48,299 nucleotides of DNA from an uncultured Actinomycetes bacterium (lineage in GTDB: Bacteria > Actinomycetota > Actinomycetes > Nanopelagicales > Nanopelagicaceae). This document shows, piece by piece, positions 1 to 48,299 of this stretch (its first letter is position 1; each line of letters starts with the position of its first letter). The notes beneath the pieces were generated by a model. It ran no database searches and had not been told where the DNA came from. It worked only from the letters and a program-made list of their open reading frames with translations. The stretch is from positions 1 through 48,299 of the forward strand of contig CALEGP010000031.1 in NCBI GenBank assembly GCA_937876245.1, read 5' to 3'. Both the position numbers and the translations under genes were made by a program.

Positions 1-1351
1 GGAGAACTGTTGTGATCTGAGAAGGGGCGGACTTGCTGTCAACGCCACGACTCGCTGGGATAATTGTATCCGATGTAAATGCCTTACTTACGCTTATTTC
101 AGCGGTTAGGAGGTAATTTCCATCAGAAGTACGCTCAAAAGTAGAGGAGATATTCGAGATTTTTAGGCCTACCCACATGCCATTCATGGTGATTGAAGCA
201 TCGACATCATATGTGGTTCCGCTGCCCCCGACTGTGATGTTCTGGGAGAGAAGGATATTGATCGCGGCGTCATCGATAGTCATGGTGTTGCTGTGAAGGA
301 GAAGGCCTTCATTGGTCAATTCTGGGGTGGATTTGGAGACATTGATCGCTCCGTTTTCACCAGCAGCATTTGCCACGGTGAAACCGGTAGGGATGCCCTC
401 TGAATCCAAGCCTTCGAAGGCAAGAACGGCTTGAACAGGCTTGATATCAATAATTTGCGCCGAAGAAGCCTGGGTTTCGGCCTTCTTCTCTGGGGCAACA
501 GTTTGGACTGGGGCCGCAGCCTTCTTGGTATCTGCTTTAGAAGCTTTAGGTGTTGGGCTCTGTGCTGGGGCCTCTTGGGCTGTGGTTGCTGAAGAGACGA
601 TTGAGGTGACATTGTCTTGGCCGGTTACTGAATTGAAGCCAAGGAATGCGACTAGAACAATAAGTAATGAGAGGGCAACTTTTGAAGATTTCTTCGCAAG
701 CTCGGCAGCCTTCTTGTATTGGGTTGAAAGAGCTTCGAGGGCTGTGGTGCCTGTTGCCTCGTCGATAACCCATTCGGTAAGAACACGGACCAATGAGGCG
801 CGGGCGCGACCAACAACATGGCGAACATTCTCTGGCTTTGTGCCAAGAGCCTTTGCGATCTCTTCGGTTGAACGGCCTTCCATTTCCCACATAACAAGGG
901 CGGTACGTTGGTCGGCAGAAAGACGTGAAAGTGCTTCGCGGATGATTGAGGCATCTTCGGCGGCAGCAAGGGTTGAATCAAAGGGAATATGAGCTTGGGC
1001 AGAGATTTCGGCTAGGCGATCTTGGGTTGTTTCAGAGTCGATTGCCACAAGATTTGGCCTAGATCCAGTTGCGCGGATCTGGTTTAAGCAGAGGTTATTG
1101 ACTGTGGTGCGAAGGTATGCCAGCGCACGGTCGGGCGTATCTAGTTCAGGGGCGGCAAGGATGAACTTGAGGAAGGCCTCTTGAACGATTTCGGCGGCAT
1201 CAGCTTCAGAGCGCAGAATCCGACGAGCTTGACCGATTAGAGATGAGCGATTTTGCGCGTATAGAGAGGAGAGATCGGCAACAGACCAATCAGAGACGGT
1301 TGCTGGTGTAGCGGCAACGCCCTCTGTGCTGTTCTTCTTGCGAAGTGCCAT
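1..1351 (-). CDS. ECF-type sigma factor fused to a membrane anchor and extracytoplasmic domain (3' end outside window)
   Basis: 450 residues are visible and the C-terminus lies beyond the window edge. Residues about 29-95 look like sigma region 2 (EADAAEIVQEAFLKF, then AYLRTTVNNLCLNQIR). Residues about 135-192 look like region 4 with a helix-turn-helix (LSADQRTALVMWEMEGRS, then EEIAKALGTKPENVRHVV). One hydrophobic helix follows at about 225-242 (VALSLLIVLVAFLGF). Then come an Ala/Pro/Lys linker (about 255-295) and a beta-rich outside domain of at least 150 residues. ECF sigmas are normally about 180-200 aa and soluble, so this one probably carries its own membrane tether and sensor. The ATG at 1351 follows GGAG at good spacing. 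The direct repeat at 1400-1479 lies in its upstream region. The target promoters are unknown. Confidence 0.85.
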   Translation of the reverse strand, partial: MALRKKNSTEGVAATPATVSDWSVADLSSLYAQNRSSLIGQARRILRSEADAAEIVQEAFLKFILAAPELDTPDRALAYLRTTVNNLCLNQIRATGSRPNLVAIDSETTQDRLAEISAQAHIPFDSTLAAAEDASIIREALSRLSADQRTALVMWEMEGRSTEEIAKALGTKPENVRHVVGRARASLVRVLTEWVIDEATGTTALEALSTQYKKAAELAKKSSKVALSLLIVLVAFLGFNSVTGQDNVTSIVSSATTAQEAPAQSPTPKASKADTKKAAAPVQTVAPEKKAETQASSAQIIDIKPVQAVLAFEGLDSEGIPTGFTVANAAGENGAINVSKSTPELTNEGLLLHSNTMTIDDAAINILLSQNITVGGSGTTYDVDASITMNGMWVGLKISNISSTFERTSDGNYLLTAEISVSKAFTSDTIIPASRGVDSKSAPSQITTVL

Positions 1352-1399
1352 TTGATATATCTCCGGTTTTCTTACTCGAGTTGGCCATTGCTGACCGGT

Positions 1400-1479
1400 T
1401 TTGCAGATGACAACGTCTTGCCCTCTACTTAGTAAGACACCCCTGGGGGCCAAATGTTGTGCTCTGGGGAAAAGAATTT
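1400..1479. repeat. Direct repeat copy 1 flanking the vapBC cassette
   Basis: The first 51 bases (1400-1450) are identical to 2385-2435. After a one-base indel, similarity continues through AAATGTTG and a shared GAAAAGAATTT at 1469-1479 and 2453-2463. This copy sits 49 bases upstream of the sigma gene start, so it may carry that gene's promoter. The start-to-start distance between copies is 985 bases. No ORF of its own was seen. Confidence 0.9.
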
Positions 1480-1580
1480 TTCAGGGGTGCACGCTCACTC
1501 ATATATAGGCATATCCAATACGGGGTCTTTGAGATTGAGCGCTGAATTGGCTTATAGGTGCCTGAGTTTAAAACAATTAT

Positions 1581-1606
1581 GTAGCACAACAGTATTAAAG
1601 TGCTAC
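1581..1606. promoter_or_regulatory. Inverted repeat upstream of vapB, candidate VapB/VapBC operator
   Basis: GTAGCAC (1581-1587) and GTGCTAC (1600-1606) form a perfect 7+7 inverted repeat with a 12-base spacer, ending 9 bases before the antitoxin ATG. VapB-type antitoxins usually repress their own promoter by binding such palindromes. The position fits that role; binding is inferred. Confidence 0.5.
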
Positions 1607-1615
1607 TCTTGCCCA

Positions 1616-1927
1616 ATGAAACCGCACCCTAACCCGGGAAGTTCGGGACAAGTTCAACAAGTTGGAGTGCGCGAACTTCGTCAAGACGCCTCGGGCATCC
1701 TTCGCCAGGTCAAGGGGGGCGAATGTATTGAAATAACCGAGCACGGCCGGCCAATTGCAAGAATCGTTCCGATTGGGCCTTCACTATATGAAGAAGCCAT
1801 AATTTCCGGGCTCATAATTGCCCCCACGATTTCCAGCACTGAGCCAATGCCAAGGTTAATTAAAGCAACCAATGGATTGAACTCAACTGAGGTATTAATG
1901 GAGATGCGAGCGGAAGAGCGCTCTTGA
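1616..1927 (+). CDS. vapB: VapB-type antitoxin (Phd/YefM family)
   Basis: This 103-aa protein has the Phd/YefM fold signature near its start (VGVRELRQDASGILRQVKGG, then ECIEITEHGRPIARIVP). That is the DNA-binding N-terminal part of this antitoxin family. The C-terminal part (about 60-103) would be the flexible toxin-binding arm. The reading frame is open further upstream to 1454. The ATG at 1616 gives the normal family length and places the 1581-1606 palindrome in the promoter. Its TGA stop overlaps the toxin TTG start (TTGA), so the pair is translationally coupled. The gene belongs to a cassette bounded by direct repeats. Confidence 0.85.
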   Translation: MKPHPNPGSSGQVQQVGVRELRQDASGILRQVKGGECIEITEHGRPIARIVPIGPSLYEEAIISGLIIAPTISSTEPMPRLIKATNGLNSTEVLMEMRAEERS

Positions 1928-2310
1928 GTTGGTATTTAGATAGTTCTGCAATTCTGAAGTTGATCATCGATGAATCCGAATCTGTCGCGATGCGAAACAT
2001 TTTTGATGATCGGTGCGCGACATCTGTCATCGCAAGAATAGAAGTAGTAAGAAATATTAGGAGAGTAGAACCAGCCGCCCTTGCTTCTGCCCAGGAAATA
2101 TTAGGTCGAATTGCAATGATTCCCCTAAATGAATCGGCTCTTAAAACAGCTGAAGCAATCACAGCCTCCACTAATTTGAAAAGTCTTGATTGCATCCATA
2201 TTGGCTCGATGATTTCTTCACCAATCCCACTTCAAGGAATAATTACATACGACAAAGCGATGGCTGCGAATGCAGAAATGTTGGGAATTAAAGTATTAAG
2301 TCCTAGTTAG
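1924..2310 (+). CDS. vapC: VapC-type toxin, PIN-domain ribonuclease
   Basis: This 128-aa protein has the PIN-domain pattern: YLDSSAILK with the first catalytic Asp at residue 6, an acidic residue in ARIEVVRN, SLDCIHIGSM carrying a C-terminal-half Asp, and ITYDKAM with the last acidic position. PIN toxins cut RNA (often tRNA) with a metal held by these acids, and the antitoxin blocks them. The start is TTG at 1924, overlapping the antitoxin stop by three bases. No better ATG keeps the YLDSSA motif. The remains of another gene lie head-on 15 bases beyond its stop. All catalytic positions look intact, so the toxin is probably functional. Confidence 0.87.
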   Translation: MSWYLDSSAILKLIIDESESVAMRNIFDDRCATSVIARIEVVRNIRRVEPAALASAQEILGRIAMIPLNESALKTAEAITASTNLKSLDCIHIGSMISSPIPLQGIITYDKAMAANAEMLGIKVLSPS

Positions 2311-2325
2311 AAAAAGGGGTTTTGC

Positions 2326-2384
2326 TTAAATTTTTGGCAGATGCCAATCAAATTTTATTGATGCCTCGCGAACCAGCCAGACAA
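2326..2384 (-). pseudogene. Remnant of a second UPF0126-family gene (last ~19 codons only)
   Basis: Read on the minus strand this is an open 3' end, VREASIKFDWHLPKI then TAA. It is nearly the same as the C-terminus of the intact UPF0126 gene at 5571-6173 (VREVSIKFDWHLPKI). The 23-base stretch around the stop (GCTTAAATTTTTGGCAGATG and the next three bases) is identical. The similarity ends exactly where direct repeat copy 2 begins, so the rest of the gene was removed or never arrived. It is too short to be functional. Confidence 0.8.
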
Positions 2385-2463
2385 TTTGCAGATGACAACG
2401 TCTTGCCCTCTACTTAGTAAGACACCCCTGGGGGCAAATGTTGCCCTTATTTGAAAAGAATTT
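2385..2463. repeat. Direct repeat copy 2 flanking the vapBC cassette
   Basis: This is the second copy of the ~80-base repeat at 1400-1479, in the same orientation; the first 51 bases are identical. It abuts the UPF0126 remnant on one side and runs to 16 bases before the stop codon of the Ig-repeat gene on the other. The two copies enclose the vapBC genes and the remnant. Confidence 0.9.
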
Positions 2464-2479
2464 CGGATATTTAGCCGAA

Positions 2480-4354
2480 TTAGGGGATTCTGTAGGTTTT
2501 ATTGAAGATGATCGTTGAGCCCACCCGGACCACAACGGTATTAGGGCCTGATTTCACCTTATTTTTGCCAAGCTTGCCCTTTTTGCCATTGATTTTGACC
2601 TTGACGATGCTGCCGGTGACCGCGATTCTGATGACCTTCTTCTTTTTCTTTACCTTAACTTTCACGACAGGTTTTGATGTTGTAGAGGTAGAAGGCGTTG
2701 CCTTTGGTTTTGGGGTTGCTGAAGCTTTTGGTGTTGGAGTTGGGGTGGCTTTGATTGTTGCTGGCACCACCGTAATAATCGATTGAACTGAATTTGATTG
2801 TCCATATTTTCCACCCGGGGATTGGGTAGCAATAATTGTTGTGCTTCCAACGGAGACGCCCACGATTGTGTTGTTAACAACCTTTGCAATTGTCGGATCA
2901 GTGATTGTGTAGACCCATTTACCTGTCGAGCTAGATGGGGGATTTGGAATTGCAAGAAGAGTCTGATCAACTTCAACTGAGACGGGCGGAAGTGCGCCGA
3001 CTGTTGGGGTTGTTCCTAGGACGTTAACTTTAAAAGTAAGAGTGCCACTTAACCAGAATTCACTTGCCGCCTGGGTCATTGTGATTGTTGCACTTCCGGC
3101 ATTTCCAAAAATTAACTTTGAGCCAGAGATAGCCACAATTTCAGGATCAGATGAGGTGTAAGTCCAAGCACCGGCAGAAGTTGAAGTTGGTGGTAGAACA
3201 GTTTGTTCCCCATCACCAACGACTTTCTGTAAATCTTGAATTGCGCTATATGTTGGGTTGCCACTTACTGTCAGAATCAACGTTGCGGTTGTGGCGCCAT
3301 AATTGCCTGAGACTGCTTGTGAGGCGGTAATAGTCGTATTTCCAGGCTTAAATACTCGAATATTTCCTACATTTCCCAATGCCACACTTATCGTGCCAAC
3401 GCTAGTGTCTGATGAAGAGAATGACCATGTGCCAGGTGAGTTCGATGTTGGGGCAAAGATCGAGAGAGTATTAGAGGAAGTCGAAGACATTACATAGGTA
3501 ACATCTTTAAAATCACCAACTGTCGCAGTTGCGCCAAGAATTGTTAAAGTCATTTTCAAAGTGGAGGAGCCAAAGCCACCAGATGCTGCCTGGAATGCGG
3601 TAATTGTGGTGGTGCCAATATTTAGCGGGGTCAGCACTTTTCCATAAAGTGAGGCGATCGAGGAGTTTGCGATCGTGAAAGTCCAAGCGCCGGGCGAGCT
3701 AGAAGTTGGCTCGATAAGGTTTAGGCTTAAAACACTATCTTTTGCAATCATAATGTTAGTAAATGTTCCCAATATTCTCGGCAAACTTGTAACTCTAAGA
3801 GTTGTGCTTACCTCAGTTCCCTCCCAGTTTGAGCTGGCCGATTGAATGGCGGTAATTGTTATGGTTCCCGCATCTAAGAAAGTGGCGTTATTGCTGGAAA
3901 TTGTGGCTATTTTGCTATCAGAGGAACGATAGCTCCAAGGCGCGGTTGAGGTCGAGGTCGGCGCAGTCAATTTAATTGTTCGACTTAGTAAAGTCGCTGT
4001 GATCGGAGCAAAAGTGCCGACGGTCGGTATTCCTTTTTCAACAGTAAATCTTGAAACTCGAGAGACGCTAGAAAAAGTTCCACTTGCCGCTTGGGTATAT
4101 GTGACACCAGTTGTTCCAGATTTCAAAATAGTTACTACAAGACCCTTTGCCGTCGCGATAGTTGGATCTGTGATCTCAACTGACCAAGCACCGGATGAGT
4201 TCGAAGTTGGCGGGACCAGAGTTGCACTGCCTTGATCAAATTTTGCTGTTTGTGGAACAGGAAGTGAAACTCTTGGATAGGCCGCAAAAGATGAAGGGGT
4301 GTGCAGGGTAAAAATTCCGAGTACCAGAATCGCTGCGAGGAATTTTTTTCTCAT
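2480..4354 (-). CDS. Secreted protein with six Ig-like (Big-type) repeats and a Lys-rich C-terminal part
   Basis: The 624-aa product starts with a signal peptide (Lys-rich start, hydrophobic core, cleavage near residue 24, SSFAA). Six repeats of about 82-90 residues follow (about 26-531). Each has a variant of PTSxSxGAW, then SSDPxIATI, then GxTTITAxQAASG, as in bacterial Ig-like surface domains. A Pro/Thr/Ser/Lys spacer (about 532-561) leads into a very basic beta-rich end containing KVKVKKKKK and NGKKGKLGKNKVKSG. No LPxTG sorting motif or membrane anchor is visible, so it may be held by charge or released. An adhesin or envelope role is inferred. It runs in the same direction as the sigma factor gene, and the vapBC cassette lies between the two. 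Confidence 0.8.
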   Translation of the reverse strand: MRKKFLAAILVLGIFTLHTPSSFAAYPRVSLPVPQTAKFDQGSATLVPPTSNSSGAWSVEITDPTIATAKGLVVTILKSGTTGVTYTQAASGTFSSVSRVSRFTVEKGIPTVGTFAPITATLLSRTIKLTAPTSTSTAPWSYRSSDSKIATISSNNATFLDAGTITITAIQSASSNWEGTEVSTTLRVTSLPRILGTFTNIMIAKDSVLSLNLIEPTSSSPGAWTFTIANSSIASLYGKVLTPLNIGTTTITAFQAASGGFGSSTLKMTLTILGATATVGDFKDVTYVMSSTSSNTLSIFAPTSNSPGTWSFSSSDTSVGTISVALGNVGNIRVFKPGNTTITASQAVSGNYGATTATLILTVSGNPTYSAIQDLQKVVGDGEQTVLPPTSTSAGAWTYTSSDPEIVAISGSKLIFGNAGSATITMTQAASEFWLSGTLTFKVNVLGTTPTVGALPPVSVEVDQTLLAIPNPPSSSTGKWVYTITDPTIAKVVNNTIVGVSVGSTTIIATQSPGGKYGQSNSVQSIITVVPATIKATPTPTPKASATPKPKATPSTSTTSKPVVKVKVKKKKKVIRIAVTGSIVKVKINGKKGKLGKNKVKSGPNTVVVRVGSTIIFNKTYRIP

Positions 4355-4417
4355 GCTGGCATTATCTCGTTTTGGCCTGAGATATTTGGGATTTAGCGCT
4401 TAAAAGTGCAAAGAAGT

Positions 4418-5527
4418 CTAGCGAACCGCAGAATAAGTGCCGCGACTTTCCATCGTCCGGAAAACAATTTGCAGCAATTGAATATTGCGGGATCTGAAGC
4501 CTGCCGCCGAGGCCAATAAATAATAATTCCACATTCGACGAAAGCGTTCATCATAGTTTGGGATTTCTTCCCACTTGCTATTTATATTGGCATGCCACTG
4601 CATAAGTGTCCTGTCATAATCTGGGCCAAAGTTGTGAACATCCTCAATGATCGCTTTTGCCTCTACCGCCTTTGAAATTTGAGCAAGGGATGGAAGTACC
4701 CCGCCCGGAAAGATATATCGATCAAAGAATGGATCGGTAACCAGCTTGCTCTGATTTGAGGTGATGGTGTGGTGGAGCATTTGACCGCCCGGGGATAGAA
4801 GCGAAGTGCACTTTTCAAAAAATGTTTCATAATTTTTAGGACCAACATGCTCCATCATCCCGACAGAAACTACTCGATCGAATTTTCCGGTCAGGTCTCG
4901 GTAATCTTGCTGCAGATATTGGACTGAGAGTGAGCCGCTGCGTTCCTTTGCTAATTCGATCTGGTTATCTGCGGGTGAGATTCCGGTGCCAATAACGCCA
5001 TAATTTTTTGCCGCATATCTAAGCAATCCGCCCCAACCGCAGCCAATATCCAGCAATTTCATACCTGGTTGCAGGCCAAGTTTGCGACAGATCAGATCAA
5101 ATTTTGCGATCTGCGCTGCGTTAAGCTCTGTTGCATCTTTCCAATAGCCACAGGAGTAGGCCATCTCGGGATCGAGCATTCGGGTGTATAAATCATTTCC
5201 AATGTTGTAATGATGTTTGGCATTTGCTGCCGCTTTTATCTTGGTTTGGCGATTTAGAATTGTTGATTTCATCGCATGGCCGACTAACGAGAATGAAAAT
5301 GGGGCGTGATCTAGAACATTCACGGCCAATAGCCTTGTTAAGAATTGATCAACTGATGGCGCATCCCACCAACCATCCATGTAAGCCTCGCCCAGCCCTA
5401 ATTCACGCTGCGAGACAATGCGATCCCATAATCGATCGTTGTGAACTTGGATATCCCATGGATTGGGGCCATTTACTTCTACGCCCGCCAACCCCAAGAT
5501 ACGGAAGCACAATTGCTTAGAATTCAT
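4418..5527 (-). CDS. cfa: Cyclopropane-fatty-acyl-phospholipid synthase
   Basis: At 369 aa this is a full-length Cfa-type SAM methyltransferase. It transfers a methylene from SAM to the double bond of acyl chains in membrane phospholipids. Visible family marks are GLGEAYMDGWWD (about 44-55), HHYNIGNDLY (about 105-114), MAYSCGYW around Cys126, the SAM loop LLDIGCGWGG (about 158-167) and VGMMEHVG around Glu226. These match the CFA and mycolic-acid cyclopropane synthase family. It stands alone, with short spacers to the Ig-repeat gene and to the UPF0126 gene upstream on the same strand. The ATG at 5527 is the natural start. Confidence 0.93.
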   Translation of the reverse strand: MNSKQLCFRILGLAGVEVNGPNPWDIQVHNDRLWDRIVSQRELGLGEAYMDGWWDAPSVDQFLTRLLAVNVLDHAPFSFSLVGHAMKSTILNRQTKIKAAANAKHHYNIGNDLYTRMLDPEMAYSCGYWKDATELNAAQIAKFDLICRKLGLQPGMKLLDIGCGWGGLLRYAAKNYGVIGTGISPADNQIELAKERSGSLSVQYLQQDYRDLTGKFDRVVSVGMMEHVGPKNYETFFEKCTSLLSPGGQMLHHTITSNQSKLVTDPFFDRYIFPGGVLPSLAQISKAVEAKAIIEDVHNFGPDYDRTLMQWHANINSKWEEIPNYDERFRRMWNYYLLASAAGFRSRNIQLLQIVFRTMESRGTYSAVR

Positions 5528-5570
5528 AGTTGCAATCTTCTAACAAAATCCCGGAATTGAAAAGCCCAGC

Positions 5571-6173
5571 TTAAATTTTTGGCAGATGCCAGTCGAATTT
5601 GATTGAAACTTCGCGCACAGCAACTACAACTAGGCCGGCGAAAATAGTGGTTGCGAGCTGGGAAATCTGTGCTTGATTTAAGAGGGCATAGACAAGTGCG
5701 CCGGCCAGACAGGATGTGCCAATAGTTTCCCGGTGCAGGAGAACTGGTTCAACCTGACATAACACATCGCGCAGAAGCCCGCCGGTAACTCCGCCGATGA
5801 TTCCAAGAATAACAATGCTGAGAAAATTAATTCCATTATTCGCTGCGTAATGCGCACTTGAAACGGTCGCAACAGCCAGGCCAAAAGTATCAAGGGCTAA
5901 AATAAATCGCCCTATCGGTTTGGTATTTTTAGCAAAAATAGTAATGGCCACGGCAAGTGCAACCGAAGCAAATAACCACGAGTGTAAAATCCAAGGTGGT
6001 CGTTGACCCATAAATAAATTCCGTAACGTTCCGCCACTGAGCGATGCGACGGCTGCGATAAGTGATATCCCGCCGTAATCCATCCCTTTGCTTGCCGCAA
6101 TCCGAGCGCCCACAATGGCAAATGAGAAAGTTGCAATCAGATCTAGTGCGGTAACTAGTGGATCGAATTGCAT
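5571..6173 (-). CDS. UPF0126/TRIC-family membrane protein, candidate glycine transporter
   Basis: This 200-aa, almost entirely hydrophobic protein contains two tandem UPF0126 units (about 7-90 and 93-176). The repeated marks are FAIVGARIAASKGMDYGG with LRNLFMGQRP, and FGLAVATVSSAHYA with GGLLRDVLC. About seven membrane helices are likely. The family is related to trimeric cation channels and Pfam now labels the domain a glycine transporter. Here it starts 6 bases after the stop of an SHMT-like gene, so the two are probably one transcript. A link to glycine metabolism is an inference from that pairing. A 59-base remnant of a close paralogue lies at 2326-2384. Confidence 0.85.
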   Translation of the reverse strand: MQFDPLVTALDLIATFSFAIVGARIAASKGMDYGGISLIAAVASLSGGTLRNLFMGQRPPWILHSWLFASVALAVAITIFAKNTKPIGRFILALDTFGLAVATVSSAHYAANNGINFLSIVILGIIGGVTGGLLRDVLCQVEPVLLHRETIGTSCLAGALVYALLNQAQISQLATTIFAGLVVVAVREVSIKFDWHLPKI

Positions 6174-6179
6174 CGGCGC

Positions 6180-7508
6180 TTATTCCGGCTTATCTAAGGT
6201 GTAATGAACTTCGGAAAATGCTTTACGAAATTCTTTAACTTCTTTGGCAATCGGTGCCATATCTTTCTCGGACAGAGCGCGAACAATAAAGTCGGCAAGT
6301 TGTGGCATATCCTTTTCTTTCATGCCGATTCGAGCAACTTCTGGTGTGCCGATTCGAAGTCCATTGTTATCGCCTTCAACTGTCGGGCCTGGCAATCCAA
6401 TACCGCAGGTAAGCAATCCGGCCTTTGCAATTTTCTTTGAAGTGCTCTGGCCACCGCCAAATGGTTTAGCCAAAATTGCGAATTGATGTGATTTGGTAAA
6501 TCCGCGATCGGCGGCAAAAATTTCAATTCCGCGAGCTGAAATTTCTGTCGCAAGTTTTTGCGCTGTCGCCGCCATCATCTGAGCATATGCCGGTCCGACA
6601 GATTTCCAGTCTTGCAGTGTGATCCCAAGCGCCGCAGTTTTTGCGGCATCAAAATTTGCAGTAAGTCCCGGATATGCAATGGCATCAATGGTTTCGGCCA
6701 ATTTCGCATCGTTTGTGACGATAAGGCCACCGGCCGGACCGCCTAGTGATTTGTAGGTGCTGAAAGTCATTAAATGAGCGCCTTCAGCTAAGGGCTGGGG
6801 CCAGACTTTTCCAGCAATCATTCCGCAAAGGTGGGCCGCATCAAAGAGAACTAGTGCGCCAACTTCATCAGCAATTGCTCTTACTTCTTTTATGGGATGG
6901 AAAAATAAATTCAGACTGCCACCGATAGTTATCAATTTTGGTTTTACTTCATGAGCTAATTTACGCAGCGCGCCAATGTCGACGCTATAGCCATCTTCAT
7001 CGATTGGCGCTGGAATAGTTTTCAAACCATAAAGTCCGGCGGCGCCTTGCGCGTGATGGGTTACGTGGCCACCGATAGTTGCCGGCGGAGCAATAATGGT
7101 GTCGCCCGGTTTACAGGTCGCCATAAATGCATACAAGTTTGCTAGCGCGCCAGAGCCAACTCGGAATTCGGAAAATTCGGATCCGAAAAGATCACAGGCA
7201 AGGGCTGAAGTTATTACTTCAATTTTTTCAATTGCGTCAAGTCCAACTTCATACTTGTCGCCAGGGTGTCCGAGTGATGCGCGCGATCCCATTCCCGAAG
7301 ATAGAAGAGCTTCGGCGCGGGGATTTAAAATATTTGTTGCGGGATTTAAATTTATGGAATCAATGTCATGAATCTGATGGCTCTCTTGGGCCAGCGCCTC
7401 GATTTCATGTTGTACACCTATTGCATCAAGAGTTCGATATTTTGCAAGAACGCTCTGGACAACGTCTTGGCTTTGCGGAACTAGCCAGGTGCGATCTGCA
7501 GGACTCAT
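6180..7508 (-). CDS. Divergent serine hydroxymethyltransferase-like PLP enzyme
   Basis: The 442-aa protein has the fold-type I, SHMT-family layout. It shows a GSGALANLYAF core (about 118-128), the cofactor-stacking part GGHVTHH (about 146-152), the Asp of VLFDAAHLCGMIAG (about 220-233) and the PLP lysine in FSTYKSLGGPAGG (Lys253). However, the usual IASEN motif is replaced by NLNPATN, and the YAEGYPGKRYYGG segment reads ASLGHPGDKYEVG, so the catalytic Tyr and Glu of true SHMTs are missing. It may use another aldehyde or donor, as SHMT-like transaldolases and 2-methylserine enzymes do. It is coupled to the UPF0126 transporter gene. Glycine/serine-type chemistry is likely; the exact reaction is unknown. 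Confidence 0.8.
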   Translation of the reverse strand: MSPADRTWLVPQSQDVVQSVLAKYRTLDAIGVQHEIEALAQESHQIHDIDSINLNPATNILNPRAEALLSSGMGSRASLGHPGDKYEVGLDAIEKIEVITSALACDLFGSEFSEFRVGSGALANLYAFMATCKPGDTIIAPPATIGGHVTHHAQGAAGLYGLKTIPAPIDEDGYSVDIGALRKLAHEVKPKLITIGGSLNLFFHPIKEVRAIADEVGALVLFDAAHLCGMIAGKVWPQPLAEGAHLMTFSTYKSLGGPAGGLIVTNDAKLAETIDAIAYPGLTANFDAAKTAALGITLQDWKSVGPAYAQMMAATAQKLATEISARGIEIFAADRGFTKSHQFAILAKPFGGGQSTSKKIAKAGLLTCGIGLPGPTVEGDNNGLRIGTPEVARIGMKEKDMPQLADFIVRALSEKDMAPIAKEVKEFRKAFSEVHYTLDKPE

Positions 7509-7547
7509 AAAAGAACGCTAGCACCGTATGGCTACAGTTCTAAATGG

Positions 7548-7661
7548 CTAGCAGGTACAGCGGTCAGATTCTGCAACGCCAAATAACGCGTCTTCAACAT
7601 GTTCGCCGCAACCAGACCAAGTGGCTTTTTTGCAACGGTCGCAAGTTACTCTTGAACACAT
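7548..7661 (-). CDS. Cys-rich microprotein, 37 aa (family member A)
   Basis: The protein has Cys2, a Cys7-x2-Cys10 pair, TWSGCGEH giving Cys18-x2-His21, and Cys35 plus Cys37. This looks like a small zinc or thiol knuckle. A paralogue with the same frame of residues lies at 32443-32619 (shared MCSR, TC, KC or RC, TWSGCG, GV and RC). The frame is open upstream to 7730. The start at 7661 is favoured by GGAG 8 bases upstream and by alignment with the paralogue, which also begins MCSR. It diverges from the MFS gene across a CsoR/CstR-type palindrome. The function is unknown; short MCSR-type proteins recur in actinobacteria. Confidence 0.75.
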   Translation of the reverse strand: MCSRVTCDRCKKATWSGCGEHVEDALFGVAESDRCTC

Positions 7662-7703
7662 ATCTATATCTCCTCTGTTTTGGTCTTTACTTGGAGAAGT
7701 TAT

Positions 7704-7731
7704 AGTATACCCCCCAGGGTATATATGCAAA
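7704..7731 (-). promoter_or_regulatory. Promoter of the Cys microprotein gene
   Basis: On the minus strand TTTGCA (7726-7731) and TATACT (7704-7709) are separated by 16 bases, a good sigma-70-type pair. Transcription would start near 7697, leaving a leader of about 36 bases before the ATG at 7661. The spacer and the -10 box are covered by the palindrome at 7705-7724, as expected for a repressor site. Confidence 0.55.
7705..7724. promoter_or_regulatory. CsoR/CstR-type operator between Cys microprotein and MFS genes
   Basis: GTATACCCCCCAGGGTATAT contains ATACCC and GGGTAT half-sites four bases apart. That is the same arrangement as the perfect site ATACCCCTAGGGGTAT at 35005-35020 in front of the CstR-like gene. 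CsoR-family repressors bind such C/G-rich palindromes. The site lies between the divergent genes starting at 7661 and 7750. The regulator at 34681-34968 is the only family member in the window, so it is the likely binder (inference). Confidence 0.6.
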
Positions 7732-7749
7732 GAGCGGAATGGAAGCTAA

Positions 7750-8976
7750 ATGAGCGAACTATCGCTAAAAGAACAGCAGCAAAAGGTTATTCGGGTGTTA
7801 AGCGCGGCCCAGGTTTTAAACGGGGTAGGTGTCACTGGGACGGTTGCGGCAGGCTCGCTTCTGGTCGCATCCATCACAAAATCTGAAGGGCTGGCTGGCT
7901 TAGCCCAGACAACTTCGGTTCTTGGCGCAGCGGCGATGGCTCTGCCTTTGGCGCGTCTTACCCAGAAAGGTGGAAGGCGACTTGCTCTTACTGTCGGATA
8001 TTCCTCTGGGGTTATTGGCGCCGGATTGGCAATATTCGGGGGGACGCAGAGAATTTTATTCTTTATGTTACTTGGTGCATTTATGGTTGGTGCGGCATCA
8101 GCTTCTGGCTATCAAGCAAGGTTTGCCGCAATTGATTTAGCAACACCTGAGAACCGGTCTAAGAATTTATCTTTCGTAGTTTGGGGTTCAACCATCGGGG
8201 CAGTTACCGGCCCAAACTTGATGGAGCCCTCCGGAAATTTTGCAGAATTTTTAGGGCTGCCCAAATTGGTAGGGCCATATTTTATTGCGGCAACAACTTT
8301 ATTTTTAGCCGCTGTGGTTATCCAACTATTTTTAAAGCCTGATCCATATTTAACAGCCAATCGCGCAGCTGATGGCATCTCACAGAAAAAACATGAATCA
8401 ACCCGTGCTGCCCTACTTCATATTCGGAAATATCCGAAAGCGCTTTTTGCGATTGCTTCGGTTGCAATCGGCCACCTTGCAATGGTTTCCATAATGGTAA
8501 TGACGCCAGTTCATATGGCTCATTTCGATGTGACCCTTCGGATAATTGGTTTAGTAATCAGCGTTCATGTTTTGGGGATGTTTGCTTTCTCGCCAATTGT
8601 TGGCGCGCTGAGTGACAAAATAGGGCGGATCGCGACGATTCAAATTGGCGTAGTGATTCTTTTAGCATCTGCGGTAATAACGGCAATCGCCCCCGGGCAC
8701 AATTCTTTTGAGCTTGGTATTGGCCTATTTCTCCTGGGTTTGGGTTGGTCATTTACTTTAATTGCTGGTTCAACGCTCTTATCTGAAACGGTAAGCATCG
8801 ATATGCGACCCGCGACTCAAGGGGCAAGTGACTTGGTTATGAATTTAATGGGCGCCGGCGGAGCAGCAATCGGCGGAGTAATAATCGGAGTTTTTTCCTT
8901 TGCCGCGCTCTGCTATGCCACGGGGCTAGTAGTTCTGGCTCTAGGATTTTGGTCGCTTAAGTTAGTGAAGGCTTAA
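7750..8976 (+). CDS. MFS transporter
   Basis: The 408-aa protein has about 11-12 hydrophobic helices in two halves, with loop marks of the major facilitator superfamily: LARLTQKGGRR after helix 2 (about 68-78) and its second-half counterpart GALSDKIGRIATIQ. Substrate cannot be read from the sequence. It diverges from the Cys microprotein gene, and the CsoR/CstR-type box ends 26 bases before its ATG. Expression is therefore probably tied to sulfane-sulfur or metal stress, and export of a sulfur or metal species is one possibility. Its stop touches the stop of the convergent AraC gene (8976 and 8977) with no terminator space between. Confidence 0.82.
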   Translation: MSELSLKEQQQKVIRVLSAAQVLNGVGVTGTVAAGSLLVASITKSEGLAGLAQTTSVLGAAAMALPLARLTQKGGRRLALTVGYSSGVIGAGLAIFGGTQRILFFMLLGAFMVGAASASGYQARFAAIDLATPENRSKNLSFVVWGSTIGAVTGPNLMEPSGNFAEFLGLPKLVGPYFIAATTLFLAAVVIQLFLKPDPYLTANRAADGISQKKHESTRAALLHIRKYPKALFAIASVAIGHLAMVSIMVMTPVHMAHFDVTLRIIGLVISVHVLGMFAFSPIVGALSDKIGRIATIQIGVVILLASAVITAIAPGHNSFELGIGLFLLGLGWSFTLIAGSTLLSETVSIDMRPATQGASDLVMNLMGAGGAAIGGVIIGVFSFAALCYATGLVVLALGFWSLKLVKA

Positions 8977-9954
8977 TTATTTGCGAATAGTTTCAGAAGG
9001 CAGCTCGCCGAAACGCTCGTAATAAATTTTTGCAAATCTGCCCAAGTGGGTGAAGCCCCAAGAAAATGCGACATCGGCGATTGAGGAGTTAAATCCCTGA
9101 TCAGAAATAAGCTCTTCCCGGACGCGAGTCAGACGCACATTTCGTAAATAATCGGTTGGACTCATGCCAACGTATTTCTTAAATCCATCTTGCAGTGAGC
9201 GAATACTTACGCCGGCAATTCTTGCCATATCCGTAACAGTCAGCGGCTCTTCGGGGCTGGATTCACAGGCTTGCATTGCCAAACGAACTGATCTCGGTGC
9301 AGCCGGTTCAACGCTAGTACCAATCGATTCAGTGTAATTGTGTCTCTGTGAAAGAAGCAGGCTGCTGATAATTAAATCTTGAAATTGATTTCGTACTCCG
9401 GCATGCATCGTCAATCCGCCACGATCAACATCGGTTACCAGGGTGTCAACTAAAGTTCGCCAGCTTCTTGCCTCTGGTGTTGTGAGATCCATTCCTAAGT
9501 CGAAGCGGACTGGCAAGTGAAGTTCGCGGCCAATTAAATCTTCCAGCCGTTCTTCCAAGGTGCTGCGATTTATATAGACCAGAAGTTGTGGATTATCGTC
9601 GTGCCAAATCATGTCCAGTTTTTCCAGCGGATTGGGGATAGAGGCCATGTTTACATCGGAATGAATTGTCTGCTTCCCACAGGTAATTTCTGCGCTTCCC
9701 GAAAGCGGCATTTGAATCAGATAGAAAGAAGTTAGTTCGCCAGGGGTGATATGAACTTCGGCGCCATAATCCAAATAATTTAAAGTCACATCCCCTAGGG
9801 TGACTCGGTTATGGACAGTATTTAATTGCTTGTTCTTCTTAGTTGTCGTAAGGGCGTGGGGGCAAAAAACACGAGCGACTTCACTTCGCGCCTCATCCAA
9901 GTGGGTTGTACGAAATAAATTGTGATCTTTAAGCGCTTCTTGGACTGCCGTCAT
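8977..9954 (-). CDS. AraC-family transcriptional regulator
   Basis: The 325-aa protein has an N-terminal sensing part (about 1-210, cupin-like AraC-binding type; note ITPGELTSFYLIQMPLSG) and a C-terminal pair of helix-turn-helices (about 228-325). The latter reads LTVTDMARIAGVSIRSLQDG and VAFSWGFTHLGRFAKIYYERFGELPS, the standard AraC pattern. Regulators of this build often control oxidative breakdown of aromatic or carboxylic compounds. The gene diverges from the SDR gene at 10111 with a 156-base gap that could hold a shared control region. Regulation of the SDR and possibly of the monooxygenase is an inference. Confidence 0.88.
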   Translation of the reverse strand: MTAVQEALKDHNLFRTTHLDEARSEVARVFCPHALTTTKKNKQLNTVHNRVTLGDVTLNYLDYGAEVHITPGELTSFYLIQMPLSGSAEITCGKQTIHSDVNMASIPNPLEKLDMIWHDDNPQLLVYINRSTLEERLEDLIGRELHLPVRFDLGMDLTTPEARSWRTLVDTLVTDVDRGGLTMHAGVRNQFQDLIISSLLLSQRHNYTESIGTSVEPAAPRSVRLAMQACESSPEEPLTVTDMARIAGVSIRSLQDGFKKYVGMSPTDYLRNVRLTRVREELISDQGFNSSIADVAFSWGFTHLGRFAKIYYERFGELPSETIRK

Positions 9955-10110
9955 TTGCGAATCGTTCTATTTGAGCCATCGGCTGTCAATGGTTTTGCCT
10001 ACTTTTAGCGCGCTTATTTGCGTTCTTTGGATAACCCATGCGTGGCTGGGACACTATTTAGGAGCTGGAATCCATAAGGTCTGCATAATTACTTAAGCTG
10101 GAGGAGAAAA

Positions 10111-10926
10111 ATGAGTTCAGAGCCATCAAAATCAAATAGTTCATCGGGTTCACTAAGCGGCAAGGTTGCAATTGTCACGGGTGGTGGAACGCTATTTGGC
10201 GCAGCAGTAGCCAAAACTTTGATAGCTGATGGCGCCAAAGTTATGATCGTTGAAATTAACGCTGAAAGTGGCAGCGCGGCCGCGAAAGAGTGCGGCGCAA
10301 ATTTCTTTCATGGCGATGTAACTGACGATGCCTCTATTGCAAAACTTATTGATTCCACAATTTCGGCCTGGGGTCGGATAGATATTTTGGTAAATCTTGC
10401 TTGTTCCTATGATGATTCCGGCGCAGAGAGTACTCGTGCGCAATGGACAAATACTTTGAATGTAAATATCTCCAGCGCTGCGATGTTGGCCGCCGCAGTT
10501 CGACCATATATGAAGAGAGAGGGCACCGGATCGATTATCAATCTCACAAGTATTTCTTCAGCGGTCGCACAAACTGGACGTTGGATTTACCCAGTGAGCA
10601 AAGCAGCTTTGGTCCAGTTAACTCGTAACATGGCTATGGATTATGCTGGTGACAAAATTCGAGTGAACTCAGTTTCGCCCGGTTGGACATGGTCGGCAAT
10701 TATGGATTCTCTCTCGAAGGGAGACCGCGCGAAAACAGATCGTGTTGCCGCACCATTTCATTTAACTGGTCGAGTCGGAGATCCCGAGGAAGTCGCAAAT
10801 GTTATTTCATTCTTAGCCAGCGATAAGGCATCTGTTGTTACTGGTGCAGATTGGGCCGCCGATGGCGGTTATTCTGCAATGGGACCGGAGCAAGCTGTGC
10901 CCGCGATCCCATTACTAGAAGCGTAA
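10111..10926 (+). CDS. Short-chain dehydrogenase/reductase
   Basis: This is a 271-aa classical SDR with a Rossmann start VAIVTGGGTLFGAAVAK (cofactor loop TGGGxxxGxxxA, about 23-36). The catalytic Ser is in NLTSISSA, and Tyr and Lys are in YPVSKAALVQLTRNMA. The tail VTGADWAADGGYS is also typical. The usual NNAG stretch reads NLAC here, which is unusual. Asp near the first turn has been replaced by a VEIN stretch, suggesting NAD rather than NADP preference, though this is uncertain. A strong GGAGGA ribosome site precedes the ATG. It is divergent from the AraC regulator and ends at a clear hairpin terminator. Substrate unknown. Confidence 0.88.
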   Translation: MSSEPSKSNSSSGSLSGKVAIVTGGGTLFGAAVAKTLIADGAKVMIVEINAESGSAAAKECGANFFHGDVTDDASIAKLIDSTISAWGRIDILVNLACSYDDSGAESTRAQWTNTLNVNISSAAMLAAAVRPYMKREGTGSIINLTSISSAVAQTGRWIYPVSKAALVQLTRNMAMDYAGDKIRVNSVSPGWTWSAIMDSLSKGDRAKTDRVAAPFHLTGRVGDPEEVANVISFLASDKASVVTGADWAADGGYSAMGPEQAVPAIPLLEA

Positions 10927-10952
10927 CTAGTTAAATATCTTCACTAGTTTTT
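10925..10952 (+). terminator. Rho-independent terminator after the SDR gene
   Basis: AACTAGT (10925-10931) pairs with ACTAGTT (10943-10949) across an 11-base loop and runs into TTTTTC. It begins at the SDR stop codon and separates it from the convergent monooxygenase gene. Confidence 0.65.
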
Positions 10953-10990
10953 CTTGGTTACTTCTTCTCTAGTTCTTACCTGCTTCTTTA

Positions 10991-12457
10991 CTACTTCTTA
11001 TTAAGTCGTTTGCGAAGCTTTGGACCGATCTTCGCGTAACTCTTTGGATTGATTGGCAAGAGCCACTGATTGAAGCGAATTGGTGCTGGGATTTGTAGCT
11101 TTAGATCGACAAGCAACTCATCGACGTTATGTACAGAGAATGGAATGATGTTTGTTCCACGCGCATGCTTGTTCTCGGTGCGCTTCTCCATCCAAGCAAG
11201 ACGCTTGTCGATATGTGCCAGCATCTCACTCTTTGTCGGCAATTTAATTGCACCTTCAATGTTTGCTGCGATCCAGATCGCTCCGACCTCAGCATTTAAT
11301 TGTGAGAAGAATGAGGAGTTGTATCCGTTGAATGCGATGTTTGTTACATCCAAAGGTATTAATTGGCGATACAGACGGAAGTTTCCACGATCATCATTAA
11401 TTGATTTCATCACCGAAGCCTCAAGGAATGGCACTCGTTGATGGAATCCGGTTCCACAGATTACATAATCAGCATCCAAGACTTTGCCATTTGAAAGCGT
11501 AACTTTCCCGGCAGCCATGCTGGTGATCTCTGTGTCGCGTTCAACAAACAATTTGCCGGCTTTGATGTTCTTGAAGAAGCCATCTGTAGCAAGTGAAACC
11601 GTGCTTCGCACAATTGTGTCTAAACCAGTCTTTGGGTGAAGGCCAAGCTTCTCTAATTTAAACTGCTTCTCGATAACACCTTGAACACTTCCCAACATTC
11701 CCGCGCTGACTTTCTTGCCCTTACCGTGTAAGAAGGCTTCGGCACCTTTTAGTTCGATATAAGGAAATAGCGCTTCTCCCATGCGGGTAAGTAGAAGCAT
11801 CTTGTAATTCAAAACGTTATTAAGGCGCTTTGGCACCTTCCAAATCAAGTGACGGGCAACAATAGTGGTTTTCTTTGCAGTTCCAACGGTCGCATTTGCC
11901 GCATCGCACGAGGACTTTCCATATCCAACTACGACAACGTTCTTTCCGCGAACATCCTCTAAGTTATGGAAATCAACGGTATGCATGATCTTTCCGCCAG
12001 CAGCTTTAAATGCATCTGCGCCTTTCCATTCTGGGATAAATGGATCTGAGAAAATACCATTTGCAACAATAAAATAATCAAAATCTTCTGCAGACTTCTT
12101 ACCATCTTTAGAAATTTCAATGTTCCAAGAACCATTGCTGTTCTGCTTAGCAAGTGTTACCTCAGTGTTAAATGAAATCTTATTAAAAACATTGAATTTT
12201 TTGGCATAAGCTTCGATGTATTGTTGAACTTGTTCTCCGCTTGGCCATTCCGGAGTTCCTTTAGGATATGGAAAATCGCTCATCGCATATGTGCTCCGAA
12301 CATTTTGGGTTCCAAGTCCTGGATAGCGACGAGTTACTGACCAAACTCCGCCGACATCATTTTCTTTTTCAAATACTTGAACTTCGTGTCCAAATTCTGT
12401 CAATACTTTTGCTGACGCGATGCCTGCAAAACCGGCCCCGACGATTCCAATTTTCAT
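10991..12457 (-). CDS. Flavin-containing monooxygenase (FMO/Baeyer-Villiger type)
   Basis: The 488-aa protein has an FAD Rossmann motif GAGFAG (7-12), an FMO-like fingerprint around GKIMHTVDFHN (His159, Phe163) and a second nucleotide motif VVVVGYGKSSCD (about 174-184) for NADPH. GTGFHQRVPF in the C-terminal half is the third conserved turn of the family. Such enzymes insert oxygen at N, S or carbonyl carbon. The frame is open 13 codons further upstream. The ATG at 12457 is preferred because AGGGG stands 9 bases before it and GIVGAGFAG then starts near the N-terminus as usual. It is convergent to the SDR gene. A shared oxidative pathway with that SDR is likely but unproven. Confidence 0.85.
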   Translation of the reverse strand: MKIGIVGAGFAGIASAKVLTEFGHEVQVFEKENDVGGVWSVTRRYPGLGTQNVRSTYAMSDFPYPKGTPEWPSGEQVQQYIEAYAKKFNVFNKISFNTEVTLAKQNSNGSWNIEISKDGKKSAEDFDYFIVANGIFSDPFIPEWKGADAFKAAGGKIMHTVDFHNLEDVRGKNVVVVGYGKSSCDAANATVGTAKKTTIVARHLIWKVPKRLNNVLNYKMLLLTRMGEALFPYIELKGAEAFLHGKGKKVSAGMLGSVQGVIEKQFKLEKLGLHPKTGLDTIVRSTVSLATDGFFKNIKAGKLFVERDTEITSMAAGKVTLSNGKVLDADYVICGTGFHQRVPFLEASVMKSINDDRGNFRLYRQLIPLDVTNIAFNGYNSSFFSQLNAEVGAIWIAANIEGAIKLPTKSEMLAHIDKRLAWMEKRTENKHARGTNIIPFSVHNVDELLVDLKLQIPAPIRFNQWLLPINPKSYAKIGPKLRKRLNKK

Positions 12458-12620
12458 CCGATAAAACCCCTGTCTTCTCGGCGGTGCCGAGATCATTAGT
12501 TAGCGAGGTTAGGAAGAAAGAGGAAAATTACTTATCCAGCCCACGCGAGGGATATCCATTACGCGCTCTGACTTGTTTCTTGGGCGTGGTGTGAGCTTTC
12601 ATTACTGGTCTGTTGCTGGG

Positions 12621-12693
12621 TGGGCCCCGTCGGGATCGAACCGACGACCCACGGATTAAAAGTCCGTTGCTCTACCGACTGAGCTAGAGGCCC
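12621..12693 (-). tRNA. tRNA-Lys (anticodon TTT)
   Basis: A 73-base cloverleaf: acceptor GGGCCTC/GGGGCCC, D arm GCTC...GAGC, anticodon stem ACGGA/TCCGT around CTTTTAA (anticodon TTT), T arm GTCGG-TTCGATC-CCGAC and discriminator A. No CCA is encoded. Confidence 0.97.
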
Positions 12694-12778
12694 TCGCGCT
12701 TAGCGTGCTTTTGGCGCTTGCGAAGTGTAACGGCAAAATAGCAGAGCTCTAAACCTCGAGTAAGAATAAGATTGAACG

Positions 12779-13306
12779 GTGATCAGCAGAGAACTAGAAG
12801 GCGCAATTCGCCAAGTTCCTGATTTCCCTGCTCCGGGTATTCTCTTTTTCGACATCCTGCCACTACTAAAGGATGCCAAGCACTTTGCCAGCCTGACAAA
12901 AGAACTTTCGAATTTTGCAAATGCAATTGATGTCGTGGTCGGCATTGAAGCTCGGGGCCTGATCCTTGGGGCGGCTGTTGCTTTAGAACTGGGCAAGGGA
13001 TTTGTCCCGCTTCGCAAAAAAGGAAAGTTGCCGGGAAGCACTTTTAGCGAGAGTTATGGGTTGGAATATGGCAATGATGTTCTGGAAATCCAAGAAGGTG
13101 TTCTGCGCCCAGGTGATCGAGTTCTGCTAATTGATGATGTACTGGCAACTGGTGGAACGCTAATTGCTGGAGTGAAATTGGTGCACCAATGTGCGGCGGT
13201 CATCGAGTCCGTTGCAGTTGTGTTAGAAATTGCCGAACTGCCTGGGCGAGAGAAATTTATGGGCGAATTTCCAGATATTTCTTTGAGGGCGCTATTTCTT
13301 AAGTAA
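12779..13306 (+). CDS. apt: Adenine phosphoribosyltransferase
   Basis: The 175-aa enzyme makes AMP from adenine and PRPP (purine salvage). Family marks are the N-terminal PDFPAPGILFFDILPLL, GIEARGLILGAAVA, the flexible-loop region KKGKLPG, and the PRPP motif VLLIDDVLATGGT near residues 116-128. The start is GTG at 12779; no in-frame ATG would keep the REL...IRQVPDFP N-terminus. It stands between tRNA-Lys and the convergent tsaC gene, only 7 bases away from that stop. It complements the de novo purine genes at 18229-29039. Confidence 0.95.
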   Translation: MISRELEGAIRQVPDFPAPGILFFDILPLLKDAKHFASLTKELSNFANAIDVVVGIEARGLILGAAVALELGKGFVPLRKKGKLPGSTFSESYGLEYGNDVLEIQEGVLRPGDRVLLIDDVLATGGTLIAGVKLVHQCAAVIESVAVVLEIAELPGREKFMGEFPDISLRALFLK

Positions 13307-13313
13307 GCAGTTT

Positions 13314-14267
13314 TTAATTTGCTGCTCGTTTTAAGCGATCGCGAATTGCCGCAGCAAGCCCTCTTCCTTCTGGTTGGATAACGCAAACTTTTGCCAGACT
13401 TTGGGCATCGGCAAATCTCAGCGCTGCATAAAGTTCGCGAGCAAAGCTCTCGATGCTACTGGGTGAGGCCAAACGAATTGCGCCCGCAGGTGTTTGGATG
13501 GAATCCATCGCGATAAAGCCTTCCCCGCTTTGAGCCAGAACATCAAGTAGAACAGTTGCGTTCGGTGAATAATGTGATTCTAGAGAACCAGATACTCGGA
13601 TCCTGGTTGGTTCATCTTCTAGAACGAGCAAGCCAGTGCTTTCCTGAATCATCTCTCTGGTAATTGCGCCAAGTCGAAGTATTTGTGGGGCATTGGTAGT
13701 GCAATCGATAATGGTTGATTCAACGCCAACTTGGCATGGCCCACCATCTAAAATTAAATCGTTCTTGGGGTCTAGATAATTTGCGAGTTCATCTTTAACG
13801 GCCTGAGCCGTAGTTGGAGAAAGTGCGCCAAATCTGTTGGCGCTTGGCGCCGCGATTCCTCTGCCTCCCAGTTTTTCAAATTCCTTCAAAAGCGCCAAGG
13901 CGACTGGTTGGTTTGGTACTCGTAGGGCAACGGTTTCTTGGTTACCAGTGATGAAATCTTCTGCTAACTCGCTGCGCCGGAAAATCAAGGTCATTGGGCC
14001 GGGCCAGAAATCCCGCGCCAAATTGATCGCATAGCTAGATACCTCGCTGGTCCAATCACCGATGGCGCCCATTGATGCAATGTGAACAATTAATGGATGG
14101 TCCGACGGGCGGCCCTTTGCTTGATAAATTTTTGCAACAGCGCTTTCATTTGTGGCATCAGCGCCCAGACCATAAACGGTTTCGGTAGGAAAGGCGACCA
14201 GGTGGCCGGCGGCGATACTTTGTGCGGCCTGCTTTATGGAATTGGTCGAACATTCAGAGAGAAACAT
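13314..14267 (-). CDS. tsaC: L-threonylcarbamoyladenylate synthase, Sua5 (long) type
   Basis: The protein makes threonylcarbamoyl-AMP for the t6A37 modification of tRNAs reading ANN codons. At 317 aa it has the YrdC core (about 10-200: AFPTETVYGLGADA, KGRPSDHPLIVH, PGPMTLIF, ALRVPNQPVA, APSANRFGALSPTTA, STIIDC) and the extra C-terminal Sua5 domain (SHYSPNATVLL onward). It is therefore Sua5-like rather than the short TsaC. The other t6A genes (tsaB, tsaD, tsaE) are not in the window. It diverges from the SIMPL-protein gene. Confidence 0.94.
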   Translation of the reverse strand: MFLSECSTNSIKQAAQSIAAGHLVAFPTETVYGLGADATNESAVAKIYQAKGRPSDHPLIVHIASMGAIGDWTSEVSSYAINLARDFWPGPMTLIFRRSELAEDFITGNQETVALRVPNQPVALALLKEFEKLGGRGIAAPSANRFGALSPTTAQAVKDELANYLDPKNDLILDGGPCQVGVESTIIDCTTNAPQILRLGAITREMIQESTGLLVLEDEPTRIRVSGSLESHYSPNATVLLDVLAQSGEGFIAMDSIQTPAGAIRLASPSSIESFARELYAALRFADAQSLAKVCVIQPEGRGLAAAIRDRLKRAAN

Positions 14268-14339
14268 GGAGTAATTCTCTCATTAAATTATGACCCAATT
14301 GTCTGATAACTCAAACGAAACCTGTTCTAGGCTTGGGGA

Positions 14340-15062
14340 ATGAAAATTGACGCTAAAAGATTTACTCGGATAGTTGCCGTAATTGCTCTTACCGCCTTGG
14401 TCTCTACTTTTGGTGCGCAATTCGCCGAAGCTGCATCGCCTGTGCGCTACATAAGTGTCAGCTCTATCGGCACGGTAAAAGCCGAGCCCGATGCCGTTCG
14501 CTTAAGTGCATCGGTATCTGCCATTGCAAAAATAAACAAGGATGCGCTATCTGAAGCTGGGGCGAGCGCCACCAAGTTTCGCCAAGCGTTAGCGGAAAAT
14601 GGAATTGATAAGAAGGATTTGCGGAGTACCACGCTAAATATTTATCCCGAGTACAACTACACCCAAGATGGCGGAAGTGTTTTAATTGGATATCGAGCCA
14701 CTCAAAGTTTTGAAGTTGTAATTCGCGCCGCAGCTACAGCCGGCGCGATCGTTGATGCCGTTGTCGCTAGTGCTGGTGACGCACTTTCGATAAATGCAGT
14801 CACGCCTTTTTTGATTGACAGTACGAAAGCTTATGAAGCAGCACGAAGCTCTGCAGTGAAGAACGCAAAGGCAAGAGCTAGATCTTATGCAAAATTATTA
14901 GGAGTTAAGATCGGTAAAATTATTTGGCTTCAAGAATCTTCTGCTCCGGCAACCACCCCAATTGTCATGACACAAGCAAAAAGTGACTCTGGTGCAACAG
15001 AAATAGATTTGGGAGAGCAAGATGTAAGTGTTTCAGTATCGACCCGCTGGGCTATTTCTTAA
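14340..15062 (+). CDS. Secreted SIMPL-domain (DUF541) protein
   Basis: The 240-aa protein begins with a signal peptide (about 1-31, ending FAEAA). The rest is one SIMPL domain: ISVSSIGTVKAEPDAVRLSA at the start, LRSTTLNIYPEYNY in the middle, then GYRATQSFEVVIR and KARARSYAKLLGVKIGKII. SIMPL proteins are exported or periplasmic; the known examples form assemblies or affect stress tolerance, but no enzyme activity is established. It is a single gene, followed by the tRNA-Glu gene. The role here is unknown. Confidence 0.88.
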   Translation: MKIDAKRFTRIVAVIALTALVSTFGAQFAEAASPVRYISVSSIGTVKAEPDAVRLSASVSAIAKINKDALSEAGASATKFRQALAENGIDKKDLRSTTLNIYPEYNYTQDGGSVLIGYRATQSFEVVIRAAATAGAIVDAVVASAGDALSINAVTPFLIDSTKAYEAARSSAVKNAKARARSYAKLLGVKIGKIIWLQESSAPATTPIVMTQAKSDSGATEIDLGEQDVSVSVSTRWAIS

Positions 15063-15157
15063 GGGTTGTTTACCTCTTCGTAAGTACATTTTTGGGCCCG
15101 GGAATCGCGTTTTGCTCTTCTGATTCTCTCCGATACCCTTGCGCTCTGCCTTAAAAC

Positions 15158-15230
15158 GTCCCCATCGTCTAGAGGCCTAGGACATCGCCCTTTCACGGCG
15201 GTAACACGGGTTCGAACCCCGTTGGGGGCA
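15158..15230 (+). tRNA. tRNA-Glu (anticodon TTC)
   Basis: A 73-base cloverleaf with acceptor GTCCCCA/TGGGGGC, anticodon loop CTTTCAC (TTC), T loop TTCGAAC and discriminator A. It is the first of three tRNA genes, Glu-Asp-Phe. No CCA is encoded. Confidence 0.97.
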
Positions 15231-15352
15231 CTAGGTAAGAAGGAAAGTAAGAAGTAATTCTTGCTATTTTTCTTATTCGAAAGCACGTCGAAGAACGTTT
15301 GTTGCCACGCAAGTGGGGATGAACAAACTAAAAGTTCTTAGATGTGTGGAAA

Positions 15353-15426
15353 GGCCCAGTAGCGCAGTTGGTTAGCGCGCCGCCCTGTCACGGCGGAGGT
15401 CGCGAGTTCAAGTCTCGTCTGGGTCG
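15353..15426 (+). tRNA. tRNA-Asp (anticodon GTC)
   Basis: A 74-base cloverleaf with acceptor GGCCCAG/CTGGGTC, anticodon loop CTGTCAC (GTC), T arm GCGAG-TTCAAGT-CTCGT and discriminator G. A strong hairpin terminator follows directly. Confidence 0.97.
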
Positions 15427-15428
15427 CT

Positions 15429-15460
15429 AGAAGAGAGTGTCCACACACTCTCTTCTTTTA
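15429..15460 (+). terminator. Rho-independent terminator after tRNA-Asp
   Basis: AGAAGAGAGTGT pairs perfectly with ACACTCTCTTCT (12 base pairs, 4-base loop CCAC) and runs into TTTATT. It separates tRNA-Asp from tRNA-Phe. Confidence 0.85.
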
Positions 15461-15488
15461 TTAATAAATGTTTTCAAAATTTAATATT

Positions 15489-15562
15489 GGCTCGGTAGCT
15501 CAGTTGGTACGAGCGCGCGACTGAAAATCGTGAGGTCGACAGTTCGATCCTGTCCCGAGCCA
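15489..15562 (+). tRNA. tRNA-Phe (anticodon GAA)
   Basis: A 74-base cloverleaf with acceptor GGCTCGG/CCGAGCC, anticodon loop CTGAAAA (GAA), T arm with TTCGATC and discriminator A. It is the third member of the Glu-Asp-Phe cluster. Confidence 0.97.
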
Positions 15563-15609
15563 CTCTTCTTGCAAATCACTACTTGTAGTTTCTTATAGTT
15601 AAAAATTGT

Positions 15610-16647
15610 TTAAGCGTCTTTGGATTGAAAGAACTTTATAAATAGAACAGCCCAAACCAGGGCAGCAATTGCAACGATGATTTGTTCCAGGCCTTCTGAT
15701 GTTCTTGGAATTGCAATTGCGCAGAGCGCGAAGAATCCTGACAGTCCCCAGAGTGAGAATGCTGCAGTGCGACGAGATAAGCCACCGCGGATTAATCGGT
15801 GAGATAAATGATCGTGGCCACCTTGGAATGGTGAGATACCGCGTTTAATTCTTGAGATCACCGCAACCGATGTGTCCAGGATTGGCACTGCAAGAAGTAG
15901 GACTGGTGTGGCAAGTGATGTCCACATGACTTCAGTGTCTGGCTTTAAACGAATTGTTAAGGTTGCAATGAGAACACCGAGGAAAAGCGCACCGGCGTCG
16001 CCCATATAGATACGGGCTGGGCTCTTATTCCAGAGAAGAAAACCAATTGTTGCGCCAGCTGTTACTGCCGATAGAGCAGCAATCAGGAATTGTCCGCCTT
16101 GAAAACCCAGAACAAAAAGCGCGGTTGAACTCACGGCAACTGTGCCTGCTGCGCCACCATCAAGATTGTCGAAGAAGTTGATTGAGTTGCATATTCCGAC
16201 TATCCAGAACGAGGTGATCAGCGCATCAATAATTATGGATTGGGTGGGGTTGCCTATTGTGTTCTGAGAAATCAGAATCCAGGCGGTAAATAACCCAGCC
16301 GCGCTTTGAATCGCTAGGCGGGGTGCTGGACGAAGATTTCGCATGTCATCCCAAAGTCCGATGGCCCCCAATAAAAGTGCTGGGGCAAGGACTGAGGTCA
16401 TCAGTAAAATATTTTTACTTGTGAAGCCGTCGTAAATCGCCGTGGCATAGGAGACCAGAACCACCCCGATAGCAATAGCAACGCCACCAAGATAAGGGAC
16501 TGGTTCTCTATGGGTCTTATGGGCCGCACTTGGTGCATCATAAATTTTGTTTGTGATTGCAATCTTGCGCATTACTGGAGTTAGCAAGCCAACAATCACG
16601 AAGGTGAATACGAACAATAGGAAATATTGGAAGTCGGTAATCGCCAT
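15610..16647 (-). CDS. WecA/TagO-type undecaprenyl-phosphate N-acetylhexosamine-1-phosphate transferase
   Basis: This 345-aa protein has about 10-11 membrane helices. It has the PNPT-family cytoplasmic motifs: GLWDDMRNLRP (Asp pair), SINFFDNLDGGAAG (NxxNxxDGxxG type), MGDAGALFLG and the HDHLSHRLIRGG histidine motif. Enzymes of this group attach a sugar phosphate to a polyprenyl phosphate at the inner membrane face, starting a cell-wall polysaccharide. The HDHLSHR motif favours the WecA/TagO/Rfe branch over MraY. It runs on the minus strand 32 bases downstream of the DUF5302 gene. The sugar used cannot be read from sequence. Confidence 0.9.
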   Translation of the reverse strand: MAITDFQYFLLFVFTFVIVGLLTPVMRKIAITNKIYDAPSAAHKTHREPVPYLGGVAIAIGVVLVSYATAIYDGFTSKNILLMTSVLAPALLLGAIGLWDDMRNLRPAPRLAIQSAAGLFTAWILISQNTIGNPTQSIIIDALITSFWIVGICNSINFFDNLDGGAAGTVAVSSTALFVLGFQGGQFLIAALSAVTAGATIGFLLWNKSPARIYMGDAGALFLGVLIATLTIRLKPDTEVMWTSLATPVLLLAVPILDTSVAVISRIKRGISPFQGGHDHLSHRLIRGGLSRRTAAFSLWGLSGFFALCAIAIPRTSEGLEQIIVAIAALVWAVLFIKFFQSKDA

Positions 16648-16679
16648 TTGGTTAAGGGTGGGTTTCTAATTAACCAGGA

Positions 16680-16898
16680 TTAACCGGCAGAGCCAGATGG
16701 GCCAGATTTACGACGAAACATCTTTGGGGCGTTTGCGCCAGCTGCGGCATTTACCTTGGAACCTGAAGATGGCCCGCCTTTTACGCCAGAAGTATTTTTG
16801 CCCTGTTTTTTAGCGAGCGCCTCGAGCATTTTTGCCTTCGCATCGTTGGCTGCGGCTGGCTTATTTTTGCTCTCTTTAGCTTTATCTGATTCGCTCAT
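16680..16898 (-). CDS. DUF5302-like small protein, 72 aa
   Basis: The small, strongly charged, low-complexity protein (Lys, Ala, Gly, Ser) has one predicted helix, AKAKMLEALAKKQGK (about 21-35), and a disordered tail. Length and helix pattern fit DUF5302, found mainly in actinobacteria and without known function. Its ATG overlaps the BldC stop in ATGA (4-base overlap), so it is translated with bldC. No membrane segment or catalytic residue is visible. Confidence 0.65.
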   Translation of the reverse strand: MSESDKAKESKNKPAAANDAKAKMLEALAKKQGKNTSGVKGGPSSGSKVNAAAGANAPKMFRRKSGPSGSAG

Positions 16899-17113
16899 AT
16901 CTTTGGGTCTTCTTCCTTAATAGGTTTTGAAGCTGTCGTGAAACTTTCCAGGAGTAATTTTACTTCTGATTCCTTATATCGATAGTGACGGCCAGCGGTC
17001 TTGATTATTGTTAATCTGCCCGCCATCGCCCAGCGATTGATGGTCTTGGGGCCGACGCGAAAAAGTTTTGCAACTTCAGCGGCGGTTAATAAAACCTCTT
17101 GCTCACCGATCAT
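16895..17113 (-). CDS. bldC: BldC-family DNA-binding regulator
   Basis: The 72-aa protein is essentially one MerR-like winged helix: LLTAAEVAKLFRVGPKTINRW, then AMAGRLTIIKTAGRHYRYKESEV. This matches BldC, which binds DNA cooperatively as head-to-tail oligomers and controls development in Streptomyces. Here, in a probably non-sporulating cell, the targets are unknown. It is placed a short way from purM and purF, as in Streptomyces, which supports orthology. It is coupled to the DUF5302 gene by a 4-base overlap. Confidence 0.88.
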   Translation of the reverse strand: MIGEQEVLLTAAEVAKLFRVGPKTINRWAMAGRLTIIKTAGRHYRYKESEVKLLLESFTTASKPIKEEDPKI

Positions 17114-17159
17114 AATAAGTAATTCTAACTCTTAAAGCGCGGTAATTATGTGGCTTAAA

Positions 17160-17990
17160 TCAAGTTGCGCCCTCTAAGGCTGAAACTTTGCGCCATCTTG
17201 AGATTAAGCGCTCGTATCCCGCACCAGCCTTTGCGCCATCTCCAGCAGAAAGACCTTGAAGAGAAAGTTGAATATCTTCGATTGAGGTATCGGCCTCGAG
17301 GCCTGCTTGGCCATCGGCAATAAGAATCTTCTCTAAATAGGAAGCTAGCCCGCCATAATCAAGTTCAACAATTGATTCAGGATGAAAGAGTGACATCCAT
17401 TCAAGCAGGTCAGCAATCTCGGCTTCAATAGGGCCGTGGCCAAATGCTGAAACTACGGATTCGTGAGTGAATGCGCACCGAGATTTGGCGTTAGCAATTG
17501 AAGTTCGCAAAATAGTAAATGCGCCATCATCTGAATGGCCCCGCAGGCGATCTTCTGGCTGAAATAATGAGAACCAACGTGGCGGAACCATCCAAGTTTC
17601 AGTGAGAATATGTGGAACTTTATCTTCGATCATTTCTGAATTTATATTTATTGCCTCTTCGATATTGTCTGGGACGAAAAACTTTGTTACCGGAAGTGGC
17701 ATAGAGTTTTTAAAATCATCGAGAGCTGCCCAAACTCTTGCTGCAGTTGACCAGGGGGCGACGTATCGCTTTGAGTCTAATTCCAAAATATGGGCGCCAT
17801 CTGGCTTCAAAGCCGGTGGCTCGGTAATGATTACTCGGCGAAGTGCGCGAAGTTGTTCGTCTCTGCCAGTTGCGGTTGTGATTGGAATTGCTTCCCAACG
17901 AAGTGCTTGGGCAGGAGAGAAGGCAGTGATTGGTTCATAGATACGAAGTGAGGCAACGTAAGGTGTTGGGCGCATATTATTTATGCTCAC
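17160..17990 (-). CDS. Conserved actinobacterial protein of unknown function
   Basis: This 276-aa soluble protein has no signal peptide or membrane segment and no motif I can tie to an enzyme. It begins RPTPYVASLRIYEPITAF, a type of start I associate with uncharacterised actinobacterial proteins encoded near bldC and purM. Conserved-looking stretches are HILELDSKRYVAPWSTAARVW (split around the Lys-Arg), ETWMVPPRWFSLF and FTHESVVSAFGHGPIEAEI. It lies 9 bases downstream of the DUF3073 gene on the same strand, so co-transcription is likely. Probably a real gene; function open. Confidence 0.75.
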   Translation of the reverse strand: MSINNMRPTPYVASLRIYEPITAFSPAQALRWEAIPITTATGRDEQLRALRRVIITEPPALKPDGAHILELDSKRYVAPWSTAARVWAALDDFKNSMPLPVTKFFVPDNIEEAININSEMIEDKVPHILTETWMVPPRWFSLFQPEDRLRGHSDDGAFTILRTSIANAKSRCAFTHESVVSAFGHGPIEAEIADLLEWMSLFHPESIVELDYGGLASYLEKILIADGQAGLEADTSIEDIQLSLQGLSAGDGAKAGAGYERLISRWRKVSALEGAT

Positions 17991-17999
17991 GCACCTAAA

Positions 18000-18176
18000 T
18001 TAAGCACGTGCGATGTAATTGCCTTCGGCAAACGGATCGTCATCTTTTTCGTTCTCTTCAATTTTCACTTCACCGTGAAGCTCTTTAGAAAGTCTTTCGA
18101 GGTCCATATCGGTGTTGGAATATTTCAAATCACGAGCTACTCGTGTGGCTTTTGCTTTTTGTCGGCCTCGCCCCAT
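18000..18176 (-). CDS. DUF3073 small protein, 58 aa
   Basis: The start MGRGRQKAKATRVARDLKYS is the hallmark of DUF3073, a short actinobacterial family with a basic N-terminus and an acidic tail (here EENEKDDDPFAEG). The basic part could bind nucleic acid, but no function is established. A strong AGGAGG stands 8 bases before the ATG at 18176. It sits between purM and the unknown gene at 17160-17990, a placement also common in other actinobacteria. Confidence 0.88.
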   Translation of the reverse strand: MGRGRQKAKATRVARDLKYSNTDMDLERLSKELHGEVKIEENEKDDDPFAEGNYIARA

Positions 18177-18228
18177 GCGCGTGACCTCCTTCTCGCTTTA
18201 TAAGTTATGAGTTCTTCAGATGCGTAGG

Positions 18229-19311
18229 TTATCGTGACTTGAAGCTGGCTTCCAACGCAGAAGCCCCTGGCCCGCCTGCGGGATCTACCTTTACAACACC
18301 TGCCGCCCAGGCTTTCATTCCCCGAGCCGCCAGGCTGGCAACGGTCAGACCTACCGCGTGCGGAGCCACAATGGCCGCCATACCGATCCCGCAATTCCAG
18401 GTGCGCTCCATATCTGCCTCGGGCACGGCCCCTATTTGCGCCAGATAAGCCATTTCAAGGGGCAGCGCCCAGGTCGATCTCTCATAGACCGCCTTTAGCC
18501 CGGCTGGGATGACCCGCGCGGTGTTCTCGGCAATGCCGCCGCCAGTGATGTGGGTAAATGCGTGGAGATCATTTTTTAAACCATTGATCAGAGCTAGGCA
18601 ATCGAGTGAATAAATTTCGGTTGGAGTGAGCAGAACTTCGCCAAGTGTTTTCGAGAAATCCTGAGGCGTGGCATCGAGTTTCAAATTTTTGGTTGTCAAA
18701 ATATGTCGAACTAAGGAGAAACCATTTGCATGAATACCACTCGCTGGCATGGCAATTATTACATCGCCCGCTTGAACTTTTTCTGGGCCAAGTAACTTCT
18801 CATATTCAACGGCGCCAGTTGCTGCGCCTGCAATATCAAATTCATCTTCGCCAAGCAGGCCAGGGTGTTCTGCAGTTTCCCCGCCAATGAGTGCGGTCCC
18901 GGCTTTCGCACAACCTCTAGCAATTCCCGAAACTATTTCCGCAATACGTTCTGGAAATACTTTTCCGACTGCAATGTAGTCGGTCATGAAAAGTGGCTCG
19001 GCGCCACAAACAACAAGATCATCAACAACCATCGCGACAAGATCTTCACCAATCGTGTCGTACTTGCCAAGTTGGCGAGCAATTTCGGTTTTTGTTCCGA
19101 CGCCATCTGTTGACGTTGCAAGAAGCGGGCGGCTAAATCTTTTTAGAGCTGATACATCAAAGAGTCCAGCGAACCCACCGATATCACCTATAACCTCTGC
19201 GCGGCGAGCTCTCTTCAAATGCTCTTTCATTAATTGCACCGCTAAATCGCCGGCATCAATATCTACCCCGGCTTTACTGTATGTGCTCGATGAGCCAGTT
19301 GTATCGGTCAT
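18229..19311 (-). CDS. purM: Phosphoribosylformylglycinamidine cyclo-ligase (AIR synthetase)
   Basis: The 360-aa enzyme closes the imidazole ring (FGAM + ATP to AIR), step five of purine synthesis. Marks are YSKAGVDIDAGD at the start, LLATSTDGVGTKTEIA, MVVDDLVVCGAEPLFMTDYIA across the glycine/metal region, GGETAEHPG and ASGIHANGFSLVR. Its ATG overlaps the purF stop by 4 bases (ATGA coupling). It is the last gene of the eleven-gene fbaA-pur block. Confidence 0.96.
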   Translation of the reverse strand: MTDTTGSSSTYSKAGVDIDAGDLAVQLMKEHLKRARRAEVIGDIGGFAGLFDVSALKRFSRPLLATSTDGVGTKTEIARQLGKYDTIGEDLVAMVVDDLVVCGAEPLFMTDYIAVGKVFPERIAEIVSGIARGCAKAGTALIGGETAEHPGLLGEDEFDIAGAATGAVEYEKLLGPEKVQAGDVIIAMPASGIHANGFSLVRHILTTKNLKLDATPQDFSKTLGEVLLTPTEIYSLDCLALINGLKNDLHAFTHITGGGIAENTARVIPAGLKAVYERSTWALPLEMAYLAQIGAVPEADMERTWNCGIGMAAIVAPHAVGLTVASLAARGMKAWAAGVVKVDPAGGPGASALEASFKSR

Positions 19312-20780
19312 TCGTATCGGTTCACGACTTCTAGCAAATTCTTACCGCCCGAAAGGTCGACTGGAATTTCTATTGGATAGCTGCCTGTGAAACATGCGGT
19401 GCAAAGATTTTTTTCGGCGATAGTTGTCGCTGCGACCAGCCCTTCCATAGAGACATAACCTAAAGAGTCAGCGCCAATTGATCTGCGAACCTCTTCGACT
19501 TCAAGTCCAGCGGCGATAAGTTCGGCGCGAGAAGCAAAATCAATACCGTAATAACAGGGCCATTTAACCGGCGGCGAGGAGATTCGGACGTGGATTTCCA
19601 GGGCCCCGGCCTCGCGAAGCATTCGGACCAACGCCCGCTGGGTGTTGCCTCTGACTATCGAATCATCGACGACGATAATTCGTTTTCCTTCGATAATTTC
19701 GCGAAGTGGATTTAGTTTAAGGCGAATACCAAGTTGGCGGATTGTCTGACTTGGTTGAATAAATGTCCGCCCGACATAGGAATTTTTCACTAGCCCCATG
19801 CCATATGGAATTCCAGATGCTTTGGCATATCCGATCGCTGCCGGAGTTCCTGATTCTGGAACTGGGATTACTAAATCTGCTTCCACTGGATGTTCCTTGG
19901 CAAGTTGTTCCCCAACTGCAACGCGAGTTGCGTGAACATTTCGACCAGAGATAGAAGTATCAGGGCGAGCAAGATAAACATATTCGAAGATGCAACCTTT
20001 TGGTTCTGGTGTCGCCCAACGGTGCGAGCGCAGACCATTTTGGTCGATGGCGATAAATTCGCCTGGTTCGACTTCGCGCACAAATGCAGCACCGACGATG
20101 TCGAGAGCAGCAGATTCTGATGCGACAACCCAGCCATGTTCAAGTTTTCCAATGACAAGTGGTCGCACACCATGAAGATCGCGCGCGGCATACAAAGTAT
20201 GTTCATCCATAAAGACAAGAGAGAAAGCCCCTTTAAGCTGGGGCAGAACTTCAAGTGCGGATGACTCAAAATTTTTACCTTCTTGGGCAGCGATAAGCGC
20301 AGTCATAATTTCAGTATCGGTTGTGGCGTGCAGACCATGATCATTTTTCTCGGTAATAATTTTTGCTAACTTTTCTGCTAAGTCGCCGGTATTAGTTAAA
20401 TTTCCATTGTGAGCCAGGGCTAGCGTTCCGTGGTTTGTTGCACGAAGAGTTGGTTGGGCGTTATTCCAGGTGCTAGAACCGGTGGTGCTATATCGACAGT
20501 GACCGATTGCTAGATTTCCAGTGAGGGTCGCTAGATCACTCTCGGTAAATACTTGGGAGACAAGTCCCATATCTTTATAAACAAATATTCGCTCGCCATC
20601 ACTTGTCGCGATACCGGCAGATTCTTGACCTCGATGTTGCAGGGCATAAAGCCCATAAAATGTTAGCTTTGCGACCTCCTCGCCGGGCGCCCAGACGCCA
20701 AAAACACCGCATTCATCTTGTGGCAGGTACTCGCCCTCATAGAGTTCAAAGGTTAGTTTTCCATCGGGTCTGCGGGCCAT
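19308..20780 (-). CDS. purF: Amidophosphoribosyltransferase
   Basis: At 490 aa this enzyme makes phosphoribosylamine from PRPP and glutamine, the committed step of purine synthesis. The 23-residue N-terminal stretch before Cys24 (LPQDECGVFGVW) is a propeptide, to be removed so that the Cys becomes the glutaminase nucleophile. This is the Bacillus-type, Fe-S-containing form. The PRPP motif IIVVDDSIVRGNT is present. C-terminal LCTACFTGSYP includes likely cluster cysteines. It lies between the SCP2-like gene and purM, overlapping the latter by 4 bases. Confidence 0.96.
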   Translation of the reverse strand: MARRPDGKLTFELYEGEYLPQDECGVFGVWAPGEEVAKLTFYGLYALQHRGQESAGIATSDGERIFVYKDMGLVSQVFTESDLATLTGNLAIGHCRYSTTGSSTWNNAQPTLRATNHGTLALAHNGNLTNTGDLAEKLAKIITEKNDHGLHATTDTEIMTALIAAQEGKNFESSALEVLPQLKGAFSLVFMDEHTLYAARDLHGVRPLVIGKLEHGWVVASESAALDIVGAAFVREVEPGEFIAIDQNGLRSHRWATPEPKGCIFEYVYLARPDTSISGRNVHATRVAVGEQLAKEHPVEADLVIPVPESGTPAAIGYAKASGIPYGMGLVKNSYVGRTFIQPSQTIRQLGIRLKLNPLREIIEGKRIIVVDDSIVRGNTQRALVRMLREAGALEIHVRISSPPVKWPCYYGIDFASRAELIAAGLEVEEVRRSIGADSLGYVSMEGLVAATTIAEKNLCTACFTGSYPIEIPVDLSGGKNLLEVVNRYE

Positions 20781-20789
20781 GGCGTAATC

Positions 20790-21089
20790 CTATTTCGTAT
20801 TCATTAATTGAGAGAAGAGCTCGGACAGATCAGAGCGTTCACCAGATGCACTTATTCGGCCATCTGCGATTGCATCAGCCCACTTAATTTCACCGCTTGT
20901 GATTGCGAAGAGGATTTCGGCCTGCATCTCGACAACATTTGGTGGCGTACCACGTGTGTGCTTTGGGCCGGTGCCACATTGGATTGCCGAATAAGGTGGA
21001 ATTCGAAGTTCTACGGAATGACCTGGGGAAAGTTTCGAAACTTTTCCGAGAATATCTTTAACTTTCAACATAATTTCTGGGTCTCTCAT
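20790..21089 (-). CDS. Sterol-carrier-family (SCP2-like) small protein in the pur operon
   Basis: The ~99-aa soluble protein resembles the short sterol-carrier-family proteins that actinobacteria keep between purL and purF. Segments HSVELRIPPYSAIQCG, RGTPPNVVEMQAEILFAI and GEIKWADAIADGRISASG fit an SCP2-like fold that binds a lipid-like or hydrophobic ligand. No link to purine chemistry is known. The start could be the ATG at 21089 (used here) or TTG at 21095, which would overlap the purL stop as TTGA, like the vapB-vapC join. The gene is flanked by purL upstream and purF downstream. Confidence 0.75.
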   Translation of the reverse strand: MRDPEIMLKVKDILGKVSKLSPGHSVELRIPPYSAIQCGTGPKHTRGTPPNVVEMQAEILFAITSGEIKWADAIADGRISASGERSDLSELFSQLMNTK

Positions 21090-21091
21090 GT

Positions 21092-23317
21092 TCAACCAAA
21101 CAACCTTGGAAAAGTTTCAGTATGAGCCTTTGAAAGTTCCTCGATTGAAATAACAGCTTGATTTATTTCCAAATTTGTTCCGCCAGTTGTCCCAATCTTA
21201 TAAATTGGAATTTGATACTTTACGGCCAGCTTCGCAATATCATTTGTCTTGTTCTGTGCAATTGCAACCAAGACGCGACCCGGAGTTTCACTGAAAAGCG
21301 CATTAGCCACATCATTTAATTCAATGCGGGCGCCGATTTTATTTTTTAGAACCGATTCGACTAAAGTCGCGGCAAGTCCGCCATTTGAAACATCGTGCGC
21401 TGATTCAAAGATACTCTGGCCAGAAAGAAGAAAATCAACTAACCGTTTCTCCATCTCAAGGTTTGCAACTGGCGCGCTGTTTCCGATTTCGCCATGTAGG
21501 TAGGCCCATTCGCTGCCCGACAAATTACCGTTGTATTTTCCAATTAAATAAAGGTCAAGATCAGCGGCGGGAATTCCCATCGGTGTGCGCTCTCGCACAT
21601 CTTGGATAACGCCCAGAACTCCGATTACCGGGGTAGGCAAAATAGCCACGCTTCCAGTTTGGTTATAGAAGGAAACATTTCCACCGGTAATTGGCAGCCC
21701 AAGTTCAAGACAGGCATCTGCAAGGCCGCGAACTGTCTCCGCAAATTGCCACATTACTTCTGGATCTTCTGGTGAACCAAAGTTCAAGCAATTTGTGACT
21801 GCTAGGGGTTTGGCCCCGGAAGTAGCTATATTTCGGCAACTTTCGGCCAGTGCCAACTTCGCTCCTTCATATGGGTTGAGATAAGACCAACGGGCATTGG
21901 CATCAGTTGAAATTGCAACGCCAAGATGTGTCTCTTCATCGATACGCACCAACCCAGAATCCTCTGGTTGAGCCAAGACGGTATTTCCCTGCACATATTT
22001 ATCAAATTGCGATGTGACCCAAGATTTATCGGCGATATTGGGGCTGGCAATGAGTTTTAGTACCGCTGCCTTAACTTCATCGGCCGCAGTAGGAAGTGGA
22101 ACTGTGAAAGTAGATTCTGCCAATTTATCAATGTATGAGGGTTTCATAATTGGTCTGTTATATACCGGTCCGTCGTGTGCCACCGTGCGCGGCGGAACAT
22201 CAACAATTAGCTGGCCGTTGAAAGTTATGTGAAGGCGTTCGCCGGTTGTAACTTCGCCAATAACCGTCGCGGTTACATCCCATTTTTTGCAGATCGCCAT
22301 AAAGTGTTTGATCTTTGCCGGTTCCACGACTGCGCACATGCGCTCTTGTGACTCGCTCATTAAAATTTCTTCAGGAGAGAGAGTCGGGTCGCGAAGTGGA
22401 ACTTTTTCTAATTGAATATCCATTCCGCCGCTTCCAGCAGATGCCAATTCGCTGGTTGCACATGAAAGCCCCGCGCCGCCAAGATCTTGAATACCTATTA
22501 CTAAATCTGCTTTGAAAATTTCTAAACAACATTCGATCAGAACTTTTTCAGCGAAAGGATCGCCAACTTGGACTGATGGTCGTTTTGTTGGTTTCGCCGA
22601 GTTAAAAGTTTCAGAGGCAAGAACTGATACGCCACCAATTCCATCGCCACCAGTTTTTGCACCGAATAGAACGACTAAATTTCCGGCGCCATGTGCGGTT
22701 GCTAGTTTTATATCCTCATGTTTCATAACGCCAACGCAGAGCGCATTGACGAGGGGATTACCGGCATAGCTCTCATCGAAAACAATTTCACCGCCAATAT
22801 TTGGCAGACCCAAACAATTTCCATAGCCACCAATTCCGGCGACGATGCCCGGCAGAAGGCGACGAGTATCTGGCGCATCGGCAAGACCGAAGCGAAGTGG
22901 ATCCATCACTGCAATTGGACGGGCGCCCATCGTCAAAATATCGCGAACTATGCCGCCGATACCGGTTGCGGCCCCTTGATATGGCTCGATAAATGAGGGG
23001 TGGTTATGGGACTCGATCTTGAAAGTGACCGCGTAATTTTGCCCGATATCTACGACGCCAGCGTTTTCGCCAATGCCCACAAGCAGCGCGGCACTTTTGA
23101 CTGCCTTTTCGCCGAATTGTTTTAGGTGCACCTTTGAAGACTTATAGGAGCAGTGTTCCGACCACATGACGGAGTACATCGCTAATTCGCTTGAAGTTGG
23201 TCTGCGGCCAAGAATAGTTTTAATACGGGCGTATTCATCCTCTTTTAAACCAAGTTCGGCAAATGGTTGAACGCTATTTGGATTTTCTTCTGCGATCGCG
23301 ACGGTATCTAGTGACAT
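21092..23317 (-). CDS. purL: FGAM synthase subunit PurL (small form)
   Basis: The 741-aa protein is the synthetase subunit that converts FGAR to FGAM with ammonia from PurQ. Marks are [18 protein letters not shown] near residue 50, [34 protein letters not shown] and the second-half [11 protein letters not shown]. The length matches the three-component PurL-PurQ-PurS system rather than the 1300-aa fused form. Its start overlaps the purQ stop by one base (TAATG). All three partners are encoded side by side. Confidence 0.97.
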
Positions 23318-23994
23318 TAACGACCTACCAATTGGTGCAAGGCTGAGGTGAAGAAGGTTAAGCCAGCTGTGCTTGGTCCAGTCAAAGTTTCAATTGCATG
23401 TTCTGGGTGTGGCATCAGGCCAACAACATTTCCGCGTTCGTTAGAGATTCCGGCAATTAAGTTACGAGAACCATTTGGATCAAAATCTAAATAGCGAGCA
23501 ATCACCCGACCCTCGCTTTCTAGAATATTTAAAGTTTCATCATCGCATTGAAATGAGCCCTCACCATTTTTAAGTGGGATAAGAATCTCTTCTCCGGCGG
23601 TAAAGCCACTTGTCCAGAGCGTATTTGTATTTTCTATTTTCAATTTCTGATCACGACATAAGAAATGTAGATTGCTATTGCGCGTAAGCGCGCCCGGTAG
23701 TAAATGTGATTCGCAGAGAACTTGAAAACCATTGCAGATTCCCAGAACTGGAAAGCCGTGGTTTGCCGCAGTAACAATTGAATTCATAATTGGCGCAAAG
23801 CGAGCTATCGCACCACAACGAAGATAATCGCCATAAGAAAACCCACCCGGAAGAACAACGGCCTGTACTTCTTTTAAATCATCACTGGCGTGGAAAAGTG
23901 GAACCGCAGTACCGCCTGCCATTTCAATTGCGCGCGCTGCATCACGGTCATCAAGTGATCCTGGAAAGGTGACAACGCCGACTCTAAATGACAT
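23317..23994 (-). CDS. purQ: FGAM synthase glutaminase subunit PurQ
   Basis: The 225-aa class I glutamine amidotransferase supplies ammonia to PurL. The nucleophile is in [14 protein letters not shown] (Cys in GICNG), with His and Glu in [11 protein letters not shown]. The start [21 protein letters not shown] is typical. It begins at a one-base overlap with the purS stop and ends at a one-base overlap with purL, so the three subunits are tightly coupled. Confidence 0.97.
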
Positions 23995-24248
23995 TACTTC
24001 TCAACTTTGACGATATAAGTTTCAATAACTGGATTGGAGAGCAGGCTCTGGGCAGCCTGTTCTGCTTCGGCCAGCTGGGTCGGTGTGGGATCGCCCTGGA
24101 TTTCGATTTCAAAGCGCTTGCCTTGGCGAACGGATGTGGCTGCTTTAAGGCTGGTAAAACCCAAGCGGGGCAGGGCCGATGCCACTGCTTGGCCTTGGGG
24201 ATCTAGGATTTCAGGTTTTAACATAACCTCAACAATTATTTTTGCCAC
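23994..24248 (-). CDS. purS: FGAM synthase subunit PurS
   Basis: The 84-aa protein bridges PurL and PurQ in the FGAM synthase complex. Marks: [40 protein letters not shown]. The frame is open for another 36 codons inside purC, but the GTG at 24248 is the right start. It has AAGGAAG 8 bases upstream, gives the family's usual 80-85 aa, and leaves a gap of only two bases after the purC stop. Confidence 0.95.
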
Positions 24249-24250
24249 GG

Positions 24251-25093
24251 CTAGAACTTCCTTCCAGTAAGTAATTCGTAGGCTTGCACATAACGCTCTC
24301 TGGTTTTTGAAACTATCTCGCTGGGAAGTGGTGGCGGATTGCTGTTTCGATCCCAACCGGAGTTCAACAACCAGTCACGAACAAATTGCTTGTCATAAGA
24401 ATAATGAGTCTCGGGTTCCCAGAAGCGGGATGAATCTGGCGTAAGTGCTTCATCGCCCAGACAGATAGCGCCAGATGGATCTATGCCAAATTCAAATTTC
24501 GTATCGGCCAAGATAATTCCTTTGCTCTCGGCATACTCATGTGCTCTGGAATAAAGAGCAAGAGTTAATTTTTTTAAGATGGTTGCGGCTTGGCTTCCAA
24601 TTATTTCTTCACATTGTTTGTAGGTAATATTTTCATCATGCTCGCCATCTTCAGCTTTTGTAGCCGGTGTGAAAATTGGTTGTGGCAATTTTGAGCCATC
24701 GACCAACCCTTTGGGTAATTTAATTCCGCAGACGCTCTGAGTTTTTTGATACTCGACCAACCCCGAGCCAGTCAGATATCCGCGAGCAACACATTCGATT
24801 GGAAACATAATTAGCGGCTTAACAATTACTGCTCTGCCTGCAACGGCCTCTGGCACATCGGTAGAGATAATATGGTTTGGAACAATCTCTTCAAGTAAGT
24901 CGAACCAGAAGAGTGAGAGCTGGGTTAGCAACTTACCTTTTTCTGGAACTTCTGTTGGCAAGATGTAATCAAATGCCGAGATGCGATCGGATGCGACAAT
25001 AAGCAGCTCTTGATTTTCATTATTTTCTCGCCCGTATAAATCCCGAACTTTGCCGCTGCGCAGGTGTTGCCACCCGGTTAGCACTGCGCTCAC
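24251..25093 (-). CDS. purC: SAICAR synthase
   Basis: The 280-aa enzyme joins aspartate to CAIR (ATP-dependent). Marks are RSGKVRDLY (about 12-20), IVASDRISAFDYILPT, FPIECVARGYLTGSG, DTKFEFGID and DEALTPDSSRFW. It is the eukaryote-like or longer bacterial form. The gene overlaps purB by 4 bases at its start and is followed after two bases by purS. Confidence 0.96.
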   Translation of the reverse strand: MSAVLTGWQHLRSGKVRDLYGRENNENQELLIVASDRISAFDYILPTEVPEKGKLLTQLSLFWFDLLEEIVPNHIISTDVPEAVAGRAVIVKPLIMFPIECVARGYLTGSGLVEYQKTQSVCGIKLPKGLVDGSKLPQPIFTPATKAEDGEHDENITYKQCEEIIGSQAATILKKLTLALYSRAHEYAESKGIILADTKFEFGIDPSGAICLGDEALTPDSSRFWEPETHYSYDKQFVRDWLLNSGWDRNSNPPPLPSEIVSKTRERYVQAYELLTGRKF

Positions 25094-26511
25094 CGTATTT
25101 GGCCGGGACGGTACTGCGCTGTCGCAGTATGAGCGGAAGTAATCGCATCGATGCGACTTACAACTCGCTGGGTCTGTCTTTTTGCATCGCCAGTAAATTC
25201 AAGTGGCTGGGCAAGCAGGGCAGTTAGGTCTTCAAGTGTGAGCGGGATTCGAGAATCTTCAGCTATGGCCTGGATCATCAAATTTGGCTTGCCTGATCGA
25301 ATATCAAGCGCCGCTGAAATAGAGTGTTCTTTAATGACTTCGTGCGCTAATTCGCGGCCCACGCCAGCCTTGACTGCGGCCATTAAAATTTTGGTTGTTG
25401 CTAGAAAAGGTAGGTATTTCTCGAGCTCGGCTTTAATTACTTCAGGAAAGATGCCGAATTCCATAAGCACAGTCATGAATGTTTCCATCAAGCCATCAAA
25501 AGCGTAGAACGCGTCGGCAATAGCTACGCGGCGAACAACGCTGCAAGCTACATCTCCTTCATTCCACTGATCGCCAGAAATCTCGCCAACCATGCTGGCA
25601 TATCCGCGAAGTACTACTGCCAAACCGTTCACTCGTTCGCAAGAACGGGTATTCATTTTATGTGGCATCGCAGATGAGCCAACCTGCCCAGCCTTAAAAC
25701 CTTCAGTGACTAGTTCGGCTCCGGCCATCAAGCGAATTGATGTGGCAAAAGAGGAAGGGGCTGCGGCAAGTTGAACCAGAGTGGTCAATACATCAAAATC
25801 AAAAGAGCGTGGATAAATTTGGCCCGTTGAATCAAGAACGTTTTCAAAACCTAAATGCTCGGCAATCTGCGCTTCAAGAGTGGCATGTGATGCTGATGAA
25901 CCGAGAAGATCAACTGAATCTTGCGAAGTTCCGACCGGGCCTTTGATGCCGCGAATTGGATAGCGCGAAATTAAATTTTCCAAGCGGTTGTAGGCAAATA
26001 AAAGTTCTTCGGCGGCCGAGGCAAATCTCTTTCCTAAAGTTGTAATTTGAGCCGGAACATTGTGAGACCTGCCAGCAATCGGTTGATCAATATATTTTGC
26101 AGCAAGACCACCAAGCAGGCCAAGTGTGGCAATCGTGCGCTCTTGAGCAAGTTGCAGACCATCTCTTATTTGAGTTGCTTCAATATTTTCAGTTAGGTCG
26201 CGTGAAGTCATTCCGGCGTGAATCGCTTCATGTCCAGCAAGAGAGTTAAATTCTTCAATGCGAGCTTTTACATCGTGTCGAACCTGTTTTTCCCGAGCAT
26301 CAATTGATGCAAGATCAACTTTAGTTATTACTTTTTCGTAATCGGCAATAACTGAATCTTCAATTTTATGTCCGAGCTTTGTTTGGGCACGCATTACGGC
26401 AATCCATAATTTACGTTCGGCAATTATTTTTGATTCTGGCGCAAAAATTTCGCGCATTCCCGCAGATGCATATCTTTGGGCCAGTAAGCTCACCGGTGAA
26501 TTATCTCCCAT
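25090..26511 (-). CDS. purB: Adenylosuccinate lyase
   Basis: The 473-aa enzyme releases fumarate from SAICAR and from adenylosuccinate, so it serves both IMP and AMP formation. The superfamily signature GSSAMPHKMNTRSCERVNG is intact, HEAIHAGMTSRDLTEN carries the His/Thr/Ser substrate contacts, and PIAGRSHNVPAQ the catalytic His region. It abuts purD (26511 and 26512) and overlaps purC by 4 bases. Confidence 0.96.
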   Translation of the reverse strand: MGDNSPVSLLAQRYASAGMREIFAPESKIIAERKLWIAVMRAQTKLGHKIEDSVIADYEKVITKVDLASIDAREKQVRHDVKARIEEFNSLAGHEAIHAGMTSRDLTENIEATQIRDGLQLAQERTIATLGLLGGLAAKYIDQPIAGRSHNVPAQITTLGKRFASAAEELLFAYNRLENLISRYPIRGIKGPVGTSQDSVDLLGSSASHATLEAQIAEHLGFENVLDSTGQIYPRSFDFDVLTTLVQLAAAPSSFATSIRLMAGAELVTEGFKAGQVGSSAMPHKMNTRSCERVNGLAVVLRGYASMVGEISGDQWNEGDVACSVVRRVAIADAFYAFDGLMETFMTVLMEFGIFPEVIKAELEKYLPFLATTKILMAAVKAGVGRELAHEVIKEHSISAALDIRSGKPNLMIQAIAEDSRIPLTLEDLTALLAQPLEFTGDAKRQTQRVVSRIDAITSAHTATAQYRPGQIR

Positions 26512-29039
<2,528 letters not shown>

Positions 29040-30074
29040 CTAGGCGATTAAGGAAGTGCCGGTTGAGCGAAGATCTTCGCAAGCAAGAACGACACGAGCT
29101 GCGATACCTGCTTCGCCTGCTTTGCCCCATGCGCGTGGGTCGTAAGCTTTTTTATTTCCAACTTCGCCATCAATTTTCAATACGCCGTCATAGTTCTTCA
29201 TGATGTGATCAACAACCGAGCGCGTGAAGGCATATTGTGTATCGGTATCGATATTCATCTTAATTACGCCGTAATCAAGGGCTTCGCGGATCTCTGAAAG
29301 CAGTGAACCTGAGCCGCCGTGGAATACCAAATCCATTGGCTTTGCACCTGCAGCAAGACCATGCTTTGCAACAATTGCATCTTGAAGAGTGCGCAAAATG
29401 GCTGGCTGCAAAACTACATTGCCTGGTTTGTAGACGCCATGGACATTCCCGAAGGTTGCGGCGACCATGTAGCGACCGCGTTCTCCCATTCCTAAAGTTT
29501 CAACTGTCATCAGCGCATCTTCTGGAGTTGAGTACAGCTTTGCATCGTGCTTGGCCTCGATACCATCTTCTTCGCCGCCAACAACTCCAATTTCGATTTC
29601 AAGAATCGTGCGGGCTGCAGCTGATTTCTCTATTAATTCATCTGCGATTGACATGTTCTCTGGCATAGAAACCGCAGAACCGTCCCACATGTGCGAGCTA
29701 AAAAGTGGACCTTTGCCAGACTTGATTCGCTCTGCGCCAATTGCAAGCAGTGGGCGCATGAAGCCATCTAATTTTTCGACTGGGCAGTGATCGGTATGTA
29801 GTGCAATATTTACGTTGTAATTCTTAGCAACGATGTGTGCGTACTCGGCGAGAGCGACTGCGCCGTCAACCATATTCTTAACTGTTGAACCAGAAAGGTA
29901 TTCCGCCCCGCCCCAGGAGATTTGGACTATGCCATCAGATTTTGCTTCAGCAAATCCTCGAATTGCACCAATTAACGTTTGTGATGATGAGACGTTAATC
30001 GCTGGATATGCGAAAGCTTTTGCTTTAGCGCTGTCCAACATTTCGGCATATATTTCCGGGGTTACTATCGGCAT
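29040..30074 (-). CDS. fbaA: Class II fructose-bisphosphate aldolase
   Basis: The 344-aa zinc-dependent aldolase splits fructose-1,6-bisphosphate. Marks: HTDHCPVEKL (catalytic Asp and a zinc His), EIEIGVVGGEEDG, FGNVHGVYKPGN, LVFHGGSGS and KMNIDTDTQYAF. The frame stays open 30 codons upstream. The ATG at 30074 is chosen because GGGAG stands 6 bases before it and the family start (M-PIVTPEIYAEML) follows. It is the first gene of the run to purM, which couples glycolysis and purine synthesis on one likely transcript. Confidence 0.94.
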   Translation of the reverse strand: MPIVTPEIYAEMLDSAKAKAFAYPAINVSSSQTLIGAIRGFAEAKSDGIVQISWGGAEYLSGSTVKNMVDGAVALAEYAHIVAKNYNVNIALHTDHCPVEKLDGFMRPLLAIGAERIKSGKGPLFSSHMWDGSAVSMPENMSIADELIEKSAAARTILEIEIGVVGGEEDGIEAKHDAKLYSTPEDALMTVETLGMGERGRYMVAATFGNVHGVYKPGNVVLQPAILRTLQDAIVAKHGLAAGAKPMDLVFHGGSGSLLSEIREALDYGVIKMNIDTDTQYAFTRSVVDHIMKNYDGVLKIDGEVGNKKAYDPRAWGKAGEAGIAARVVLACEDLRSTGTSLIA

Positions 30075-30164
30075 TTTATTCTCCCAAATCGAGTTGCTCG
30101 TGAGGTAAATCTCTGGCCGGGCACTTCGATGGGCTTCGGTGAGGCTTACGGCATATCCCACCAC

Positions 30165-30493
30165 ATTTAGGGGCAGATTGGAAAACCACGCGCTTATCGG
30201 CGCCTATTACCTCATTCCGAGGAAGCTCAGAAAGTGCTCCAGCCCGATAGTTCCGAGATTGCTATGAAGGACCATCTTCCCCACCCGGCCGATAGCTTTG
30301 ATTGCAACGGTTATGGCGTGGAGATTTGTTATTGCGGAGATGAAAAACCCCATTTATTGCTCCTTTTTATTTCTCTAGCTTGAATTTGATTACTTGCGAA
30401 AGATAGAGAGATTGCTCTTGCTAAATCTGGCATGGAGAAAAAATTTTGGACAAAGTTATGGTGGGGAAAACTCTTGACTGGTAACCTGCAAAC
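30165..30493. other. Intergenic region between fbaA and acs with one doubtful small ORF
   Basis: Both neighbouring genes start from this gap, so promoters are expected. A frame opens at 30171, and an ATG at 30264 would give 39 aa ending at 30383 (MKDHLPHPADSFDCNGYG, then VEICYCGDEKPHLLLL). It has two close Cys residues and a hydrophobic end but no convincing ribosome site, so I do not call it a gene. No RNA structure or repeat was recognised. Confidence 0.4.
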
Positions 30494-32446
30494 ATGAGCA
30501 CACTTGAAAATTTGGGAAGCGAGAATCGCAAATTCCCGCCATCTGCTGAATTTGCTGCCCAAGCAAATGCCAAACCAGAAATTTACGCAAGAGCAGAATC
30601 AGATCCATTAAAATTTTGGGAAGATGCAGCAAGCGCATTGCATTGGGAGAAAAAGTGGGATCAAGTTTTGGATTGGCAAATTCCTTTTGCTAAGTGGTTT
30701 GTGGGCGGAAAATTAAATGCTTGCTATAACGCAGTTGATCGTCATGTGCTTGAAGGTCGCGGCGAGCGAGTTGCTTTTTATTTTGAAGGCGAACCAGGGG
30801 ATACCCGAACAATTACTTACGCCGATCTACTCCGCGAGGTTTCTAAAACTGCCAATGCTCTGCTTGAGTTAGGGATTTGTGCAACTGACCGTGTTGCAAT
30901 TTATATGCCAATGATTCCAGAAGCTGTGATTGCAATGTTGGCATGTGCTCGAATTGGCGCCGTGCACTCTGTTGTCTTTGGTGGATTTTCCGCAGACTCA
31001 CTTACTTCCCGCATCAATGACGCTGAAGCGAAATTAGTAATCACCGCAGATGGCGGCTTTAGAAAAGGCGCCGCTTTTGGTTTGAAGTCAGCCGTCGATG
31101 AAGCTGTGCTTGCCACGCCCTCGGTGAAAAACGTATTGGTAGTTAAACGCACTGGCCAGGAAGTAAAAATGCACTCGGGTCGCGACATCTGGTGGCATGA
31201 CGCAATTGATCACCAATCTGATACTCATGTTGCTGAGTCTTTTGATAGCGAACATGGTTTGTTTATTCTTTATACCTCTGGAACTACCGCGAAACCAAAA
31301 GGAATTTTTCATACTACGGGCGGATATTTAACACAGGCTGCTTATACTCATAAAATGGTTTTTGATTTAAAACCTGAGAGCGATGTCTATTGGTGTACCG
31401 CTGATGTTGGTTGGATAACTGGCCATTCTTATGTTGTTTATGGGCCGCTAATAAATGGGGCTACCCAAGTTATTTACGAGGGAACACCTGACACACCAAG
31501 CAAAGCGCGCATTTTTCAAATTATCGAAAAATATAAAGTTTCGATTCTCTATACCGCGCCAACACTTATTCGTACCTGGATGAAATGTGGCGATGAATTT
31601 CCAAATGGTTCAGATTTAACCTCGCTCCGTCTTTTGGGTTCAGTTGGAGAACCGATTAATCCAGAGGCATGGATGTGGTACCGAGAAGTTATTGGCGGCA
31701 ATCGTTGTCCAATAGTTGATACCTGGTGGCAGACTGAAACCGGTGCCATCATGATTTCACCACTTCCTGGAATCACCGCTACTAAACCTGGTTCAGCTAT
31801 GGGAGCGCTTCCGGGGATTAGTGCAAAAGTTATAGATGAAAATCAGAAAGAGGTTGGCAACGGTGGCGGTGGTTATCTTGCGCTTACTGAGCCATGGCCA
31901 GCAATGCTTCGAGGAATTTGGGGTGAGCCAGAGCGCTATGAGCAAACTTATTGGTCTCGCTTCCCTGGTAAATATTTTGCTGGAGATGGAGCCAAGTTAG
32001 ATGACGATGGTGCTATTTGGTTGTTAGGTCGCGTTGATGATGTCATGAACATTTCAGGCCATCGAATTTCGACAACAGAGGTCGAGTCCGCTCTAGTTTC
32101 CCATGAAGTTGTCGCTGAAGCGGCCGTAGTTGGGGCTAAAGATGAGATGACTGGGCAGGGAATTGTTGCCTTTGTTATTTTGCGAACCGGCATCGAGCAT
32201 TTAAATGGTAAGGAACTAGTTAAACAATTATGTGCTCATGTGGCAAAAGAAATTGGTCCAATTGCCAAGCCACGCCAAATAGTTGTTGTTAATGAGCTAC
32301 CAAAAACTCGAAGTGGAAAAATCATGCGTCGCTTACTGCAAGATGTTGCAGAAGATCGCGCTGTTGGTGATTCCACAACACTTGCAGACCCAAATGTTAT
32401 GAAGTTAATTCAATCCGGACTTGCTTCTGGAAAAAGTGAAGATTAA
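30494..32446 (+). CDS. acs: Acetyl-CoA synthetase (AMP-forming)
   Basis: The 650-aa enzyme activates acetate to acetyl-CoA through acetyl-AMP. Marks: phosphate loop YTSGTTAKPKGIFHTTGGYL, ADVGWITGHSYVVYGPL, VDTWWQTETGAIMISPL, GRVDDVMNISGHRISTTEVE and near the C-terminus LPKTRSGKIMRRLL with the lysine that is acetylated in Acs proteins. No Shine-Dalgarno is visible before the ATG. TAACCT lies six bases upstream, so a leaderless mRNA is possible. Its stop overlaps the end of the convergent Cys microprotein gene by four bases. An acs gene also marks one end of the comparable mycobacterial block. Confidence 0.96.
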   Translation: MSTLENLGSENRKFPPSAEFAAQANAKPEIYARAESDPLKFWEDAASALHWEKKWDQVLDWQIPFAKWFVGGKLNACYNAVDRHVLEGRGERVAFYFEGEPGDTRTITYADLLREVSKTANALLELGICATDRVAIYMPMIPEAVIAMLACARIGAVHSVVFGGFSADSLTSRINDAEAKLVITADGGFRKGAAFGLKSAVDEAVLATPSVKNVLVVKRTGQEVKMHSGRDIWWHDAIDHQSDTHVAESFDSEHGLFILYTSGTTAKPKGIFHTTGGYLTQAAYTHKMVFDLKPESDVYWCTADVGWITGHSYVVYGPLINGATQVIYEGTPDTPSKARIFQIIEKYKVSILYTAPTLIRTWMKCGDEFPNGSDLTSLRLLGSVGEPINPEAWMWYREVIGGNRCPIVDTWWQTETGAIMISPLPGITATKPGSAMGALPGISAKVIDENQKEVGNGGGGYLALTEPWPAMLRGIWGEPERYEQTYWSRFPGKYFAGDGAKLDDDGAIWLLGRVDDVMNISGHRISTTEVESALVSHEVVAEAAVVGAKDEMTGQGIVAFVILRTGIEHLNGKELVKQLCAHVAKEIGPIAKPRQIVVVNELPKTRSGKIMRRLLQDVAEDRAVGDSTTLADPNVMKLIQSGLASGKSED

Positions 32447-32619
32447 TTCTTCCCAAATAATCTGCTAAATAGTCCGGGGCCTCTTGGCTTAACAGGGTCA
32501 TTTTGATGACCTTGGCAACGCTGAGATTTTGGAACACCATTTAGCGCTATCTCAATATGATTTCCGCATCCACTCCAAGTTGGCTTGCTGCATTTGCGAC
32601 ATGTTGTTCTGCTACACAT
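32443..32619 (-). CDS. Cys-rich microprotein, 58 aa (family member B)
   Basis: The protein begins MCSRTTCRKCSKPTWSGCGN, matching the 37-aa protein at 7548-7661 residue by residue in its Cys2, Cys7-x2-Cys10, Cys18-x2-His21 and Cys35 positions. It adds a 20-residue basic tail ending FSRLFGKN. A small zinc or thiol knuckle is likely. It is the last gene of the minus-strand run from the CstR-like regulator (34968), 36 bases after the polysulfide-reductase gene, and its stop overlaps the acs stop. Being beside sulfur-handling genes, it may carry or sense sulfane sulfur or metal; this is inference. Confidence 0.72.
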   Translation of the reverse strand: MCSRTTCRKCSKPTWSGCGNHIEIALNGVPKSQRCQGHQNDPVKPRGPGLFSRLFGKN

Positions 32620-32655
32620 TTTTCTCTTCCTTTTCCTTTTTGAATTAAGTTAGGT

Positions 32656-34287
32656 CTAAGTAGTTACAAGTTGAGTTAAGACTGCTGGGGAATTAACCCA
32701 TGTGTGATATCCACCGTCAAGATTTTTTGCCTCGACTCCAAGTTCATTCAATAACAGGGTCGCGGTGTGGCCACGTTGTCCGGCATAGCAAAATACAAGG
32801 ACATCGTGAGTTGGAATTTCAGAAACTCTCTCACGCAGTTCATCAACCGGAATGTTAATTGCACCCGGAATTGCACCGGCTGCGAATTCAGACTTTGAAC
32901 GGACATCTAATAAATTGTGGCCGCCGACTTCACTCCATTGCAAAGTTTCGATCAACCCAGAAATCTGATTTTCTGCAACGTACCCCAGCATATTTACCGC
33001 GTCCTTGGCTGAACCAAATGGCGGAGCATATGCCAATTCCAGATCAGCGAGCTCTGGTGCGCTTATTCCGCCACGTATAGCGGTGGCAATAACATCGATC
33101 CGCTTATCAACACCTTCATAGCCAACGCCCTGAGCTCCGTAAATTTCTCCAGATTTTGCATCGAAAATTAATTTCAGAGACATCTGTTCTGCTCCCGGGT
33201 AATAGCCGGCATGTGAACTTGGGTGGGTATGAATTATTTTATAATCCCGGCTTGTTGCTGCAAGTCGTTTTTCATTCCATCCTGTTGTAGCAATAGTTAA
33301 TTCAAATACTTTAACGATTGCAGTTCCAATTGTTGGGACAACTCGAACATCACGACCAAGAATGTGATCAGCGACAACGCGCCCATGGCGATTGGCCAGA
33401 TTTGCTAATGGAACCAAGGTGGAAGTGCCGTCGAGGGCATCCTTCTTCTGGGCAGCATCACCAATTGCATAAATATCAGGATCGGTTGTCTGATTAAATT
33501 CATTGACATCGATTCCGCCGCGTTCACCAATTACCAATCCTGCACTCTTGGCTAGGTCGACATCAGGGCGAACTCCAATTGCCATAATAACGAGATCAGC
33601 ATCAATCTGACGACCATCGATTAGTTCAACAGATTTCTCACCAATTGCGACAACAGATTTATCTAAAATGAGGTCCACGCCATTCCGCGCTAATTCGCTG
33701 TGAACGAAGAAAGCCATCTCTGGATCGAGCGCTGCTAGAACTTGTGGTGCTGCTTCAACAATCGAAGTTGCAATGCCTCGGTGGATCAGATTCTCGGCAA
33801 TTTCTACGCCAATGAATCCGCCGCCAATAACCACTGCGCTTTTTGGCTTATCTGTTACAGCAAGTGTGATGCGCTCGACATCTTCGACCGTACGTAGAGT
33901 CATTGCCCGCTCTGATCCCGGAATATTTGGCCGAATAGGCGAAGCCCCTGGGCTTAAAATAAGTTTGTCATAATTTATTGCGTACTCTTCTTGAGTCACA
34001 AGATTGCGAACTAAAACAGTTTTAGTGGCTCGGTTTATCGATAAAGCTTCATTGGCTACCCGCACATCCAGTCGGAAGCGAATATGAAGGCTTTCTGGCG
34101 TCTGTAGAAGTAGTGAGTCTTCTTTCTCGATAATTCCGCCGACGTAATATGGTAGTCCGCAATTTGCATACGAAACGTAACCGCTTTTTTCTAGAACAAT
34201 TATTTCGGCACTCGCATCTAGTCTACGTAGTCTGGTTGCGGCAGACATACCGCCCGCAACTCCGCCAACAATTACTATTTTTTTCAT
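32656..34287 (-). CDS. CoA-disulfide / polysulfide reductase with C-terminal rhodanese domain
   Basis: The 543-aa flavoprotein begins IVIVGGVAGGMSAATRLRR (FAD). It carries the single redox Cys43 in SYANCGLPYYVGG, typical of CoA-disulfide reductases and NADH-dependent persulfide reductases. A second nucleotide motif is AVVIGGGFIGVEIAENL and the FAD end IYAIGDAAQKKD. Residues about 440-543 form a rhodanese domain with Cys500 in FCYAGQRGH. The fusion matches CDR-RHD/Npsr enzymes that reduce CoA persulfide or polysulfide. It follows the rhodanese lipoprotein gene by one base, in the CstR-controlled operon. The natural substrate is not certain. Confidence 0.9.
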   Translation of the reverse strand: MKKIVIVGGVAGGMSAATRLRRLDASAEIIVLEKSGYVSYANCGLPYYVGGIIEKEDSLLLQTPESLHIRFRLDVRVANEALSINRATKTVLVRNLVTQEEYAINYDKLILSPGASPIRPNIPGSERAMTLRTVEDVERITLAVTDKPKSAVVIGGGFIGVEIAENLIHRGIATSIVEAAPQVLAALDPEMAFFVHSELARNGVDLILDKSVVAIGEKSVELIDGRQIDADLVIMAIGVRPDVDLAKSAGLVIGERGGIDVNEFNQTTDPDIYAIGDAAQKKDALDGTSTLVPLANLANRHGRVVADHILGRDVRVVPTIGTAIVKVFELTIATTGWNEKRLAATSRDYKIIHTHPSSHAGYYPGAEQMSLKLIFDAKSGEIYGAQGVGYEGVDKRIDVIATAIRGGISAPELADLELAYAPPFGSAKDAVNMLGYVAENQISGLIETLQWSEVGGHNLLDVRSKSEFAAGAIPGAINIPVDELRERVSEIPTHDVLVFCYAGQRGHTATLLLNELGVEAKNLDGGYHTWVNSPAVLTQLVTT

Positions 34288-34288
34288 T

Positions 34289-34678
34289 TTAATTCAGCAC
34301 GACCGGTTGGCCAGCCGCAGTCCAGCCTGCGATTCCACCATTCAAATTAAATAATGAAGTGAAGCCTAATTTCGACATTTCGGAAGTAGCAATTCCAGAT
34401 CTACGCCCACTCTGGCAATAGACCGCATATGTTTTCGTTTTGTTGAGTTTGGACACATCAGATGTGAATTGCATGCCTTCAATATCAATATTGATTGAAT
34501 TAGCTAAATGACCAGCAGCATATTCTCCCGGTGTGCGAACATCAAGAACAATTGTTGAAGCACTGGTCGCGGTCGTCGCAAAATCAGCGACCCCTTGATT
34601 GGTAACAGAACCTCCGGAAGAGCCACAGCTGGTCAGGAGGATCGCAGAAAGTCCGAAAATAGCAAATATTTTTCTCAT
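34289..34678 (-). CDS. Rhodanese-domain lipoprotein
   Basis: The 129-aa protein has a lipoprotein signal (hydrophobic stretch, lipobox LLTSC with Cys18) and one rhodanese domain. LDVRTPGEYAAGHLANSINI is the CH2A-like opening and YCQSGRRSG holds the active Cys88. It would sit on the outside of the membrane and pass sulfane sulfur there. It is encoded two bases after the CstR-like gene and one base before the polysulfide reductase gene, so all three are one operon. The active loop CQSGRR favours sulfur transfer rather than phosphatase activity. Confidence 0.9.
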   Translation of the reverse strand: MRKIFAIFGLSAILLTSCGSSGGSVTNQGVADFATTATSASTIVLDVRTPGEYAAGHLANSINIDIEGMQFTSDVSKLNKTKTYAVYCQSGRRSGIATSEMSKLGFTSLFNLNGGIAGWTAAGQPVVLN

Positions 34679-34680
34679 TA

Positions 34681-34968
34681 TTAAGCCAAACTTAAGAATA
34701 GTTTTTGAAGTTTTTCACTTACGGCATCTGAGTTGGATTTTCCTTCAACGATGCACTCTTTGAGGCTTGCTGAAATAAGAGTGAATGCTGCGGTATTAAT
34801 CGCCTTGCTTACAGCAGACATTTGGATAACAATCTCATCGCAACTGCGCCCTTCATCAAGCATTCGAGCAACTGCACCAAGTTGTCCCTGAGCGCGTTTA
34901 ACGCGCTTAGAAATTGCATCTACCTGCTCTTGGTCAGATAGGACATGTCCTGCGCTTTTCACAGCCAT
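34681..34968 (-). CDS. cstR: CsoR-family repressor, CstR-like (persulfide-sensing type)
   Basis: The 95-aa all-helical protein has the CsoR-family core KRVKRAQGQLGAVARMLDEG, then Cys43 and Cys72, 29 residues apart as in CsoR and CstR. Copper-binding CsoR also needs a His four residues before the second Cys. Here that position is Ser68 (SASLKEC), so copper binding is unlikely and the persulfide-sensing CstR group fits best. The context agrees: rhodanese, polysulfide reductase and sulfide:quinone reductase genes. Its own promoter overlaps the perfect palindrome at 35005-35020, so it is probably autoregulated. Confidence 0.85.
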   Translation of the reverse strand: MAVKSAGHVLSDQEQVDAISKRVKRAQGQLGAVARMLDEGRSCDEIVIQMSAVSKAINTAAFTLISASLKECIVEGKSNSDAVSEKLQKLFLSLA

Positions 34969-35004
34969 TTAGAGCCTCCACTCACTATTTGGGTGGACTT
35001 TAGC

Positions 35005-35020
35005 ATACCCCTAGGGGTAT
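35005..35020. promoter_or_regulatory. CstR-type operator between cstR and the DUF2202 gene
   Basis: ATACCCCTAGGGGTAT is a perfect 16-base palindrome. It lies between divergent promoters: minus-strand TTGACT and TAAAGT 18 bases apart toward cstR, and plus-strand TGGACT and TATAGT 18 bases apart toward the DUF2202 gene. In both directions the operator fills the spacer or -10 area. This is the classic CsoR/CstR site form, and a related site is at 7705-7724. Confidence 0.82.
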
Positions 35021-35030
35021 AGTCAAGTCT

Positions 35031-35045
35031 GCTAGATCATCTAGC
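35031..35045. promoter_or_regulatory. Second palindrome in the DUF2202 leader
   Basis: GCTAGATCATCTAGC is a perfect 7+1+7 inverted repeat, 11 bases beyond the CstR-type site and 24 bases before the DUF2202 ATG. It differs from the CstR site in sequence. It could be an operator for another regulator or a short RNA hairpin in the leader; I cannot tell which. Confidence 0.45.
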
Positions 35046-35068
35046 GAGCGTCGTTATTCGGAGTAAAA

Positions 35069-35569
35069 ATGAGAAAGAAATTAGTAGCCACTGGAATCGT
35101 TCTGGCCCTAGCGATAGGCCCAATCGTCCAAGTTTCAGCAGCAACACTTCCTGCTGCAACCAAGGCTTCACTGAGATTTATGGTCGAGGAAGAGAAGTTG
35201 GCTCGGGATGTCTATACAACCCTTTATGCAAAAACTGGGTTAAACCAATTTAAGAATATATCTAAAGCAGAACAGACCCATATGGATTTAGTGCGCGGGC
35301 TACTAAAGACTTACGGAATTAAAGATCCAACCATTGGCAAAGCTGTTGGAAAGTTCAATAATGCTTCGCTGACTGCCCTATATAAGAAGTTAATTGCAGA
35401 TGGCAGCGTTTCACTTGTTGCAGCTCTCAATGCAGGAATTGCTGTTGAGAAGAAGGACATTGCCGACATCGACAAGATTCTAAAGATTAAACAGCCAGAT
35501 GATGTTAAGTATGTTTTAGATCGCTTACTCGCTGGTTCTTATAATCACTTAGCAGCTTTCACTCGTTAA
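35069..35569 (+). CDS. Secreted DUF2202 (ferritin-like) protein
   Basis: The 166-aa protein starts with a signal peptide (cleavage near residue 24, VQVSA). The rest is a DUF2202 four-helix domain: FMVEEEKLARDVYTTLY with Glu40-42, KAEQTHMDLV with Glu68 and His71, AVEKKDIADIDK with Glu127 and Asp130, and GSYNHLAAFTR with His160. These acids and histidines sit where ferritin-like proteins hold two metal ions. It would act outside the membrane. It diverges from cstR across the shared operator, so it is probably expressed under sulfide or persulfide stress. Its reaction is not known. GGAG precedes the ATG. Confidence 0.85.
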   Translation: MRKKLVATGIVLALAIGPIVQVSAATLPAATKASLRFMVEEEKLARDVYTTLYAKTGLNQFKNISKAEQTHMDLVRGLLKTYGIKDPTIGKAVGKFNNASLTALYKKLIADGSVSLVAALNAGIAVEKKDIADIDKILKIKQPDDVKYVLDRLLAGSYNHLAAFTR

Positions 35570-35585
35570 TTAATTGAAACAGTTT

Positions 35586-35621
35586 GAAAAAGTCGCTACT
35601 AAAATTAGTGGTGACCTTTTC
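35586..35621. terminator. Bidirectional hairpin terminator after the DUF2202 gene
   Basis: GTCGCTACT (35592-35600) pairs with AGTGGTGAC (35607-35615), including two G-U pairs. Five A's precede it and CCTTTT follows, so it can end transcripts from the DUF2202 gene (plus) and from the SQR gene (minus). No gene is visible between it and 35759. Confidence 0.65.
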
Positions 35622-35759
35622 TTATCATTCTTACCATTTTCAAATTTATGGCTACAAAACGCCAAAATTGTAAAAAGAGATTCTTGCGAAAACGTAGAGT
35701 CCTCGAAGTTGGCAGAGGTGCGTGCTTAATGCTTTCAGTTTCGTTATCCATGCTTTTCC

Positions 35760-37217
35760 TTACTCTGGAATCAAAAACCAGCCGAAGCGAGCCTTTGCCT
35801 TATAGATAAACATGTAATGCAGAAGTAATTTGATCCAATGACCAGCTAATCCAATTTCGCCAAAAGTATCATCTACGCTTCGACCGGTATTTGGAAACTT
35901 TAAATAGTCAGGAACAACTGGAAACATTGTCATAGAAGCAGCGCTACCTTTTCGTAATCCAGACCCCGCAGATGCCACACAAGCTGCTCCCATTTCTGCC
36001 ATTGAGGCCGTGTGAACTTTTGCGCTCTTCCCAGATTTGATCATTGCCGCAATATTTAGCGCAGCGACTTTCCCCATAATTCCTGATGGCATGCCTGTTC
36101 TTGGTGGCGAAGGAGCTACCAGCGTGCCATTTGGTGATTTTCGAGGTTTCGAAATTTGATGTGGTGGTGCAAAGGCTATCCCAACCGCAAATACATTGGG
36201 GTATTTAGGGACTTGATAAGTCTTTGGCCAATCTGAAGCTAGCCATTCTTCATAAGGCTTTCCACTGTAGTCAGCATCAACTTTCATGAAGCCGCTTGGT
36301 GCAAAAATTTCATTCGAAATATCTGTGCCATCTTTTTCAAAGGCCCTCATGTCCACACCTCTAAATGGTGGCAATAACATTGCAAAGTCAAAGAGCAAAG
36401 TTCCCTTTGTGCCATCTACAAGTTCGTAATGAATGAGACCAGCTTCAATTTTCTCAACATGGGCGCCCAAGATTGCACGAATGTTTCGCTCTCTAAATAA
36501 CGATTCAGTCCATAGTTTTGAGGTGGTCTGGAATCCGCGTTGCGCAAAAATAAGTCCACCAACACCAAAATCCCCAAGTTCAAATTCATTTGTTAAATAG
36601 ATAATCTCGGCAAGTTCCCGGACGCCCGCTTGCTTCAACTCGTGCTCAACATTGAATGTGTACTCAAAGGCGGCGCCTTCACAAGTACAGGTTCCATGTC
36701 CAACTCCGATGACCAAGGTTTGCCTCTGACCGGCTTTTAATTTTTCAATTACACCTTTAAGTGAATGAGCAGCTTCAATTGCGTGATCTGAAGTGCAGAC
36801 TGAAACTGTGTGACCATCTGGGCCAAGTCCTTCGGTAGCCGCAAAATTTAATTTTGGCCCGGTAGCATTTATTAAATAATCGTATTTAATTTTTGCAGTT
36901 ACACCGCTCAATTCTGAACTTGTGTAGGTAACATCGATAAATGCTGATTCGGTCTGTGCATCCCCGGCTGGATGCACACCGGTTGCAAGTGCTTGGTGAT
37001 GAGTAATTTTCATCTTTTTGTAAACGGGAGCCAAAGGGAATGTAACTTGTGTTTTATTCATCTTGCCAACACCAACCCAAATATTGGATGGGATCCAGTT
37101 GTATTTGGAATTTGGCGAAACAACTATTACTTCATCATTCGATTTTAAAATTCTCTTCAAATGCAAAGCTGCGGTATGTCCTGCTATGCCTGCGCCCATA
37201 ACAACAACTCGTGCCAC
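35760..37217 (-). CDS. Sulfide:quinone oxidoreductase-like flavoprotein
   Basis: The 485-aa protein begins with the FAD motif VVVMGAGIAGHTAALHLKR and has the SQR-family stretches LINATGPKLNFAATEGLG, PPFRGVDMRAF and NVFAVGIAFAPPH. Candidate redox cysteines are Cys141, the Cys177-x-Cys179 pair and Cys413. SQRs take electrons from sulfide into the quinone pool and form sulfane sulfur; a hydrophobic C-terminal end (LLLHYMFIYKAKARF) fits membrane attachment. The start is GTG at 37217 behind GGGAG. Neighbouring genes handle polysulfide, which supports the sulfide role. It could instead be a type II NADH dehydrogenase-like relative, but that is less likely. Confidence 0.83.
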   Translation of the reverse strand: MARVVVMGAGIAGHTAALHLKRILKSNDEVIVVSPNSKYNWIPSNIWVGVGKMNKTQVTFPLAPVYKKMKITHHQALATGVHPAGDAQTESAFIDVTYTSSELSGVTAKIKYDYLINATGPKLNFAATEGLGPDGHTVSVCTSDHAIEAAHSLKGVIEKLKAGQRQTLVIGVGHGTCTCEGAAFEYTFNVEHELKQAGVRELAEIIYLTNEFELGDFGVGGLIFAQRGFQTTSKLWTESLFRERNIRAILGAHVEKIEAGLIHYELVDGTKGTLLFDFAMLLPPFRGVDMRAFEKDGTDISNEIFAPSGFMKVDADYSGKPYEEWLASDWPKTYQVPKYPNVFAVGIAFAPPHQISKPRKSPNGTLVAPSPPRTGMPSGIMGKVAALNIAAMIKSGKSAKVHTASMAEMGAACVASAGSGLRKGSAASMTMFPVVPDYLKFPNTGRSVDDTFGEIGLAGHWIKLLLHYMFIYKAKARFGWFLIPE

Positions 37218-37315
37218 TTAACTCTCCCTTAAATCGCGTTAAGGCGAGGTTAATCGGTAGAGCTATTGATAAATACCCAGAAAGTGGGTGCTGGCACTCG
37301 TAGTAGGGTGCTTAA

Positions 37316-38092
37316 ATGAATATGAAACCAAACAAGGCGTGGAGTTTTGCTCTTTCGGAATGGGCTATTCCCAAAGTAATTTTGGAACAAGCGCCAGAAA
37401 GTCCATGGATTCACCCTGCTGCACTTTTCAATATTCCTGACGTAATTGAAATGACTCCAGCGCATAAATTGGCAAGAGAATTAATGCCAGAAGGTGGAAC
37501 TGTTTTAGATATTGGTTGTGGCGGTGGATTAGCAGCTTTTGCAACCACTCCACCTGCTGCCATCGCGATTGGCGTCGACCACCAAGAAGATATGTTGGAA
37601 ATGTTTAGTGCGAATGCAAAATCTCGTGGTGTTGAGGTTCAAACTTTCTTGGGATTTTGGCCAGCAGTTGCTAGTGAGGTTCCTGTCGCAGATGTAGTAA
37701 CAGTTCACCATGTCGTCTATAACGTTTCCGAAATAGTTCCGTTTATCGCTGCGCTAAATTCACATGCTCGAAAACGAGTTGTGATTGAACTGCCGGCAGA
37801 GCACCCACTTTCAGCTATGCGTGCTGCATGGAAACATTTTTGGGATCTGGATCGACCAACCAAACCGACGCCTGAAGATTTGATGGCTGTTTTGCTCGAA
37901 ATGGGAATCACTCCCGAAATTAAATATTTTTCTGCTGAAATGCGCAATGAAAAGAATTTGGAAGATGCTGCAAAATTTATGCGAATTAGGCTCTGTCTAC
38001 CGGTTGACCGTGAGGATGAAGTTCGCGATTTTTTTGCTAAACATGGTGCTCCTGCTACACGCGAATTAGCTGTTATTTATTGGGATATCTAG
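37316..38092 (+). CDS. SAM-dependent methyltransferase
   Basis: The 258-aa class I methyltransferase has the SAM loop TVLDIGCGGGLAAFA (about 62-76) and acidic strand-2 end IGVDHQEDML. Post-motif segments VADVVTVHHVVYNV and KRVVIELPAEHPLS follow. Nothing marks the methyl acceptor. It diverges from the SQR gene with a 98-base gap, and its last 27 bases overlap the 3' end of the convergent CvpA gene. Nearest in kind are small-molecule methyltransferases; thiol methylation in a sulfide context is conceivable but only a guess. Confidence 0.8.
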   Translation: MNMKPNKAWSFALSEWAIPKVILEQAPESPWIHPAALFNIPDVIEMTPAHKLARELMPEGGTVLDIGCGGGLAAFATTPPAAIAIGVDHQEDMLEMFSANAKSRGVEVQTFLGFWPAVASEVPVADVVTVHHVVYNVSEIVPFIAALNSHARKRVVIELPAEHPLSAMRAAWKHFWDLDRPTKPTPEDLMAVLLEMGITPEIKYFSAEMRNEKNLEDAAKFMRIRLCLPVDREDEVRDFFAKHGAPATRELAVIYWDI

Positions 38093-38572
38093 AGACTTAA
38101 TCTTTGAAGTTACGTTCTTTATGAGCATTGGCGTTAAGGTGTCGATTTTTTGATAAATCTCGCTACTGGGGATATTTTTCTGCGCCCAGTCCCAAGGCGT
38201 AGCGAGGCAAAGTGATGCAACTAAATAGGTCATGAAGATGAAGCGAGCCAGAGAGAAAGTTGCACCCAATAGTGAATCGAGCCATTTGAAGGGGCCGAAG
38301 AGAATTTTTGCATGAAAAAATTTTGCGAACTCGCGCAGCGCCCATTGACCGATTGATGACCCCGCAGAAATCGCAAGAAGAAGCAGTGCAAATTTTCCCC
38401 AGATATTCACCCAGTTTTGCAAGAAGTGCCAGCTGATTGCTAGACCAAGAACGCCCCCGCCGACAAAACCAATCATTGAAAAAATTGATTGCAAGAGACC
38501 TGCCCGATAGCCACGGATAAATGATCCCAAGACAAAAAGTGTAAGGACAATATCTACCCAGTTAATCGTCAT
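38066..38572 (-). CDS. CvpA-family membrane protein (position of mycobacterial MarP, protease domain absent)
   Basis: The 168-aa protein has four hydrophobic helices (about 7-25, 33-53, 59-80, 103-125) of the CvpA/colicin V family, with WVDIVLTLFVLGSFIRGYRAG at the start. In mycobacteria the gene next to this TlpA-nth-crp group is marP, whose product has this membrane part plus a periplasmic serine protease. Here the protein stops soon after the fourth helix, with no His-Asp-Ser protease part. It overlaps the TlpA-like gene by 4 bases and the convergent methyltransferase gene by 27. Confidence 0.82.
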   Translation of the reverse strand: MTINWVDIVLTLFVLGSFIRGYRAGLLQSIFSMIGFVGGGVLGLAISWHFLQNWVNIWGKFALLLLAISAGSSIGQWALREFAKFFHAKILFGPFKWLDSLLGATFSLARFIFMTYLVASLCLATPWDWAQKNIPSSEIYQKIDTLTPMLIKNVTSKIKSLDIPINNS

Positions 38573-39111
38573 AGTTTTATTCCTAGATACTTTGCCACAT
38601 CATCGAAAAGTTGTTGCTGTGATTTTAAAACTCCGACGTGCTTATAAGCAACTTCGCTCTTGGCATTTAAATACCAAGTCACAGGAACTCCCATTCCGAA
38701 AGCGCTCTTGGTTGAGCCATCTTTATCAAAGAGATTTGGCCAAGTCATACCTTGTTCAATCACAAATTTTCGAGCTGATTCCATATTTGCTTCTTCAATA
38801 TCGATTCCGATGATTTGAACTTTTCCAGTAGCGGCTAAGGCACGTAGAAATGGCATTTCTTGTCGGCACGGCCTGCACCAGGAACCCCACACATTAATTA
38901 GTGCCGGACCTTGAATCGACTCCAAAATGACGCTGGAATTTGCATCTAAGCACTGCAGAGATGTGCCTGAGGTTTTTTTTGCATCTGTCGAAATTGCTTT
39001 ACATGAAACAACTTCTCCTGGGCTTATTTTTGATGCTGTTATCTCTGGGGTATTTGCACCACAAGAGGTGAGTAAGAAAACTGAGGCGATAAAAGAAATT
39101 ATGAACTTCAT
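38569..39111 (-). CDS. TlpA/ResA-type thioredoxin-fold lipoprotein
   Basis: The 180-aa protein has a lipoprotein signal with lipobox LLTSC (Cys17). Its redoxin fold shows NVWGSWCRPCRQEMPFLR (active Cys79-Arg-Pro-Cys82) and the cis-Pro region FGMGVPVTWYL. Such extracytoplasmic thiol proteins reduce disulfides, for example in cytochrome c assembly. Two further Cys (37 and 54) could form a structural bond. It lies between nth and the CvpA gene, as its mycobacterial counterpart does, and overlaps each by 4 bases. Its exact partner is unknown. Confidence 0.88.
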   Translation of the reverse strand: MKFIISFIASVFLLTSCGANTPEITASKISPGEVVSCKAISTDAKKTSGTSLQCLDANSSVILESIQGPALINVWGSWCRPCRQEMPFLRALAATGKVQIIGIDIEEANMESARKFVIEQGMTWPNLFDKDGSTKSAFGMGVPVTWYLNAKSEVAYKHVGVLKSQQQLFDDVAKYLGIKL

Positions 39112-39788
39112 CTAAAATCCGCATCTGTTTTCACTAGGGCCATGGCTTTAACTTTATCCATTTCTCCGATGCCATATGAAGGGCATAAAGCTGCCATCGG
39201 GCAGGCTCCGCAAGCTGGTTTGCGCGAGTGACAGATGCGTCGGCCATGCCAAATCATCCGCTGGGAGAGATTTGTCCACTCTTTTTCAGTAATCAGCTTT
39301 CCTACCTCGTGCTCTACCTTGACTGGATCCATTGAGGTTGTCCAACCAAACCTGCGACTAAGTCGGCCAAAATGGGTGTCAACCGTTATGCCCGGGATAT
39401 CAAAAGCATGTCCTAAAACTACATTCGCCGTCTTGCGACCAACACCTGGAAGTTTTACTAGTTCGGTTAAATCTGCCGGAACATCGCCCCCATATTCAGT
39501 CATAATTTTTTGTGCCAAACCTATAAGGCTGCGAGATTTGGCACGGAAGAATCCAGTTGAATGAATTAGCTCCTCAATAACGAGAAGTTCGGCTCCTGCC
39601 ATTTTCTTTGGCGTTCCAAATTTTTTAAATAAATTGGGGGTCACTTTGTTTACCCTTTTATCGGTGCATTGAGCCGAAAGTACGGTTGCACATAAAAGTT
39701 GAAATGGGGATTGAAAATCCAGTTCGCATTGCACATCTGGATAGGTTCTGGTTAAGACCCGATAGATGGCTCGGGCATTAGCGCTCAT
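39108..39788 (-). CDS. nth: Endonuclease III
   Basis: The 226-aa DNA glycosylase/AP lyase removes oxidised pyrimidines. Marks are QCTDKRVNKVTP, the helix-hairpin-helix LPGVGRKTANVVLG with the catalytic Lys, VDTHFGRLSRRFG with the Asp, and the [4Fe-4S] cluster ligands spaced C-x6-C-x2-C-x5-C (CHSRKPACGACPMAALC). The frame stays open to 39857, but that would run into the divergent crp gene. The ATG at 39788 gives the normal length and the usual start near the AIYRVLTRTYP helix. Confidence 0.95.
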   Translation of the reverse strand: MSANARAIYRVLTRTYPDVQCELDFQSPFQLLCATVLSAQCTDKRVNKVTPNLFKKFGTPKKMAGAELLVIEELIHSTGFFRAKSRSLIGLAQKIMTEYGGDVPADLTELVKLPGVGRKTANVVLGHAFDIPGITVDTHFGRLSRRFGWTTSMDPVKVEHEVGKLITEKEWTNLSQRMIWHGRRICHSRKPACGACPMAALCPSYGIGEMDKVKAMALVKTDADFR

Positions 39789-39832
39789 ATGGCAGAGATT
39801 AACCCGATTAGAGTTAAAAGCGCCACTATGGG

Positions 39833-39845
39833 TATTATTTGAAAA
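39833..39845 (+). promoter_or_regulatory. Probable leaderless promoter of crp
   Basis: TATTAT at 39833-39838 lies exactly six bases before the ATG at 39845, the distance from a -10 box to its start site. The mRNA would then begin at the A of the ATG. There is no Shine-Dalgarno before this ATG. No strong -35 box is visible. Confidence 0.55.
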
Positions 39846-40543
39846 TGGCCAGCCCAAAAGATTACAGCGATGAGGAAGTTGTTCGAAGTGCTCCGCTTTT
39901 TAGCGCACTAGACGATGCGGCTTCTGCCTCACTTCGCCAATCTATGGAGCCTGTGAAGGTCGGAAAAGGAAATACTCTTTTCAAGGTCGGGGACATCGGT
40001 GACAGATTATTTGTTGTTGTTTCTGGAAAACTTAAACTTGGAACAACTTCCATTGATGGGCGTGAAAACTTATTAACAATTCTTGGCCCAGGGGAAATGT
40101 TTGGCGAACTTTCATTATTTGATCCCGGACCTCGCACTGCTACAGCAACTGCCGTAACGGATGCCAAATTAATGGCTCTCTCGCATGACAAAGTGATTGG
40201 TTGGGTAACTGAACACCCAAATGTTTCGTTACAACTTCTTGGTCGCTTGGCACAACGTCTGCGCCGCAGCAACGAAGTTCTAGCTGACTTAGTTTTTTCT
40301 GATGTGCCGGGCCGAGTCGCCAAGGCAATTATGGATTTAGGTACTCGATTTGGGGTTCAAAAGGACGATGGTCTGCACGTAAATCACGACTTAACTCAAG
40401 AAGAATTAGCGCAACTGGTTGGTGCATCCCGCGAGACAGTCAATAAGGCTCTGGCAGACTTTGCTGGACGTGGTTGGGTTCGCCTAGAACCCCGTGCGGT
40501 CGTTGTAATTGATCAAGAACGGCTTTCTAAGCGCGGACGCTAG
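39845..40543 (+). CDS. crp: Crp/Fnr-family regulator (GlxR/Crp type)
   Basis: The 232-aa protein has a cyclic-nucleotide-binding domain (about 20-135: LFKVGDIGDRLFVVVSGKLKLG, LGPGEMFGELSLFDPGPRTATATA), a dimer helix (LLGRLAQRLRRSNEVLADLVF) and a C-terminal helix-turn-helix (LTQEELAQLVGASRETVNKAL). The FGELSLF and RTATATA loop is the cAMP contact region. This matches actinobacterial Crp/GlxR, a global regulator. It diverges from nth as in mycobacteria. The upstream TTG at 39839 could extend the frame, but the ATG at 39845 is favoured by the promoter and by family length. Confidence 0.94.
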   Translation: MASPKDYSDEEVVRSAPLFSALDDAASASLRQSMEPVKVGKGNTLFKVGDIGDRLFVVVSGKLKLGTTSIDGRENLLTILGPGEMFGELSLFDPGPRTATATAVTDAKLMALSHDKVIGWVTEHPNVSLQLLGRLAQRLRRSNEVLADLVFSDVPGRVAKAIMDLGTRFGVQKDDGLHVNHDLTQEELAQLVGASRETVNKALADFAGRGWVRLEPRAVVVIDQERLSKRGR

Positions 40544-40557
40544 AAAACACTTCTTTA

Positions 40558-41016
40558 TTATTTAAGTTCGAAAGTTAATTCAACTTCAACTGGTGAATTG
40601 AGTGGAAGCTCGGCAACACCAAGGGCTGAACGTGCATGTTTTCCATTCACATCACCCCAAAGTGCGAGCAGTAACTCTGAAGCTCCATTTATAACAGCAG
40701 GTTGATTTACAAATCCTGGTGCGCCATTTACATATCCGACTACGCGAACAATTCGAGCAACGTCGTCAACATCTGCAACAAGATTCAGCGCAGCAAGTGC
40801 ATTGAGGGCACAAACTTCGGCTAATTCCTTTGCTTGCTCAACAGAAACTTCAGCGCCAACTTTTCCGGTCAATGGGATCGCACCATTTACCATTGGAAGT
40901 TGTCCTGCGGTAAAAACTAATTTTCCAGTTCTTACTGCCGGAACATATGCTGCCAACGGAGCCGCTGCAACAGGAAGTTCAAGGCCAAGTGCTTCTAATT
41001 TTTCACGAATACTCAT
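40558..41016 (-). CDS. RidA-family protein
   Basis: The 152-aa protein belongs to the RidA/YjgF group: [23 protein letters not shown], then [12 protein letters not shown] and the C-terminal [15 protein letters not shown]. Family members often hydrolyse reactive enamines or imines. The Arg that RidA proper uses (in a VRVxVYL stretch) is not in its usual form (IVRVVGYVN), so it belongs to a subgroup with uncertain activity. The frame extends upstream to 41094 but the ATG at 41016 overlaps the stop of the DUF4177 gene by one base (TAATG). Confidence 0.85.
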
Positions 41017-41174
41017 TAGGCAAGCTCTCTCTTCATATATGCAACTAGCTGTTCCCCTGTACCTGGGGCTGGAACAACTTGAACGAGTTCCCAACCATCA
41101 GAACCCCAAGTGTCTAAAATCTGTTTTGTCGCGTGTGATAGAAGTGGCACTGTTGAATATTCATATTTCGTCAT
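41016..41174 (-). CDS. DUF4177-like small protein, 52 aa
   Basis: The protein begins MTKYEYSTVPLLSHATKQIL and contains DTWGSDGWELVQVV, the signature DGWELV of DUF4177. Function unknown. GGAGG stands 6 bases before the ATG, which overlaps the stop of the YqeY gene (ATGA). Its stop overlaps the RidA start by one base. It sits beside a RidA gene in mycobacteria too. Confidence 0.82.
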   Translation of the reverse strand: MTKYEYSTVPLLSHATKQILDTWGSDGWELVQVVPAPGTGEQLVAYMKRELA

Positions 41175-41632
41175 TGCTTTCCTCCGGTAAGTGCAGTTTT
41201 AACTAAACCTGAAACAAGTCCGCCGTCTGCTTTTCCGGCAACTTTAGGTTGGATCGATTTCATAACAATTCCCATTCCTGCTGGGCCTGCTGCACCCGTT
41301 TCGGTAATTGCCTCTGAAATTATTTTCTTTATTTCATCTTCGGAAAGTTGCTCTGGTAAATATTCGGTAATAACTCTGCCTTCAGCAGTTTCGCGTTCGG
41401 CACGTTCGCCTCGATCGGCATCTGTAAAAGCATCTGCGGCTTCACGACGCTTCTTCGCCTCGCGAGAGAGAACTGTGATTATTTCGCCCTCTGTAAGCAC
41501 TCGCGCACTTTTGCCAGAAACCTCTTCATTTGTGATTGCTGTTAAAACCATACGGATAGTTCCCGAGCGAAGCTCATCTCTTGAACGTATTGCTTCGGTC
41601 AAATCGCCGTGGAGTCGTTCTTTTAGTCCCAT
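41171..41632 (-). CDS. GatB/YqeY-domain protein
   Basis: The 153-aa protein has the YqeY domain, which resembles the tail of the amidotransferase subunit GatB: LKERLHGDLTEAIRSRDELR, REAKKRREAADAFTDADRG, EYLPEQLSEDEIKKII and GAAGPAGMGIVMK. Family members may bind tRNA or proteins, but their biological role is not established. It diverges from the metallophosphoesterase gene across 20 bases and begins a three-gene run with the DUF4177 and RidA genes. Confidence 0.88.
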   Translation of the reverse strand: MGLKERLHGDLTEAIRSRDELRSGTIRMVLTAITNEEVSGKSARVLTEGEIITVLSREAKKRREAADAFTDADRGERAERETAEGRVITEYLPEQLSEDEIKKIISEAITETGAAGPAGMGIVMKSIQPKVAGKADGGLVSGLVKTALTGGKQ

Positions 41633-41652
41633 AGGGGTATCTTCTCACGCCT

Positions 41653-42471
41653 ATGAGCTATCAACTACGCGAAGTTACCGTTCCCGTCCTCCCATCTGGC
41701 CACCGCTCGATTCGAGTTCTGCACTTTTCAGACCTGCATTTAACTCCGAAACGTAAGGTTGAGATTGCCGACATTAAATCTTTTGTAGATCTACAACCAG
41801 ATCTCGTTGTTAGTACTGGAGATTTTTTAGCCCATAAGGAGGCAGTTCCTTCTGTACTAGAGGCGCTGCATCCCTTATTTGATATTCCGGGGTTATTTGT
41901 TTTTGGCTCAAATGATTATTACGGCCCCAAGCCAAAAAATCCCTTTTCTTACTTACTAAAAAATAATGGCACCCGTAAATTAGGAGCGAATTTAGATTGG
42001 AAGGGGCTACAACAGTCCTTGACTGGGATCGGTTGGTTAGATTTAAATCACTCTCGCGAAATTATTAAAATTAAGGATACAACGATTGAGGCGCGCGGGA
42101 CAGATGATGCGCATCTGAATTTAGATAACTATGCGCAAGTTGCAGGTTTGCCAGATAGCAAGGCTGATTTAGCAATTGGCGTAACTCATGCGCCTTACTT
42201 GCGGATACTGGAGGCTATGTCGAAAGATAATCTGGATTTAATTTTTGCCGGGCATACGCATGGCGGCCAAGTTCGATTACCCTGGTTTGGTGAAAGTAAA
42301 GCGCTTACAACCAATTGTGATTTACCAAATTGGCGGGCTCGTGGTTTAACCCAGGAACCTCACGAACCTTGGTTAAATGTTTCAGCGGGAATGGGAACCA
42401 GCCCATTTGCGCGAATTCGTGTTGCTTCACCTCCGGAAGTTTCGTTAGTGACCTTAGAAGCCGGGTTTTAG
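41653..42471 (+). CDS. Metallophosphoesterase (calcineurin-like)
   Basis: The 272-aa protein has the binuclear-metal motifs LHFSDLHL (D-x-H), VVSTGDFLA (GD), FGSNDYY in place of the usual GNHD, and FAGHTHGGQVRLPW (GHTHGG). Enzymes of this group include membrane-linked UDP-diacylglucosamine-type or general phosphodiesterases; the substrate is not evident. The GSND variant is common among actinobacterial relatives. Its mycobacterial counterpart lies beside ponA2, which is absent here. Its 3' end overlaps the convergent acetyltransferase gene by 18 bases. Confidence 0.88.
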   Translation: MSYQLREVTVPVLPSGHRSIRVLHFSDLHLTPKRKVEIADIKSFVDLQPDLVVSTGDFLAHKEAVPSVLEALHPLFDIPGLFVFGSNDYYGPKPKNPFSYLLKNNGTRKLGANLDWKGLQQSLTGIGWLDLNHSREIIKIKDTTIEARGTDDAHLNLDNYAQVAGLPDSKADLAIGVTHAPYLRILEAMSKDNLDLIFAGHTHGGQVRLPWFGESKALTTNCDLPNWRARGLTQEPHEPWLNVSAGMGTSPFARIRVASPPEVSLVTLEAGF

Positions 42472-43176
42472 ATAGTTTGTAAATTGCGCAATTTCCTTCA
42501 TACCTGCTCTTTTATAAGCTTTAATAGCGGCAGCATTCTTGTGTGAAACGCCAAGTGAAAGTGTTTTAATTCCCAAATGGCTCGACTGGGAGATAAAGCG
42601 CTGTACTAACTCTGTAGCAAACCCTTTTCCGCGTTCGGATTCAACTGTCGCGACTGAAGATATAACATGAGCGCCAGAAGCCCACCGGACCAAAGCCCCG
42701 ACCGCACTTACTTCACCTGACCTATTTCTTACACATCCCCACTGAATAATTTCAGGGTTACCTGGATAGACCGAAGATGAGGGAGCATTTTCATCCAGAA
42801 TTTTTTTGATCAACTCTTCCTCGCACAGCTCTTCAATCGTTTCGAAACCTGGCACAATTTTTGTGCTAATTCCATATGTATCGAATTGGTTTGAAATTTC
42901 TAAATCTCCAAATTTTGGGCCAAAGTTACTGAATGCAACTGCACATTTCTCCCAGTGGGGATCAATATGAGGCTCTGGGCCATAGGCATGGCCATAAATA
43001 ATGTCCGTTTTCATAGTAAACGAAAATGAATCTTCGCTCCTAAAGGCGCCAAGAAAACCCTCTGAATTAGCTTCGGAGAGAAAAATTCCAGGACCATTTA
43101 CCTCCCCGAGCAGTTCTCGTGCCCAACGAAGTGCGATTTCTAAATCGCTGGTTTGCTCAAAACTCTTTTGCAACAA
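42454..43176 (-). CDS. GNAT-family acetyltransferase
   Basis: The 240-aa protein has a C-terminal GNAT fold with the acetyl-CoA loop [19 protein letters not shown] (RGxGxA, about 180-198) and the following [20 protein letters not shown]. The first ~130 residues are less typical and may form a second, decayed GNAT half. The acceptor is unknown. The start overlaps the last 20 bases of asd and the end overlaps the metallophosphoesterase gene. It is very densely packed. Confidence 0.82.
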
Positions 43177-44203
43177 GTTCTGCTATCTGTGCGGTATTTA
43201 AGGCTGCGCCTTTACGTAAATTATCGCCGCACAAAAATAAGTCAAGTGCGTGCTCGTTATCCAAACTTTGGCGTACGCGTCCCACCCAAGTTGGGTCCGT
43301 ACCAACAACTTCAGCTGGAGTCGGAAATTCATAATTTGCTGGATCGTCGACAAGTTTTACCCCGGCTGCGCTGCGCAATACTTCTTGCGCGGCTTCCCGT
43401 TGTACTTGCTTCTCAAAAATCGCGTGAACCGCTAATGAATGAGTTGTTAGAACAGGAACCCGAACACATGTTGCAGAAACTTTTAGGCTGGGCATCCCGA
43501 GAATTTTCCGAGATTCATTACGAACTTTAAGCTCCTCAGAGGAATAGCCTCCCTCTTTAAGTGAACCCGCCCAAGGGACAACATTTAGAGCAAGAGGTTT
43601 AGGAAATGGCCCATTATCTTTAATGAATTCTTTTGAGTCATTTGCAGTATCACCTACATTAGTTCCAGCAACAGCAGCTATCTGAGCACGCAAAGTATCA
43701 ATTCCAGATTGCCCTGCACCTGATGCTGCTTGGTATGAAGCTACAACTAATTCTTTTAAGCCAAATTCCTTATTTAGCGCGCCCATTGCGACAATCATCG
43801 AAAGAGTCGTGCAATTCGGATTTGAAATAATTCCCTTTGGGCGTTTCTTCGCATCATCTGGATTTACTTCTGGAACTACCAGTGGCACTTCTACATCCAT
43901 ACGAAATGCGCCAGAATTATCGACTACTACCGCGCCGCGAGATACCGCGATCGGTGCCCACTCAGCGCTGATCTCATCTGGAACATCGAACATTGCAATA
44001 TCAATTCCATCAAATGCTTCGGGTGAAAGCGCAACAACTGTTAACTCTTCACCGCGGCAGAGTAGTTTCTTGCCTGCGCTTCTTGCTGAGGCAATCAATC
44101 GAATTTCGCCATAAACATTTTCGCGCTTGCTTAAAATATCTAACATCACAGTTCCAACGGCGCCAGTGGCACCAACTACTGCCAGAGATGGTTTTTTACT
44201 CAT
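43157..44203 (-). CDS. asd: Aspartate-semialdehyde dehydrogenase
   Basis: The 348-aa enzyme reduces aspartyl phosphate to aspartate semialdehyde for lysine, threonine, methionine and diaminopimelate. Marks: [40 protein letters not shown] with catalytic Cys131, [13 protein letters not shown] and [13 protein letters not shown]. Its start overlaps the aspartokinase stop by 4 bases; asd-lysC is the usual actinobacterial pair. Confidence 0.96.
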
Positions 44204-45474
44204 CGACCAGTTCCCCCATAGACAACAGCTTCAATTTGTGAGGCATCTAAATCAAAAGCGGTATGAGCTGCCCGAACTCCCTTTTCTAGATCTGAAGCGC
44301 GGCAAACAATGGAAATACGTATTTCAGAAGTTGAAATCATTTCGATATTTACGCCAGCTTCGGCAAGGCAAGCAAAGAAAGTTGCGGTGACTCCTGGATG
44401 TGAGCGCATCCCAGCACCAATTAAGGAAAGTTTACCAATTTGATCATCGTATTGAATTGATTGAAATCCAACTTCACCTTGGATGCGCCGCAATATTGCT
44501 GTTGCTGATGCGCCTTCAGTCATTGGTGACGTGAAAGAAATATCGGTGAGCCCTGTTGAAGCGGCAGAAACATTTTGCACAATCATGTCGATGTTGATGT
44601 CAGCGTCGGCGATTGATTGAAAGATGCGGGCTGCCATACCGGTTCGGTCTGGAACGCCAACCACAGTTATTTTTGCCTCGCTCTTATCATGGGCGATGCC
44701 CGCGATTATTGCCTGTTCCATATCGGCTCCTCCTTCAGGATGATCTCGTACCACCCATGTTCCTTCGTTATTTGAAAATGATGAACGTACATGAATTGGC
44801 ATGTCATATCTTTTGGCGTACTCAACACATCGAAGGTGCAAAACTTTTGCTCCCGAAGCCGCGAGTTCTAGCATTTCATCGTATGTGACGGTTTTTAATT
44901 TTGTCGCTGCTGGAACCACTCGTGGGTCAGCTGTAAAAATTCCGTCGACATCTGTGTAAATTTCACAAACATCTGCCTCGAGCGCTGCGGCAAGTGCAAC
45001 AGCAGTTGTGTCAGATCCGCCGCGGCCAAGAGTTGTTACATCCTTAGTATCTTGGCTAACTCCTTGGAAGCCGGCAACAATTGCAATTGCGCCTTCCTCT
45101 AGCGCCTCGGTAATTCTTGATGGCGTTACATCGATAATTCGAGCACGGCCATGGGTTGAAGTTGTTATAACGCCAGCTTGTGAACCCGTGAAAGATCGCG
45201 CTTCGTTGCCTAAGTTTCCGATCGCCATTGCGAGAAGGGCCATTGAAATTCGCTCACCTGCGGTAAGTAGCATGTCGAGTTCGCGACCATCTGGCATCGG
45301 TGATACTTGATTAGCGAGATCCATTAATTCATCAGTGGTATCTCCCATTGCCGAAACAACGACAACCACTTGGTGGCCAGCACGTTTAGTGGCCACAATG
45401 CGGTTGGCGACTCGCTTAAGCCCTTCGGCATCAGCAACGGATGAGCCGCCGTATTTCTGGACAATTAGCCCCAT
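44200..45474 (-). CDS. lysC: Aspartate kinase
   Basis: The 424-aa enzyme phosphorylates aspartate. Marks: [19 protein letters not shown] at the N-terminus, [32 protein letters not shown], and two C-terminal ACT domains (about 265-420) containing the regulatory lysine/threonine site. The frame is open to 45537, but the ATG at 45474 has GGAG 7 bases upstream and gives the normal start. In actinobacteria the gene often also makes a shorter beta subunit from an internal start; I did not fix one here. It is coupled to asd. Confidence 0.95.
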
Positions 45475-45622
45475 TAGTGACTCCGCCCATAAATCTGTTG
45501 AAAGACCATGGGATAAATATCCACCATAACTTTGCATTGGTGAAAGTAACTTTTGGTTTATCTCAAATAATGATACTTACCAGCGTGTCGAATAGTGAGA
45601 CAAATCTGGTTTTGCAATTATT

Positions 45623-46222
45623 TTAACTATCTAGCGTTCTTCGCCCTTCAAATGCCCGACCAAGTGTTATTTCATCGGCATATTCCAAATCCCCGCCAAC
45701 TGGCAAACCCGAAGCTAATCTGCTGACCTTCATCCCAAGCGGTTTTAATGCCCTGGCTAAATAAGCTGCGGTTGCTTCACCTTCAAGGTTTGGGTCGGTC
45801 GCAATAATGATCTCTTGAATTTCGGTTGAGGCCAGCCGAACCATAAGTTCGCGAATTCGCAGATTTTCTGGACCAATGCCATCGATTGGCGAAATTGCGC
45901 CACCAAGCACATGGTACTTACCGCGAAATTCTCGAGTCTTCTCAATTGAAATGACATCTTTACTCTCTTCAACAACACAGATCGCTGTTTGGTCACGACG
46001 TGGATCGCGACAGATTCGACATAGCTCTTCCTCTGTAATATTTCCGCACTCGGTACAAAACTTAACTCGCTCTTTCACGGTTCGCAGTGCATCAGTAAGG
46101 CGAGAAATATCTACTCGCTCAGATTGAATAATATGGAAAGCAATCCGTTGTGCAGACTTTGGCCCAATGCCCGGTAGGCGCCCAAGTTCATCGATTAGGT
46201 CCTGAATGGCTCCCTCATACAT
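45623..46222 (-). CDS. recR: Recombination protein RecR
   Basis: The 199-aa protein is the ring-forming RecR of the RecFOR gap-repair route. It has a helix-hairpin-helix ([19 protein letters not shown]), a Cys4 zinc finger ([19 protein letters not shown]) and a Toprim domain ([14 protein letters not shown], with [12 protein letters not shown]). It starts 6 bases after the dnaX stop, the common dnaX-recR pairing. YbaB, often between them, is absent here. Confidence 0.97.
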
Positions 46223-46228
46223 GCGTGA

Positions 46229-47974
46229 TTACTCCTTATTAGTTTCGCTAATAATTTGTGCACCAAGTTCGCGCATCAAAAGTTCTTGACCTGATAATTG
46301 ATCCGCATCGCTCGGATCTTCTGCTACCCGGAAAGAGGGCGCTGAAGTATTCGCGGTTGCATCAACGACACATTCAATTTTTAAATCTAACCCCGTTACA
46401 TCAATGAATGCGCTACGTAAAATTTCATCGCTGCCAGAACGAATAAATGAATCGCGGGCCCCGGCATTGACAATGCCAATGGTGATCGCTTTATCATCTA
46501 CAGCCAGAACGTGTGCGCTGGAACTGAGAAGAGACCAGGTAAGTCTGCGCCGCTTCTTAACATTTTCAATTATCTCTGGCCAAAATCTGCGCAACGCTGC
46601 GGCATCAATCGGCCCAGTTGGCTTATTGGCACTTGGCGTAGGAGCTGCAGCACGAATCGGAGCTTTAACTTCTTCTTTTACTTCGGCAGGGTCTTTCTTG
46701 CCCACTTCAGATTTAGCTACCTGTTTTGTTTCAAGTTTGGTTTCAGGTTTTGTTTTATTTACAACCGTGTTCTGTTTTGCCGCTGGCTGGGTAGTAGCAA
46801 GTGGCGCTCCAGAATTACTAATGTCTTGCACGCGCTCTAATCTTTCAATTCTCGAAATTAAACTTACATCATCTCCGCCAGGCAAAAGTATGCGCCCACA
46901 AATGAGTTCAAGCATTAGCCTAGGTGCTGTAGCGCCCCGCATTTGAGTTAATCCTGCTGCGACAATATCAGCGCTTCTAATTAGATTTGCAGTGCCAATT
47001 AGCGTGGCCTGGGTGCCCATTCGTTGTAATTGATCTTCTGGAATCTCGCGCAATATTTGGCTAGCGCTCTCTTCAACAGCTCCGACAATAATTAAATCTC
47101 GAAGTCGTTCTAAGAAATCTTGGGTAAAACGTCGAGGGTCATGTCCTGATTCGATTACTCGATCAATCGCTTTGAATAGCGTTCCACCATCACGGGCTGC
47201 TATTGCATCAATAGCTTCGTCTAGTAAGGCGCCGTCGGTGTATCCCAATAATTGAATTGCAATTTCATAGGTAACACCTTCTTTGCCAGCACCTGCAAGT
47301 AGTTGACCAAGCACTGATAACGCATCTCGAACCGAACCACCAGATGCTCTAACTACTAATGGGATTACACCTTTTGCAACTTTAACGCCTTCAGAAGCAC
47401 AAACTTTTTCCAAGTGTGTTGCTAAGACCCCAGGTGGAACTAAACGAAAGGGATAGTGGTGGGTGCGAGATCTAATTGTAGAAATTAATTTTTCGGGTTC
47501 AGTTGTTGCAAAAATAAATAACACATGAGGTGGTGGTTCTTCAACAACTTTTAATAGGGCATTTGCCGCTCCCGGCCCAAGTTGGTGTGCTTCATCGATT
47601 ATGTAAATTTTGTAACGCGAATTTACTGGTGCAAAAAAAGCTTTATCGCGTAATTCGCGAGCATCGTCAACTAGCCCATGAGTTGCGGCATCCAATTCAA
47701 TAACATCAAGTGACCCGGGGCCATTAGCAACTAAATCTTTACATGATTGGCATTCACCGCAAGGATCTGGAGTTGGTCCTTTTTCGCAGTTTAGTGATCT
47801 AGCCATAATGCGAGCGCTTGAAGTTTTTCCGCAACCGCGTGGTCCCGAGAATAAATATGCGTGATGAATTTTTCCAGATTCGAGTGCATTTGAAAGTGGT
47901 TCAGTAACGTGCTCTTGTCCGATAACTCCGCTAAAAGTTGATGGGCGATATTTACGATATAAAGCTAGTGACAC
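46229..47974 (-). CDS. dnaX: DNA polymerase III subunit gamma/tau
   Basis: The 581-aa clamp-loader ATPase has a Walker A loop SGPRGCGKTSSA (about 43-54) and zinc cysteines at 63, 72, 75 and 78 (LNCEKGPTPDPCGECQSC). It also has Walker B YIIDEAHQLG and sensor FATTEPEKL with the SRC-type stretch. After residue about 380 a Lys/Glu/Ala/Pro-rich tether (KTKPETKLETKQVAKSEVG) leads to a folded C-terminal tau part that would contact the polymerase. The start is GTG at 47974. I see no obvious A-rich programmed frameshift site. Confidence 0.95.
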   Translation of the reverse strand: MSLALYRKYRPSTFSGVIGQEHVTEPLSNALESGKIHHAYLFSGPRGCGKTSSARIMARSLNCEKGPTPDPCGECQSCKDLVANGPGSLDVIELDAATHGLVDDARELRDKAFFAPVNSRYKIYIIDEAHQLGPGAANALLKVVEEPPPHVLFIFATTEPEKLISTIRSRTHHYPFRLVPPGVLATHLEKVCASEGVKVAKGVIPLVVRASGGSVRDALSVLGQLLAGAGKEGVTYEIAIQLLGYTDGALLDEAIDAIAARDGGTLFKAIDRVIESGHDPRRFTQDFLERLRDLIIVGAVEESASQILREIPEDQLQRMGTQATLIGTANLIRSADIVAAGLTQMRGATAPRLMLELICGRILLPGGDDVSLISRIERLERVQDISNSGAPLATTQPAAKQNTVVNKTKPETKLETKQVAKSEVGKKDPAEVKEEVKAPIRAAAPTPSANKPTGPIDAAALRRFWPEIIENVKKRRRLTWSLLSSSAHVLAVDDKAITIGIVNAGARDSFIRSGSDEILRSAFIDVTGLDLKIECVVDATANTSAPSFRVAEDPSDADQLSGQELLMRELGAQIISETNKE

Positions 47975-48043
47975 TGAGCGCCCTCTCCACTTGTCGTTCC
48001 TTTTCTTAAATGATCTGTAATTCCCGTCAGTTCCTAAAATTTA

Positions 48044-48134
48044 GGACCCTTCGCGCACCCGCTAGAGCGGACCTACCCTTGCTGCCTTCCAGCCCTGGGG
48101 GAGTTCAGTACGGTGGCGCCGCACGAAGGATCTG
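48044..48134 (-). ncRNA. ffs: Small SRP RNA (4.5S type)
   Basis: Read on the minus strand this gives the SRP core CTGAACTCCCCCAGGGCTGG, then AAGGCAGCAAGGGTAG, the conserved Ffh-binding helix 8 with its GNAR-type tetraloop region. The ends GATCCTTCG and CGAAGGGTC pair to close the stem. It is the short bacterial form without an Alu domain. Limits are estimated from the pairing and may be off by a few bases. Its mate, Ffh, is not in the window. Confidence 0.9.
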
Positions 48135-48176
48135 TGGGTAATCATAGTTATTGCAGCCGATAGGCTCACCCCCTCG

Positions 48177-48261
48177 GGAGGATTCGCATAGCGGCCGAGT
48201 GCGCACGCTTGGAAAGCGTGTATAGGGCAACCTATCGAGGGTTCAAATCCCTCATCCTCCG
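48177..48261 (+). tRNA. tRNA-Ser (anticodon GGA)
   Basis: An 85-base tRNA with long variable arm: acceptor GGAGGAT/ATCCTCC, anticodon stem ACGCT/AGCGT around TGGAAA (GGA), T loop GGTTCAAATCC and discriminator G. The bases CCA follow directly (48262-48264). In mycobacteria too, a tRNA-Ser gene lies beside dnaX. Confidence 0.95.
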
Positions 48262-48299
48262 CCAGATTTACTTACTCTATGGATAACCAAGAGGGCTTG

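Follow-up and report, generated by a model that had tools for sequence, protein, structure and literature searches.

A putative sigma-gene control region present twice around a vapBC module: a candidate joint of two versions of one variable actinobacterial locus

Promoters of autoregulated ECF sigma factor genes carry a two-block element with fixed spacing, located directly upstream of the sigma gene. Tandem duplications of which a remnant persists leave a head-to-tail joint. In homology-facilitated illegitimate recombination, shown experimentally in other bacteria (PMC3240628), one side of the foreign DNA is joined by homology and the other illegitimately. The window analyzed here, a stretch of 48,299 nucleotides from genome G000 (39 contigs, 1.52 Mb), contains a vapBC gene pair flanked by two copies of a sequence designated R; a literature search returned nothing about this locus.

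The core of the first copy, R1 (1400–1450, minus strand), and that of the second, R2 (2385–2435, minus strand), are identical at 51 of 51 bases with an offset of 985. One single-base gap extends the alignment through weaker extensions (1451–1479 beside R1, paired with 2436–2463 beside R2), so that about 80 bases can be aligned. To the left of the cores the sequences diverge immediately (GCTGACCGGT at R1 versus AGCCAGACAA at R2). The longest exact repeat in 60 Markov-resampled windows measured 20 bases, versus the 51 observed. Across the whole genome R1 and R2 were the sole two strong matches to R, and the search for a third copy returned one further 14-base chance match (E 1.3). The perfect core and weaker flank described in the original prediction were thus confirmed by alignment, as was the enclosure by the repeats of vapB, vapC and a gene remnant, which corresponds to the 3′ end of a TRIC-family gene. 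A second exact repeat, of 23 bases, on which that prediction was silent, is shared by this remnant and the intact TRIC gene of the window.

The gene to the left of R1 (2–1351, minus strand) encodes an ECF-type sigma factor (Pfam Sigma70_r2, 3.9e-13; Sigma70_r4_2, 1.1e-11), of which 450 residues lie within the window, the gene continuing past the contig end; in our reading, the protein would carry a C-terminal membrane/outer extension. Orthologs were found in genomes G004, G014, G022 and G033, and a gene more than 80% similar in three of the genus's 26 other genomes. Codons 1–113 are nearest to G004 and G022 (88%), followed by G014 (86%). DNA identity to the orthologs of the genus is 86–89% in codons 1–220 and 72–79% beyond. 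The leader between the gene and R1 includes a segment common to G014 and absent in G004 and G022.

R was present in 34 of the 296 family genomes searched, in two copies in the genome of the window and in one in each of the 33 others. Loci were inspected from 29 of these 33, the four weakest matches yielding no locus. In 28 of the 29, an ortholog of the sigma gene begins immediately to the left of R and has the same orientation, the remaining locus (L212) being cut by the contig end; none of the 28 loci with a readable flank had R away from the sigma gene. Per-base identity to R1 over the 29 loci was 0.24 in the leader (1352–1399), 0.90 at 1410–1419, 0.86 at 1420–1430, 0.79 at 1431–1438 and 0.92 at 1450–1459, and the family-conserved part of R1 spans about 1411–1462. 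Two conserved blocks lie 12 bases apart in all 29 loci, as determined by a script in 24 and by eye in five, where the script pattern had matched too early. On the minus strand R reads CAACATTT, 12 bases, TGTCTTA and then TAGAGGG, an order of blocks which we take to resemble that of an ECF promoter. Conservation of R extends across species, with 94% identity over 65 bases to both G004 and G022. Most simply, R would be the own control region of the fused ECF-type sigma gene, its putative promoter and leader; it is not the end of a mobile element and not a part of a vapBC cassette.

Other identities of R were considered and rejected. A consensus scan of 1300–2520, which does not cover ECF promoters, found no sigma-70 promoter, and R was discarded as a promoter of that type. 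A dispersed repeat or MITE was rejected on account of the copy numbers, two in this genome and one in each of the 33 other matching genomes. No other site with the R motif was found in the genome when a spacing of 12 bases and up to three mismatches were allowed. The original prediction had also named, as a case against it, that the two repeats might be promoters of unrelated genes; this holds by half, in so far as R appears to be the promoter region of the sigma gene, and does not extend to R2, which has no downstream gene of its own. At loci L008 (G014), L009 (G004), L011 (G022) and L086 (G009), a near-palindrome around CCTATATATAGG was observed just past R, on the flank that does not face the sigma gene; it occurs with or without vapBC, and in the window it is decayed to the right of R1 and absent to the right of R2.

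Between the repeats, on the plus strand, lie a vapB-type antitoxin gene of the Phd family (1616–1927, 103 amino acids; TIGR01552, 35.5 bits, cutoff 20.8) and vapC, encoding a PIN-domain toxin (1924–2310, 128 amino acids; PF01850, 6e-13, 49.9 bits, cutoff 23.6). The antitoxin gene is upstream and the reading frames overlap by 4 bases. VapB scored 29.1 bits against PF02604, just below the cutoff of 29.8. VapC retains the acidic residues D6, E40, D89 and D110, to which we presume a catalytic role. An inverted repeat just upstream of vapB (1581–1606, GTAGCAC-12-GTGCTAC), also present in G022, is likely to serve as the autoregulatory operator. Orthologs occupy the same place in G022 (VapB 91% and VapC 80% amino acid identity), the only one of the 296 family genomes, the window's own included, to hold a close vapC; the next best match had 47%. 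Substitution values relative to G022 (dN 0.04 and dS 0.63 for vapB; dN 0.12 and dS 1.44 for vapC, the silent-site values being high and rough) are taken to show purifying selection on the pair, which is probably a working toxin–antitoxin module. Neither gene was matched by PADLOC, and no relative of VapC with a solved structure was found by sequence. VapC had no match among 50,697 phage records and two among 72,556 plasmid records, at 32–35% identity; a phage or plasmid origin of vapBC was rejected.

To the right of vapC, the remnant (2326–2386, minus strand, identified by tblastn) comprises about 20 codons and the stop of a TRIC-family gene and is cut off at R2. Four genes follow on the minus strand: a gene for a 624-residue Ig-like-repeat protein (2480–4354, from the ORF list, with orthologs in G022, G004, G009 and G085); a cyclopropane-fatty-acid synthase gene, CFA (4418–5527; NF008686, 503 bits, cutoff 400), present in five of the genus's 26 other genomes; the intact TRIC-family gene (5571–6173; PF03458, 109 bits), of the Pfam family Gly_transporter, which we take to be TRIC; and a serine hydroxymethyltransferase-like gene, SHMT (6180–7508), named from its sequence, with 90–91% amino acid identity to genes in the same place in G004 and G022. 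The remnant matches the intact gene at 79% over 19 amino acids by tblastn. Its DNA is identical to G014 at 46 of 51 bases, to the window's own gene at 41, to G022 and G085 at 39 and to G004 at 36. Of the ten bases that distinguish the remnant from the own gene, G014 shares the remnant's at nine. By contrast, the last 23 bases (2324–2346, stop codon included) are those of the own gene and show three differences from G014. The affinity of the remnant, as read from these alignments, is mixed.

Whereas the window has the order sigma-R1-vapBC-TRIC tail-R2-Ig-CFA-TRIC-SHMT, relatives hold other arrangements. G022, a metagenome-assembled actinobacterium (its contig matches L007, WLIT01000029.1, in length and content), has sigma-R-vapB-vapC-Ig-TRIC-SHMT with one R and without the remnant; G004 has sigma-R-Ig-TRIC-SHMT without vapBC; and G014 has sigma-R-TRIC without Ig, CFA or vapBC. 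The G009 contig begins inside R, leaving the sigma side outside it, and reads R-Ig-CFA. G019 reads Ig-CFA-TRIC tail, with 79 N-terminal residues of the Ig protein. The junction of TRIC tail and R2 occurred in no examined relative, and among these relatives vapC adjoins a TRIC tail in the window only. In G014 the TRIC-family gene beside R (L008:3759–4362) is disrupted, with frameshifts and a stop codon early in the reading frame.

The right end of this region is a tRNA-Lys gene (12619–12693, minus strand, ARAGORN), followed by apt. Because the distance from the sigma start to tRNA-Lys is about 11.3 kb in the window but ranges in relatives from 2.6 kb (G014) through 6.7 kb (G022) to 16.1 kb (G004), the stretch is regarded as a variable interval. 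Its contents, up to tRNA-Lys/apt, differ in each of these four genomes of the genus (1–12693 in the window). Contigs of several genomes break in the interval or inside R (at the starts of L086, of L011 and L116, and of L114 and L115), and the sigma gene of G022 is split over two contigs with an overlap of 147 bases. These breaks suggest strain mixtures at the locus.

The reading that we prefer, with moderate confidence, is that in the window two versions of one variable locus are joined illegitimately, head to tail. Version A would have had the order sigma-R-vapBC-TRIC and version B the order (sigma)-R-Ig-CFA-TRIC-SHMT, the 3′ end of TRIC from A being fused to the left edge of R from B. The likely route would be that a fragment taken up from a related cell entered by homologous exchange at one side, the other side being closed by end joining with hardly any bases in common; vapBC was probably gained earlier than the joint. 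The joint itself, AGCCAGACAA followed by TTTGCAG at about 2385, shares no more than 2–3 bases with the presumed parents. The order of the parts, the remnant, the single-copy R of relatives and their other partial orders are direct observations; we infer, beyond these, that the halves came from different cells, by what route, and which half was resident. The joint of two versions is favored because it requires one event, the remnant is nearest to G014 and the leader of R1 is G014-like; in its favor, too, partial orders occur in G022, G004, G014, G009 and G019. Against it stand the last 23 bases of the remnant, identical to the own TRIC gene. The full order of version A was seen in no relative examined, G014 having it without vapBC, and the relatives compared do not include genomes of the same species, that is, possible parental forms. 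Since R is strongly conserved and single-copy in 33 other genomes, a match is what would be expected of two alleles from different lineages, and because of this conservation between species the perfect agreement of R1 with R2 does not indicate recent copying. The string GGGGGCAAATG, common to R2 and G009, was dropped as a sign of a G009-like donor because it forms the very start of the G009 contig, where a shared deletion cannot be seen.

The main rival, which we consider unlikely, is that R-vapBC-Ig-(CFA)-TRIC tail was duplicated in tandem within the genome, after which the first copy lost Ig and CFA and the second lost vapBC. A tandem duplication with a decayed middle had been offered in the original prediction, and the order fits it in that the TRIC 3′ tail is joined to the left edge of R; a duplication would leave exactly this joint, with the G022 order as a plausible start, and the 23 terminal bases shared with the own gene speak for it. 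However, it needs three events instead of one, and 10 of 51 bases separate the remnant from the own gene, against full agreement at 51 of 51 between R1 and R2, although drift would be expected in R2 too, as it drives no gene. The agreement of G014 with the remnant at nine of the ten differing bases also argues against it.

The original prediction had favored a vapBC cassette whose insertion duplicated a host sequence, or an integrated circle. Empty sites with one repeat and no vapBC, which it had proposed to look for, do occur, fully in G004 and, on the contig starting inside R, in G009. A circle [R-vapBC-TRIC tail] recombining into a single resident R by one crossover would double R and yield the same end product. 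Yet G022 holds orthologous vapBC in the same place with a single repeat and none behind, so that the gain of vapBC and the gain of R2 look separate; the duplication of a host sequence by vapBC insertion is unsupported, and a target-site duplication or att site was rejected on the same evidence. A filled site of a mobile cassette would have two repeats, and that of G022 has one. Moreover, the repeats enclose vapB, vapC and the remnant, with no integrase or transposase, VapC has no phage match and two distant plasmid matches, and in none of the 28 loci with readable flanks does R occur anywhere but at the sigma gene. We therefore regard the circle as improbable.

R2 is probably a passenger, since its blocks are 11 bases apart, the spacing of 12 found in R1 and in all 29 loci having been lost, and it has no gene of its own. 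The same two features are the main argument against a very improbable scenario in which the duplicated promoter gives vapBC new behavior. If it were true, a sigma-dependent transcript from the minus strand of R2 would cross vapC and vapB in antisense, deletion of vapBC by RecA recombination between the identical copies could restore sigma-R-Ig, and toxin–antitoxin addiction would keep an otherwise unstable joint in place. Recombination of R1 with R2, considered by itself, could remove vapBC and leave sigma-R-Ig. An assembly artefact in which two strains were collapsed through the repeat is the least probable explanation: the genome is in 39 contigs and the locus breaks contigs in G009 and G022, but a collapse would change strain within R and place a sigma leader left of R2, and the novel joint is instead at the R2 left edge, beside TRIC codons, with no overlap to mislead an assembler.

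The locus is an ordinary, well-resolved mosaic. On the preferred reading it illustrates that a conserved promoter doubled by the joining of two locus versions can mimic a mobile cassette bounded by repeats, and that perfect repeats alone neither date nor prove an insertion when the repeat itself is under selection. The comparison also identified, in actinobacteria with small genomes, a conserved and putatively regulatory element belonging to a fused ECF-type sigma gene, and an interval of variable gene content from this gene to tRNA-Lys.

R shares with autoregulated ECF sigma promoters a conserved two-block element of fixed spacing directly upstream of the sigma gene; it differs in that the motif has no other site in the genome and in being known from sequence. 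The gene pair is like VapBC type II toxin–antitoxin modules in its overlapping antitoxin and PIN-domain toxin genes and upstream inverted repeat, whereas here the antitoxin matches the Phd family and the outer repeats lie outside the module. With a tandem duplication remnant the window has in common the head-to-tail joint of TRIC tail and R, but its two sides carry different gene sets and its remnant is mostly nearer to the allele of another species than to the resident copy. As to homology-facilitated illegitimate recombination, the case of the window is deduced from a single joint, the illegitimate one, and that process (PMC3240628) could leave part of the resident sequence in duplicate, as found in the window.

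Follow-up and report, generated by a model that had tools for sequence, protein, structure and literature searches.

Within positions 7548 to 8976 of the window, by which we mean the whole 48,299-nucleotide stretch that was analyzed, two divergent genes encode a cysteine-rich microprotein and an MFS transporter. Between them lies a palindromic box, ATACCCCCCAGGGTAT, which is part of the sequence GTATACCCCCCAGGGTATAT (Table 1). The window represents one contig of a 1.52-Mb genome that comprises 39 contigs and is ~100% complete. It also contains a second box, ATACCCCTAGGGGTAT, located in the promoter of the gene for a CsoR-family regulator, 27 kb from the first one. Both boxes are built of ATACCC, four bases, and GGGTAT, and thus the common half-sites and spacing, as well as the distance to the regulator gene, are as stated in the original prediction. 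Moreover, both match letter for letter the ATACCn6GGTAT consensus, a 16-bp palindrome that ScCsoR of S. coelicolor was experimentally demonstrated to bind at its targets (PMC7533328). ScCsoR is released by polysulfide and controls the genes for persulfide dioxygenase, rhodanese, and TauE as well as its own gene (PMC7533328).

Table 1. Genes and predicted regulatory elements in the window.
Feature	Coordinates	Strand	Remarks
Cys microprotein 1 (mp1), 37 aa, MCSRVTCDRCKKATWSGCGEHVEDALFGVAESDRCTC	7548..7661	-	No Pfam/NCBIfam family
Sigma-70-like promoter TTTGCA-16-TATACT	7704..7731	-	Overlapped by operator; reads to mp1
CstR-type operator ATACCCCCCAGGGTAT (predicted)	7707..7722	.	Between mp1 and MFS; fits ATACCn6GGTAT of ScCsoR (PMC7533328)
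MFS transporter, 408 aa	7750..8976	+	PF07690
Cys microprotein 2 (mp2), MCSRTTCRKCSKPTWSGCGNHIEIALNGVPKSQRCQGHQ	32503..32619	-	Last gene of cstR operon, directly behind CDR gene
CoA-disulfide-reductase-like (CDR) flavoprotein, C-terminal rhodanese domain	32656..34287	-	Below NCBIfam cut-off for CoA-disulfide reductase
Rhodanese lipoprotein	34289..34678	-	In cstR operon; PF00581
CstR	34681..34968	-	Sole CsoR-family repressor of genome; PF02583; C-x28-C, Ser for copper His
cstR operator ATACCCCTAGGGGTAT (predicted)	35005..35020	.	Between cstR and DUF2202 gene
DUF2202 protein	35069..35569	+	Divergent from cstR across same operator
SQR-like flavoprotein	35760..37217	-	Adjoins cstR cluster; without own box

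The box at 7707-7722 covers most of the 16-base spacer of a sigma-70-like promoter together with three bases of its -10 hexamer. Because TTTGCA and TATACT lie on the minus strand, they would drive the microprotein. Thus, of the proposal that the box overlaps this promoter and drives both genes, the overlap and the microprotein held up, while the promoter does not read toward the transporter. No sigma-70-like promoter toward the MFS gene was found; however, a mere 27 bp separate its ATG from the box, and a bound repressor would therefore still sit at the MFS promoter or leader. On the microprotein side, the box is separated by 45 bp from the ATG at 7661, which is preceded by a Shine-Dalgarno-like GGAG. 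An alternative start at TTG 7730 was disfavored in view of the GGAG and of the homologs, some of which have a start codon overlapping the box.

The microprotein is present twice in the window, the copy at the end of the cstR operon having been missed by the original prediction. To follow its association with the box, we used the 99 copies from other, named public genomes for which enough upstream sequence was available. A perfect box was found no more than 200 bp upstream of 35 of them and a box with one mismatch upstream of one more. With a single exception at 150 bp, these 36 boxes were positioned 25 to 60 bp before the microprotein start. Nearly all the remaining copies showed at least four mismatches, that is, no box, and the reversed control pattern never had fewer than three. 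In other families of the phylum, ATACCN6GGTAT was detected at 12 of 29 microprotein loci, as compared to none for the control. Together, these comparisons make it highly likely that the microprotein is under CstR, and they identify it, rather than the MFS transporter, as the main conserved predicted target of this regulator.

An overlap of the box with the microprotein start codon (GGGTATG), as found in several of the loci from other families, was noted at seven loci; the transcripts may thus be leaderless, with the operator lying over the start. On Curtobacterium and Clavibacter plasmids, the microprotein is unannotated and is clustered with genes for a metal-sensitive (CsoR-family) regulator, for rhodanese, and for TauE or FAD-reductase. 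A Microbacterium plasmid has it flanked by thioredoxin and an MBL-fold protein, upstream of TauE and rhodanese. The microprotein is also present in many genomes without CstR. At seven loci lacking a box, it follows a PF03601 (YeiH-like) transporter by 13 to 51 bp, and at five others, it lies ~38 bp behind a FUSC/ArAE-like transporter and is followed by a zinc-type alcohol dehydrogenase. Both the FUSC/ArAE-like and the YeiH-like neighbors occur in genomes without the box.

No Pfam or NCBIfam model fitted the microprotein, and Pfam searched at E values of up to 1 gave weak partial matches. Searches against the PDB returned no relative by sequence and no significant fold match. In the AF2 model (mean pLDDT of 86), a beta hairpin is combined with a short helix. 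The invariant residues include C2, C7, C10, W15, G17, C18, G19, H21, and C35; the ligands of the CxxC...CxxH arrangement are C7xxC10...C18xxH21, while C2, C35, and C37 are extra cysteines. Judging by the model and the conserved residues, we are probably dealing with a small thiol protein resembling a zinc ribbon, which carries or buffers sulfane sulfur. We tentatively propose, as a possible but less than likely extension, that the microprotein constitutes an undescribed, widespread component of actinobacterial sulfane-sulfur defense and one of the most constant direct CstR targets. As a carrier of zinc-thiol or persulfide type, it would pass sulfur on to a partner exporter (MFS, YeiH-like, or FUSC-like) or gate it.

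The distribution of the transporter was different. The MFS gene was found in 75 genomes of the family, 35 with and 40 without a CsoR-family gene, which corresponds to a weak association (P 0.045). Because 40 genomes carry it without a CsoR-family gene, the transporter is not dedicated to CstR, in contrast to what had been proposed. Orthologs from the same genus (80-86% identity) are found in another gene context and have no box, and this includes three genomes in which a CsoR-family gene is present. The divergent MFS-box-microprotein layout is also present at L092/L156 (G127, Candidatus Planktophila), L157, and L125, where cstR follows it. The transporters of G127/L156, L157, and L125 form a separate clade with 64 to 66% identity to the window MFS, and the MFS tree requires two independent origins of the layout (the broader label "near cst genes" requires 5 changes). 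A joint origin of the window MFS and its box from the L125/L157 clade was ruled out, as the window MFS groups with its own genus. Other orthologs adjoin cstR or SQR-thioredoxin clusters, and nine loci including the window have a box-linked MFS. Four loci without a box contain MFS-microprotein operons with genes 5 to 9 bp apart, and the gene order in G054 is MFS-rhodanese-microprotein. That the MFS has come to lie beside these partners repeatedly speaks for a functional link. At L159:2874-5111, we observed AraC and SDR genes 98% identical to those at window positions 8977-10926; just the last 20 MFS codons are left there before the microprotein, and the MFS seems to have been deleted.

These results bear on whether the operator serves the microprotein only, with the MFS being a chance divergent neighbor that has its own constitutive transcription. 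Such an arrangement would agree with the sole recognizable promoter reading to the microprotein, with the conserved spacing between box and microprotein, and with the absence of the box from most MFS orthologs, including those of the same genus. However, with 27 bp to the MFS ATG, the MFS promoter must contain or adjoin the operator. In addition, another MFS clade acquired this divergent layout separately, and MFS orthologs share operons or clusters with the microprotein, rhodanese, and cst genes. We therefore consider control of the microprotein only to be unlikely. Control of both genes is the reading that we prefer, and judging by the 27-bp distance and the recurrent gene order, the MFS gene is probably under CstR here.

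As for its function, the MFS had no relative in the PDB by sequence or profile, and its AF2 model was poor (mean pLDDT 59.6). That it moves a sulfur compound has, in our estimate, slightly less than an even chance; the envisaged activity would be the export of a sulfur product or a thiol conjugate. In agreement with the original prediction, the papers compared do not describe an MFS as a component of cst systems; the transporter of S. aureus and S. coelicolor is TauE (PMC5480029, PMC7533328). A search of literature that covered few subscription journals found no MFS under a CsoR-family sulfur sensor. In the present genome, no PF01925 (TauE/SafE) gene is located at a CstR operator; its two TauE genes (contigs C9 and C34) are near none of the three boxes found.

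The regulator that is expected to act on these boxes is encoded by the single CsoR-family gene of the genome. Its cysteines are 29 residues apart (C-x28-C) at the C31/C60 positions, and a serine occupies the position at which copper sensors have their Cu(I)-ligand histidine. The 38 proteins of this kind that could be scored in the bacterial family all have C-x28-C as well and lack the copper histidine, with Ser, Asn, or Gly in its place. The C-x28-C spacing and the missing histidine thus assign the regulator to the CstR type and not to the copper type, and sequence comparison confirmed that the C-H-C copper site is absent from the window regulator. The best PDB match is 7mq1, which is labeled as copper-sensing CsoR and which we take to be Enterococcus faecalis CstR; a literature search for this code returned nothing, and the assignment to the CstR type is made independently of this match.

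In relatives, the boxes are flanked by cstR-rhodanese-CDR, SQR, persulfide dioxygenase, thioredoxin, DUF2202, Cys microprotein, and MFS genes, which by their predicted products are a reactive-sulfur set. The cstR operon itself carries sulfurtransferase genes (rhodanese and CDR-rhodanese), and SQR and persulfide dioxygenase are found at boxes in relatives. In many of these, SQR is directly behind the box, while the SQR-like gene of the window has none. The divergent DUF2202-cstR arrangement is kept in several relatives; a role of DUF2202 in reactive-sulfur defense is not described in the literature compared. A copper-sensing CsoR that binds the box, with the MFS/microprotein pair handling copper, would be in line with the similar consensus of CsoR/RicR copper operators (PMC7533328) and with the Cys-rich, metal-ligand-like character of the microprotein. 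It is nevertheless very improbable, as the ~100% complete genome has no second CsoR-family gene, the only protein of this family lacks the Cu(I) histidine, and the genes flanking the boxes in relatives are sulfur genes. A separate copper-type CsoR had been named by the original prediction as a competing binder of the site, and examination of the genome found none.

Searching the whole 1.52-Mb genome with ATACCCNNNNGGGTAT gave exactly three perfect matches, the two boxes of the window and a third one on another contig (C24:7937-7952, corresponding to L002:1501-1516), which precedes a thioredoxin gene by 84 bp. The genome-wide motif search suggested earlier thus supported the predicted sites, which were perfect with none for the control, but raised their number from two to three. 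On the opposite side of the third box, further away, is a DHA2-type MFS gene, and thioredoxin is also found at a box in several relatives. The letter-reversed control pattern was absent from this genome, and the 151 genomes of the family contained it 10 times (about 0.07 per genome). The chance expectation for the box is ~0.07 to 0.09 per genome as compared to the 3 found [Poisson P(≥3) ~5e-5]. Among the 151 family genomes, which represent 17 genera, 55 had both the box and a CsoR-family gene, 3 had the gene only, none had the box only, and 93 had neither. This association was strong (Fisher 4.5e-38, a statistic that ignores kinship), while the reversed control pattern showed none in the same genomes. 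Although a single short motif could arise in a moderately AT-rich genome, a functionless chance palindrome can be practically dismissed given this excess over expectation, the location of all three boxes upstream of plausible sulfur genes, and the strict co-occurrence of box and regulator.

Together, these data indicate that the palindrome at 7707-7722 is very likely an operator of the CstR encoded at 34681-34968. The distributed regulon that had been postulated is likewise supported, as the genome has three sites and one CstR-type regulator but lacks a copper-type CsoR. In a resting cell, the box would be occupied by a CstR tetramer, which would cover the spacer along with the edge of the microprotein -10 element and at the same time obstruct the MFS promoter or leader. 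Build-up of polysulfide or persulfide would lead to the modification of the CstR cysteines and to its departure from DNA. The derepressed set would include CstR-rhodanese-CoA-disulfide-reductase-mp2, DUF2202, thioredoxin, mp1, and the MFS. The binding and release steps are what we would expect by analogy from the named family. Taken as a whole, a CstR operator at 7707-7722 that controls mp1 and the MFS in a persulfide response is the likely explanation of the locus. A single motif has thus led to a predicted CstR regulon of three sites in an actinobacterium that is streamlined and has only one such regulator. The conserved microprotein was skipped by standard annotation despite its place behind predicted CstR operators across the phylum. 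Finally, an uncharacterized MFS family gains a testable role in reactive-sulfur defense, for which the evidence is its independent evolutionary recruitment.

The regulon is a variant of known CstR systems with one undescribed conserved component, the microprotein. One of its closest counterparts is the S. coelicolor ScCsoR system (PMC7533328), which likewise has an actinobacterial two-Cys CsoR-like repressor, the ATACCn6GGTAT operator, and control over rhodanese and the regulator's own gene, and for which release by polysulfide has been demonstrated. The ScCsoR circuit, however, consists of four adjacent genes (regulator, persulfide dioxygenase, rhodanese, and TauE), while the one described here is spread over three places and includes a CoA-disulfide-reductase-like protein, thioredoxin, DUF2202, microproteins, and the MFS, with no TauE at a box. 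S. aureus CstR (PMC5480029), a CsoR-family protein as well, is a persulfide sensor whose two cysteines are reactive, and it has sulfurtransferase and SQR genes nearby. The conclusion drawn there was that it probably controls just one operon, composed of tauE, cstA, cstB, and sqr (PMC5480029), in contrast to the three sites, the MFS, and the microprotein family found here. Copper-sensing CsoR/RicR share the protein family and a similar operator consensus, but the present regulator lacks the copper histidine and is encoded beside sulfur genes. Last, Bacillus licheniformis YrkD (PMC9918477) is likewise CstR-like and acts as a repressor at more than one site; its operators belong to a contiguous sulfur-oxidation cluster of 11 genes with NreBC, for which the passages compared describe no MFS-box-microprotein unit.
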